A stretch of DNA of 64,000 bases from Streptacidiphilus sp. PB12-B1b (GTDB lineage Bacteria > Actinomycetota > Actinomycetes > Streptomycetales > Streptomycetaceae): the NCBI RefSeq assembly GCF_014084125.1, contig NZ_CP048405.1, positions 3,596,001-3,660,000 of the forward strand, in the 5' to 3' direction. Below, piece after piece: positions 1 through 64,000 of this stretch; the first letter of the stretch is position 1; each line of letters opens with the position of its first letter. The position numbers and the translations under genes were made by a program. The notes beneath the pieces are model-generated. The model was given only the letters and a program-made list of their open reading frames with translations, searched no databases and was not told the origin of the DNA.

Positions 1-1
1 C

Positions 2-3000
2 GGGTTGACCGCCCCCAACGGCCCCTCGCAGGAGCGGGTGATCCGGCAGGCCCTGCGCAACGCCGGACTCTGCCCGGCCGACGTGGACGCCGTCGAGGCC
101 CACGGCACCGGCACCGCCCTGGGCGACCCGATCGAGGCGCAGGCCCTGATCGCCGTCTACGGCCAGGACCGCCCTGCGGACCGGCCGCTGCTGCTGGGCT
201 CGCTCAAGTCCAGCATCGGCCACACCCAGGCAGCTGCCGGGGTGACCGGGGTCATCGCCATGGTCCAGTCCATGCAGCACGGCGAACTGCCCGCCACCCT
301 GCACCTGGACCGCCCCACGCCGCACGTCGACTGGTCGGCCGGGACGGTGGCGCTGCTGCCGCAGGCCACCCCCTGGCCGCAGCCCCGGACCGGCGAGGGC
401 GACCGCGACCGGCCCCTTGTCGAGCGCCCGCGCCGGGCCGGGGTCTCCTCCTTCGGCATCAGCGGCACCAACGCCCATCTGATCCTCGAAGCACCCGCGA
501 CGGCCCCCGAGGACGCCGCCCCCGCCGCCGGGCCGGAGCCGACGGCCCCGCTGCCCTGGGTGCTGTCCGCCCGCGACCCCGAGCAGCTGCGCGCGCAGGC
601 GGAGCGGCTGCTGACCCGGCTGGCCGCCGACCCCCGGCCGTCCGCCGCCGATCTCGGCCACTCGCTGGCCGCCACCCGGGCCCGCTTCGACCACCGCGCC
701 GTACTGACCGGCAGCGACCCGGCCGAGCAGGAGGCCCAGCTGCGCGCCCTCGCGGCCGGGCGGACCGCACCCGGCCTGCACACCGGCAGCGCCCGGTCGG
801 GCGTCCGCACCGCCGTCCTGCTCTCCGGTCAGGGCAGCCAGCGCCCGGGCGCGGGCCGCGCGCTGTACGCCGCCCACTCGGTCTTCGCCCGGGCGCTGGA
901 CGCCGCCGCCGAGCTGTTCGACGCCCACCTGGACGTCCCGCTCAGGGAGGTGATGTTCGCCGAGCCCGGCACCGAGCGGGCCGCGCTGCTGGACGCCACC
1001 GGCTACACCCAGCCCGCCCTGTTCACCCTGCAGCTCGCGCTGTACCGGCTGGTGGAGTCGTACGGCGTGCGGGCCGACCACCTCATCGGCCACTCCGTGG
1101 GCGAGCTGACCGCCGCCCACCTGGCCGGGGTGCTCTCGCTGCCCGACGCGGTGGCCCTGGTCGCCGCACGCGGACGGCTGATGCAGGCCCTGCCTGCGGG
1201 CGGCGCTATGGCCGCCCTGCAGGCCACCGAGGCCGAACTGCTGCCGCTGCTCGCCGGACGCGAGGCCCGGGTGGGCATCGCGGCCGTCAACGGGCCGACA
1301 TCCGTCGTCATCTCCGGCGACGCCGACGAGGTGCGGCGGCTGGCCGACAGTTGGCGCTCGCGCGGCCGCCGCAGCAAGCTGCTGACGGTCAGCCACGCCT
1401 TCCACTCGCCGCACATGGACGCGGTGCTGGACGACTTCCGCCGGATCGCCGCCGGGCTGCGCTTCGGCGAACCGCGCATCCCGGTGGTCTCCAACCTCAC
1501 CGGCCTGCCCGCCACCGCCGAGCAACTGCGCGATCCGGACTACTGGGTCCGGCACATCCGCGAGGCAGTGCGCTTCCACGACGGCGTACGCACCCTGGAC
1601 GGCTTGGGCGTCACCGGCTTCCTAGAGCTGGGCCCGAGCCCGGTGCTGACCGCCCTGGTCGAGGACGCCCTGCCCGACTCCGACTCCGACTTCGACGCGG
1701 ACGCGGACGCGGACGCGGACGCCGACGCCGACGCCGGGCCGACGCCGCGCGCCGTGGTCGCCGCGCTGCGCCCCGAGCGGGACGAGACCCGCACCCTGAC
1801 CGAGGCCCTGGCGCAGCTGCACGTCCACGGCACGCCGGTGGACTGGTCCGCTGCCTTCGCCGGACGGCAGGCCCGGCGGATTCCGCTGCCCACCTACCCC
1901 TTCCACCGCACCCGGCACTGGCTGGACCAGCCCGCCACGGCCGCGCCCGCCGCAGCCGGCCTGGGCGAGGCCGGACACCCGCTGCTCGGCGCCGCCCTCG
2001 AACTGCCCGAGGACGCAGGGTGGTTGCTCACCGGGCGGCTGTCGCTGCGGACCCACCCCTGGCTGGCCGACCATGCGGTCGGTGGCCGGGTGCTGCTGCC
2101 GGGCACCGCCCTGCTGGAACTGGCCGTGGACGCCGCCCGGCGCACCGGCGCGCCGGGCGTCGCCGAACTGGACCTGGAGGCACCGCTGCTGCTCGGCGCG
2201 ACCGGGGCGGTGCAGCTCCAGGTCTCCGTGGGCGCCGCCGACGCCGGCGGGCGCAGGCCGTTGCGGGTGCACGCGCGCCCCGAGCCCGGCCCTGCGGGCT
2301 CCGGCCCGGGGGAGTGGACCCGGCACGCCACCGGCGCCCTCGCCGCCCCCGACACCCTCGCCGTCCCCGACAGCGGCACCGCGCCCGCCCTGAATGCCGC
2401 CGGGCTGCCCGACGCCGGGGTGTGGCCGCCGACCGGCGCCGAGCCCGTGGACGTCGCCGACCTCTACGAGCGGCTCGCCGACCTCGGCTACGCCTACGGC
2501 CCGGCGTTCCGTGGCCTCACCGCCGCCTGGCGGCTGGGCGAGGAGCTGTACGCCGAGGTCGGGCCGGGCCCGGCGGCGGTTGCCGACGCGTCCGGCTACC
2601 GACTGAACCCGGCGCTGTCCGATGCCGCCCTGCACGCGGTGGTCGGCCTGCTGCCGTCGGGCACCGGCGAACACCCGGCCCGTCCCCGCGTGCCCTTCGC
2701 CTGGAACGGCGTGACCCTGCACCGGCACGGAGCCTCGGCGCTGCGGGTGCGCATCCGGCCGACCGGACCGGACGCCGTTGCGCTGGACCTGGCCGACGAC
2801 TCCGGCGCCCCGGTGGCCACAGTCGGTTCGCTCACCCTGCGCACCGTCGCCGACTCCGGCGCGGAGGCCGCCTACCGGCTCGACTGGCAGCCCCTGCCAC
2901 GGCAGGCCGCCACCGCCCCCACCGCCTGGGCCGTCCTCAGCGGAACCGCAAACGTAACCGGCACCGACACCGCCCCCGACGCCCGGGGCGACCTGCTGCG

Positions 3001-5647
3001 CGTCGCGCTGGCCCGGGCCACCGGCCAGCCGGTTCCGGTCGTCGACCGCCCCGGCGACCTCCCCGCCGCCCCCGCCCGGACGGTCGTGGCCGTGGTGCCG
3101 GACGCCTCCGCCGCGCTGGCGGCCATCCAGAGCTGGCTGGCCGAGGAGCAGGCGGCCGACACCCCGCACCGGCTGGCACTGGCCACCCGCCGTGCGGTGG
3201 CCGTCCACCCCGGCGAGGACGTCCCCGAGCCCGCCGCCGCCACCGTGTGGGGCCTGGTCCGCACGGCCCAGGCCGAACACCCCGGCCGGCTGCTGCTGCT
3301 CGACCTGGACGACGCCCCCGGGACGCCGGACGCCCTGCCCGCCGCCGTTGCCGCCGCTGTCGCCGCCGACGAACCGCAGCTCGCGGTGCGCGGTGAGGAG
3401 GTGCTGGTGCCCCGACTGGTCCGGGTGCGGGCCGCGGACACCCTGGCAGCGCCGCCGGAGGCGGGCCCGTGGCGGCTGGACACCCGCACCCCCGGCAGCA
3501 TCGACAGCGTCGAGCTGCTCCCCGCGCCCGGCGCGGAAAGGGAGTTGGGCCCGGACGAGGTCCGGATCGCGCTGCGTGCCGCCGGGTTGAACTTCCGGGA
3601 CGTGCTGATCGCCCTGGGCATGTACCCGGGCGGGGCCAGCATCGGCGCGGAGGGCGCGGGGATCGTCCTGGAGACCGGCCCCGGGGTCACCGGCCTGGCG
3701 GCCGGGGACCGGGTGATGGGGCTGGTCCAGGGCACGCTCGGGCCGGTCGCCGTCACCGATCGGCGGCTGCTGACCCGCGTCCCCGAGGGCTGGAGCTTCG
3801 CCCAGGCGGCGAGCGTCCCGGTCGCCTTCCTGACCGCCTACCACGGCCTGTACGACCTGGCCGGGCTGCGGCCGGGCGAGTCGCTGCTGGTGCACGCCGC
3901 CACCGGTGGCGTCGGTCAGGCAGCGGTACAACTCGCCCGCCACGGCGGCGCGGAGGTGTTCGGCACGGCCAGCCCGGGCAAGTGGGCCACCCTGCGCGGC
4001 CAGGGCCTGGACGACCGCCGTATCGCCGACAGCCGCACCCTGGGCTTCGAGGACGCCTTCCGGGAGGCGACCGGCGGGCGCGGAGTGGACGTGGTGCTCA
4101 ACTCCCTGGCCCGGGAGTTCACCGACGCCTCACTGCGGCTGCTCGCGCCCCGGGGCCGCTTCGTGGAGATGGGCAAGACCGACCCGCGCGACCCGCAGGC
4201 CGTGGCCCGCGACCACAACGGCGCCTCCTACCAGGCCTTCGACCTCTTCGACGTCGACCCCGAGCGGATCGCCGAAATCCTGTCCCGGCTGGCCGAGTTG
4301 TTCGCCACCGGCGCGCTCACCCCGCTGCCGGTGCAGGCCCAGGACGTCCGGCAGGCCGAGCACGCCCTGCGCGGCCTCAGCCAGGCCCGGCACACCGGCA
4401 AGCTCGCGCTCACCCTGCCCGCCGGGCTGCGACCCGAGGGGACGGTGCTGGTCACCGGCGGCACCGGCGCGCTGGGACGCCTGGTCGCCCGCCGCCTGGT
4501 CACCCACCACGGCGTCAGCCGACTGCTGCTGACGAGTCGTCAGGGGTATTCAGCGCCAGGCGCGGAGGAGCTCATCGCCGAACTCGCCGCCCTGGGTGCG
4601 CAGACCACGGTGGCGGCCTGCGACGCCGCCGACGCCGAGGCGCTCGCCGCGCTGCTGGCCGGCGTCCCGTCCGCGCACCCGCTCACCGCCGTCGTCCACG
4701 CCGCCGGGGTCCTCGATGACACGCTGCTGACCTCGCTCACCCCCGACCGGCTGCGGGACGTCCTGCGGCCCAAGGCCGAGGGCGCGTGGAACCTGCACCG
4801 CGCCACCGAGCACCTGGACCTGGCCGCGTTCGTCCTGTTCTCCTCCGCCGTCGGCCTGCTCGGCAACCCCGGCCAGGCCAACTACGCTGCCGCCAACGCC
4901 TATCTGGACGCCCTCGCCCAGCACCGCCGGATCCGCGGGCTGCCCGCCGCCTCGCTCGCCTGGGGGCACTGGGCCGAAGCCGGGGGCCTGGCCGCCCGGT
5001 TGAGCCGCACCGAGTCCGAGCGCCTGGCCCGGACCGGCCTCGCCCCCATGCCCACCGATCTCGCCCTCGGACTCTTCGACGCCGCCCTCGGCACCCCGTA
5101 CGCCCTGCTGGCCACCGCCGCCCTGGACACCGGCGGCAGGCCCCCCGGGGAGCTGTCCCCGGTGCTGCGCGGCCTGGCCCGCCCCCGGCCGCGCCCGGCA
5201 ACCGCCGTCCCCGCCGTGGACGACGCGGCGGAGCTGCGGCGCCGACTCGACGGGAAGCGCCCCGCCGAGCAGGAGCGGCTGCTGCTCGCCCTGGTGCGCG
5301 ACAACGCCGCGGCCGTGCTCGGCCACCCCGGACCCGAGGCCATCCGGCCCGACATCGGCTTCATGGACGCCGAGTTCGACTCCCTGAGCGCCATCGAACT
5401 GCGCAACCGGATCAACACCGCGACCGGGCTGCGCCTGCCCAGCACCGCGGTCTTCGACCATCCCACCCCGCTGGCCCTGGCCGCCCATCTGCGCGCCTGC
5501 CTGGCCCCGGAACCGCCCGCCGTACCCGCGCCCGCGCCCGCACCTGTACCCGTCCCCGGGCCGGTGGACGACCTCGCGGACCGCATCGCCGACGTCGGCG
5601 ACGACGAGATCTTCGACTTCCTGCACAACGAGCTCGGAATTTCCTGA
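2..5647 (+). CDS. Type I modular PKS, 5'-truncated: (KS)-AT-DH-ER-KR-ACP
   Basis: This is a fully reducing extension module of a cis-AT polyketide synthase, cut by the left edge; about 1881 residues remain. Numbering from the first complete codon, it begins inside the KS after the active-site Cys but keeps the EAHGTGT and IGHTQ histidine motifs. AT follows, with GHSVGE (Ser365) and HAFH (465-468), the malonyl-CoA signature. DH has an intact HxxxGxxxxP (His691) and Asp874. ER has the NFRDVL and [11 protein letters not shown] nucleotide-binding motifs, and KR has TGGTGALG, an LDD B-type motif and Tyr1628. ACP carries the phosphopantetheine Ser1794 in EFDSL. The acidic C-terminal tail ([15 protein letters not shown]) is a typical C-docking domain that would hand the chain to the next protein. 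An Asp-Ala dipeptide run sits in the post-AT linker. The next PKS gene starts 16 bases after the stop, so co-transcription is expected. The number of upstream modules is unknown. Confidence 0.96.
1681..1738 (+). repeat. In-frame GACGCG simple repeat encoding an Asp-Ala run
   Basis: A hexamer repeat (gacgcg, then gacgcc) encodes an Asp/Ser-rich stretch followed by about eight consecutive Asp-Ala dipeptides. It lies between the AT core and the conserved post-AT linker of the first module. The other ATs in this window have no equivalent insertion. It is probably a replication-slippage expansion in a tolerant linker. Confidence 0.85.
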
Positions 5648-5663
5648 GAGAGGCCGATCACCG

Positions 5664-18863
<13,200 letters not shown>

Positions 18864-18914
18864 ACACCGCGCCACCCCGACCGCCCCCACCGACCCTGAG
18901 AGGCCCCCACTGCC

Positions 18915-21900
18915 ATGGCGAACGACCAGAAGCTCCGCGAGTACCTGAAGCGTGCGCTCGCCGACGCCAGACACGCCCAGAAGCGTCTGCAGGAGGTCGA
19001 GACCAGCCGCCGGGAGTCGATCGCCATCATCGGCATGGCCTGCCGGCTCCCCGGCCGGGTCGCCTCGCCGGAGGATCTGTGGCAGCTGGTCAGCGAAGGC
19101 GGCGACGCCGTCAGCGCCTTCCCCGACGACCGGGGCTGGGACCTGGAGGCGCTCTACCACCCCGACCCCGACCACACCGGCACCTCGTACACCCGGCACG
19201 GCGGATTCCTGGACACCGTCGCCGACTTCGACGCCGAGTTCTTCGGCATCTCCCCGCGCGAGGCCCTGGCCACCGACCCGCAGCACCGGCTGCTGCTGGA
19301 GACCGCGTGGGAGGCGTTCGAGCGGGCCGGTATCGACCCCACCGCCCTGGGCGGCAGCCGCACCGCCGTCTTCGCCGGGATCGCGGGCGGCGACTACACC
19401 CCACGGCTGCAGGACGCGCCGTCCGACCTGGAGGGCTACCTCGGCATCGGCGGACTCGACAGTGTCGCCTCGGGGCGGATCTCGTACACCTTCGGGTTCG
19501 AGGGTCCGGCGGTGACGGTGGACACGGCGTGCTCGTCGTCGCTGGTGGCGCTGCACCTGGCGGCGCAGTCGCTGCGCTCCGGCGAGAGCGACCTCGCCCT
19601 CGCCGGGGGCGTGAGCGTCATGTCCACGGCGCAGGGTTTCATCGAGTTCTCCCGGCAGCGCGGCCTGTCCGCCGACGGCCGCTGCAAGGCCTTCGGTGCG
19701 GGCGCGGACGGTACCGGTTGGGCGGAGGGGGTGGGGCTGCTGCTGGTGGAGCGGTTGTCGGATGCCCGGCGGTTGGGGCATGAGGTGTTGGCTGTGGTGC
19801 GCGGCAGCGCGGTCAACCAGGACGGCGCCTCCAACGGCCTCACCGCACCCAACGGCCCGGCGCAGCAGCGGGTGATCCGGCAGGCGTTGGAGAACGCCCG
19901 GCTGGCCCCCGGCGACGTCCACGCCGTGGAGGCCCACGGCACGGGAACCTCGCTGGGCGATCCGATCGAGGCGCAGGCGATCATCGCCGCCTATGGCCAG
20001 GACCGCGACCCGGAAAGGCCGTTGTGGCTGGGCTCGCTCAAGTCCAACATCGGCCACACCCAGGCCGCGGCGGGGGTGGCAGGCGTCATCAAGACCGTCC
20101 AGGCGCTGCGCCACGGCGTGCTGCCGCGCACCCTGCACGCGGACGAGCCCACGCCCTACGTCGACTGGTCGTCGGGCACCGTGCGCCTGCTCACCGAGGC
20201 CCGGGACTGGCCGGAGACCGAGGAGCCGCGCCGGGCCGGAGTCTCCGCCTTCGGCGCGAGCGGCACCAACGCCCACGTCATCATCGAGGAGGCCCCGGCC
20301 CTCGACGAGCCGCTCCTGGAGGGCGAGCCGGACCAGGCCCCGCCGCCCCAACGGGCCTCGAGCGGAACCCTGCCGCTGCTGCTCTCCGCACGCACCTCCG
20401 ATGCGCTGCGCGTCCAAGCGGCCCAACTGGCCGACCGCTTGGACGCCACCGACGATCCGCTGAGCCGGGCCGACGCCGCCTACACGCTGGTGACGGCCAG
20501 GGCCCTGCACAGCGAGCGCGCGGTCTTCCTCGGCGGCAGCGACAGCCTGCGGGCCTTCGCCCGGGGTGAGTCGACGCCGGAGGCCGTCGTCGGTTCGTCC
20601 ACGGGCACGGGCACGGGTGGTCTGGCGTTTCTGTTCACCGGTCAGGGGAGTCAGCGGGTTGGTATGGGGCGGGAGTTGTATGCGTCGTATCCGGTGTTCG
20701 CGGAGGCGTTCGAAGCGGTGGTGGCCGAGTTCGACGGGCTGCTGGACGGGGTGTCGCTGGCCGAGGCGATCGAGTCGGGGGAGGGCCTGGACGAGACGGG
20801 GGTGACGCAGCCGGCGTTGTTCGCTCTCGAGGTTGCGTTGTTCCGGTTGTGGGAGTCGTGGGGTGTGCGTCCGGACTTCGTGGCGGGCCACTCGATCGGC
20901 GGGGTGGTGGCTGCTCATGTGGCGGGGGTGTTGTCGTTGGGTGATGCGGTGGTGTTGGTTGCGGCGCGTGGGCGGTTGATGCAGGGGTTGCCCTCGGGTG
21001 GGGCGATGGTGTCGGTGGAGGCGTCGGAGGGTGAGGTTGTTGAGGTTCTGGCGGGTCGTGGGCCGGGGGTGTCGATTGCGGCGGTGAACGGTCCGGTGTC
21101 GGTGGTGGTGTCGGGTGATGAGGTGGTGGTGTCGGCGGTTGCGGAGGAGTTCGCCGGTCGGGGTCGGCGGGTGCGTCGGTTGCGGGTGAGCCATGCGTTC
21201 CACTCGCCGCACATGGACGCGATGTTGGCGGAGTTCGGTCAGGTGCTGGCGGGGTTGTCGTTCACTGCTCCGCGTATTCCGCTGGTGTCGGATGTGACGG
21301 GTCGGTTGGCGTCGGTGGAGGAGGTGACGAGCCCGGGGTACTGGGTGCGGCATGTGCGGGAGGCGGTGCGTTTCGCTGATGTGGTGGGGGAGTTGGCGAA
21401 TGCCGGAGTGACGACGTTTGTGGAGTTGGGGCCGGATGGGACGTTGTCGGGTCTGGTGCGGGGTGTGGTGGGTGATGCGGTGGCGGTTGCGGTGTTGCGG
21501 CGGGGTCGTGGGGAGGCGTTGACGGCGGTGTCGGCGTTGGGTCGGGTGCATGTGCAGGGTCATCGGGTGGACTGGCCGGTGTTGTTCGCCGGTTCGGGTG
21601 CGCGCCGGGTGGAGTTGCCGACGTATCCGTTCCAGCGGCGCCGTTACTGGCTGGAGCCCGCCCAACGCGCCCACGACGCCTCCGGTTTGGGCCTCGGCAC
21701 CATCGACCACCCCTTCCTGGGGGCGGCGCTCACGCTGCCGGACACCGGCGGAGTCCTGCTCACCGGCAGTCTGTCGCTGCGGACCCACCCCTGGCTGACC
21801 GGACACCGGGTGCAGGGCAGCGTGGTCGTCCCCGGCACCGCGCTGCTGGAGTTGGCGATCAGAGCCGCCGACGAGGCCGACGCCGGAACCCTGGACGAAT

Positions 21901-24900
21901 TGGTGGTGGAAGCGCCGCTGTTGCTGTCCGAGCAGGGCAGTGTGCAACTCCAGGTCGCCGTGGGCGAGGCCGACGCAACCGGGGCCAGGAGCGTCACCGT
22001 GCACTCCCGCCCGGCCGGGGCCGACGCCGAGTGGACCCGGCACGCCTCCGGGCTGCTGGTCGACGACACCCCGCAGCCCGCGCAACCGCCGTTCGCCCCG
22101 GCCGCCTGGCCGCCGCCCGGCGCCGAACCTCTGCCCGTCGATGACGTGTACGACACGCTGGCAGCCTCCGGGCTGGAGTACGGCCCCGCCTTCCGGGGGC
22201 TGCGCGCCGCCTGGCGCGACGGAGCGGACCTCTACGCCGAGGTCGCGCTGCCCGAGGACCAGCGGGAGTCGGCCGCCCGGTTCGGCATCCACCCCGCCCT
22301 GCTCGACTCCGCCGTCCACCTCACCGCGTACCGGAGCCTGACCGACACCCCCGAGGGTTCCAGCAGACTCCCGTTCGCCTACGAGGGGGTGCGGCTCCAG
22401 GCGACCGGCGCGACCGAACTGCGGGTTCGGTTGCGCTACACCGGGCCCGAGGCGATCTCCGTGGATGCCGTCGACGCCACGGGAGCGCCGGTCGCCTCGG
22501 TGGCGGCGCTGCGCGCCCGGCTGGTGTCGTCGGCGCAGCTGGAGTCCGCCCGCAGCAGCACGCAGGACGGCATCTTCCAGCTCGACTGGGTCACCCTGCC
22601 CGTTGCTGCCGAACCGGCCACGGCACCGGAGGGCGCGGCCGAGCGTCCGGCCTATCCGGATCTGGCGTCCGTCGAGCCCGGCGCGGAGGCCCGCCCCTGG
22701 CTGGCCGTCGCCCTCGACGGACCACCGGCCGACGACGACGGGCACGACGACGGGGACGTCCCCACGGCCGCTCGCGTCCTGCTGCACCAGGCGCTGTCGC
22801 TGGTGCAGGAGTGGCTCGCGGACGAGCGGTGGCAGGCGACGCGGCTGGTGGTGGTCGTCCGCGAGGCCGTCGCCGTCAGCCCGGGCGACACCCCGAACCC
22901 GGTGGTGGCCCCGGTCTGGGGCCTGCTGCGGTCCGCCCAGGCCGAGCACCCGGACCGGATTCTCCTGCTCGACCGGGACGACCACCCGGATTCGGAGGCA
23001 GCCCTGCGTGCGGCCGTCACCGCCGCCCTGACTGCGGGAGAGCCGCAACTGGCGCTGCGTGAGGGGACAGCGCGAGTTCCGAGGCTCTCCCGCGCCACCG
23101 CTGCCCCGTCCGATGACCCGCTCCCGGTGTGGAATCCGCAGGGGACGGTGCTGATCACCGGTGGTACCGGGGTGTTGGGCGGCTTGTTGGCGCGGCATCT
23201 GGTGGCGGTGCGTGGGGTGCGCCGGTTGCTGCTGGTGTCGCGGCGCGGTCTGGAGGCTCCGGGCGCCGGGGGGTTGCGTGCGGAGTTGTCGGCCCTGGGC
23301 GCCGAGGTGGAGGTTGCGGCGGTGGACGCGGCCGACCGTGAGGCTCTGGCGGGGGTGTTGGCGGGGATTCCGGCTGATCGTCCGCTGACGGCTGTGGTGC
23401 ACACGGCCGGTGTGGTGGACGACGGTGTGATCGGTGCGTTGACCCCGGAGCGGCTGGAGACGGTACTGCGGGCCAAGGCCGACGGCGCCTGGAACCTGCA
23501 CCAACTCACCCGCGAAAAAACCGATTTGGCCGCTTTCGTGCTCTACTCCTCGATTGCGGCCGTCTTCGGCGGCCCCGGTCAGGCCTCCTACGCGGCCGCC
23601 AACACCTTCCTGGACGCCCTCGCCGTGCACCGCCGCGCCTCCCGGCTGCCCGGGCAGTCCCTGGCCTGGGGCCAGTGGGAGCAGCCCAGCGGCGTCACCG
23701 CGCAGCTGACCGAGGCCGATCTGCGCCGCGCCGCCCGCGCCGGGGTGCGGCCGATCCGGTCCGAGCAGGGTGTGCGCCTGTTCGACGCGGCGGAGCAGCT
23801 GGCCGCGCCCTATCTGGTCCCCGCGCCGCTCGACCTGAACGCCCTGCGCGGGGACGGGGTTCCGGCGCTGCTGCGCGGACTGGTCCGGCCCGCCCGGCGG
23901 ACCGCGCGGTCCGCCGTCGTCGGCGGGCCGACGCTGGCGCAACGCCTCGCCGGAGCGGACGAGGAGACCCGGCAGGCGGTGCTGCTGGATCTGGTCCGGA
24001 CCGAGGTGGCGGCCGTCCTGGCCGCCGAACCGGACGCGGTGACCGGCCAACGCCCTTTCAACGAGCTGGGACTGGACTCGCTGAGCGCGGTGGAGCTGCG
24101 CAACCGGCTCACCGCCGCCACCGGCCTACGGCTGCCGCCCACGGTGACCTTCGACCAGCCGACCCCCACCGAACTCGCCGCGCACATCGACGAGTTGCTC
24201 GGCGACCTGAGCCCGGTCGACAGCGCCCCGGCCGCAACCGGGGCCGTGGTCGCGCCCGGCGCGGACCACCCGCTCTCCCGGCTCTACCGACAGCTGGCCG
24301 CGCAGGGCAAGTTCGCGCGGGCGTCGGCGCTGATCGGCGTGGCCTCGCACCTGCGTCCGCGCTTCGGCACGGGGGAGCGGTCCGCGCACGCCCTGCCGCC
24401 GATCCAATTGGCCACCGGCGCCCGGGAGACGGCGGTGGTCTGCTTCCCCGCGCTCAGCGCGATCTCCGGCCCGCACGAGTACGCCCGTTTCGGGCACGCC
24501 TTCCAGGGCGAGCGGGACGTCTTCGTACTGCCCTCGCCGGGGTGGGAGCCCGGAGACCACCTCCCGGACGACCTGGACGCCTTCCTGACCCTGCACACCG
24601 AGACGGTGCTGGACGTGGTCGGCCACGACCGCCCGTTCGTCGTGGTCGGACGCTCCATGGGCGGCTGCGTGGCGCACGCCGTCGCGGCCCGGCTGGAGGA
24701 GCAGGGCCGGGCCGTGTCCGGGCTGGCGCTGATCGACGCCTACCCCATCGACAGCGCCGTCCGCGAGGGCATGGGCGAGTGGTGGCTGACGGCGATGCTC
24801 ACCGGGATGCTCGACCGGATCGAGCAGTACGACATGGTCTGGAGCGACGCCAGCCTGACCGCGATGGGCGGCTACAACACCGTCTTCGACGGCTGGCAGC

Positions 24901-25130
24901 CGAAGCCGGTGGACGCGCCCATCCTCGCCGTCCGCGCCGACACCCCGCTGCGCGGCACGGTCGTGGACCCGACCGGGCGCCATGACTGGCGCGCCTACTG
25001 GCCCCTCCCGCACGAGGCGGTGGACGTCCCCGGCGACCACTTCACCCTGCTGGAGCAGCACACCCCGACGACGGCGGACGCCGTCCGGCAGTGGATCGAA
25101 CAGAAGGAGCAGCAATGGTCAGCCCAGTAG
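18915..25130 (+). CDS. Terminal type I PKS: KS-AT-DH-KR-ACP-TE
   Basis: This 2071-residue protein performs the last extension and releases the product. Its ATG lies 51 bases after the preceding PKS stop. An N-terminal coiled-coil docking helix (about 1-35) precedes KS (Cys206). AT has Ser660 in GHSIGG, where Glu normally follows the last Gly, and HAFH (760-763), the malonyl signature. DH has His964 in an intact HxxxGxxxxP, although the residue before His is Gly rather than Asp, and Asp1131. KR has [11 protein letters not shown] and Tyr1559; ACP has Ser1722. The thioesterase (about 1790-2071) has GRSMGG (Ser1914), Asp1941 and His2042 as the probable triad. The family normally releases chains by macrolactonisation or hydrolysis; which one occurs here cannot be read from sequence. 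Its stop overlaps the start of the next gene. Confidence 0.97.
20586..21712. repeat. AT-domain tract with atypical codon use, copy 2 (first copy at 11940-13066)
   Basis: This is the partner of 11940-13066 in the terminal PKS protein. Both copies encode malonyl-type ATs. The segment around GHSIGG (20886-20905) is recoded relative to the first copy's GHSVGE, and some GT-rich stretches are identical over hundreds of bases by eye. Confidence 0.85.
21890..21999. repeat. DH-internal tract, copy 2 (first copy at 13241-13350)
   Basis: This is the partner of 13241-13350. The two copies are equal in length and differ at only a handful of positions by eye. Confidence 0.8.
23130..23514. repeat. KR-domain tract, copy 2 (first copy at 14439-14823)
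   Basis: This is the partner of 14439-14823, equal in length. Similarity falls off just after the HQLTRE codons, where this copy reads through an A-rich stretch. Confidence 0.82.
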
Positions 25131-25930
25131 CGGAGGCGGCGCCGGTGGCGTTCGTCACCGGAGCCGCGTCCGGGATCGGCGAGGCGACGGTGCGGCTGTT
25201 CCACGAACGCGGGCACCGGGTCGTGGCCGTGGACGTGGACGAGGAGGGCCTGGCCAAACTTGCACTCCTCGACGACGTGGTGGCCCTGGCCGGTGACGTC
25301 GCCGAGGAGGCCACCAGCACCGCGGCCGTCCGGCTCGCCCTGGAGCACTTCGGCCGGCTGGACGCGGCCGTGCTCAACGCCGGGATCGGCGGCTCCGGGC
25401 CGCTGGAGTCGCCCGGCTCGATCGAGCGCTTCGACCGGCTGTTCGCGGTCAACGTGCGCGGCATCGCGCTGGGCATCCGGGCGGCGGCGCCGGCCCTGCG
25501 GGCCTCGGGCGGCGGCGCGATCGTCGCCACCTCCTCGGTCTCGGGGCTGCGCGGCGACCCGGGCACCTGGGGCTACAACGCCACCAAGGCGGCCGTGATC
25601 AACCTGGTGCGCGGCGCAGCCATCGACTACGCGGCGCAGAACATCAGGATCAACGCCATCGCGCCCGGCGGCACGGTCACCGCGCTGACCAGCGGCGTCC
25701 TGGCCCATCCGGAGCTGGGCGAGGCGGTCACCCGCCGTATCCCGGCGCAGCGCTGGGCCGCCCCCCGCGAGCAGGCCGAGGTGGTCTGGTTCCTCGCCTC
25801 GCCTGCCGCCTCCTACGTGACCGGGGTGACCGTCCCGGTCGACGGGGGTCTGAGTGCCAACGGGGGCATCCTGCTCCCGCCGCAGGCCCCGCTTCCCACC
25901 CGCACAGCAACAGAAGGAGACAACACGTGA
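25115..25930 (+). CDS. Short-chain dehydrogenase/reductase (SDR), likely polyketide-associated
   Basis: This is a 271-residue classical SDR. Rossmann motif TGAASGIG is near the N-terminus, followed by the NAG motif (VLNAGIGG), a catalytic Ser in SSVSG, YxxxK as YNATK, and the C-terminal TVPVDGG typical of the FabG-like branch. The ATG at 25115 is chosen because AGAAGGAGC lies just upstream and the gene then overlaps the PKS stop by 16 bases. A longer reading from 25091 has no comparable ribosome site. Overlap with the PKS at the front and with the SnoaL-like gene at the back implies translational coupling. A tailoring ketoreduction or alcohol oxidation of the polyketide is the natural guess; direction and substrate are unknown. 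Confidence 0.9.
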
Positions 25931-26376
25931 GCACCCAGGCCGACACCGCCGGAGCAGGCACCACCGAGGCCAACAAGCGCGTGGCCCGGCGGTACTTCGA
26001 GGAGTTGGTGAACGGGCAGCGGATCGAGGTGCTGGCCGAGGTCGTGGCCGCCGACGCCGCCGACGAGACCCGGGTCGGGGTCGGCGGCAGCGGTACCCGG
26101 GCCGACTTCCAGGAGCATGTCGAATGGCTCTGGAAGAGCGTCAAGGAGCTGGAGGTGACCGTGGACGACCTGGTCGCCGAGGGGGACCGGGTGATCGTCT
26201 TCTGGACCATCGCCGGCATCCACGAGGGCACGGTCTTCGGCGTGGAGGGAACCGGCCGCCGGTTCCGTGGGCGCAGCATCAGCTCGCTGACCGTCCGCGA
26301 CGGCCAGGTCGTCCGCTACAACGTGCTGCCGGACCGCCTGGGCATCGTCCAGCAGTTGACCGCCCCGGCCGTCTGA
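25927..26376 (+). CDS. SnoaL/NTF2-fold protein (putative cyclase-like), first copy
   Basis: This 149-residue protein fits the SnoaL-like polyketide-cyclase/NTF2 fold. It has an N-terminal helix ending in VARRYFEELVNG, then VVAADAADETRVGVGG, FQEHVEWLWKSVKELEVTVDDLVAEGD across the strands, and a late strand SISSLTVRDGQVVRYNVLPD. Members include aldol cyclases of aromatic polyketides, ether- or ring-forming enzymes of reduced polyketides (for example indanomycin IdmH), and many of unknown role. The GTG start overlaps the SDR stop in a GTGA arrangement and has AGAAGGAGA in front. The position directly after the SDR and terminal PKS suggests a tailoring or ring-forming step, but fold alone does not give the reaction. 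Confidence 0.85.
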   Translation: MSTQADTAGAGTTEANKRVARRYFEELVNGQRIEVLAEVVAADAADETRVGVGGSGTRADFQEHVEWLWKSVKELEVTVDDLVAEGDRVIVFWTIAGIHEGTVFGVEGTGRRFRGRSISSLTVRDGQVVRYNVLPDRLGIVQQLTAPAV

Positions 26377-26430
26377 CACCGCACCGCACCAGCCGCACCA
26401 CGCCCCACCGGTCCCCGCACCATCCGACGC

Positions 26431-26457
26431 CGCCCGGCCGGGCTCCCCGGCCGGGCG
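26431..26457 (+). terminator. Strong hairpin between the two SnoaL-like genes
   Basis: A perfect 12-bp inverted repeat (CGCCCGGCCGGG / CCCGGCCGGGCG) with a 3-base loop lies 54 bases after the first SnoaL-like stop and 28 bases before the second start. No T-run follows. It could end or attenuate the PKS operon transcript, or be an mRNA-stability element. Confidence 0.6.
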
Positions 26458-26485
26458 GCTCCCGTGCCCGCCCCGAGGAGCCGCC

Positions 26486-26887
26486 ATGACAGCAGAACTG
26501 ACCGTCCAGGACCGGGAGGAGATCCGGCAGCTCCTCGCGCACTTCGCGCACGTCTTCGACAACGGCCGACGCGACGCCCTGGACCAGGTGTTCACCGAGG
26601 ACGGCAGCATCGAACTGGTCCGCGAGCAGAGCCGGTTCTTCCACGGCCTGGACGCCATCAGGGAGTTCAACGAACGCCTGGGCGAGCGCTCACCCGACCA
26701 CCACACCCTGGACACCGTGCTGACGGTCGATCCGGACGGCACCGTGCGCGGCCACAGCCGCTACCTGGCGATGCTCGCCGACGGCAGCGTCCACAACGGC
26801 GACTACCTGGACGTCCTGGTGCGCACCCCGCAGGGGTGGCGGATCCGGCAGCGCCGCTCCGTGCCCCGCTACCCGGTTGCCGACTAA
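26486..26887 (+). CDS. SnoaL/NTF2-fold protein, second copy
   Basis: This 133-residue protein of the SnoaL-like/NTF2 superfamily is clearly different from its neighbour. It has an N-terminal helix (VQDREEIRQLLAHFAHVFDN), an FTEDGSIEL strand, a FHGLDAI helix, and the final strand TPQGWRIRQRRSVPRY. The ATG follows GAGGAG at good spacing. This sub-branch (SnoaL_4-like, often with ring-hydroxylating or dehydratase-like relatives) includes many uncharacterised proteins. It is separated from the SDR/SnoaL pair by a strong hairpin, so expression may be partly independent. Function in polyketide maturation is plausible but inferred only from position. Confidence 0.82.
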   Translation: MTAELTVQDREEIRQLLAHFAHVFDNGRRDALDQVFTEDGSIELVREQSRFFHGLDAIREFNERLGERSPDHHTLDTVLTVDPDGTVRGHSRYLAMLADGSVHNGDYLDVLVRTPQGWRIRQRRSVPRYPVAD

Positions 26888-26893
26888 GGGTCC

Positions 26894-26914
26894 GCTAGGG
26901 GTGGGCTAGGGGTG
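26894..26914 (+). repeat. Two direct GCTAGGGGTG repeats, 11-bp phase
   Basis: The decamer GCTAGGGGTG occurs at 26894-26903 and 26905-26914, one helical turn apart, in the 136-base gap before the importer lipoprotein gene. Repeats in 11-bp phase are a common layout for activator sites (for example SARP-family regulators), but the core here does not obviously match a known consensus. Confidence 0.6.
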
Positions 26915-27023
26915 CGGCGGCCCGGGCGGGCGTCGATAGCTTCGGGGCATCCCCGGGCCGCGCAGTCACCGGCCCCACCCCGCAGCGCATCCCAAACCCT
27001 CCCGCGCCCCTAGGAGTTCGAGC

Positions 27024-28685
27024 ATGTCCCGATCCAGATACCGAGGCATCCCGCTGCTCGCCGTCAGTACCACGGCGGCTCTGATGCTCACCGCGTGCAG
27101 CTCGACCGGCACCACCGCGGCCGCCACCGGCAGCGGCTCCGGCACACCGGTGCACGGCGGGACGCTCACCTACGCCGTGGACACCGAGCCCGTCTCCTTC
27201 GACATCCAGGTCAACCAGCAGGACATCACCGGCGCCATCGACCGGAACATCGTCGACTCGCTGGTCTACCAGGACGACAAGGGCGGCTTCCACCCCTGGC
27301 TGGCCAGCTCCTGGACGGTCTCCAAGGACCTCCGGACCTACACCTTCCACCTGCGCAGCGGCGTCACCTTCACCGACGGCACGCCCTTCGACGCCGCCGC
27401 CGTGAAGACCAACTTCGACCGCATCGTCGCCCCCGCCACCAAGTCCCAGTACGCGGCCAGCCTGCTCGGCCCCTACGCCGGGACCAAGGTCATCGACAAG
27501 GACACCGTCCAGGTCTCCTTCACCCGCTCCTACGCGCCGTTCCTGCAGGCTGCCAGCACCCCACAGTTGGGCTTCTACTCCCCGGCCGCCATCGCCGCCC
27601 ACGGCTCCCAGCTGGGCGCCGGCGGGCCGGTCGACGTCGGCACCGGACCGTTCGAGTTCGCCGGCTACACCAAGGGCCAGAGCGCCGTCCTCACCCGCAA
27701 CCCGAACTACCGCTGGGCCCCGGCGACCGACGTCAACCAGGGCCCGGCCTACCTCGACAAGCTGGTGTTCCGCTTCCTGCCGCAGGACTCCACCCGGGTC
27801 GGCGCCCTGCAGAGCAACCAGATCCAGGTCGCCGCCGCCGTGCCCCCGGTGGACGTCAAGAGCCTCAAGGCCGACTCCGGCCTGCAGGTGCTCACCAAGA
27901 CCGCGCCGGGCGCCGTGTACAGCCTGATGCTCAACGCCTCGATCGCCCCCTTCGACGACGAGCGGGTGCGCCAGGCTGTTCAGCACGGCATCAACGTCGG
28001 CACCGACGTCCAGAGCGTCTACTTCGGCCTGTACCCGCGCGCCTGGAGCCCGATCTCCCCGGCCACCCCCGACTACGACAGCGCCCTGCAGAACAGCTGG
28101 CAGTACGACCCGGCGCTCGCCGACAAGCTGCTCGACCAGGCCGGTTGGACCACCCGCAACGCCGCCGGATACCGCACCAAGGACGGTAAGCAGCTCACCA
28201 TCGAGTGGCCGCTGATGCCGCAGCAGTACATCCGCGAGCAGCGCGACATCCTCGGGCAGGCCATCCAGGCCGACCTGAAGAAGATCGGCATCGCGGTGGA
28301 CCGCCCCCGGCTCGACATCGGCACGTACATCACCAAGGTCTACGGCGGCCAGGAGGACATCGCCGACTACAGCTGGTCCGGCGCCGATCCGGACGTGCTG
28401 CGGCTGTACTTCAACAGCTCCAGCCAGCCTGCCAAGGGCGGCGAGAACGCCACCTTCTACAAGGACCCCCAGCTCGACACCTGGACCTCGCAGGGCGAGG
28501 CCACCCTGGACCCGGGCGTCCGCAGCCAGGTGTACGCGCAGGTCCAGCAGCGCGTCACCGACCTGGCCCTGGACATCCCGCTGTACGTGGAGACCACCAT
28601 CGACGCCGCCTCCAGCAGCGTGCACGGGCTCACCTTCGACCCCAACACCTGGCTCGTCTTCCACGACACCTGGCTCGGGAAGTGA
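27024..28685 (+). CDS. ABC transporter substrate-binding lipoprotein, DppA/OppA family
   Basis: This 553-residue protein starts after TAGGAG. The signal peptide ends in a lipobox (MLTAC, Cys near residue 29), so the mature protein is lipid-anchored outside the membrane. The body is a family 5 solute-binding protein, with HGGTLTYAVDTEP at the start of the mature domain, LVYQDDKGGFHPWLASSW and TFTDGTPFDAAAVKTNFDRI. Family members bind di- or oligopeptides, nickel or other small polar solutes; the ligand cannot be predicted. It heads a complete four-gene importer set. Confidence 0.93.
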   Translation: MSRSRYRGIPLLAVSTTAALMLTACSSTGTTAAATGSGSGTPVHGGTLTYAVDTEPVSFDIQVNQQDITGAIDRNIVDSLVYQDDKGGFHPWLASSWTVSKDLRTYTFHLRSGVTFTDGTPFDAAAVKTNFDRIVAPATKSQYAASLLGPYAGTKVIDKDTVQVSFTRSYAPFLQAASTPQLGFYSPAAIAAHGSQLGAGGPVDVGTGPFEFAGYTKGQSAVLTRNPNYRWAPATDVNQGPAYLDKLVFRFLPQDSTRVGALQSNQIQVAAAVPPVDVKSLKADSGLQVLTKTAPGAVYSLMLNASIAPFDDERVRQAVQHGINVGTDVQSVYFGLYPRAWSPISPATPDYDSALQNSWQYDPALADKLLDQAGWTTRNAAGYRTKDGKQLTIEWPLMPQQYIREQRDILGQAIQADLKKIGIAVDRPRLDIGTYITKVYGGQEDIADYSWSGADPDVLRLYFNSSSQPAKGGENATFYKDPQLDTWTSQGEATLDPGVRSQVYAQVQQRVTDLALDIPLYVETTIDAASSSVHGLTFDPNTWLVFHDTWLGK

Positions 28686-28686
28686 C

Positions 28687-29625
28687 GTGAACCTCCCCGC
28701 CCTGCTCCGCGGCATCGTGAAGCGGCTGGCCGGCGCGGTCGCGGTCCTGCTCGGGGCCGCCACCGTGGCGTTCGTCGCGCTGCAGCTGATCCCCGGCGAC
28801 CCGGTCACGGTCATGCTCGGGCCCGGCAACGCCGCCACCCCGGCCGTCCGCGCCCGCATCCGGGCCCAGTTCGGGCTGAACCAGCCGGTGGCCCTGCAGT
28901 ACCTGCACTACCTGGGCAACCTCGCCCGGGGCGACCTCGGGGAGTCCTACCAGCTGCAACGGCCGGTCACCGCGCTGATCGGCGCGCAGCTCTGGCCGAC
29001 CGTCCAACTCGCCCTGGTCGCACTGGTGCTGGCCGTCGCCGTGGCGGTGGGCGTGGCCGTGGCGACCGCCGGGCGACGGCCGGCGCTGCGGGCCGCCGCG
29101 GGCCTGGTCGAGCTGCTGACCGTCTCCAGCCCCTCGTACTGGATCGGCATCCTGCTGCTCACCGCGTTCTCGTTCCAGCTGCGGATCTTCCCGGTCGTCG
29201 GCGACCAGGGGCCGTCCGCGCTGGTGCTGCCCGCGGTGACGCTGGCCCTGCCCATGGTCGGCGTGCTCGCCCAGGTGCTGCGCGAGGGGCTGGAGGCGGC
29301 ACTGGACCAGCCGTTCACGGTCACCGCCCGCTCACGCGGGCTCAGCGTCGCCGCCGTCCGGCTGCGCCACGCGCTGCGGCACGCCGCCGTCCCGCTGGTG
29401 ACCCTCACCGGCTGGCTCGCCGGATCGCTGCTGGGCGGGGCGGTGCTGGTGGAGACCGTCTTCGGCCGCCCCGGCATCGGCGCGCTCACCCTGCAGGCCA
29501 CCACCAACAAGGACATGCCGCTGGTCATCGGACTGGTGCTGCTGTCGGCCCTGGTCTTCGTCGCCCTGTCCACCGCCGTGGACCTGCTGTACCTCGTCAT
29601 CGATCCACGCCTGAGGACTGGGTGA
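28687..29625 (+). CDS. ABC importer permease, DppB type
   Basis: This 312-residue inner-membrane permease starts at GTG, immediately after the lipoprotein stop. It shows the DppB pattern: an N-terminal transmembrane helix, a conserved periplasmic segment (QLIPGDPVTVMLGP, then RIRAQFGLNQPVALQYLHYL), and the coupling-helix region ending ETVFGRPGIGAL, which contacts the ATPase. About six membrane segments are expected. It pairs with the next permease. Confidence 0.92.
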   Translation: MNLPALLRGIVKRLAGAVAVLLGAATVAFVALQLIPGDPVTVMLGPGNAATPAVRARIRAQFGLNQPVALQYLHYLGNLARGDLGESYQLQRPVTALIGAQLWPTVQLALVALVLAVAVAVGVAVATAGRRPALRAAAGLVELLTVSSPSYWIGILLLTAFSFQLRIFPVVGDQGPSALVLPAVTLALPMVGVLAQVLREGLEAALDQPFTVTARSRGLSVAAVRLRHALRHAAVPLVTLTGWLAGSLLGGAVLVETVFGRPGIGALTLQATTNKDMPLVIGLVLLSALVFVALSTAVDLLYLVIDPRLRTG

Positions 29626-29629
29626 GCCC

Positions 29630-30534
29630 ATGACCGAACTCGACACCGCCCCGCCCGGCACACCGGCGTCCGCCGCCGCGAGCCCCCGGCGCACCGCCGC
29701 CCGCAGAGCCCGGGCGGTCCGGCCGGGCCGTGGCGGCCGGGTGACGCTGGTACTGGCGTCGGCCGTGCTGCTGCTGATCGTGCTGGTGGCAGCCGACCCC
29801 GGCCTGTTCAGCAGCGCCTCACCGATCGACACCGATCCGCTGCACGCCCTGAGCGCCCCCAGCGGCGCGCACTGGTTCGGCACCGACCAGCTCGGCCGCG
29901 ACATCTTCACCCGGGTCCTGTACGGCGCCCGCCCCTCGGTGCTGATGGGCACCGGCGCGACCCTGCTGGCCGCGGCCGGCGGCGCGGTCCTCGGCCTCGC
30001 GGCGGCCCTCGGCGGACGCGTCGCCGACCAGGTGCTGATGCGGCTGGCCGACGTCCTGCTGGCGCTGCCGCCGATCCTGCTGGCCCTGCTCGCCGTCACC
30101 ATCCTGGGCAGCGGCCCGGTGAACGTGATGATCGCCATCGCCGCCGCCTACGTCCCCGGCTACGCCCGGATCGTCCGCGCCGAGACCCTGGTCATCCGCC
30201 GGTCCGGCTACGTCGAGGCGGCCGTCGGGCTGGGGCTGCCGCGACCGCTGCTGATCCTGCGCCACGTCGTCCCCAACGCCCTGGGCCCGATGCTGGTGCT
30301 GGCCACCGTCGGCTTCGGCTCCGCGCTGATCGCCGCCTCCGGGCTGAGCTTCCTGGGCCTGGGCCCGCAGCCGCCCTCGCCCGAGTGGGGCGCCATGCTC
30401 TCCGAGGGCCGCGACTTCCTGCAGACGGCCTGGTGGCTGGGGATCTTCCCGGGCGCCGCGATCACCCTCACCGCCCTCGTCGTCAACACCGTCGGCCGCC
30501 GCGCGCAGTCCGGCTTCACCCGAAGGACCACCCG

Positions 30535-30538
<4 letters not shown>
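29630..30538 (+). CDS. ABC importer permease, DppC type
   Basis: This 302-residue second permease of the importer has the DppC hallmarks: a basic N-terminus, one helix, then [21 protein letters not shown], a membrane core, and the cytoplasmic loop with [19 protein letters not shown]. The ATG lies four bases after the previous stop. Its stop overlaps the ATPase start in an ATGA arrangement, so translation of the four subunits is coupled. Confidence 0.92.
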
Positions 30539-32346
<1,808 letters not shown>

Positions 32347-32351
32347 ACGGT

Positions 32352-32393
32352 CGGCCGGTCCGAGCGGTCCCGGTACGGGTCGTGCCCCGGCCG
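32352..32393. terminator. Possible bidirectional terminator between convergent genes
   Basis: Arms CGGCCGG and CCGGCCG (7 bp) flank a spacer that itself contains CCCG-GTA-CGGG. The element lies in the 54-base gap between the importer ATPase and the convergent methyltransferase gene. It is a weak structure compared with other hairpins in the window. Confidence 0.35.
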
Positions 32394-32400
32394 CCCGCCG

Positions 32401-33252
32401 TCAGCGGCGCGGGCCGGGGCCGCCGCCGGTGCCCGAGCCGGTCCCGCTGCCGGTGCGGACGATGCCGAACAGCCCCTCGCGGTCGGCGGAGCGGCACACC
32501 AGCGCCTCCGCCCCGCCCGGCGCCCTGGTCCACGGCTCGAAGCCCTGGTGCGTGCTGATGTCGTCCACCAGCATCACCCCGCCGGGCGCCAGCACCCGGG
32601 CGATCCGGTCCATCTCGAAGCGGGTGTTCCTGGCTGTGTGCAGACTGTCGTGCACGAACATGTCGACCGTGCCCAACTCCCGTGCCAGCCGCGGCAGCCG
32701 CCGCCTGCTCGAACCCTCGACGTAGGTCCACCGCGAGCGCACCGGGCCCGGTACGGCCACGCCGGTCTGGTCGTGCAGCCCGCGTTCGAACGGGTGCGGC
32801 AGGTCGATGCTCCACAGGTGGCCCCGGTCGTTCTCGGCCAGCCCCTCCAGGATCACCCGGGTGATCACGCCCCGCGCCACCCCGGTCTCCACCACCACCT
32901 CGGGACGCCGGTGCAGCACCGTGCACCACACCGCGCGGGCCAGGCACTCGTCCGCGTCGCTGTACGCGCCGTAGGTGTGGCGGCCGAAGTCCAGCCCGCG
33001 CTGCCGCAGCTCGTCGGCGATGCCCGCCCACAGCTCGGAGGCGCGCGTTGTCTGCGGGCACGGCCACGGCGCGCCCAGCAGCCGGTGCAGCTCGGGCTCC
33101 CAGGACTCGTCCACCCGGTAGTCGACCGGGTACTCCAGCCGTCCGGTCAGCTCCTCGGGGACGTAGAGCAGGGCCTCCACCGGGTCGGCGGCCAACGCGC
33201 GAGCGAACCGACGGACCCGGTGCTGACCTGCGGAACGGGCCGTACCAGCCAT
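32401..33252 (-). CDS. Class I SAM-dependent methyltransferase
   Basis: This 283-residue protein resembles the Methyltransf_24-type class I fold. The SAM-binding region reads EVVVETGVARGVIT, followed by HLWSIDLPHPFERG (acidic residue for ribose), VDMFVHDSLHT (motif equivalent to the catalytic-domain Asp) and APGGVMLVDDI. The start at 33252 gives a basic N-terminus (MAGTARSAGQHRVRRF). The open frame extends further upstream but there loses natural codon bias. The Gly/Thr-rich tail (TGSGTGSGTGGG) is low complexity. It lies convergent to the importer operon and divergent from glpD. Whether it methylates the polyketide is unknown; nothing but proximity suggests it. Confidence 0.8.
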   Translation of the reverse strand: MAGTARSAGQHRVRRFARALAADPVEALLYVPEELTGRLEYPVDYRVDESWEPELHRLLGAPWPCPQTTRASELWAGIADELRQRGLDFGRHTYGAYSDADECLARAVWCTVLHRRPEVVVETGVARGVITRVILEGLAENDRGHLWSIDLPHPFERGLHDQTGVAVPGPVRSRWTYVEGSSRRRLPRLARELGTVDMFVHDSLHTARNTRFEMDRIARVLAPGGVMLVDDISTHQGFEPWTRAPGGAEALVCRSADREGLFGIVRTGSGTGSGTGGGPGPRR

Positions 33253-33445
33253 GACCTCAGCATAGGTGGGCGCCCCGGACCGCACCTCGGCGGACGCGCG
33301 CGGCGCGCCCGGGGGCGGCGTGTCGCTACCCGTTCGGCCGCAGCGGGGGCCGCAGCGGGTGCGCGGACGGTCACTGCTTGTTCGGATGGCCTCGGACGCA
33401 CAGCACCGTCCGTGCCCCTGTCGATGCCGCTGAAGGAGCAGACTG
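33253..33445. promoter_or_regulatory. Divergent promoter region, methyltransferase / glpD
   Basis: This 193-base intergenic region should carry both promoters. On the glpD side an 8-bp inverted repeat, CGGACGGT (33364-33371) and ACCGTCCG (33405-33412), brackets a TTGTTC element. A clear GAAGGAG ribosome site precedes glpD. Two GGCCGCAGCGGG copies lie near 33346-33369. Streptomyces glycerol genes are usually controlled by GylR; no GylR gene or confirmed site is visible here. Confidence 0.5.
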
Positions 33446-35161
33446 ATGAAGCCGGTCGCCCTGTCGCCACAGTCCCGCGAGGACGCGTTGAACGCCCTCG
33501 GCTCGGGCGTGGAGTTGGACATCCTGGTCGTGGGCGGCGGTGTGGTCGGTGCCGGATGCGCGCTGGACGCCGTCACCCGCGGCCTGAGCGTGGGCCTGGT
33601 CGAGGGCCGTGACTGGGCCAGCGGCACCTCGAGCCGCTCCAGCAAGCTGATCCACGGCGGCCTGCGCTACCTGGAGATGCTGGACTTCCGCCTGGTGCAG
33701 GAGGCCCTCAAGGAGCGCGGCCTGCTGATCCAGCGGCTCGCACCGCACCTGGTGCACCCGGTGAAGTTCCTCTACCCGCTCAAGCACCGGGTGTGGGAGC
33801 GGCCGTACGTCGGCGCGGGCGTGCTGCTGTACGACACCATGGGCATCACCTCGGGCAACGCCCGGGGCCTGCCGCACCACCGGCACCTCACCAAGCGCCG
33901 GGCGCTGCGCGAGGTGCCCGCGCTGAAGGCGGACTCCCTGGTCGGCGCGGTCCAGTACTGGGACGCCCAGGTGGACGACGCCCGGCACACCATGACCATC
34001 GCCCGGACCGCCGCCTCGTACGGGGCGCACGTCGCCAACCGCACCCGGGTCACCGGATTCCTGCGCCAGGGCGAGCGGGTGAGCGGCGCCGTGGTCACCG
34101 ACCTGGAGACCGGGAGGGTGCTGGAGGTCCACGCCAAGCAGGTGATCAACGCGACCGGGGTGTGGACCGACGACACCCAGGCGCTCGCCGACACCCGCGG
34201 CCAGTTCCACGTCCGGGCCTCCAAGGGCGTCCACATCCTGGTGCCCCGGGACCGGGTCAACTCGCAGTCCGGCCTGATCCTGCGGACCGAGAAGAGCGTG
34301 CTGTTCGTCATCCCCTGGGGCCGGCACTGGCTGATCGGCACCACCGACACCGACTGGGACCTGGACAAGCAGCACCCGGCGGTGAGCTCCCGCGACGTCG
34401 ACTACCTGCTGGAGCACGTCAACTCGGTCCTGGAGACCCCGCTCACCCGGGACGACGTCGAGGGCGTGTACGCCGGGCTGCGGCCGCTGCTCTCCGGCGA
34501 CGCCGCCGACACCAGCAAGCTCTCCCGGGAGCACCTGGTCGGCCACCCCGTGCCCGGCCTGGTCGTGGTCGCGGGCGGCAAGTACACCACCTACCGGGTG
34601 ATGGCCAAGGACGCCGTGGACGAGGCGGTGCGCACCCTGGACGGCGCCTCGGCCGGGCCCTCGGTCACCGAGGAGGTGCCGCTGGTCGGCGCGGACGGCT
34701 ACCCCGCGCTGTGGAACCGGCGGCAGAACCTGGCGCAGGAGTCCGGGCTGCACGTCGTCCGGGTCGAACACCTGCTCAACCGCTACGGGTCGCTGATCGG
34801 CGAGATCCTCGACCTGCTGAAGGACGACCCCTCGCTGAGCACGCCGCTGCCCGGGGCGGACGACTACCTGGAGGCCGAGGTGGTGTACGCGGTCACCCAC
34901 GAGGGCGCCCGCCACCTCGACGACGTCCTCACCCGGCGCACCCGTGCCTCGATCGAGTCCTGGGACCGGGGCCTGGCCGCCGCCGACAAGGCGGCCCGGC
35001 TGATGGCCGGACCGCTGGGCTGGACCGAGGAGCAGACCCGCGACGAGGTCGAGCACTACCGCAGGCGGGTCGCCGCCGAACGCGACGCCCAGCAGCAGCC
35101 CGACGACCGCACCGCCGACGCCGCCCGGCTCGACGCCCCCGACATGCTGCCCCTGAACTGA
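33446..35161 (+). CDS. glpD: Aerobic glycerol-3-phosphate dehydrogenase
   Basis: This 571-residue FAD enzyme oxidises glycerol 3-phosphate to dihydroxyacetone phosphate at the membrane. The FAD-binding motif VVGGGVVGAGCALDAVTRGL lies near residue 30. It is followed by the family segments GTSSRSSKLIHGGLRYLE and VIPWGRHWLIGTTDTDWD, plus the C-terminal DAO_C-like domain. Length is normal for the family. The start is set by GAAGGAG seven bases upstream. The aquaglyceroporin gene follows after 21 bases, but the usual third partner, glycerol kinase glpK, is not in this window. Confidence 0.96.
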   Translation: MKPVALSPQSREDALNALGSGVELDILVVGGGVVGAGCALDAVTRGLSVGLVEGRDWASGTSSRSSKLIHGGLRYLEMLDFRLVQEALKERGLLIQRLAPHLVHPVKFLYPLKHRVWERPYVGAGVLLYDTMGITSGNARGLPHHRHLTKRRALREVPALKADSLVGAVQYWDAQVDDARHTMTIARTAASYGAHVANRTRVTGFLRQGERVSGAVVTDLETGRVLEVHAKQVINATGVWTDDTQALADTRGQFHVRASKGVHILVPRDRVNSQSGLILRTEKSVLFVIPWGRHWLIGTTDTDWDLDKQHPAVSSRDVDYLLEHVNSVLETPLTRDDVEGVYAGLRPLLSGDAADTSKLSREHLVGHPVPGLVVVAGGKYTTYRVMAKDAVDEAVRTLDGASAGPSVTEEVPLVGADGYPALWNRRQNLAQESGLHVVRVEHLLNRYGSLIGEILDLLKDDPSLSTPLPGADDYLEAEVVYAVTHEGARHLDDVLTRRTRASIESWDRGLAAADKAARLMAGPLGWTEEQTRDEVEHYRRRVAAERDAQQQPDDRTADAARLDAPDMLPLN

Positions 35162-35182
35162 CCGCACGAAAGGACACCCCCC

Positions 35183-36028
35183 ATGGCTTCGGCCTCCAGT
35201 CCGGCCCTCCGGCCAGCACCCAGCGCTACCCGCATCCTGCTCGGTGAGGTGCTCGCCGAGTTCATCGGCACCATGCTCCTGCTGCTGTTCGGGGCGGGCG
35301 TGGTCGCCCAGGTGGTCGCGGCCGGTGTGGGCGACCACGACAGCATCGCCTGGGCCTGGGGCCTGGGCGTCATGATCGGCGTCTACGTCGCCGCCCGGCT
35401 GTCGGGCGCGCACCTGAACCCGGCGGTCACCGTCGCCCTGGCCACCTTCCGCGGCTTCTCCTGGCGCAAGGTCGTGCCCTACGCCCTGGCGCAGACCCTG
35501 GGCGCCTTCGTGGCCGCGCTGCTGGTCCGCTGGAACTACACCGAGGTGCTGGCCAAGGCCGACCCCGGGCACACCCTGAAGACCCAGATCGTCTTCTCCA
35601 CCCTGCCCGGCAACGGCACCTTCCCGGTCAGCGAGTGGGGCGCGCTGCGCGACCAGGTCATCGGCACGGCCCTGCTGCTGCTGGTCATCATGGCGCTGAC
35701 GGACCTGCTGAACACCGCCCCCAAGGCCAACATGGGCCCCTTCATCACCGGCCTGCTGGTGGTGGCGATCGGCATGTCCTTCGGTACCGACGCCGGCTAC
35801 GCGATCAACCCGGCCCGTGACTTCGGCCCCCGGCTGGCCAGCTTCATCACCGGCTACCACCACGCCTGGCGTGACCAGTACGGCAACCTGTACTTCTGGG
35901 TGCCCATCGTCGGGCCGTTCGTCGGCGGGCTGCTGGGCGCGGGCATCTACCAGTTCGTGATCGCCCGGTTCCTGCCCAGCGCCGAGGCGGAGCCCGCCGG
36001 CCGGGTGGTGACCCAGGACGAGAACTAG
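35183..36028 (+). CDS. glpF: Aquaglyceroporin (MIP family glycerol facilitator)
   Basis: This 281-residue integral membrane channel has both MIP motifs. The first NPA box is in GAHLNPAVT. The second is GYAINPARDFGPRL, whose Asp after NPAR marks the glycerol-conducting GlpF branch rather than water-only aquaporins. About six membrane helices are expected. It has its own AAAGGA ribosome site and follows glpD closely, so it should be on the same mRNA and supply glycerol for the pathway. Confidence 0.95.
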   Translation: MASASSPALRPAPSATRILLGEVLAEFIGTMLLLLFGAGVVAQVVAAGVGDHDSIAWAWGLGVMIGVYVAARLSGAHLNPAVTVALATFRGFSWRKVVPYALAQTLGAFVAALLVRWNYTEVLAKADPGHTLKTQIVFSTLPGNGTFPVSEWGALRDQVIGTALLLLVIMALTDLLNTAPKANMGPFITGLLVVAIGMSFGTDAGYAINPARDFGPRLASFITGYHHAWRDQYGNLYFWVPIVGPFVGGLLGAGIYQFVIARFLPSAEAEPAGRVVTQDEN

Positions 36029-36050
36029 CTTCTCCCACCTCGCTGGTGAG

Positions 36051-36119
36051 TTGTCAACCTGCTGACGGCATATACCAGTTTCGTCCCTGACAGTGTTCTC
36101 TGTCAGGTTCCTGGTGACA
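36051..36119 (+). promoter_or_regulatory. TGTCA/TGACA half-site cluster with a perfect 8-bp palindrome
   Basis: Downstream of glpF the palindrome CCTGACAG-N6-CTGTCAGG occupies 36086-36107. More TGTCA/TGACA half-sites are at 36052-36056 and 36115-36119. A TATACC element at 36071-36076 could be a -10 box. The palindrome would then lie over the transcription start of the next gene, a good position for a repressor operator. Reading it instead as a glpF terminator is possible but the stem is short. Confidence 0.55.
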
Positions 36120-36179
36120 GCGGCCCACCGGCAGGGGAGCATGTGCGGTGGGGGACCACTGAACACAGGCGAGGAAGAC

Positions 36180-36635
36180 ATGAGCGCACCTGCTGTCCGG
36201 AATGAGATCGTCCCGGCCGCCCCGGCCGGAGCGGTACTGGTTCCCGGCATACTGACCGCGCCTCAGCACGTCATCGACGACCTCACCCGCGACATCACCA
36301 GTGCCGCGGGTGCGGTCGCGTCCATGCCCCCCGACGCCGACAGCGACATCACCATCTCCACCCGCACCTCCGTCACCTTCGCCGCGTCCAGCCAGGGCGG
36401 CGCCCTGCAGGCCGCTGCGGACTGGAGCCGGACGGCGGCGGCCGAGGACGCCCAGATCCACTCCACCGGCTGGGCCCGCATCCCGGCCATGGACGACGAC
36501 GACGGCCGCCCCACCTACGAGCACCGCTTCACCCTGGTCGTCTCCTGGCCCGACGAGGCCACCGGCGAGTACGTCGGCGACGTCCACACCCCCGACCGCG
36601 CGGAGCGCGGCTGGCAGCACCACCCGGGCGCCTAG
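36180..36635 (+). CDS. Hypothetical protein, 151 residues
   Basis: I do not recognise the family. The protein begins MSAPAVRNEIVPAAPAG and has no signal peptide or membrane helix. It contains an acidic patch (MDDDDG near residue 105) and alternating polar/hydrophobic segments (DITISTRTSVTFAASSQGG, then HRFTLVVSWPDEATGEYVGD) that suggest beta strands. The ATG at 36180 follows GAGGAAG at ideal spacing; the in-frame extension to 36093 would run through the upstream palindrome and is rejected. Codon bias is normal. It stands alone after glpF, with a distinctive operator-like palindrome upstream. Confidence 0.75.
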   Translation: MSAPAVRNEIVPAAPAGAVLVPGILTAPQHVIDDLTRDITSAAGAVASMPPDADSDITISTRTSVTFAASSQGGALQAAADWSRTAAAEDAQIHSTGWARIPAMDDDDGRPTYEHRFTLVVSWPDEATGEYVGDVHTPDRAERGWQHHPGA

Positions 36636-36729
36636 GCCCGCCCGTTCGCTCCGGCACGGCGTGCCCGAGGGGGTGGCGGCCCGGCCGTGTCGGGATGCCG
36701 AACGGGCGATCCCGGTCGATGCTGTAGCC

Positions 36730-36954
36730 ATGGACAGTGCACTCACGGGCGTGATCCTGGACATCCGGATCACGCAGGGCGACATCCTGATGGCCCACGT
36801 GCTCAACGCCTACCAGAACCCGGTCGGCGAACCCGAGCAGGTGCGGACCAACGCGGACGTGGAATGGCTGCGGGAGCGCTACGCCATCCTCAAGGACCGC
36901 GTCCGCTGCTCGCCGGAGGTGCAGCGGATCCTGGACGTGAACTCGGTGGAGTAA
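36730..36954 (+). CDS. Small hypothetical protein, 74 residues
   Basis: This short gene begins at ATG 36730. Nearly every codon ends in G or C, which supports coding despite a weak ribosome site. The sequence has a hydrophobic N-terminal strand (ALTGVILDIRI), a helix-like centre (NADVEWLRERYAILKDRV) and one Cys in RCSPEVQRI. The family is unknown. It lies 94 bases after another unknown gene on the same strand and is convergent with the histone-like gene. Confidence 0.65.
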   Translation: MDSALTGVILDIRITQGDILMAHVLNAYQNPVGEPEQVRTNADVEWLRERYAILKDRVRCSPEVQRILDVNSVE

Positions 36955-36962
36955 CGCAAGCA

Positions 36963-37002
36963 GCCCGCCCCGGCCGGCGCGAGCGCGCCGCCCGAGGCGG
37001 GC
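36963..37002. terminator. Bidirectional hairpin between convergent genes
   Basis: An inner stem CGGCGCG/CGCGCCG (36975-36990) nests inside outer arms GCCCGCC (36963-36969) and GGCGGGC (36996-37002). It fills the short gap between the 74-residue protein gene and the convergent histone-like gene, as expected for a shared terminator. Confidence 0.65.
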
Positions 37003-37015
37003 CGGTACCCGCCGG

Positions 37016-38230
37016 TCAGGCGCCGGAGGCCGCCGTGTAGCGGGCGCGGTTGTTCTCGCCCACGTGCTCGGCGACGACACCCTCCGTGGCCATGCTCTTG
37101 AGGACCTTGCGGAAGTTGGTGGCGTCCGAGGTCCGCCACTCGTCGCCCATGACGGTGCGCGAGACGTCGCCGGCCGACTGCGGCTCGGTGGCGGCCTGCA
37201 GCGTCGCCACGATCTTGGCGCGGTCGGCGCGCAGCGTGCGCTCCCCGGCGTCGGCCGGGGAGGCGGCCGCGACCTTCTTGGCGGCGCGCTTGCGGGCACG
37301 CGCCGGGGTCGACGGCGTCTCCGCAGCGGCCGACGGCGCGTCAGCGATCGTTTCTGCAGGCGTGGCCGCAACGGCCCGCGAGGGACGCTTGGCGGTCTTC
37401 TTCGCGCCCGTCGCCTTCGCCGCCTTCTTCGGAGCAGCCTTCTTGGGCGCGGCCTTCTTCGGGGCCGTCCTGGTCGCGGCCTTGCGGGTGCGGGCCTTGG
37501 GCGCCGCCGCGACGGACTCGGCGGCTGCCTCCTCCGCCGCCTCCACGGGCTGGACCGCCTCGACCGCCTCGGCGACCACGGCGGCGGCCTCGGTCACCGC
37601 CACGGTTCCGGTTGCGGTCTCGGCGGCCGAGTAGAAGGCGGTGCCGGACTGGGTGGACTTCGTCGCCAGGCCGGTCCTGGTCAGTGTGGCCAGCGCGCGG
37701 CGGACGGCCTGGGTGGCGGCGTTGTCCGCGTCCGGGCCGTTGACGGCTGCGGCGATCTCCGACACCTTGTGCACGCCGGGGGTCGTCTCCAGGAAACCGA
37801 GCACGTTGCGCTGGTTGCCGTTGAGCTTCCGGGCCTTGGCCGGTGCGGTCGGAGCCGCCTCGGGCTGGGCCGCCTCGGCGGCAGCGGGCTCCGCAACCGC
37901 CTCCACCGCCTCAACGGTCCGGACAGCCGCCACGGTTTCGTCCTGCGGCGCGGCGGCGGTGTCGGCCTCGGCGCGCGACTGGCGGGGCAGGGTGACGGTG
38001 GCGGACTCCGCCAACGCGCCGTCCAGCTCGCGCAACTTGGCGGCCAGCAGGTCACGGCTGGCGATCAGGCCCTCGATGGAGGACTGCTTGGATGTGAGTT
38101 GGTCGTTGAGCTGCGTCACCGCTTGCCGGGCGGCGTCGAGTTCACGCTCCAGCTCGCCCAACTGCTCGTTGAGGTAGCCACGGATGCCCGCGATCACCGA
38201 CTCGAACGTGGTGGTTGATGCCTCTGCCAT
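37016..38230 (-). CDS. Histone H1-like Lys/Ala-rich protein with winged-helix-like segments
   Basis: This 404-residue protein probably binds DNA. The order is: a predicted coiled coil (about 10-75, with LGELERELDAARQAVTQLND); a winged-helix-like segment (about 130-190, LNGNQRNVLGFLETTPGVHK then AVRRALATLTRTGLA); an Ala-rich acidic linker; a histone-H1-like tail repeat built on APKKA units (about 255-290); and a second winged-helix-like C-terminus (RADRAKIVATLQAATEPQSA to the end). I chose ATG 38230 because GTAAGG lies just upstream; ATGs at 38245 and 38248 lack a good site. A nucleoid-associated or global regulatory role is inferred from composition. Confidence 0.8.
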   Translation of the reverse strand: MAEASTTTFESVIAGIRGYLNEQLGELERELDAARQAVTQLNDQLTSKQSSIEGLIASRDLLAAKLRELDGALAESATVTLPRQSRAEADTAAAPQDETVAAVRTVEAVEAVAEPAAAEAAQPEAAPTAPAKARKLNGNQRNVLGFLETTPGVHKVSEIAAAVNGPDADNAATQAVRRALATLTRTGLATKSTQSGTAFYSAAETATGTVAVTEAAAVVAEAVEAVQPVEAAEEAAAESVAAAPKARTRKAATRTAPKKAAPKKAAPKKAAKATGAKKTAKRPSRAVAATPAETIADAPSAAAETPSTPARARKRAAKKVAAASPADAGERTLRADRAKIVATLQAATEPQSAGDVSRTVMGDEWRTSDATNFRKVLKSMATEGVVAEHVGENNRARYTAASGA

Positions 38231-38831
38231 GAGCGCCTTACCCATCATTTGTAGCTAGGAGTGTTCCCGTGATGGTAGACACAACTTCCCGGAGTTTCGT
38301 CCCCAAGCGTTGAATTTCATCCGGCCGAGTTTCCTGCCAACGCCCTTGGCAGCAGGTTCCGGTACGGCCGAGGACGCCGCCGATGGAACTGATGCATCGT
38401 CATATGGCTTCTCTGGCAGCTGGGTTGGGATTGGACGAGCATCCCGTGCGGGTGGTTGTTCCGGCTCTGCGGCAACGCGTGTCCAACTGCGTGGATCGGA
38501 GCTCGCTTTGAGCTGTGCACGCCCACATGTGGGTCGTCAACGATGCGTCGGCGCCTCACCAAGGGAATCCGTGTTCGATAACGCATGCGTGTGAGCGACT
38601 CGGCTCCGCCGTGCCGCCGGGTTGTGGCAGGAACGGTTCTGCTCTGCTCTGGAGCGCCGCGTCCCACGGGCCGGGGGGTGGGCTGCCGCGCTCCGCGCCC
38701 GATCCATGCGGCAGTGCTCTCGCTGTCAACGAACTGACGGGTGGAAAGTTGCGAACACGCAGCGTGGAGAATCGACTACATTCCGTCATGAACGGCCGCA
38801 GCGGCGGCCGCCAGTCACAGGAGTTGTCCCC
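38231..38831. other. 600-base divergent intergenic region, lower GC
   Basis: This region separates the histone-like gene (leftward) from the BP74-like gene (rightward). It is visibly less GC-rich than its surroundings and lacks coding-style third positions, so the small open frames inside are not supported. A short palindrome CACGC-A-GCGTG (38756-38766) follows a TTGCGA element (38749-38754) and could belong to the rightward promoter. I see no recognisable RNA structure or mobile-element remnant. Confidence 0.5.
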
Positions 38832-39296
38832 ATGCGACGCATGTTCACCCGGATCTGCAGCCTCGCGGCTGTGGCCATGCTTCCCGTCTCCCTGGCCCAG
38901 CCCGCCCAGGCCGAGCGTCCTGTAGCCCCGGTGGCCCGGGCTGCGGCGGTCGCCCCCGCCTACTTCGAGATGACCGACATCACGCGTCACGTCTTCGTGG
39001 TCAAGCTGACCCAGGAGGACGACATCAGGCACGCCCGCGAGCTGGTGCGCGGCGAGACCAGCGACGAGCCGCACCTGATCGGGCGGATCATCAAGCGCCG
39101 CGCCGAGTACAACGGCCGCTGGGACTTCCAGCTCGACCCGGAGACGGTGAGTTTCTACAACTACGCCATCGAGGTCTGCGACGCGACCATCCCCTACGTC
39201 AACGACCACCTGGACGAGGCCGGCGGCCCGTTCCTGCCCGGCCTCTACTGGTGCCCGTGGACCTCGCGGCTGATCAAGGAGGTCCCGGCGCCGTAG
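38832..39296 (+). CDS. Secreted BP74-domain-like protein
   Basis: This 154-residue protein has an N-terminal signal peptide (MRRMFTRICSLAAVAMLPVS, probable cleavage after AQA near residue 27). The mature part strongly resembles the N-terminal domain named after Dictyostelium calmodulin-binding protein BP74. It has YFEMTDITRHVFVVKLTQ, a helix with IRHARELVRGE, a strand segment with LIGRIIKRRAEYN then WDFQLDPETVSFYN, IEVCDATIPYVNDHLDE and LPGLYWCPWTSRLIKEV. Two Cys residues (IEVCD, WCPW) may form a disulfide. The function of bacterial members is unknown. It stands alone, closed by a strong hairpin. Confidence 0.8.
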   Translation: MRRMFTRICSLAAVAMLPVSLAQPAQAERPVAPVARAAAVAPAYFEMTDITRHVFVVKLTQEDDIRHARELVRGETSDEPHLIGRIIKRRAEYNGRWDFQLDPETVSFYNYAIEVCDATIPYVNDHLDEAGGPFLPGLYWCPWTSRLIKEVPAP

Positions 39297-39313
39297 TGCC
39301 GCCGGACACCTCC

Positions 39314-39349
39314 GGGGCGGTCGCGGCCCGCGCGGCCCGCGACCGCCCC
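39314..39349. terminator. Strong bidirectional hairpin terminator
   Basis: A perfect 13-bp stem (GGGGCGGTCGCGG at 39314-39326 with CCGCGACCGCCCC at 39337-39349) has a 10-base GC loop. It lies between the BP74-like gene and the convergent membrane-anchored protein gene. Confidence 0.75.
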
Positions 39350-39356
39350 GCAGCGG

Positions 39357-40592
39357 TCACCCGCGTGCGTACACCGCGACGAAGTCCCGGCTGGACTCGT
39401 CGTAGTAGCGGGTGGGGTCGCGGACGAAGTTCACCAGGTTGTGCGGGACCGGGTCGTGCGGGTCGCGGCTGCCGTCGTAGGAGATGAACGAGGGCCAGCT
39501 GAGGTTGATGTCCAGCATCATCGCGTTCACCGCCCCGGCCCGTTGCAGCACCGTGGCCAGGGTCTCCACGGACAGCAGCCGGCCGCCCACGTAGATGACG
39601 TCGCCGTTGCGATCGACGCCGACCCCGGAGCGCGGCACGTAGGAGTTGCCCCCGTCGGTCAGCCCCCACACGTCCACGCCGCCGTCCTGGACGGCCTCGG
39701 TGACCGCTCCGCCGGAGACCAGCGGCACCAGGCACTGCCGCACGCCGACCACGTCCGGGGCCATGGCGACGTCCCGGTTCCAGGCCCCGACGGTCAGCGA
39801 GCCGTCCCGGTGGAACACCTCCGAGGCCGCGCCGTCGACCAGCGGCGCGCCGTAGCGGCCGTCCAGGTAGAAGCCGCCGTGCGAGTCGCCGTTGGAGAGC
39901 TTGAAGCCGCCGTTGTAGGCGGCGACCAGGCCGGTGCGACGTCCCGGTGCCAGCGTCGCCGGGACCGGCCAGTCGCCGCCCGGCTCCGAGACGCCCGGGT
40001 GCAGTTCGAAGCGCAGCGCCGTGCGGTGCATCCACACCACCCCGACCGGGAAGTCGCTGTCGGAGTCGTCCGGGCGCATGGTCGCGCTCTGCAGCACCGG
40101 CTGCCCCTTGACCGTGACCAGCGGGGTGAAGACGCCCTCCCCGGGCAGCGCCGGGGAGACCAGCGGACGCACCGGCCGGTGCAGCGGGATCACCGCGGCC
40201 GCCGCCCGGGCCGCCGCCGAACGGGCGAGCCGGGCCGCGTGGTCCGGGTGGTCCTCCCGGCGCAGCTCCGCGTAGCCGTCCGGCGAGCACTCCGCCGAGG
40301 GGGCGCTGTGGGCGCGGGCACGGCCGTCGACCAGGTCGGCGACCACCACCAGGTGGTGGCAGCGGCCCCAGCGGGCGAGCTTGGCCGTGGCCCCCTGCCT
40401 GCCGGGCGCGGCCAGCGCGGCGTGGATGCAGTAGACGGCCAGCGCCAGCCCCACGATCGGGACGGTCAGCGCCGACCACAGCAGCGCCCCGCGCCGACGG
40501 CGGCCCCCGGGGGCCGGAACCGGGTGGCTCGGAGGCGGGCCCTCCCCGGACAGCTCAGGCGAATCGCACGCGTCCTGCCTGTTCAATGCCAT
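39357..40592 (-). CDS. Membrane-anchored phosphodiester glycosidase-domain (NAGPA-like) protein
   Basis: This 411-residue protein has a basic cytoplasmic N-terminus with RRRR, one membrane helix (about 38-60, ALLWSALTVPIVGLALAVYC) and a large extracytoplasmic domain. The domain carries motifs of the NAGPA/phosphodiester glycosidase family: LVAAYNGGFKL, GGFYLDG, VGAWNRDV, VRQCLVPLV and a late NAMMLDINLSWPSF. The family hydrolyses GlcNAc-phosphodiesters in animals; bacterial substrates are mostly unknown, with cell-wall glycopolymers a reasonable guess. ATG 40592 is preferred because GAGAGGGAAC lies upstream; the extension to 40616 lacks one. It is transcribed leftward, behind a strong hairpin that separates it from the conservon. 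Confidence 0.85.
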   Translation of the reverse strand: MALNRQDACDSPELSGEGPPPSHPVPAPGGRRRRGALLWSALTVPIVGLALAVYCIHAALAAPGRQGATAKLARWGRCHHLVVVADLVDGRARAHSAPSAECSPDGYAELRREDHPDHAARLARSAAARAAAAVIPLHRPVRPLVSPALPGEGVFTPLVTVKGQPVLQSATMRPDDSDSDFPVGVVWMHRTALRFELHPGVSEPGGDWPVPATLAPGRRTGLVAAYNGGFKLSNGDSHGGFYLDGRYGAPLVDGAASEVFHRDGSLTVGAWNRDVAMAPDVVGVRQCLVPLVSGGAVTEAVQDGGVDVWGLTDGGNSYVPRSGVGVDRNGDVIYVGGRLLSVETLATVLQRAGAVNAMMLDINLSWPSFISYDGSRDPHDPVPHNLVNFVRDPTRYYDESSRDFVAVYARG

Positions 40593-40657
40593 CAGTTCCC
40601 TCTCGACCGGGCGCACCGCACCCCCACGCCGTACCCAGTGCGGCGGCCGGTGCCACG

Positions 40658-40698
40658 GGGGTTCGCCCGCTCGGCCTACCGCCGGGCGGGCGAACCCC
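40658..40698 (-). terminator. Hairpin terminator after the conservon
   Basis: A perfect 13-bp stem (GGGGTTCGCCCGC at 40658-40670 with GCGGGCGAACCCC at 40686-40698) and a 15-base loop lie 21 bases downstream of the cvnD stop on the minus strand. Confidence 0.7.
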
Positions 40699-40718
40699 GC
40701 CGACCGGAGGGCGGCCGG

Positions 40719-41348
40719 TCAGGGCGTGCCGGGTCTGTGGGACAGCGGGTCGTTCTCCTCGCTGCGGGCGATCAGCTGGTCCAGCAGCGCCACCAGCACG
40801 GTGCGGGCCGACTCCCGGACCCGGGCGTCGACCATCAGCACCTCGGTGTACGGGTCCTTCAGCACCAGGGCCTTGCTGATCTGCTCGTGGTCGTAGGTCT
40901 GGGCCCCGTCGAAGCAGTTCACGGCGACGACGAAGGGCGTGCCGCGCTCCTCGAAGAAGTCGATCGCGGGAAAGCTGCTGACCAGGTCGCGCGGATCGAC
41001 CAGGACGATCGCGCCGATGGTGCCCCGCAGCAGGTCGTCCCACATGAACCAGAAGCGCTCCTGGCCCGGGGTGCCGAACAGCAGCAGCGTGGCCACGCCG
41101 GGCAGGGTGATCCGGCCGAAGTCCATGGCCACGGTGGTGGTCGTCTTGCCGGCGACGGTGATGGCGTCCACCGCCATGCCCGCCTCGGTCAGGCGTTCCT
41201 CGGTGCGCAGCGGAGCGATCTCGCTGACCGCGCCGACCAGGGTGGTCTTGCCGACCCCGAAGCCGCCGGCGATGAGGACCTTGGCCTGCGGGGGCGGTGG
41301 ATCAGAGGGCCTGGAGGCCGTGTTTGATGCGGCGGAGGAGAGTGACAT
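40719..41348 (-). CDS. cvnD: Conservon small GTP-binding protein CvnD
   Basis: This 209-residue GTPase is the last gene of a four-gene conservon. Walker A is GGFGVGKTT (about 28-36). The switch region reads TTTTVAMDFGRI, and G3 is LFGTPGQERFWFMWDDLL, with DPRDL later and NCFDG as the specificity loop. Conservons are membrane-associated signalling complexes in actinobacteria that resemble eukaryotic G-protein systems, built from CvnA kinase, CvnB roadblock, CvnC and CvnD GTPase. The start at 41348 gives a 47-base overlap with cvnC, typical for this gene pair. Confidence 0.93.
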   Translation of the reverse strand: MSLSSAASNTASRPSDPPPPQAKVLIAGGFGVGKTTLVGAVSEIAPLRTEERLTEAGMAVDAITVAGKTTTTVAMDFGRITLPGVATLLLFGTPGQERFWFMWDDLLRGTIGAIVLVDPRDLVSSFPAIDFFEERGTPFVVAVNCFDGAQTYDHEQISKALVLKDPYTEVLMVDARVRESARTVLVALLDQLIARSEENDPLSHRPGTP

Positions 41349-41646
41349 CGGCTGCCTGGTTCTCGGTCATGGGTGGTTGGTGGTGGACCAGGCCGCGCGC
41401 GGCCAGTTCGGTGAGCATCCCGATCACGGTCGTCAGCGGCAGGCCGAGGCGCGCGGCGACCTCGGCCACGGCCCGGGAGTCCTGGCACAGGTCCATGGCG
41501 CCCTGCCATTCGCGGGGCAGGCCGCCGACCTGCTCGACCGGGACGGCGGCGGTGACGAACGAGTGCATGGCGAAGGGCGACTGGGGGAGGGCGCCTGCCG
41601 GGGTCAGCGCGAACAGGCGCGTACGGCGTGCGGATTGGTCGGGCAT
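41302..41646 (-). CDS. cvnC: Conservon DUF742 protein CvnC
   Basis: This 114-residue DUF742 protein begins MPDQSARRTRLFALTPAGA. It ends in a winged-helix-like region (DSRAVAEVAARLGLPLTTVIGMLTELAARGLV) and the conserved tail TLLRRIKHGLQAL. The ATG overlaps the cvnB stop by one base, in a TGATG arrangement. In-frame sequence upstream of 41646 belongs to cvnB in another frame. Its partners are CvnB and CvnD in the conservon complex. Confidence 0.92.
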   Translation of the reverse strand: MPDQSARRTRLFALTPAGALPQSPFAMHSFVTAAVPVEQVGGLPREWQGAMDLCQDSRAVAEVAARLGLPLTTVIGMLTELAARGLVHHQPPMTENQAADVTLLRRIKHGLQAL

Positions 41647-42086
41647 CAGCGGGCCGGGAGGTCCGGACGCGACCGGGTACCCATCTGCTCGGCGTAGGCG
41701 CGCGCCGTGCGGGTGATCTCCATCATCGCCAGGCCGATCGGGGTGGTGGAGTCCAGCGCCACGCACAGCGTGCTGTTGCGCCCGCAGGAGGTGACGACGA
41801 TGCTGCGCTGCCGCATGCTGACCACGGTGTGCAGCACCGGGCCGCCGCCGACGCCGTTGGAGAGGTGGTCGGCGAGGCTGGCCATGCCGGAGCAGGCGGC
41901 GGTGATCCGCTGGGCGTCGTCCAGTTCGACGCCGAACGCGGCCTTGGGGATGCCGTCGTTGGACAGCAGCACCAGGCCGCGTACGCCGGGGACGGCCGCC
42001 AGCGCGTTGCGCAGCATGTCGTAGGTGCCGGCGTCGGCCGGGTCGGTGTCCTGGACGGAGTTGGCGAGCGTGGTCAGGTCGGTCAC
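41646..42086 (-). CDS. cvnB: Conservon roadblock/LC7 protein CvnB
   Basis: This 146-residue roadblock/LC7-fold protein is the likely regulator of the adjacent GTPase. Typical motifs are LRNALAAVPGVRGLVLLSND, a Met/Ser-rich helix (ITAACSGMASLADHLSNG), SIVVTSCGRNSTLCVALD and the C-terminal IGLAMMEITRTARAYAEQMG. It starts at GTG, with its first bases overlapping the cvnA stop in a GTGA arrangement. Translational coupling along cvnABCD is therefore evident. Confidence 0.93.
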   Translation of the reverse strand: MTDLTTLANSVQDTDPADAGTYDMLRNALAAVPGVRGLVLLSNDGIPKAAFGVELDDAQRITAACSGMASLADHLSNGVGGGPVLHTVVSMRQRSIVVTSCGRNSTLCVALDSTTPIGLAMMEITRTARAYAEQMGTRSRPDLPAR

Positions 42087-43672
42087 GGGGAGTCCTCTTG
42101 CTGGTCGGCGATGGGGTAGTGGGCGAAGAGAGCGGCGAGCTCCTCCGGGGTCCGCTCGTCGTCGCCGTAGCCGGTCGACGAGTCCGCCGGGCGCGCGGGG
42201 CGCTGTTGCAGCGGCGCGGCGATGTGCGCGCCGGGGATCCGCTGCGGCAGGCCGTCCTCGGTCCGCTCCAGGTGCGCCGCGTGGACGACGGCCAGGGTGG
42301 GTCTGGCCCGGGCCGCGCCGCGCCCCGCCGGCTCCGGCCGGGGCCCGGCGGCAGCGGTGGCGGCGGCCGGGCCTGCGGCTGTGGGCGGGGCCGGGGTTGC
42401 GGCCGGGGGTTCCGCCGGGGCCTGCGGCGGGAGCGGCACCGGCGCCTGCCGGGCGTCCGCGCCGAGCGGGTCGCGGGGGGCGTCCGGGGTGCGTTCCCGG
42501 GCCGTGCCGTCGACCAGCAGCCGCGCGGGGACGTGCACGACCGCTGACACGCCGTCGAACGCGGACGGGCGCAGCCGGGCGGACAGGTCCAGCTGCGCCG
42601 CGAGCCGACCCACCACGAACAGTCCGAGCTGCTGGAACTCGGCCAGCTCGGCGTAGAGCGGGGCGACCTGGAGCCGGCGGTTGAGCTGCTCCAGGACGGG
42701 GGCGGTCAGGCCGTGGCCGCGGTCCTCGATCTCGAAGGCGATGCCGCCCGCGGTCGCCGAGGACCGCAGCACCACGGTGAGCTGCGGCGGCGAGAAGGCC
42801 AGCGCGTTCTCGATCAGCTCGGCCAGCAGGTGGGTCAGCGCACCGGCCGCCTCCGGCGCGACGTAGCCCTGTGCGCCGAAGTCGACGCGTACCCGCTCGC
42901 GCTGGGAGACCTCGCCGATGGCGTCCAGGATCAGGTTGCCGACCGGGACGGGTTCGGTGTGCGGATCGGGAATGGCGCCGCCGGTGAGCAGCAGCAGGTT
43001 CTCCAGCTGCCGCCGCAGGCGCACGGTGACCTGGTCCAGCCGGGACAGCTCCTGTCGGCTGGCGGTGTCCAGGCCGGGGCGGCGCTGGAGTTCGTCCATA
43101 CCGGCGAGCACCGTCCCGGCGGCGACCAGGGCGCGGGCGGCGGTGGCGGTGGCGAACCGGGTGAAGCCGTCGCGCTCCAGGTAGACGGTCTGGGCGGAGT
43201 CGCTGGCGAGCCGGGACAGCCGGGCCATGGCGTCGTTGATGACGCCGAACTCGTCGCGGTGCCCGCTGAGCCGGGGCAGCGTGCCGACATCGGCCTGTTC
43301 GCCCGCCTGCAGCCGGCGCACCAGGTCGGGGATCTGGTGCTGGGCGACGGAGAGCGCGGTCTTCTGGGCGTGCTCGGCCCGGCGGACGATGGTCCGGCTG
43401 GTCGCCAGGCTGATGGTGAGCACGGCGGCCACCACCGCGGCCCCGGCCCCGGCCAGGGCGTAGGCGTCCCGGTGCAGCAGCGCGGCGGCTCCCGCCACCT
43501 GGAGGTCGCCGGAGCGGAAGGCGTCGGCCTGGGTCAGCATGACGGCGGTGCAGGTGGCGACCAGCGCCGCGCAGGCGAGCGTGACCACGGCCGCGACCAG
43601 GCGCAGCAGGGTGCGGAGCGGCAGCGGACCGGCGTTGGCCGGCTGGGCGGTCGCTGGGGTGAAGGGCGGCAT
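42083..43672 (-). CDS. cvnA: Conservon sensor histidine kinase CvnA
   Basis: This protein of about 529 residues has a membrane helix near residues 20-46 (LVAAVVTLACAALVATCTAVML) and a second near 65-88. Next is a linker rich in DEFGVINDAMARLSRLASDS, then a histidine-kinase-like ATPase with LLAELIENALAFSPP (N box), FEIEDRGHGL and LGLFVVGRLAAQL. A long Pro/Ala-rich C-terminal tail follows (about 405-529). ATG 43672 has GCGAGG just upstream. The frame stays open to an alternative ATG at 43843 that would add a 57-residue Pro-rich N-terminus, so the start is uncertain. Signal input for conservon kinases is generally unknown. Confidence 0.9.
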   Translation of the reverse strand: MPPFTPATAQPANAGPLPLRTLLRLVAAVVTLACAALVATCTAVMLTQADAFRSGDLQVAGAAALLHRDAYALAGAGAAVVAAVLTISLATSRTIVRRAEHAQKTALSVAQHQIPDLVRRLQAGEQADVGTLPRLSGHRDEFGVINDAMARLSRLASDSAQTVYLERDGFTRFATATAARALVAAGTVLAGMDELQRRPGLDTASRQELSRLDQVTVRLRRQLENLLLLTGGAIPDPHTEPVPVGNLILDAIGEVSQRERVRVDFGAQGYVAPEAAGALTHLLAELIENALAFSPPQLTVVLRSSATAGGIAFEIEDRGHGLTAPVLEQLNRRLQVAPLYAELAEFQQLGLFVVGRLAAQLDLSARLRPSAFDGVSAVVHVPARLLVDGTARERTPDAPRDPLGADARQAPVPLPPQAPAEPPAATPAPPTAAGPAAATAAAGPRPEPAGRGAARARPTLAVVHAAHLERTEDGLPQRIPGAHIAAPLQQRPARPADSSTGYGDDERTPEELAALFAHYPIADQQEDSP

Positions 43673-43892
43673 CGGACCTCGCGGAGCAGACGGTCGGAGC
43701 GGGGACGGAGCAGGGGGCGGAGCAGGCGGAGCGGGGACGGTCGGAGCGGGCCCGGTGCGGGCGGCGGCCGGTCGGCCGGGCCCGCGCCGGGCCGACAGCG
43801 GGCCGCCGTGGTGCGGTGGCGGTGCGGTGCGGTGCGTCGGCATGGCGTCGGTGGTGCGGGCCCGGTGGCAGAGGTGCGGCCCGGGCGGTTCG
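43673..43892. promoter_or_regulatory. Upstream region of the conservon with six CGGAGC copies
   Basis: CGGAGC starts at 43682, 43695, 43706, 43718, 43727 and 43742 (spacing 13, 11, 12, 9, 15). Two of these are within longer repeated blocks of GGTCGGAGCGGG. The region should hold the leftward cvn promoter. If cvnA really starts at 43843 the repeats would instead encode a Pro/Ala-rich segment, so the regulatory reading is tentative. Confidence 0.4.
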
Positions 43893-45287
43893 CTACGCCT
43901 GGGCGAAGCCTCTGCGCCGCTCGACGTCGGTGACCTGGGCGCGCTGGACGTCCAGCTCGATCCGGGCCGCCTGGGCGTAGTGCGCGGCCACCTCGGCGCC
44001 CAGCAGCCGGGCGGCCAGGGCGCTGTCCTGGAAGGCGGCCAGGGCCTCGTGCAGGGTGCGCGGCACCAGGGCGGCCTCGCCGTGCCGGTAGGCGTCGCCC
44101 GCCACCGGTTTGGGCGGCTGCCGGTCGCCCTCCAGGCCGTGCCGGACGGCGGCCAGCACGGCGGCCAGCGCCAGGTACGGGTTGGCGTCCGCGCCCGGGA
44201 GCCGGATCTCCAGGTGCAGCCCCGCGCCGTGGCCGACCACGCGGACCGCGCAGCCGCGGTTGTCGCGGCCCCAGCCGAAGCGGGTGGGCGCGAACGAGTG
44301 GTCCTGGTAGCGCTTGTAGGAGTTGGTGGTGGGGGCGTACAGCGGGACGAGCTGCGGCAGCGCCTCCAGCAGCCCGGCGACGGCCCGGCGCCCGACCCCG
44401 GACAGCTCCTCGCCGTCACCGGCGTCGGCCAGCACGGCCTGCTCGCCCGGCTCTCCCGGTTCGCCCCGCCACAGCGACAGGTGCAGGTGCAGGCCGTTGC
44501 CGACGCCGTCGGCGGGCGCGGCCATGAAGGTGGCGGCCAACCCGCAGCGCTCGGCGACGGCCCGGGTGGCGTGCTTGAACAGCAGGTGCCCGTCGCAGGC
44601 GGCGAGCGCGTCGCCGTAGGGGAAGGTCACCTCCACCTGGCCCGGGGCGCCCTCGGTCTTGACCGCCTCCACCGGCAGCCCGGCGCCGGCCAGCGCCGTC
44701 CGCAGCCGGCGGGAGAACCGCGACAGCACCCGCGGCTGGTCCAGCGCGTAGTCGCGGTTGTCCCAGGCCACCGGGGTCAGCCCGGTGAAGCCCCGGGCCG
44801 CGGCCTCGCCCAGCGGGCCGTGGTAGAGGGTGAACTCGGTCTCCACACCGGCCTTGACCCGCAGGCCGTGCTCGGCCAGGGCGTCCAGCTGGCGGCGCAG
44901 CATGGTGCGCGGGGAGACGGCCAGCGGCTGTCCGCCCGGGCCCAGGGCGTCGGCCAGCACCAGGGCGGTGCGCGGCAGCCAGGGCAGCAGCCGTGCGGTC
45001 GCGGCGACCGGCTCCAGCGGCAGGTCGCCGTAGCCGCCGTCCCAGGAGGTCAGCGCGAAGCCGTCGACCGGGCGCATCTCCACGTCGGTGGCGAAGACGT
45101 AGGCGCACACCTCGGCCGCCCCGCCCCCGGCGATGCGGTCCAGGTAGACGGAGGCGTCGTACTCCTTGCCCTTGAGCCGCCCCTGGCCGTCGGCGACGGC
45201 GAGCAGCACCGTGTCGATCCGGCCGGAGGCGACCTGCTGGCGCAGGTGGTCGGGGGTGAGCAGACCGGACGTCACCTCAGACCACAT
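43893..45287 (-). CDS. Glutamine synthetase-like gamma-glutamyl ligase (PuuA/GlnA3-like)
   Basis: This 464-residue member of the glutamine synthetase superfamily has a short N-terminal beta-grasp region, then the catalytic core with VKAGVETEFTLYHG (metal-binding Glu), GNGLHLHLSLW, APTTNSYKRY, RVVGHGAGLHLEIRLPGADANPYLALAA and the C-terminal helices. The sequence is diverged from housekeeping GlnA and closer to actinobacterial GlnA-like enzymes that attach glutamate to polyamines, ethanolamine or other amines. The neighbour upstream in the operon is an APC amine/amino-acid permease whose stop overlaps this start by 11 bases, which supports uptake followed by gamma-glutamylation. An alternative GTG start exists at 45275. 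Confidence 0.9.
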   Translation of the reverse strand: MWSEVTSGLLTPDHLRQQVASGRIDTVLLAVADGQGRLKGKEYDASVYLDRIAGGGAAEVCAYVFATDVEMRPVDGFALTSWDGGYGDLPLEPVAATARLLPWLPRTALVLADALGPGGQPLAVSPRTMLRRQLDALAEHGLRVKAGVETEFTLYHGPLGEAAARGFTGLTPVAWDNRDYALDQPRVLSRFSRRLRTALAGAGLPVEAVKTEGAPGQVEVTFPYGDALAACDGHLLFKHATRAVAERCGLAATFMAAPADGVGNGLHLHLSLWRGEPGEPGEQAVLADAGDGEELSGVGRRAVAGLLEALPQLVPLYAPTTNSYKRYQDHSFAPTRFGWGRDNRGCAVRVVGHGAGLHLEIRLPGADANPYLALAAVLAAVRHGLEGDRQPPKPVAGDAYRHGEAALVPRTLHEALAAFQDSALAARLLGAEVAAHYAQAARIELDVQRAQVTDVERRRGFAQA

Positions 45288-46794
45288 CGCTTTCCAGCTC
45301 GGCCATCTCCGGGCTGGCGTGCACCGGGGTGGCGTAGGAGCGCCGGGCCCGCCACCACCACACGGTGGCCAGCGCCAGCACCACGGCCAGCGCGACCGGC
45401 GCGTAGTTGAAGGTGGTGGCGTTGACCGGCTTGGTCTGCGGCAGGCAGAACAGCACCGTCACCACGGCGACCCAGACCACCGCGACCACGCCGATCGGAG
45501 TGGACCAGCGGCCCAGGTTCCACGGGCCGGGGGTGAAGCTGCGCCCGGCGCGCAGCCGCAGCAGGATCGGGATGGCGTAGGCGGGGGTGATGCCGATGAC
45601 GTTGATGGCGGTCACCGCGCCGTAGGCGGCCGGGGAGTACAGCGAGGGCAGGGCGAGCACCAGGGCGGCGACCACCGCAAGGCCGACCGCGCGGGTCGGG
45701 GTGCCGTTGCGGCTGGAGACCCGGACCCACAGGGCCGAGCCGGGCATGGCGCCGTCGCGGGAGAAGGCGAACACCATCCGCGAGGCGGCGGCCGTCCCGG
45801 CGTTGCCGCAGAACAGCTGGGCCAGGATCACCACGAGCAGCAGCAGTTTGGCGCCGGTGGCGCCCAGGGCGTCCAGGAAGATCTGCGCCGGGGGCACGCC
45901 GGTGGCGCTGCCGACCGTACCGGAGTAGTTCTGGATGGCGTACGTCAGGCCGAACAGCAGCACGAAGCCGGCCAGCCAGGAGACCCAGATGGAGCGGACG
46001 ATGCCCTTGGCGGCCGACACCGACGCCTGGGTGGTCTCCTCGGAGAGGTGCGCGGAGGCGTCGTAGCCGCTGAAGGTGTACTGCGCCAGCAGCAGGCCGA
46101 TCGCGCCGACGTACAGCGGGCTGGACCAGCCGGTGTTGTTCACGTAGTGGCCGAAGACGAAGCCCAGGGACTGGTGGTGCGAGGGCGCGACGACCAGCAC
46201 CACGACGATCAGGGCCACGCCGCCCAGGTGCCACCACACCGAGATGGAGTTGAGCAGCGACACCACCCGCACGCCGAACATGTTCAGCGCGCCGTGCAGC
46301 GCCAGGATGGCCACGTAGATCCAGAGCGTGGAGCCGGGGGTCGGGGTGAAGTTCCACTGGAGGTGCAGCAGTGCCCCGGTGAACTGGGCCGCGCCGTAGT
46401 CGATCCCGGCGATCGCCCCGAGCAGCCCGAGCAGGTTGAGCCAGCCGGTGTACCAGCCCCAGCGCGGTCCGCCGAGTTTGTCGGCCATGTAGAACAGCGC
46501 GCCGGAGGTGGGGTACGCGGAGGTGACCTCGGCCAGCGAGAGGCCGACGAACAGCACGGCCAGTCCGACGGCCAGCCAGCCCCACATCATCACCGCGGGG
46601 CCGCCGGTGTTCAGCCCGAACCCGTACAGCGTCATGCACCCGGAGAGCACCGAGATGACGCTGAAGGAGATGGCGAAGTTCCCGAACGAGCTCATCCTGC
46701 GCACCAGTTGGGGCCGGTAGCCCAACTGGCGCAACAGCGCGCTGTCGTCGGTCGGCGGGGCCGGTGGCGTGGTCGTCTGCGACATGGGGGACAT
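45277..46794 (-). CDS. APC family amino acid/amine permease
   Basis: This 505-residue transporter of about 12 membrane helices has the APC signature region MSSFGNFAISFSVISVLSG and a conserved helix-1 break (GLNTGGP). Later it has SEVTSAYPTSGALFYMADKLGG-like features (here LAEVTSAYPTSGALFYMADK), YTFSGYDASAHLSEET and FSRDGAMPGSALW. These resemble GABA, ethanolamine or other amine permeases. ATG 46794 has GAAGG six bases upstream; the extension to 46818 would need TTG. It is co-transcribed with the PuuA/GlnA-like ligase. Confidence 0.92.
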   Translation of the reverse strand: MSPMSQTTTPPAPPTDDSALLRQLGYRPQLVRRMSSFGNFAISFSVISVLSGCMTLYGFGLNTGGPAVMMWGWLAVGLAVLFVGLSLAEVTSAYPTSGALFYMADKLGGPRWGWYTGWLNLLGLLGAIAGIDYGAAQFTGALLHLQWNFTPTPGSTLWIYVAILALHGALNMFGVRVVSLLNSISVWWHLGGVALIVVVLVVAPSHHQSLGFVFGHYVNNTGWSSPLYVGAIGLLLAQYTFSGYDASAHLSEETTQASVSAAKGIVRSIWVSWLAGFVLLFGLTYAIQNYSGTVGSATGVPPAQIFLDALGATGAKLLLLVVILAQLFCGNAGTAAASRMVFAFSRDGAMPGSALWVRVSSRNGTPTRAVGLAVVAALVLALPSLYSPAAYGAVTAINVIGITPAYAIPILLRLRAGRSFTPGPWNLGRWSTPIGVVAVVWVAVVTVLFCLPQTKPVNATTFNYAPVALAVVLALATVWWWRARRSYATPVHASPEMAELESDVV

Positions 46795-46895
46795 GGGGGC
46801 CTTCGTGTGGTGGGGCAACGGGGGGAGGGGTGCTGCCTGCGGTGCGGTGGGTCAGCCGGGGATCGGCCGTGGATCGGCCTTGGGTCGGCCGGAGT

Positions 46896-47921
46896 TCAGC
46901 CGGGGGAGTGGCCGCGCACCGGGTGGGCGCCGGAGTTGCGGCACTGGCTGCGGGCCCAGGCGAACTCGCGCTCGGCGGCGGCCGGGTCGTCCGCCACATG
47001 GGCCCAGGGCGCAGTGGTGGCGTACGGGCCGATCGCGTCGAACACCCGCCCGGCGTCGCCCAGTCTGCCTCCGGCCCACAGCCCGTGGGCGAGGTGGTTG
47101 AGGTCCAGCGGGGTACGGGCGGCGTCGGCGGGCTGGTCGAACCAGAGGGCCAGGGCGCGGTCGACGTCCAGGGCGATGTGGTCCCGGGTCCACTGACGGC
47201 GGGTCAGCGGGTCCAACTGGTCGCGGTCGCGCTGGAGCCGGTACTGCTCCACGTAGGCGTAGAGCGGCAGCACCATCAGCGCGGACCCGGCCGGCGCCCA
47301 GGAGACGGTGGCCCGGACGAAGTCGATGGCGTCCCCGTGCGAGCCGGCCGCGCGGGTGAGCCAGAACTTCAGCATCCGGTGGAACGCCTCCCGGTTGAAG
47401 GGGTCGCGCTGGTGCGCCTCGCCCAGCAGGCCCCACGGCCCGGGCGGCAGCATCTGCTCCGGGGCGGGCTGCCGGTGCTCGGGGAGCTGCTGCCGCTCGT
47501 CCACCTGGGCCAGCGCCAGCAGGCACACCCACGGCACCGGGTCCGCCGGGTGCAGCCGCCCGGCCCGCAGGCAGGCCTCCCGCGCGGCCCGGGCGAGGGC
47601 GGGGGCGTCGGTGCGGCCCTGGCGGTGCGCCTGCAGGACGCGTTCCACGGCGACCCGGGCCTGCATCAGCGGGACGTCGGCGCCGTCGGGCTCCTCGGCC
47701 TGCCACACCTGGAGGATGTCCGAGCGGGCGGCGGCGGTGGCCAGGACCTGGCTGCGTGCGGTGCGCAGCCCCCAGTCGTCGCCGGTGGCGGCCAGCAGGT
47801 TGCGCATGGACATCCAGCGTCCGGTCCGCAGGTCCTCCAGCGCCGCGCGCAGGGCCGTGTCGCGCCCGGCCGGGTGGTACACCAGCCGGGAGTCGTCCCG
47901 GCCGCCGTCCTGCGGGCTCAT
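46896..47921 (-). CDS. Hypothetical alpha-helical protein, 341 residues
   Basis: I do not recognise a named family. The protein is soluble, rich in Ala, Arg, Leu and Trp, and looks like a helical-repeat protein: ALRAALEDLRTGRWMSMRN, ARAAREACLRAGRLHPADP, and a conserved-looking core WGLLGEAHQRDPFNREAFH then DFVRATVSWAPAGSALMVL. No signal peptide is seen. It lies 101 bases upstream of the permease on the same strand and could share its transcript, but a link to amine metabolism is only positional. Confidence 0.78.
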   Translation of the reverse strand: MSPQDGGRDDSRLVYHPAGRDTALRAALEDLRTGRWMSMRNLLAATGDDWGLRTARSQVLATAAARSDILQVWQAEEPDGADVPLMQARVAVERVLQAHRQGRTDAPALARAAREACLRAGRLHPADPVPWVCLLALAQVDERQQLPEHRQPAPEQMLPPGPWGLLGEAHQRDPFNREAFHRMLKFWLTRAAGSHGDAIDFVRATVSWAPAGSALMVLPLYAYVEQYRLQRDRDQLDPLTRRQWTRDHIALDVDRALALWFDQPADAARTPLDLNHLAHGLWAGGRLGDAGRVFDAIGPYATTAPWAHVADDPAAAEREFAWARSQCRNSGAHPVRGHSPG

Positions 47922-48413
47922 CGGCGCCCACCGCCCGCGGGGGCTCCGCCGGCGCGGGATAACGCCGGGCGCGCTGGGGGCGCCGCTCGCCGGCAGCCCT
48001 GGGCGGGCGCCTGTGCGGTGGCATCGGGGATCGACGTCACGGGAGTTCCAAGGGATCGAAGGTGGTGGCGGGGCGCGGACCGGTGACCCGTCATGGACGC
48101 AGCGGCATCAGGCGCAGGCGGGCCCGGTGGGCAGGTACATGGCGATCCTTCGACTCATCGCGGGCAGGACAAGGAGCGCCGAGCGCGGGAACGGGTGTTC
48201 CGGGGGTGAACACACCGATCATGCGTGACGCTGTGTTACATCCAAGTACGCAGCGAAATGTCACGTCAAGGGAATCCAGGAGATTTCTTGATTCAGTCAT
48301 GCCATTTCATCGGACCGGAACACTACCCGCCGGTTCCCTGTGGCCGGAATACCCGCCGGAATCCGTGGGTTGGCCCAGCTGACTGCCCATCCGAACCGGA
48401 GGACTGACGCATC
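47922..48413. other. 490-base divergent intergenic region
   Basis: The left part is GC-rich and shows no recognisable element. The right part (about 48200-48380) is clearly more AT-rich and should contain the rightward promoter for the next oxidoreductase gene. Small open frames (for example 48062-48382) lack coding-style third positions. I see no hairpin strong enough to call. Confidence 0.5.
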
Positions 48414-49073
48414 ATGAAGATCGGGATTATCGGAGCCGGGAACATCGGCGGCAACCTGGCCCGCCGGTTCACCGCCGTCGGCCACGAGGTGTCCATCGCC
48501 AACAGTCGGGGGCCGGAGACCCTGGCCGACATCGCCGCGGAGACCGGCGCCACCGCCGTCCCGGTGGAGCAGGTGGCGCGCGGCGCGCAGGTGGTCGTGG
48601 TCTCCGTGCCGCTGAAGAACGTCCCCGACCTGCCCGCCGGGCTGCTGGACGGGGTCGCGCCCGGGTTCGCGGTCCTGGAGACCGGCAACTACTACCCGCA
48701 GCAGCGGGACGGGCGCATCGCCGAGATCGAGGACGGCCTGACCGAGAGCCGCTGGACCGCGCAGCACCTCGGCCACACCGTGGTCAAGGCGTTCAACGGC
48801 ACCTACGCTGCCCACCTGGTGGAGAAGCCGCTGCCCGCGGGCGCGCCGGGCCGGTTGGCGGTGCCGGTGGCCGGGGACGACGAGGACGCCAAGCGGGTGA
48901 TCCGCGCGCTGATCGACGAGATCGGCTTCGACACCGTCGACGCCGGCGGGCTGGACGAGTCCTGGCGGCAGCAGCCCGGCACCCCGGTCTACGGCCTGGT
49001 CGGCGACGTGGACGCGGTCACCAAGGCGCTGGCCGAGGCCAGCCCCGAGCGGCCCGCCGACCACCGGGCCTGA
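48414..49073 (+). CDS. NADPH:F420 oxidoreductase-like protein
   Basis: This 219-residue NAD(P)-binding protein starts with a Rossmann motif, MKIGIIGAGNIGGNLARRF. It continues with SIANSRGPETL (phosphate-binding region fitting NADPH), VVVSVPLKNVPDLP, LETGNYYPQ, VVKAFNGTYAAHL and LAVPVAGDDEDAKRVI. This is the pattern of the F420-dependent NADP oxidoreductase (Fno) branch, many of whose members have other substrates. The start follows GGAGG. It is closed by a strong terminator. Confidence 0.88.
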   Translation: MKIGIIGAGNIGGNLARRFTAVGHEVSIANSRGPETLADIAAETGATAVPVEQVARGAQVVVVSVPLKNVPDLPAGLLDGVAPGFAVLETGNYYPQQRDGRIAEIEDGLTESRWTAQHLGHTVVKAFNGTYAAHLVEKPLPAGAPGRLAVPVAGDDEDAKRVIRALIDEIGFDTVDAGGLDESWRQQPGTPVYGLVGDVDAVTKALAEASPERPADHRA

Positions 49074-49084
49074 CGGCCCCTCCC

Positions 49085-49132
49085 CGCGCGGCTCCGCGCC
49101 CGGGCCGGACGCCCCGGGTGCGGAGCCGCGCG
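49085..49132 (+). terminator. Hairpin terminator after the oxidoreductase
   Basis: A perfect 13-bp outer stem (CGCGCGGCTCCGC at 49085-49097 with GCGGAGCCGCGCG at 49120-49132) encloses a CCCGGG-based inner stem. It lies 12 bases after the stop codon. Confidence 0.8.
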
Positions 49133-49148
49133 TTGCCGTATCCGATCC

Positions 49149-49190
49149 GTTCGACGGATGGTCATGTCCTTGTCATTGCAGGGGTATAGC
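49149..49190 (+). promoter_or_regulatory. PHO-box-like triple repeat and -10 element before the PLC gene
   Basis: Three contiguous 11-base units lie at 49149-49159 (GTTCGACGGAT), 49160-49170 (GGTCATGTCCT) and 49171-49181 (TGTCATTGCAG). They align with the Streptomyces PhoP direct-repeat unit, whose core resembles GTTCACC. A TATAGC box at 49185-49190 follows, with the -35 position inside the repeats, as in PhoP-activated promoters. A 6-bp palindrome ATCCGT-TCG-ACGGAT (49145-49159) overlaps the first unit. Confidence 0.55.
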
Positions 49191-49237
49191 GTCAGGCTGC
49201 GCGCAGCCTGCTTCCCGCCCGTGACCCCGGAGGCTCC

Positions 49238-50293
49238 ATGTCCGTCCCCATCCGCCCCGCCCGCGTCCTGGCCGCTGTCGCCGCGGCCCTCGCCTGCCTG
49301 CTGCCCCTCGCCACCGCCGCCCCGGCCTCCGCCGACGACACCGGCGGCCTGTCGCTGGCGGCGGGCACGTCCGTGGGCATCCACAACACCTACGCCGACA
49401 CCAGCCAGTTCCCCTTCCTCGCCGACGCGCTGGACACCGGCGCCTCGCTGATCGAGCTGGACACCTGGGTGGACCCGTTCACCCACGAGTGGAAGGTCAG
49501 CCACTCCAGCCCGCTGGGCAACCAGAACAACTGCGTCGACGCCTCCACCCCGGCCCAGCTCTACACCGGCGGCGCCAACAAGGATCTGGGCAGCTGCCTG
49601 GACGACATCCGGGTCTGGCTGGCCGCCCACCCGGGCCACCCGCCGATCATGGTGAAGCTGGAGATGAAGGCCGGCTTCGACGCCACCGACGGCCTCGGTC
49701 CGGCGCAGCTGGACGCGCTGGTCCAGGCACACCTGGGCGCGGACGTGTTCCGCCCCGCCGACCTGCTCGGCGGCTACCCCTCGCTGGACGCCGCCGCCCG
49801 GGCCGACAACTGGCCCTCGCGCGCCGCGCTGGCCGGAAAGGTGATCCTGGAGGCCATCCCGGGCACCTTCGAGCAGGCCAACCCCTTCGACCACCTGTGG
49901 ACGGACACGGAGTACGCCCAGTACCTCTCCGGGCTGCAGGCCGCCGGCAACCTCGGCCAGGCGCAGATCTTCCCCTCGGTGCTCGGCGCGGCCTCCGGCG
50001 ACCCGCGCACCCGCTACAGCGACGCCTCGCTGCGGCAGTGGTTCGTGGTCTTCGACGGGGACGCCAGCGCCTACGTGGACGGCGGCATCGACACCTCCTG
50101 GTACGACACCAACCACTACCTGCTGGTCATGACCGACGCCGAGAACGTCACCCCGGCGCTGTCCGACACCGCTCCCAGCCAGGCCGACGCGGCCGCCCGG
50201 GTCGCCGAACTGGCCGCCGACCACGCCTCGTTCGTCTCCTGCGACTGGACCGGCCTGCCCTCGGTGCTCAGCGAGCAGCTGCCCCGGGGCTGA
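49238..50293 (+). CDS. Secreted Ca2+-dependent phosphoinositide-specific phospholipase C-like protein
   Basis: This 351-residue protein has a signal peptide of about 33 residues (ending APASA). The mature domain is a PLC X-box-type TIM barrel: IHNTYADTS carries the first catalytic His, LIELDTWVD the acidic metal ligands, and WKVSHSSPLG the second His. PIMVKLEMKAGF and LVMTDAENV follow. Such enzymes cleave phosphoinositides or related phosphodiesters outside the cell. The ATG follows CGGAGG. The PHO-box-like promoter suggests induction when phosphate is limiting. Its last 26 bases overlap the convergent GntR gene. Confidence 0.9.
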   Translation: MSVPIRPARVLAAVAAALACLLPLATAAPASADDTGGLSLAAGTSVGIHNTYADTSQFPFLADALDTGASLIELDTWVDPFTHEWKVSHSSPLGNQNNCVDASTPAQLYTGGANKDLGSCLDDIRVWLAAHPGHPPIMVKLEMKAGFDATDGLGPAQLDALVQAHLGADVFRPADLLGGYPSLDAAARADNWPSRAALAGKVILEAIPGTFEQANPFDHLWTDTEYAQYLSGLQAAGNLGQAQIFPSVLGAASGDPRTRYSDASLRQWFVVFDGDASAYVDGGIDTSWYDTNHYLLVMTDAENVTPALSDTAPSQADAAARVAELAADHASFVSCDWTGLPSVLSEQLPRG

Positions 50294-50984
50294 CCGGGGC
50301 GGCATCGACCGCCGCCAGCAGCCGGTGGAAGTCGCCCTGGCCGTTGCGGCGGTGGGCCGACAGCAGGGCCAGCGCCGAGGCGGCCTCCCCGGCCTCGAAG
50401 GCGTCCACGATCGCGCCGTGCTCGCGCAGGATCTCCTCCGCGCGGGCACGGTCGCCCCCGGCGGCGGTGCGCCGGTAGGCCAGTGCGCGGTGCGGCTCCA
50501 GGGCGTCCCACAGCTGGCGCACGAAGCGCAGCAGCCACTCGTTGTCGCAGCGGTCCAGCAGGGCGAAGTGGAACCGCCGGTTGGCGGTGATCCCCGCGTG
50601 CGCGTCGCCCGCCTCGGTGGCGGCGCACTGCTCCTCCAGTGCCGCCCGCATGGCGGCCAGGTCCTCCGGGCGCAGCCGGGCGGCGGCGGCGGTCTCGGCC
50701 TCGGCCTCCAGCAGCTCCCGCACCCGGAAGATGCCGTCCACGCTCTCGGGGTGCAGTTGGGCCACGGTGTAGCCGCGCTGCGCCTGGTAGACCACCATGC
50801 CCTCGCTGGCCAGGGTCTTCAGCGCCTCGCGGACCGGGATCACGCTCAGCCCCAGCTGCTCCGCGGCGGCGCTCTGCCGGATCTGCGAGCCGGGCGGCAG
50901 ATCGCCCCGGACGATGGCGTCGCGCAGCTCGACCAGGGCGACGGCCTCGGCGGTGCGGGGCAGGGAGGTTCGTTTGAGGGCCAC
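50268..50984 (-). CDS. GntR family transcriptional regulator, FadR/FCD subfamily
   Basis: This 238-residue regulator has an N-terminal winged helix (ELRDAIVRGDLPPGSQIRQS, then LSVIPVREALKTLASEGMVVYQAQRGYTV) and a helical FCD effector domain. The metal-site-like residues sit in FRVRELLEAEAET, NRRFHFALLDRCDN and REHGAIVDAFEAGE. FCD proteins sense small carboxylates or related metabolites. The gene ends 26 bases inside the convergent PLC gene. A near-palindrome in its promoter is a likely autoregulatory site. Confidence 0.92.
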   Translation of the reverse strand: MALKRTSLPRTAEAVALVELRDAIVRGDLPPGSQIRQSAAAEQLGLSVIPVREALKTLASEGMVVYQAQRGYTVAQLHPESVDGIFRVRELLEAEAETAAAARLRPEDLAAMRAALEEQCAATEAGDAHAGITANRRFHFALLDRCDNEWLLRFVRQLWDALEPHRALAYRRTAAGGDRARAEEILREHGAIVDAFEAGEAASALALLSAHRRNGQGDFHRLLAAVDAAPVSPGAAAR

Positions 50985-51019
50985 AGCGACACTCTACCCG
51001 CGATCAGGGCGGAAGTAGA

Positions 51020-51033
51020 TGTTATACATTACA
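51020..51033 (-). promoter_or_regulatory. Probable GntR operator overlapping the regulator's -10 region
   Basis: TGTTATACATTACA is an imperfect palindrome (5 of 7 pairs match) in an unusually AT-rich patch. It lies between the GntR gene and the divergent membrane-protein gene, 36 bases upstream of the regulator's start codon. It resembles GTATAC-type FCD-GntR operators. On the minus strand it contains TATAAC, a plausible -10 box. Confidence 0.6.
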
Positions 51034-51202
51034 ATATGACCCGCGCACCCGGGTGCCCGGCGATCGTCCACGCCCGGGCCGCCGGAACCCGCGCCGCCGC
51101 CCCTGACCTGGGCACGAGCCCGGCCCCGCGACCCGCCTGAGCAGGCGTCCCGCCGGTTACTCGGCGGTAGCGCGCGGGGTCGGCAGTCTGTACCTTGCTC
51201 CC

Positions 51203-51838
51203 ATGGCACGTAACCCCAAGGCTGTGGGCGCAGTACGGATCGCGCTCGGGCTGCTCGCCCTGGTGGCGCTGGCGGTCGGACTCGACCGCGACGTCCACGT
51301 CCACGACGGCGGCAACTTCCTGTTCTACTTCACGAACCTGTCGAACCTCTTCGGCGCCTTCGTGTTCCTCACCGGCGGCGCGGCCCTGCTGCGCGGACGC
51401 CCCGGGCTGCCCGCGCTGGTGCGCGGCGCGTCCGTGCTCTACCTGGTCATCACCGGCCTGGTGTTCTGGACGCTGCTGTCCGACACCATCACGCCGGAGA
51501 CCATCGTCTGGCAGAACGACGTCGTGCACGGGGTGATGCCGGTCGCGTTCCTGCTCGACTGGCTGCTGGTGCCGCCGACCGTCCGGCTCGCTCTCGGCCG
51601 GGCCGCGTACTGGCTGGTCTTCCCGCTGGTCTACCTCGGCGTGTCACTGGTCCGGGGCCCGATGGTGGGCTGGTACCCGTACGACTTCCTCGACCCGCGC
51701 GAACCCGGGGGATACGCGCACGTCACCACCTGGTCCCTGATCGTCACCGCGGTCTTCGTGGTCTTCATGCTGCTGCTGGTCGCCGCGGGCAACCGGCTGC
51801 GCCCCGGCGTCCGCGCCGCCGCCGCCGACCAGGCCTGA
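51203..51838 (+). CDS. Pr6Pr-like integral membrane protein
   Basis: This 211-residue membrane protein of about six helices resembles the Pr6Pr family. It has AVRIALGLLALVALAVGLDR, then the hallmark NFLFYFTNLSNLFGAFVFL, LVFWTLLSDTITPE with a charged loop VWQNDVVHGVMPVAFLLDWL, and GPMVGWYPYDFLDP before the last helix. The function of bacterial members is unknown. It is divergent from the GntR regulator, with the operator-like site between them, and so could be its target. Confidence 0.85.
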   Translation: MARNPKAVGAVRIALGLLALVALAVGLDRDVHVHDGGNFLFYFTNLSNLFGAFVFLTGGAALLRGRPGLPALVRGASVLYLVITGLVFWTLLSDTITPETIVWQNDVVHGVMPVAFLLDWLLVPPTVRLALGRAAYWLVFPLVYLGVSLVRGPMVGWYPYDFLDPREPGGYAHVTTWSLIVTAVFVVFMLLLVAAGNRLRPGVRAAAADQA

Positions 51839-51925
51839 CCGGCCCCCGCGGGGCCGCCCGCCGTGCCCGCCGGGGCACCGGGAAAATGCCGCGCGGCCGT
51901 GGCCGGGCGCCCCTACCGTGGTGCG

Positions 51926-52795
51926 GTGGCCACCTCCCTGCTGCTCTGCGGCGACCCCCTGCGCTCCACCCGCTGCGACCCGTACCTCGCCGGGCAGGCC
52001 GCCGCCGCCCGGGCCCTGGGGGCCGTGGTGGCGCTGCTCGACCATGACGCCCTGCTCGCCGGGGACGCCGCCGGGGCGGTCCGCCGGGTGCCGCGCGACC
52101 TGGGCCCGCTGTGGTACCGGGGCTGGATGATCCCCTCCGCCCGCTACCGCGAGCTGGCCGAGGCGCTCGCCGCGCGCGGCGCCCGGCTGTGCACGACCGC
52201 CGAGCAGTACCGCACCGCCCACGAACTGCCCGGCTGGTACGCCGCCTTCGCCGGGGCGACCCCGGCCGGCAGCTGGCTGGCCTGCGAGCCGTTCCGGGCC
52301 CCCGCGCCGGAGGCCCTGGCCCGGGCCGCCGCCGCGCTCCCGGCCGGGCCCGGGATCGTCAAGGACTACGTGAAGTCCCGCAAGCACGACTGGGACGACG
52401 CCTGCTACCTGCCGGATCTGGCCGACACCGCGGCCGTGCACGCCGTGGTCTCCCGCTTCGTGGAGTTGCAGGAGGAGTGGCTGGCGGGCGGCGTGGTGCT
52501 GCGCGCCTTCGAGCCGCTGCGGCGCGACCTCGGGGAGGCCCGGGTGTGGTGGCTGGACGGCCGCCCGCTGCTGACCACGGCCCACCCCGACACCCCCGCG
52601 CTGCGGCCCGAACCCGAACTGGACGGCGTCCAACCGCTGGTGGCCGCGCTGGGCTGCCGGTTCGTCAGCACCGACCTGGCCCGGCACGCCGACGGCAGGT
52701 GGCGGGTGGTCGAGGTCGGCGACGGGCAGGTCAGTGAACTGCCCCAGGGGCTGGATCCGGGCGTGCTGCTGGGGCCGCTGCTGGGCGCCGGCTGA
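51926..52795 (+). CDS. ATP-grasp domain protein (DUF4343-like)
   Basis: This 289-residue protein matches the ATP-grasp families annotated with DUF4343. The N-terminal half has WYRGWMIPSARYRELAEAL. The nucleotide-binding part carries GIVKDYVKSRKHDWDDACYL, FVELQEEWLAGGVVLRAFEP, ARVWWLDGRPLL and a metal-binding end VVEVGDGQVSELP. ATP-grasp enzymes usually ligate a carboxylate to an amine; the substrate here is unknown. GTG 51926 is chosen because the sequence before it (to 51863) lacks family similarity, although the ribosome site is weak. Confidence 0.78.
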   Translation: MATSLLLCGDPLRSTRCDPYLAGQAAAARALGAVVALLDHDALLAGDAAGAVRRVPRDLGPLWYRGWMIPSARYRELAEALAARGARLCTTAEQYRTAHELPGWYAAFAGATPAGSWLACEPFRAPAPEALARAAAALPAGPGIVKDYVKSRKHDWDDACYLPDLADTAAVHAVVSRFVELQEEWLAGGVVLRAFEPLRRDLGEARVWWLDGRPLLTTAHPDTPALRPEPELDGVQPLVAALGCRFVSTDLARHADGRWRVVEVGDGQVSELPQGLDPGVLLGPLLGAG

Positions 52796-52810
52796 CCGGA
52801 CGGGGCGGGC

Positions 52811-53011
52811 TCAGCCGACGCCGGGGAGCTGATCCTGCTCCACGTCCCAGCCGCGCGGGGTCGGCGGCGTCGGGTGGCGGCAGCCGGGCCCCAGTGCGTA
52901 CAGCCGGGACTCGGCGTCGCTCAGCTCGCGGTGGCAGCGGGAGCAGCGCACCAGGCGGACCCCGGTGTCCAGCGGCTGGGTTCCGGGCAGCGGCACCTCG
53001 TCGAAGGTCAC
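52811..53011 (-). CDS. Small zinc-ribbon-like protein (DUF6011-like)
   Basis: This 66-residue protein begins at GTG 53011 with VTFDEVPLPGTQPLDTG. It contains CSRC plus a later Cys-Arg-His (ALGPGCRH), a compact zinc-binding pattern, with the segment HRELSDAESRLYALGPGC typical of short DUF6011-like proteins. It lies 32 bases downstream of the lanthipeptide transporter gene on the same strand and so may share its transcript. It is more probably an independent housekeeping gene. The larger frame running upstream through the transporter gene is a shadow. Confidence 0.7.
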   Translation of the reverse strand: MTFDEVPLPGTQPLDTGVRLVRCSRCHRELSDAESRLYALGPGCRHPTPPTPRGWDVEQDQLPGVG

Positions 53012-53043
53012 CGGGCCAGTGTGGCAGCCGGGGCGGGGGGTTG

Positions 53044-54819
53044 TCAGCGGCCCGGGCGGGCGGCCGGGACCGCCTCCCAGTGGCCGACCAGCTCCGCGTA
53101 CAGCGGCGCCCCGGCCAGCAGCTCGGCGTGCGTGCCGATCCGCGGTGGGCCGCCGTCCAGCAGTAGGATGCGATCGGCCCGGCGGGCCGAGCTGATCCGG
53201 TGGGCCACCGTGACGACCGTGCCGGGGCGGTCGTGGAAGGCGTCCTCGGCGCGGGCCTCGGCGGCCGCGTCCAGATGGCAGGTGGCCTCGTCCAGGATCA
53301 CCAGCCGGGCCGTCGAGACGTAGGCCCGGGCCAGAGCGATCAGCTGCTTCTCGCCCGCGGAGAGCCCGGCCGGGTCGACCGGGGAGTCCAGCCCGCCCAG
53401 TCGGGCCAGCGTGGCGCCCAGCCCGAGGCGCTCGGCGGCCTCGGCCAGCGCCCGGTCGGCGGCGCCCGGGGCGAGGTAGCGCAGGTTCTCCCGCAGCGTC
53501 CCGGCGAAGACGTAGCCCTCCTGCGGCAGCAGCACCCGGGCCCGGTGCAGCTCCCGGGCCGGGATCCGGGGCAGCGGCACCCCGCCGAGTCGGACGCTGC
53601 CCCGGTCCGGCGCGGTGATCCCGGCCAGGATGTCGGCCAGGGTGGACTTGCCGATGCCGGAGGGCCCCACCACGGCCAGGTGCTCGCCGGGGGCCAGGAA
53701 CAGGCCGAGGTCGCGCAGCACCGGCTCGGCCTGCGGCCCGTAGGCGAAGCTGACGTGCCGCAGCCGCAGCGAGCCGTCCGCCGGGCGGGCCGTGCCCTCC
53801 GGTTCGGCCCGGACGGCGGGCGGCCGCGCGGCCTCGGCCAGCCGCTCGGCGGCGACGCCCAACCGCAGGCAGGACGCCCCCACGCCCTGCACCAGCAGCC
53901 GCAGCGCCGGTTCCAGCGTGCTCACCGCGTAGGACAGCACGCCGACGACGGCGCCCGCGCTCAGCCCGTGCCGCACCAGCGCCGGAGCGGCCAGCAGGAT
54001 CAGCAGCAGCGGCACGTGCGCGCCGAGGGCGACCACGAGCCGGCGCACGGCGGCGGCCCAGGCCAGCGACCGGGCCGCGGCGGCCTGCGCCTCGACCGCG
54101 CGCAGCGCCTCCGCCTCGCTGCGCTCCCCAGCGCCCCAGGCGACCAGGTCGCGCAGCGCCTCCAGGGTGTCCACGGCCACCCGGGAGAGCCGCTCCTCGG
54201 CCAGGAAGGCGGCACGCTGGCGCCGGACCATGGTCGGCATCAGCGCCGCGAACAGGCACAGCGCCGCCACCAGCGGCAGCGCGATCAGCGGCACCACGGC
54301 CGGGGCCAGCGCCGCGGTGCCGCCGATCACGGCGGCGGCGGTCAGGGTGAACTGCCAGACGATCATCAGCTGTCCGGCCACCGAATCGCGCACCGCCTCG
54401 ACCTGCCGGGTCAGTTGGGCGACCACCACCGCGTCGGCGTGGGTGCGCGGGGCCGCCCGGTCGGCGGCGCGGCGCAGCGTCCCGCCGACCACGTCCCGCA
54501 GCAGCGCGTCGCGCATGGGCTCGACGATCTCGGCCAGCCAGGGGTAGGTCTGCCGTCCAGCCCACGCCCCGGCCACGGTCACCGCGGCGAACACGCCCAG
54601 CCACTCGGCCGCCGCGGCGGGCTGCCGACCCAGGAAGCCCCGGTCCACCGCGTACGCCAGGGCCTTGCCGCAGACCAGCGCGGGCGCGGCGGACAGCAGC
54701 GTCCACAGCGTGAGCAGCAGCACCGCGCGGCGGTTGCGGCGCAGCCCGTCCCGGAGCAGCCGCCGCACCGGCTCCCAGCGGCGGCGGCCCGGCGGCGGGG
54801 GCGGGTCGGTGCGGCGCAT
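53044..54819 (-). CDS. ABC exporter half-transporter, RamA/RamB-like
   Basis: This 591-residue fusion has an N-terminal membrane domain of about six helices (about 30-310) and a C-terminal ATPase. Walker A is GPSGIGKST. The Q-loop is present (LLPQEGYVFAG). The signature is LSAGEKQLIALARAY rather than LSGGQ. Walker B is LVILDEATCHLD with the catalytic Glu, and the H-loop is VAHRISS. It lies 13 bases after the partner transporter, so the two should form a heterodimer. The place in the cluster suggests export of the modified lanthipeptide, as for RamA/RamB beside ramC-ramS in Streptomyces. Confidence 0.9.
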   Translation of the reverse strand: MRRTDPPPPPGRRRWEPVRRLLRDGLRRNRRAVLLLTLWTLLSAAPALVCGKALAYAVDRGFLGRQPAAAAEWLGVFAAVTVAGAWAGRQTYPWLAEIVEPMRDALLRDVVGGTLRRAADRAAPRTHADAVVVAQLTRQVEAVRDSVAGQLMIVWQFTLTAAAVIGGTAALAPAVVPLIALPLVAALCLFAALMPTMVRRQRAAFLAEERLSRVAVDTLEALRDLVAWGAGERSEAEALRAVEAQAAAARSLAWAAAVRRLVVALGAHVPLLLILLAAPALVRHGLSAGAVVGVLSYAVSTLEPALRLLVQGVGASCLRLGVAAERLAEAARPPAVRAEPEGTARPADGSLRLRHVSFAYGPQAEPVLRDLGLFLAPGEHLAVVGPSGIGKSTLADILAGITAPDRGSVRLGGVPLPRIPARELHRARVLLPQEGYVFAGTLRENLRYLAPGAADRALAEAAERLGLGATLARLGGLDSPVDPAGLSAGEKQLIALARAYVSTARLVILDEATCHLDAAAEARAEDAFHDRPGTVVTVAHRISSARRADRILLLDGGPPRIGTHAELLAGAPLYAELVGHWEAVPAARPGR

Positions 54820-54832
54820 CGGCGGTTCTCCC

Positions 54833-56620
54833 TCAGTCCTCGGGGTGGTGGAACAGCGCGCGGTAGTCCGCCAGGTGCCACAGTTCGGCGTGCGGGGCCA
54901 CGGCGCGGACGCGGCCGTCCTCCAGCCAGGCCACGGCGTCGGCGCGGGCGGCGACGCCCGCCCGGTGCGTGACCACCAGCCGGGTGCGGTCCCCGAGCAG
55001 CCGCTCCAGGGCGCGGCCCACCTGGGCCTCGGCGGCGGTGTCCAGGCTGGAGGTCGCGTCGTCCAGCACCAGCAGTCGACTGCCGGCCGCCAGTGCCTGC
55101 GCCAACGCCCGTGCCAGGCCCAGACGCTGGCGTTCGCCGCCGGACATGGGGGCCAAGTCGAGGGCGGTGCGCGCGCCCTCGGGCAGGCGGCTGACGAAGG
55201 GCTCGGCCTGCATCGCCCGGAGCGCCTCGCACACCAGGGCCGAAGCCGGTTCGCCCTCCGGCTGCCCGGTTGCGGCGGTTTCCGGGACCGGGGCGACCGC
55301 CTCCTCGACGGTTGCCCCGCACAGCCGGGGGTCGGCGAAGGCGTAGGCGACGGCGGCGCGCAGCTCCCTCGGGTCGACCCGCTCCAGCGGTGCGCCGTCC
55401 AGCAGGACCGCGCCCTCGTCCGGGTCCAGCAGTCGGCCCGCCAGCGCGGCCAGCAGCGACTTGCCCGAGCCCGAGCGCCCGACCAGGGCCAGGCACTGCC
55501 CGGCCGGGACGGTCAGCTCCAGCCGGTCCAGGACGGTCGTGCCCGAGCGGCGTACGCTCACCGCCCGGAACTCCAGCCGTCCCGGCCCCGGCGGCAGCGG
55601 CAGCATGCCCGCCGTCGGCAGCAGCCGGTCCAGTACCGACGCCAGCCGGGACGCCCCGGCCCGGGCCCGGGCCAGCCCCAGCAGGCTCTGCGCGTTGCCG
55701 AAGAAGCTCAGCCCCACGGTGGCGTAGCCGAGCGCGGCGACCAGGCCGCCGGGGGTGAAGCCGCCGGTGGCGACCCCGTACCCGGCCACCGCCAGCACCG
55801 CCACCTGGGTAGCCGGGGCCAGCAGCGAGGTGTACCAGGCGATCCGGCGCTGGCCGTCCCACAACGCCCGTCCGCTGCGCGACAGTTGCGGCACGGGTTG
55901 GAGCACCCGCTCGATCTCGGCGTCCACGGTGCCGGAAGCGGCGATGGTGCGGATGCCCGCCAGGGCGTCCAGCAGCCGTGCGGCGACCGCCGCCTGGCCC
56001 TGCTGGTAGCCCACCACCAGGCCGGTGGTGCGCCGCAGGTAGCCCCGGACCAGCAGGTAGCAGGCGGGCGCGGTGACCAGGAAGGTCACCGCCAGCAACG
56101 GATCGAGCAGCCCCAGTGCGACCACCGCCCCCACCGACAGGGCGAGTTGCGAGAGCGAGTAGACCACCGAGGGCGCGGCGGTGGCCGCTTCGGCGGTGCT
56201 GCCGGTCAGCCGGGCCACCAGGTCGCCGGTGGAAGGGAGTTCGGCAGCGAACGGCCCGGCCGCCAGGGTGTGCCGGACGAACGCGGAGCGCAGGAAGGCG
56301 GTGGCGCCGGCCGTGGTGTACGGGTCGGCCAGCTGGGTGAGGGTCTCGGCCGCCACCAGCACCGCCAGCGTCACGAAGAAGGGCAGGCAGGGCCCGGTGC
56401 TGCGACCGGCCAGCACGCCGTTGACGCCCCGGGCCAGGGTGATCGGCAGGGCCAGCGTGGCCGCCGTCCCGGCCAGTACCGCCGCCGCCAGCGTCAGCGG
56501 CCACCGCGGCTGCCGCCGGGCGACCCGTCGCAGCAGCCGGTCCGCCGGGCGCAGGTCGGCGCGCGCCCCCGGAGCGCCGGAGCGCGGCGGGAGCGGCCGG
56601 GGCGGCGCGGTGCTGCGCAT
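54833..56620 (-). CDS. ABC exporter half-transporter, RamA/RamB-like, degenerate catalytic site
   Basis: This 595-residue half-transporter has an N-terminal six-helix region and a C-terminal ATPase with Walker A GRSGSGKSLL, signature MSGGERQRLGLARAL and Walker B RLLVLDDATSSLD. Here Asp stands where the catalytic Glu usually follows. The Q-loop position reads YAFADPRLCG with no Gln. Together with the Glu-bearing partner gene this fits an asymmetric heterodimeric exporter with one weakened ATP site. It follows the lanthipeptide precursor after two hairpins, which would set its expression lower than the precursor's. Confidence 0.9.
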   Translation of the reverse strand: MRSTAPPRPLPPRSGAPGARADLRPADRLLRRVARRQPRWPLTLAAAVLAGTAATLALPITLARGVNGVLAGRSTGPCLPFFVTLAVLVAAETLTQLADPYTTAGATAFLRSAFVRHTLAAGPFAAELPSTGDLVARLTGSTAEAATAAPSVVYSLSQLALSVGAVVALGLLDPLLAVTFLVTAPACYLLVRGYLRRTTGLVVGYQQGQAAVAARLLDALAGIRTIAASGTVDAEIERVLQPVPQLSRSGRALWDGQRRIAWYTSLLAPATQVAVLAVAGYGVATGGFTPGGLVAALGYATVGLSFFGNAQSLLGLARARAGASRLASVLDRLLPTAGMLPLPPGPGRLEFRAVSVRRSGTTVLDRLELTVPAGQCLALVGRSGSGKSLLAALAGRLLDPDEGAVLLDGAPLERVDPRELRAAVAYAFADPRLCGATVEEAVAPVPETAATGQPEGEPASALVCEALRAMQAEPFVSRLPEGARTALDLAPMSGGERQRLGLARALAQALAAGSRLLVLDDATSSLDTAAEAQVGRALERLLGDRTRLVVTHRAGVAARADAVAWLEDGRVRAVAPHAELWHLADYRALFHHPED

Positions 56621-56692
56621 CGTGGCTCCTCCGTGGCGGTGCGCCGGGTCCGGCCGTGGATCGGGACGTTCCGGATGGGTAGGCTGGAAGAC

Positions 56693-56727
56693 GCCGGTCC
56701 GGGCGGATTGAGACCGCCCGGACCGGC
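56693..56727 (-). terminator. Hairpin downstream of the lanthipeptide precursor (second of two)
   Basis: A perfect 14-bp stem (GCCGGTCCGGGCGG at 56693-56706 with CCGCCCGGACCGGC at 56714-56727) has a 7-base loop. It lies between the precursor and the transporter genes. A partial terminator or 3' stabiliser after the precursor gene is a common way to make more precursor than transporter mRNA. Confidence 0.7.
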
Positions 56728-56752
56728 TCTGTTCCCGCCTGTCTCGCTCTCA

Positions 56753-56772
56753 GCGGGCCGCGCGCGGCCCGC
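56753..56772 (-). terminator. Hairpin immediately downstream of the lanthipeptide precursor (first of two)
   Basis: A perfect 20-base self-complementary sequence (10-bp arms, GCGGGCCGCG and its complement) starts 9 bases after the precursor stop on the minus strand. With the next hairpin at 56693-56727 it makes a double stem-loop in the 161-base gap before the transporter gene. Confidence 0.65.
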
Positions 56773-56781
56773 GGGAGGGAA

Positions 56782-56907
56782 CTACAGGCACAGCAGGGTG
56801 CTGACGGTGCTGTTGGTGCAGTTGACGGCGCTCAGGGTGCTGAGCACGGACTGGTACTCGGTGCTCTCCTCGGGGGATTCGAGCGCCTGCAGGCTGAGGA
56901 TGGACAT
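56782..56907 (-). CDS. ramS: Class III lanthipeptide precursor peptide (SapB/AmfS-like)
   Basis: This 41-residue peptide is too short for normal gene calling. The leader starts MSILSLQALESPEE; its ILSLQ matches the hydrophobic [I/L]xxLQ recognition motif of class III leaders such as RamS and AmfS. The core (about 20-41) contains two Ser-x2-Ser-x3-Cys motifs: Ser23, Ser26, Cys30 and Ser33, Ser36, Cys40, ending Leu41. These are the same spacings as in SapB and predict two labionin- or lanthionine-type rings. Thr and Asn fill the gap between rings. ATG 56907 has GGGAG upstream. The gene sits between the LanKC synthetase and the two exporter genes, the ramCSAB order. The mature peptide is expected to be an amphiphilic surfactant aiding aerial growth, by analogy only. 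Confidence 0.88.
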   Translation of the reverse strand: MSILSLQALESPEESTEYQSVLSTLSAVNCTNSTVSTLLCL

Positions 56908-57031
56908 GATGGTCTCCCAACGGTCGGTGGTGCTGGTTTCCCGGCAGGGCTGCCGGAACTCGTGGGCGGCGGCGGGTGCCGTCGCGGTGGGGATCGGCCC
57001 GGTGGGGCCGTGGCCGCGGCGCGGTGGGCGC

Positions 57032-59563
57032 TCAGCGGGCCGCGGGGGAGGGCGTCCAGAAGGGCAGCGCGGGGACGTCCGCCAGTGCGGCGCCGACGCC
57101 CAGCAGCACCCCGGCCGAACCGGTGGCCAGGTCCATCGACAGTCGCAGCAACTGCTCTCCGGGGAAGGCGACATGGCCCTGGTAGGGCACCATGTGCCAG
57201 GTCAGCCGCTGAATGTGACGGCGGATCACCGACCGGTGCCGGGCGGTGCCGTCCTGCAGCTGGGCCAGGTGGGCGATCAGCCCCGCGCGGCCGTTGAACA
57301 GCCCGGACTGGACCACGAACTCGGGCTCGGCGGCCCGCCGGATCTGCTCCAGGCTCTGCCGCCAGGGCTCCTCGGGACGGTACGCCAGGTAGTCGTGCAG
57401 CACCGCGCCGATCCCGGCGCTGCCGGACTCCAGGTAGGGCAGCACCCGTGCGCCCTCGTCCACCTGGAGCGTGCCGTCCTCGGCGACCACGCAGCGGGCC
57501 AGGTCGCGGTCGAGCGCCTCCCGGGCCAGGTCGAGCAGGCCGGTGTCGCCGGTGCGCTCGAACAGCCGCAGGAAGAACAGGGCCGCGCCGCTGCCGCCGC
57601 GCATCAGTCCCGCCGCCGCCCGGCCGCCGGCCGTGGGCGGCGGGCCGCCGCCCAGCCGGTCGGCGACGTCCGTGGCGGCGTCCAGCAGCCCGCGCTCGCC
57701 GGTGCTCCCGGCGAAGTGCAGCAGGGTCAGCCCGACTCCGGGCAGGCCGCCGGCCAGATCGCTGCCCGGGTCCTCCGCCACCCGGTCCAGCAGCTGGTCC
57801 AGCAGGTTCAGCGCCTCCTTGCCGCGCCCCAGCAGGTCCAGGGCGTAGGCGACGCCGTGCGAGCCGAGGTACAGACCGGGCCGCGCGCGCTCCCGCCCGA
57901 CGGCGTCCACCAGCCACTGCACATGCTCCGGATCCGCCCCGGCGCCCGCCACGGACAGGGCGTACAAGACCCCGGCCGCGCCGTAGGCCAGGCCCAGCGG
58001 GCTGTGGGTGAACTGGCCGGGATCGCCGGGGAACAGCCGGTCGGCGCGTTCCGGGGTGGCGCTGGCGGTGATGGCGGCGGCCAGCGAGTCGCGCAGGTGC
58101 GGCCAGCTCGCCGGATCGCCGTCCAGCAGCAGCTCCAGCCGGGCGGACCGCTCCGGCTGTCGGCCTGACGCCGGATCCGCCGGGGCGCCCGGCTCCGTGG
58201 TCAGGCCGAAGCGTCGGCGCGCGGCCCGGGCGAGCTCGGGCGCCTTGCCCGGGTCCAGCGCGATCAGCGGCACCAGCGGCAGGAAGATCCACAGCCGCAG
58301 CGCGGCCAGCGCGTACTCGTCCACGGCGTAGCCGGTGACGTCGGCCGGGGCGGCGAAGCCGGCCGCTCCCAGCGCCGGACGGAGGAACTCGTCGGCGGGG
58401 GAGGCCAGTTCGAAGTCGATGAAGGCCACCCGGCCGTCCGGGCGGACGATCAGGTTGCGCGGGTGGAGGTCGCCGAAGACCACGCCCCGGGCGTGGATGG
58501 CCCGCAGCCCCTCCTCGACGGCCGCCATCACCCGCAGTGCCTCCTCGCGGTAGGCGGCCACCGTGTGCTCGTCGGTGTCGGGGTGGACCAGCGGGTACCG
58601 CTGCCCGAACCAGAGGTTCAGCGGGACGCCCTCGATGTACTCCTGCACCAGGAAGTCGTGCTCCCAGGCGGTGAGGTGGCCCAGCTCCTCGGGGACGGCG
58701 TCCACGCCGCGCAGCCGCCGCAGGATGTCCCGCTCGCGGCCGAGGCGGCACACCGCGTCCTCGCCGCGCTGGTCGAGTCCGGCGTGCGGACGGGCCTCCT
58801 TGAGGATGACCCGCTGCTCCCCGCCGAGCGGCACGGCCAGGTAGATGCCGCCGCCGTTGGAGAAGTGCAGGGCGCGCTCGATGGTGTAGGGGAAGGCGGC
58901 CGTGCTGTCGGTGCCGTGGCCGGCCAGCGCCGGGGCCAGCACCTCCGGCACCGGGGCCCACGGCGGCACCTCGAAGACCGCGCGGCGCACGTCCGGGCGC
59001 AGCCGTCCGGAGGGCTCGCGCAGCGCCAGCACCAGTTCGCCGGTCTCGGAGCGGCAGTACAGCTCGGTGAATCCGCCGTAGCGCAGGTACAGCGGACCGC
59101 TGCCCCAGCGCAGGTCGCTGAGGATGTACGGTCCCGGCTGCCCCTCCAGTGCGGTGCCCAGGTCGTCCAGACATCGGCGCAGGACCTCGTCGTCGACCGG
59201 GTAGAGGGCCATGAACTTGCCGCTGGAGCCTCGGGCGGCGTACTTGCCGTTCTGCGTCTGCACCAGCGCCGGGCTGCGCAGGAACTTGAACGCCACCCGG
59301 TGTTCGAAGCAGTAGGCGCGGACGACGGCCAGGATCTCCTCGGCGTTGCCCAGGCAGGCGGAGACGTGGATCTTCCAGCCCTGGTCGGGCAGGGCCTGTC
59401 CGACCGGGTGGAGGGCGACCCACACCTCCTGCGGGTTGCGCAGCCAGCCCTGCGGCAGCGGCTCGACCGCCGCCGGGAACTCCTCGACCGCGCTCCAGCG
59501 GACCGGTGAGTCGTAGAACAGTCTGTCGGCATAGGAGTATGCCTCGTACCGCATGTCCATCAT
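57032..59563 (-). CDS. ramC: Class III lanthipeptide synthetase (LanKC, RamC/AmfT-like)
   Basis: This 843-residue tri-functional enzyme phosphorylates Ser/Thr of the precursor, eliminates phosphate to dehydro-residues and cyclises them with Cys. The lyase-like N-terminus spans about 1-200 (MRYEAYSYADRLFYDSPVRW region). The Ser/Thr-kinase-like domain covers about 215-440, with VILKEARPHAG (Lys), FLVQEYIEGVPLN, the catalytic loop GVVFGDLHPRN near 362 and IDFELA near 382 (Glu in place of Gly of DFG). The LanC-like cyclase domain covers about 510-843 and lacks the zinc Cys-Cys-His set, the mark of class III. ATG 59563 follows GAGGGGAC. The precursor gene begins 124 bases downstream. Confidence 0.95.
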   Translation of the reverse strand: MMDMRYEAYSYADRLFYDSPVRWSAVEEFPAAVEPLPQGWLRNPQEVWVALHPVGQALPDQGWKIHVSACLGNAEEILAVVRAYCFEHRVAFKFLRSPALVQTQNGKYAARGSSGKFMALYPVDDEVLRRCLDDLGTALEGQPGPYILSDLRWGSGPLYLRYGGFTELYCRSETGELVLALREPSGRLRPDVRRAVFEVPPWAPVPEVLAPALAGHGTDSTAAFPYTIERALHFSNGGGIYLAVPLGGEQRVILKEARPHAGLDQRGEDAVCRLGRERDILRRLRGVDAVPEELGHLTAWEHDFLVQEYIEGVPLNLWFGQRYPLVHPDTDEHTVAAYREEALRVMAAVEEGLRAIHARGVVFGDLHPRNLIVRPDGRVAFIDFELASPADEFLRPALGAAGFAAPADVTGYAVDEYALAALRLWIFLPLVPLIALDPGKAPELARAARRRFGLTTEPGAPADPASGRQPERSARLELLLDGDPASWPHLRDSLAAAITASATPERADRLFPGDPGQFTHSPLGLAYGAAGVLYALSVAGAGADPEHVQWLVDAVGRERARPGLYLGSHGVAYALDLLGRGKEALNLLDQLLDRVAEDPGSDLAGGLPGVGLTLLHFAGSTGERGLLDAATDVADRLGGGPPPTAGGRAAAGLMRGGSGAALFFLRLFERTGDTGLLDLAREALDRDLARCVVAEDGTLQVDEGARVLPYLESGSAGIGAVLHDYLAYRPEEPWRQSLEQIRRAAEPEFVVQSGLFNGRAGLIAHLAQLQDGTARHRSVIRRHIQRLTWHMVPYQGHVAFPGEQLLRLSMDLATGSAGVLLGVGAALADVPALPFWTPSPAAR

Positions 59564-59918
59564 GGGTCCCCTCGCACCAGAATGGGCGTGCCCGCCCCGC
59601 CGCACATGCGGCTGCGCCGCCGCCGGTCCGCCTGTCGGGCCTTCGCCCGCATCCGCGACCGCCGGGGCCGGCCGGATCGCAGCAGCCGTCGGGGGCGGCT
59701 GCGACCGCCACTCAGCAAGGTAGGGGTCCGCCGGGCGGCCCCGACAGGGCGTGTGCGCAGCGCATCGTCCGCCCCCTGGCGCATGCCGGAGGCACTTCCC
59801 CGGGGCCGCACGCCGAAGCGGACGCCGGATCGGGCTCCGGCGGCGCGCGCCGGTCCCGCGCGCCCGGACGCCCCTGCCGTCCGTTCCGGCGGGCGGCCGG
59901 TCAGGTCCGGGGCGGCCG
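59564..59918. promoter_or_regulatory. 355-base region upstream of the lanthipeptide operon
   Basis: This stretch should carry the promoter of ramC-ramS and the 3' end of the upstream stress-protein transcript. Open frames here (for example 59582-59974) encode only Arg/Pro-rich shadow sequence. A TACCTT element on the minus strand near 59719 could be a -10 box. No RamR-like response-regulator gene is found in this window, so the activator, if any, lies elsewhere. Confidence 0.45.
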
Positions 59919-60803
59919 TCAGACCGGGACGACCACGACCGGGCAGTGGGCGTGGTGCAGCACCCGGCTGGTGACCCGCCCCAGCGGCAGTGCGAGCACG
60001 CCGCGGTGGCGGCGCGCGCCGACCACCACCAGGCCGGCCGGCTCCGAGGCGGCGACCAGCGCGGCCTCCGGCTCGTCCAGCCCCACCGCGGTGGCCACCG
60101 GCACCTCGGGGTACGCCTTGCGGGCGGCGGCCAGCGCCGCCTCCAGCTCCTCCGCCTCGCGCAGGTTGCGTTCGGCCTCCTCGTCCGGTGGGACCGCCAT
60201 GTGCCCCGGGTACACCTGGGGGGCCATCCAGGTCCGGATGGCGTGCACCGGCGCGCCGCGGCGCTCGGCCTCGGCGAAGGCGAACTCGACCGGCGCGGCG
60301 TCCTCGTCGGAGGCGACCCCGACCACGACCGGGCCCTGTTCGGGCGCCGCGCCGCCGTCCGGGGTGGGGCGCACCACGGTCACCGGGCAGCGCGCGTGCG
60401 CGACCAGCGCCTGGCTCACCGAGCCGAGGACCAGCGAGGCGAACCGGTTCATCCCCCGCGAGCCGACCACCACCAGCGCGGCCCGCTCGGAGCGCTCCAC
60501 CAGCCCGGCCACCGGGCCTTCGGTGACCAGCTCGGTGGTCACCACCAGGCCGGGGCAGCGCTCCCGGGCCCGGTCGGCGTAGGCCGCCAGCAGGTCGACG
60601 GCGGGCACCCGGGCCGCGGTCTCTGCCTGCTCCGGGTCCTGGCCCGCGCGGCGCAGCTTGGCACCGCTGACCGCGTGCACGATGTGCAGTTCGGCCTCCC
60701 GCATCGCGGCCGTGTCGGCGGCCAGATCCAGGGCCCGCTCGGCGAGCGGGGAGCCGTCGACGCCCGCGACGACGGGCGATCCGGGGGTGTAGGGGCGGTT
60801 CAT
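59919..60803 (-). CDS. Tandem universal stress protein (two UspA domains)
   Basis: This 294-residue cytosolic protein has two UspA domains. The first starts VVAGVDGSPLAERAL and ends with the ATP-binding loop VVVGSRGMNRFASLVLGSVS. The second starts GPVVVGVASDEDAAP and ends VVVGARRHRGVLALPLGRVT, a version with altered ATP-loop residues. Tandem Usp proteins are widespread in actinobacteria and linked to hypoxia or dormancy. The ATG follows AAGGAGA. It is upstream of the lanthipeptide operon in the same direction but separated by 355 bases. Confidence 0.93.
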   Translation of the reverse strand: MNRPYTPGSPVVAGVDGSPLAERALDLAADTAAMREAELHIVHAVSGAKLRRAGQDPEQAETAARVPAVDLLAAYADRARERCPGLVVTTELVTEGPVAGLVERSERAALVVVGSRGMNRFASLVLGSVSQALVAHARCPVTVVRPTPDGGAAPEQGPVVVGVASDEDAAPVEFAFAEAERRGAPVHAIRTWMAPQVYPGHMAVPPDEEAERNLREAEELEAALAAARKAYPEVPVATAVGLDEPEAALVAASEPAGLVVVGARRHRGVLALPLGRVTSRVLHHAHCPVVVVPV

Positions 60804-60940
60804 GGCTGTCTCCTTGCCGGTGCTGGGTGGGACCGGTCACGCGGCTGCACCCGGAACGGGCTGCGCCCCGTACTTCCACTGTGCCCGCGAATCCCGGTGC
60901 TCGCACAGGCCCGTCCGGCCCCACCCGTCACCCGGCGGGC

Positions 60941-61342
60941 TCAGTTGAGCAGCTTGTCCTTGGCCCGCTGGAACTCCTGCTCGGTGATGGCCCCGGACGC
61001 CTTGAGATCGGCCAGCCGGGCCAGTTCGTCGACGTGGCCGGCCGCCCCGGCGGCTGAGGGCCCCGCGGCGTCCCGGACGTACTGCTTGAACGCCGCGTCG
61101 GCCTTCTGGGCCTGCTCCAGGTCGCGCTGGCCCATGGAGCGGCCACGGAAGATGACGTACAGCAGCACGCCCAGGAACGGCAGGATGATCACCAGCACGA
61201 TCCAGCCCGCCTTGCCCCAGCCGCTCATGTCGTGGCTGCGGAAGATGTCCGCGAGCACCTTGAAGAGCAGGAAGAACCACAGGATCCACAGGAACAGCTC
61301 GAGCATGGTCCAGAAGATGTCCAGCAACGGATAGTTCGTCAT
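60941..61342 (-). CDS. SHOCT domain membrane protein with PLDc_N-like N-terminus
   Basis: This 133-residue protein has two membrane helices (about 8-30, LELFLWILWFFLLFKVLADI, and 44-65, GWIVLVIILPFLGVLLYVIF) around the motif RSHDMSGWGKAGW. That is the PLDc_N-like layout. The C-terminus is a SHOCT helix pair (LARLADLKASGAITEQEFQRAKDKLL), common in small actinobacterial membrane proteins. I prefer ATG 61342 over the GTG at 61348 because GGCGGGAG is then well spaced. The role is unknown. Confidence 0.9.
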   Translation of the reverse strand: MTNYPLLDIFWTMLELFLWILWFFLLFKVLADIFRSHDMSGWGKAGWIVLVIILPFLGVLLYVIFRGRSMGQRDLEQAQKADAAFKQYVRDAAGPSAAGAAGHVDELARLADLKASGAITEQEFQRAKDKLLN

Positions 61343-61392
61343 GGTCACTCCCGCCGTTCGGCCCGCAGCAGTGAGCGGGCTGTCGAAACAGG

Positions 61393-61483
61393 CATATCAC
61401 CACATATCACCCCATGCATGCAGGGTGGCGGCGATGGCACCAGGTACCCTCGGCATTGCGCACGTAGTGCCGCCGAACGGCAC
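61393..61483. promoter_or_regulatory. Promoter region of the TetR gene with repeats
   Basis: In the 174-base divergent gap, CATATCAC occurs twice in 10-bp phase (61393-61400 and 61403-61410). An inverted repeat GTGCCG-N5-CGGCAC lies at 61467-61483, 33 bases before the TetR start. The GTGCC/GGCAC arms recur in the operator found downstream of the TetR gene, so autoregulation is likely. Confidence 0.55.
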
Positions 61484-61516
61484 GCCGTACGGCCGCCGGG
61501 TGCTACCGTCCCGACC

Positions 61517-62242
61517 ATGACCAAGGACGAACCCTCCGGCCGTGCGGGTGCGGCCAAGCCGCCCATGCGCGACTCCCTCGTCACGGCGGCCTTCCGGCTG
61601 TTCGCCGAGCGCGGCTTCGAGCAGACCACGATCGACGACATCGTGGCCCTGGCCGGCGTGGGCCGGCGCTCGTTCTTCCGCTACTTCCCGTCCAAGGAGT
61701 CGGTGGTCTTCCCGGACCACGAGGGCTGCCTGGAGGAGATGAACGCCTACCTGGCGGACGGCGCCGGGGACGCCGAGGACCCGGTCGACCGGGTCTGCGA
61801 CGCGGCCCGGCTGGTGCTGCGGATGTACGCCGCGGATCCGGCCTTCTCGGTGCGCCGCTACCGGCTGACCCGGCAGGTCCCGGCGCTGCGCGCGCACGAG
61901 CTGTCCGTGGTCTGGCGCTACGAGCGGGCGCTGGCGGCCTATCTGCGCACCCGTTTCGCGGCCCGCTCGGACGGCAGGCTGCGGGCCGACGTGGTGGCCG
62001 CAGCGGTGGTGGCCGCGCACAACAACGCGCTGCGGGCCTGGCTGCGCTCGGGCGCGGGCTACGAGCCGGAGGGCGCGGTGGACGAGGCGCTGCAGTACGT
62101 CGCCCGGGCCTGGGGCGACCGGAGCGCCCGCCCGGCCGCCGCGGAGGGCGAGCCGGAGGAGGTGGTGGTGATGGTCGCCCGGCGCGGCACGCCGATGTGG
62201 CGGGTGGTGCGGGACGTCCAGGCGGCGGTCGATGCCAGCTGA
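61517..62242 (+). CDS. TetR family transcriptional regulator
   Basis: This 241-residue regulator has an N-terminal TetR helix-turn-helix (RDSLVTAAFRLFAERGFEQT, then TIDDIVALAGVGRRSFFRYF with PSKESV). A helical ligand domain with many Arg/Ala follows. The C-terminal 30 residues contain a strand-like tail (EEVVVMVARRGTPMWRVVRD), unusual for the family. ATG 61517 is the first in-frame start near a coding-style sequence. Matching inverted repeats before this gene and before the next suggest it controls both. Confidence 0.92.
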   Translation: MTKDEPSGRAGAAKPPMRDSLVTAAFRLFAERGFEQTTIDDIVALAGVGRRSFFRYFPSKESVVFPDHEGCLEEMNAYLADGAGDAEDPVDRVCDAARLVLRMYAADPAFSVRRYRLTRQVPALRAHELSVVWRYERALAAYLRTRFAARSDGRLRADVVAAAVVAAHNNALRAWLRSGAGYEPEGAVDEALQYVARAWGDRSARPAAAEGEPEEVVVMVARRGTPMWRVVRDVQAAVDAS

Positions 62243-62251
62243 ACCGAGGGT

Positions 62252-62290
62252 ACTGAGTGCCTTGTCGAGTGGCACTGAGTGTCGTATGGT
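62252..62290 (+). promoter_or_regulatory. TetR-type operator with embedded promoter before the DUF35-like gene
   Basis: ACTGAGTGCC and GGCACTGAGT (62252-62261, 62271-62280) form an inverted repeat matching at 9 of 10 positions around a 9-base spacer. A promoter TTGTCG (62262-62267), 17-base spacer, TATGGT (62285-62290) runs through the right side of it. Binding there would block RNA polymerase, which fits repression by the adjacent TetR protein. Confidence 0.7.
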
Positions 62291-62339
62291 CTCCCTGGGT
62301 TGACGGCACACTCCGGCGCGTGGATAGGTGGGGGCGGAC

Positions 62340-62696
62340 ATGGGCGTGACGATGTCGGACCGGCAGGAGGCCGGGGAGGTCCTGCGCTACCGCCGCTGCC
62401 GCTGGTGCCGCTCGGCCACCGTGCACTCCAGCTTCCTGTGCCCGGTGTGCGGCGAGAGCGAGCTCGATGAGCAGGTCAGCGCCGGGTACGGGGTGGTCAG
62501 CCGGCTGGGCGCGACCAGGGGCTCCTGCCAGCTGGTGCACCAGCCGCCGCACGCCTGCGTGGTCACCCTCGACGAGGGCTTCACCATCCCGGCGCTGCTC
62601 TCGGAGGACCGCCCCACCGTCGTCCCGCTCGGCGCGCGGGTCTGCCTGCGCGGCCTGGGCGCCGGCCCGCAGGCGGTCGAGTTCCGGCTGGCCTGA
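62340..62696 (+). CDS. Zinc-ribbon/OB-fold protein (DUF35-like)
   Basis: This 118-residue protein has an N-terminal rubredoxin-like zinc ribbon (CRWC and CPVC, spaced 15 residues) followed by an OB-fold with VSAGYGVVSRLGA, ACVVTLDEGFTIPALL and VPLGARVCLRGLG. DUF35-type proteins usually work with thiolase-like enzymes in acyl-CoA chemistry and are encoded beside them. Here no thiolase is next door. ATG 62340 follows GGTGGGGG. Control by the upstream TetR regulator is indicated by the operator. Confidence 0.82.
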   Translation: MGVTMSDRQEAGEVLRYRRCRWCRSATVHSSFLCPVCGESELDEQVSAGYGVVSRLGATRGSCQLVHQPPHACVVTLDEGFTIPALLSEDRPTVVPLGARVCLRGLGAGPQAVEFRLA

Positions 62697-62697
62697 A

Positions 62698-62750
62698 CCC
62701 GCCCGGCCCGAGCCCGCCCGGCCCGAGCCCCCGGCCCGAGCCCGCCCGGG
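62698..62750. repeat. Short tandem repeat, 15-bp unit CCCGCCCGGCCCGAG
   Basis: Two exact units (62698-62712, 62713-62727), a third with two bases missing (62728-62740) and a partial fourth lie just after the DUF35-like stop. Such GC-only repeats may come from slippage and can fold into stable RNA. Confidence 0.8.
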
Positions 62751-62894
62751 CCGCCCGCCGGGGGCCGCGCAGTTGCCCGTGGGCTTGCCGCTCGGCTGCC
62801 TGGCGCCCGGCCCGGCGCGGATGACAGGCTGCCGGGGACCAGGGAACCGGTCCGGCTGCGATCGGCGCACAGCACTCACAGGAGGGGCGGGGGC

Positions 62895-63671
62895 ATGACT
62901 TCTGGCTCGGGCGGTCGTTGGATCACCGGTCGGTACGCCGTCGGGCAGCCGCGGGTACGGCTGATCTGCGTACCGCAGGCGGGGGCCGGGGCCGGGGCGT
63001 TCTCCGGCTGGCGCAAGCACCTCCCGGACGGCGTGGAGATGGCCCCGGTCGAACTGCCCGGACGCGGCACCCGCTACGGCGAGCCCATGCCGGACGGCGT
63101 GGACGCGCTTGCCGACGCCCTGTTCGAGGGGCTGCTGCCGGAACTGGACCCGCCCTACCTGCTGTTCGGCCACAGCCTGGGCGGCGCGCTCGCCTACGAG
63201 GCCTCCCGGCGGATCCAGCAGGCCGGGCTGCCCGCCCCGCTGGCCACCCTGGTCTCCGGCTCCCGCGCGCCGCAGACGCCCTCGCTGCGCACCATGTCCG
63301 CCGCCGCCGACGACGCCCTGCTGGCGTGGGTGCTGCGCAACGGCGGCCTGCCGGAGGAGCTGCTGGAGTACCCGGGCTTCGTCGAGGAGATCATCCGGGC
63401 CGTGCGCGCCGACCTGCGCTACGCCGAGGAGTACCTGGTGCCCGAACCGGCGGCGCTCGGCTGGCCACTGCACGTCTTCGGCGGCACCGAGGACGAGATC
63501 ACCCCGCCCGAGCAGCTGCCGCGCTGGCAGCGCTGCGCCGCAGGGGAGTTCGGCGTCACCATGCTGCCCGGCGGCCACGGCTTCCCGCACGCGGACCCGG
63601 AGGCCATGCTCGCCGCCGTCCGCGCCGTGCCCGCCGTCCGCGCCGTGCTGCCCCAGCCGCCGCTGCCCTAG
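62895..63671 (+). CDS. Type II thioesterase
   Basis: This 258-residue alpha/beta hydrolase is of the stand-alone thioesterase type that clears misprimed carrier proteins in PKS and NRPS systems. The N-terminal strand reads RLICVPQAGAGAGAFSGW. The nucleophile elbow is LLFGHSLGG (Ser94), followed by LVSGSRAPQ, an Asp region FGGTEDEITPPEQLP and the catalytic His in LPGGHGFPH. The start follows AGGAGGGG. It is 37 kb from the PKS genes in this window and could serve them, or another synthetase beyond the right edge. Confidence 0.92.
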   Translation: MTSGSGGRWITGRYAVGQPRVRLICVPQAGAGAGAFSGWRKHLPDGVEMAPVELPGRGTRYGEPMPDGVDALADALFEGLLPELDPPYLLFGHSLGGALAYEASRRIQQAGLPAPLATLVSGSRAPQTPSLRTMSAAADDALLAWVLRNGGLPEELLEYPGFVEEIIRAVRADLRYAEEYLVPEPAALGWPLHVFGGTEDEITPPEQLPRWQRCAAGEFGVTMLPGGHGFPHADPEAMLAAVRAVPAVRAVLPQPPLP

Positions 63672-63684
63672 CCGCCCCCGCCCC

Positions 63685-63702
63685 GGCCGCCGCGCGGCGG
63701 CC
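63685..63702 (+). terminator. GC-rich hairpin after the type II thioesterase
   Basis: GGCCGCCG and CGGCGGCC arms (8 bp) lie around a 2-base centre, 13 bases after the stop. It is likely a terminator, though without a T-run. Confidence 0.55.
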
Positions 63703-63760
63703 CGGTCCCGGACCTCCCTCCTGGTCCGGTACCGGCACGGGAGGGGAACGGGAATGCGGC

Positions 63761-63776
63761 GTTCGACACTTCGAAC
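63761..63776 (+). promoter_or_regulatory. Perfect palindrome upstream of the XRE-type regulator
   Basis: GTTCGA-CACT-TCGAAC is a perfect 6-bp inverted repeat about 100 bases before the regulator's start codon. It is a good candidate operator, possibly for autoregulation. Confidence 0.6.
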
Positions 63777-63874
63777 CAGTCGCTACACCTTCCTCACACC
63801 CCAGGTCCCCGAGGTGCGGGTGTCGGTGCGGTTGAAGACGGCAGCACCAGTCTCACAAGGAGGGGTGGATTGTC

Positions 63875-64000
63875 TTGACCAATAACCTGTTGCTTCGCTT
63901 GCGGCTCCAACGCGGCCTCACCCAGGAGGAGTTGTCCGAGCACTCGGGCATCAGTGTGCGCACCATAAGAAACCTCGAACGCGGCCAGATCGCCAGGCCT
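63875..64000 (+). CDS. XRE-type HTH regulator, 3'-truncated by the window
   Basis: The first 42 residues are visible. They form a complete Xre/Cro helix-turn-helix: LRLRLQRGLTQEELSEHSGI then SVRTIRNLERGQIARP. The only sensible start is TTG 63875, nine bases after a strong AAGGAGGGG; other nearby frames stop within seven codons. This N-terminus is typical of actinobacterial regulators that continue into an AfsR-like ATPase/TPR part, but the rest is outside the window. Confidence 0.8.
   Translation, partial: MTNNLLLRLRLQRGLTQEELSEHSGISVRTIRNLERGQIARP

What the first reader, a model, noticed from the sequence alone, without database searches (positions are those of the whole stretch)
56782..59563. 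SapB-like class III lanthipeptide locus with an easily missed 41-residue precursor
A LanKC synthetase, a 126-base precursor gene, a double hairpin and two exporter half-transporters lie in ramCSAB order. The precursor core has two Ser-x2-Ser-x3-Cys motifs (Ser23/Ser26/Cys30 and Ser33/Ser36/Cys40) with SapB spacing. The residues inside and between the rings (AVN, TN, TLL) differ from the SapB sequence I recall, so the product would be a distinct peptide.
Basis: partly seen in the sequence, partly recalled or inferred. Interest (0 to 1): 0.78.

Follow-up and report, generated by a model that had tools for sequence, protein, structure and literature searches.

The report
SapB-family class III lanthipeptide operon
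This is a genuine four-gene operon for making and exporting a small ring-containing peptide related to SapB, the surfactant that helps streptomycetes raise aerial filaments; it belongs to a well-populated variant subgroup whose exact peptide I could not find described, so it is a new member of a known kind rather than something unprecedented.

Summary
On the minus strand, LanKC (57032-59563), a 126-base precursor gene (56782-56907, 41 aa), two hairpins, and two ABC half-transporters (54833-56620, 53044-54819) lie in ramC-S-A-B order. The precursor exceeds the cut-offs of Pfam RamS and NCBIfam SapB_AmfS_lanti; the synthetase exceeds the LanKC cut-off, not LanL's. Relatives show purifying selection (dN 0.09, dS 0.52), so the small ORF is a real gene. 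The core differs from SapB but is not unique: 44 of 298 genomes searched in the family carry the same core type, clearly separated by score from canonical RamS, and their LanKCs form a supported clade beside the RamC clade. PGAP already annotates a near-identical cluster on a Streptomyces megaplasmid. Whether the peptide is a morphogen is inferred. Interest is modest: a new member of a known kind.

The parts
57032..59563 (-). ramC-like class III lanthionine synthetase LanKC, 843 aa (lyase, kinase, metal-free cyclase)
   Evidence: NCBIfam NF038151 1038 bits (cut-off 575), Pfam RamC_N 3e-75; aligns to solved LanKC structures 9wop and 8sao
56782..56907 (-). precursor peptide gene (ramS-like), 41 aa, core with two S-x2-S-x3-C motifs
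   Evidence: Pfam RamS and NCBIfam SapB_AmfS_lanti above cut-offs; dN/dS about 0.15 against two relatives
56621..56781 (-). ramS-ramA spacer with two strong hairpins (stems of 8 and 14-17 bp), possibly a partial terminator or mRNA stabiliser
   Evidence: RNA fold z -4.4; strong hairpins also follow the precursor in related loci; no T tract
54833..56620 (-). ramA-like ABC exporter half-transporter, 595 aa
   Evidence: Pfam ABC_membrane and ABC_tran, no peptidase domain matched; 41-52% identical to RamA of related loci
53044..54819 (-). ramB-like ABC exporter half-transporter, 591 aa, 13 bases after ramA
   Evidence: Pfam ABC_tran; 45-55% identical to RamB of related loci

Best explanation
A biosynthetic operon for a SapB/AmfS-family class III lanthipeptide. 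LanKC binds the leader (I-L-S-L-Q-A-L), phosphorylates and eliminates Ser23, Ser26, Ser33 and Ser36 to dehydroalanine, and adds Cys30 and Cys40 to form two rings (lanthionine plus Dha, or labionin). The RamA/RamB-like heterodimer exports the peptide; the leader is trimmed by a protease encoded elsewhere. The product most likely acts at the colony surface as a SapB-like hydrophobic morphogen during aerial growth. Shown: genes, family membership, conservation, gene order, catalytic residues. Inferred: co-transcription, ring chemistry, export by this pair, leader processing, morphogen role. The confidence given is for the biosynthetic identity; for the morphogen role alone I put about 0.6.
For: Family models; gene order; purifying selection on the precursor and an identical ring region in diverged relatives; invariant Ser23, Ser26, Cys30, Ser33, Ser36, Cys40 in the subfamily; LanKC aligned to ThurKC keeps the two lyase lysines (K107, K116) and the GDLHPRN and DFE kinase motifs, and has Phe-Asn where zinc cyclases have Cys-His (PMC10604976); the genome carries 8 chaplin matches above cut-off, as expected of an aerial-hypha former; this is the genome's only RamS above cut-off; SapB, AmfS, rochsin and durhapeptin of this family promote aerial hyphae (PMC13380574).
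Against: No adjacent ramR-type gene, so developmental control is not shown; the core has Thr/Asn where SapB has Leu/Gly/Asp, and ring 1 carries an invariant Asn; no product or transcript data exist; 9 of 14 genomes searched in the same genus lack a RamS match, so the peptide is not essential in the genus.
Confidence: 0.9

Rival explanations
1. The operon makes a class III lanthipeptide with a role other than morphogenesis (antimicrobial or signalling), having diverged from SapB along with its regulation.
For: LanKC clade separate from RamC; no ramR-type gene beside the subfamily loci searched; a copy sits on a megaplasmid between transposases; a subclade has a different exporter; three genomes hold this type as well as another RamS.
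Against: Most genomes with this type have no other RamS match, as if it stood in for SapB; same two-ring spacing and a hydrophobic core.
Confidence: 0.3
2. The rings are labionins rather than SapB-type lanthionines (a rival on chemistry only, compatible with the best explanation).
For: S-x2-S-x3-C is also the labionin motif (PMC7268733); rochsin A and durhapeptin have labionins (PMC13380574).
Against: SapB and AmfS have lanthionine; synthetase sequence does not predict the outcome (PMC13380574).
Confidence: 0.5
3. The 41-residue ORF is a chance frame and the real substrate of LanKC lies elsewhere.
For: It is very short, and GC-rich genomes hold many spurious frames.
Against: Family models, ribosome-binding site, dN well below dS, and the same place between lanKC and an exporter gene in the complete related loci examined.
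Confidence: 0.01

Closest known systems
SapB (ramCSAB-ramR) of Streptomyces coelicolor
   Same: Gene order, LanKC plus RamA/RamB-like half-transporters, L-x-L-Q leader motif, S-x2-S-x3-C-x2-S-x2-S-x3-C core spacing
   Different: Core residues (AVN/TN/TLL against LLL/GD/ITT), LanKC in a sister clade, no adjacent ramR-type gene
AmfS, rochsin, durhapeptin and avermipeptin-like class III peptides
   Same: Same broad SapB/AmfS family with tandem S-x2-S-x3-C motifs
   Different: Core sequences differ; the ring chemistry of AmfS, rochsin and durhapeptin is known, this one's is not
SapB/AmfS family lanthipeptide WP_138968545.1, Streptomyces sp. YIM 121038 plasmid pSSP121038
   Same: Precursor MSILSLQAMETPEETTEYMSVLSSLSAVNCTNSTVSTLLCL and the same four genes in the same order; LanKC 67% identical
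   Different: On a megaplasmid flanked by transposases; here on the single 7.67-Mb contig

Membership tests
Class III lanthipeptide (LanKC) | LanKC synthetase above the curated score, and not above the LanL one | tested here: met
   1038 bits against 575; LanL 395.7 against 650
Class III lanthipeptide (LanKC) | Cyclase without zinc ligands | tested here: met
   Ser and Phe-Asn at the positions of Cys and Cys-His (PMC10604976)
Class III lanthipeptide (LanKC) | Lanthionine or labionin rings in the product | not testable with these tools
   Needs mass spectrometry
SapB/AmfS family | Precursor matches RamS and SapB_AmfS_lanti models | tested here: met
   42.0 against 24.3 and 42.1 against 25 bits
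SapB/AmfS family | Tandem S-x2-S-x3-C motifs and L-x-L-Q leader | tested here: met
   Read from the sequence; invariant in the subfamily
ramCSAB-ramR locus proper | ramC-S-A-B gene order | tested here: met
ramCSAB-ramR locus proper | ramR-type regulator next to ramB | tested here: not met
   None in this window or beside the complete related loci; present in L045, L102, L104. The query was called RamR-type from its place next to ramB and its sequence, not from a family model. Nearest in this genome are 42-44% identical and unlinked
ramCSAB-ramR locus proper | LanKC inside the RamC clade | tested here: not met
   Separate clade, support 100/99, beside the RamC-type clade, 100/100
Aerial-growth morphogen | Restores or induces aerial hyphae | not testable with these tools
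   Needs a bioassay

The most novel reading that the evidence does not exclude
A subfamily of SapB relatives that has taken SapB's place in many genomes of this family, with an Asn-Cys ring, loss of ramR linkage and, in one branch, a swapped exporter, making a morphogen of different chemistry or species specificity.
Probability: 0.35. Interest if true: 0.5.

Novelty: new member of a known kind. Interest (0 to 1): 0.3.

Why it matters
SapB-type peptides help streptomycetes leave the substrate, and recent work (PMC13380574) finds them species-selective. This locus belongs to a widespread core type for which I found no described product in the open papers searched; coexpressing precursor and LanKC would show its ring chemistry, and a spot assay would show whether it stands in for SapB where SapB is absent.

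Tried and rejected
Chance ORF: rejected by conservation. Class IV (LanL): score below cut-off. Cluster extended to the R2K ATP-grasp gene (51926-52795) or to the universal stress protein and SHOCT genes (59919-61348): neither has a relative in the related loci, so they are not counted as part of it. Literature searches for core and leader strings found no paper, which covers only open-licence main text. A genome-contig search with LanKC returned only two Streptomyces loci (45-48% identical), without a ramA, ramB or ramS relative nearby. The organism could not be named; membership of Streptomycetaceae is an inference from its relatives. A regular-expression motif scan of other LanKCs was too strict to conclude anything from its blanks. 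No structure was predicted, because sequence similarity to solved LanKCs was already decisive.

Full report
Observation. The window's minus strand holds LanKC (57032-59563), a 41-residue precursor (56782-56907), a spacer with two strong hairpins, and two ABC half-transporters (54833-56620 and 53044-54819), in ramC-S-A-B order. All four genes have a plausible ribosome-binding site, no TTA codon, and third-position GC of 0.94-0.98. The precursor is the only frame in the window with the tandem S-x2-S-x3-C pattern.

Identity. The precursor scores 42.0 bits against Pfam RamS (cut-off 24.3) and 42.1 against NCBIfam SapB_AmfS_lanti (cut-off 25); the synthetase scores 1038 bits as LanKC (cut-off 575) and fails LanL. 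Aligned to the solved ThurKC, LanKC keeps both lyase lysines and the kinase motifs and lacks zinc ligands, with Phe-Asn where ThurKC has Phe-Asp (residue roles from PMC10604976). No peptidase domain was matched in the transporters, so leader removal probably comes from elsewhere (inference).

Is the small gene real? Compared with two relatives, dN is 0.086-0.098 and dS 0.52-0.67, with 12 of 19 and 14 of 22 mismatches at third codon positions. The last 17 residues (LSAVNCTNSTVSTLLCL) are identical in this genome, G026, G056, G152, G182, G275 and a Streptomyces megaplasmid.

Relatives. A profile of ten such precursors splits the family sharply: 44 of 298 genomes score 56.8 bits or more, and the next scores 34.4. 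Pfam RamS finds a match in 161 of the 298. Only three of the 44 (G075, G242, G275) hold a second RamS at another place, while G206 has a tandem duplicate. LanKCs of the subfamily form a clade (support 100/99) beside the RamC-type clade (100/100) in a tree of 37 proteins. Within it, this genome, G026 and G046 carry the RamA/RamB pair, while G002, G007, G014, G048 and G057 show a single half-transporter, only about 28-36% identical to RamA or RamB. Since G046 branches at the base of the single-transporter group, the pair looks ancestral (inference).

Regulation. Canonical-type loci (L045, L102, L104) have a RamR-type gene next to ramB; none of the seven complete subfamily loci searched has one in its stretch of about 20 kb. 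The nearest RamR-like proteins in this genome are unlinked and 42-44% identical. Across genera, no neighbour other than the ram genes is shared among the loci (G002 and G007, close relatives, share more), which sets the limits at 53044-59563.

Mechanism and function. The best reading is a SapB-like surface peptide: four Ser dehydrated, two rings closed on Cys30 and Cys40, exported by the RamA/RamB-like pair. Rings may be lanthionine as in SapB and AmfS or labionin as in rochsin and durhapeptin; neither the motif nor the synthetase sequence decides (PMC7268733, PMC13380574). The core is hydrophobic (GRAVY 0.92 for the ring region, against 0.48 for a SapB core), and the genome has chaplins, which fits a role in aerial growth, but that role is inferred.

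Novelty. A near-identical cluster is already annotated as SapB/AmfS family on pSSP121038, and the family counts over 4,000 sequences (PMC13380574). I found no paper with this core among open-licence texts. It is a new member of a known kind, of modest interest; the subfamily as a whole, with its altered regulation and exporter, is the more interesting object.

Noticed in passing
window 5-25130 (+): Modular type I polyketide synthase genes; the 4399-aa protein at 5664-18863 has three ketosynthase and three acyltransferase stretches.
   Followed up: partly
window 51926-52795 (+): R2K-clade ATP-grasp protein (Pfam R2K_3, 1.1e-45) convergent with ramB; its N-terminus VATSLLLCGDPLRSTRC resembles a SapB core, taken as chance; no relative beside the related loci.
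   Followed up: partly
G000:C1:5162941-5180054: Two further lanthionine synthetases in the same genome about 13 kb apart: one LanKC (738 bits) and one best matching LanL over the part scanned; a simple motif scan found no precursor.
   Followed up: partly
L043 (G013), about 10188-12716: LanKC of this subfamily split over frames, with a stop inside, in a genome of 76% completeness: sequencing error or decay.
   Followed up: no
L150 (pSSP121038), 8004-14727: Same four-gene operon on a linear megaplasmid with transposases on both sides, suggesting horizontal movement.
   Followed up: no
G206:C739:34165-34511 (L132): Two tandem copies of the subfamily precursor.
   Followed up: no
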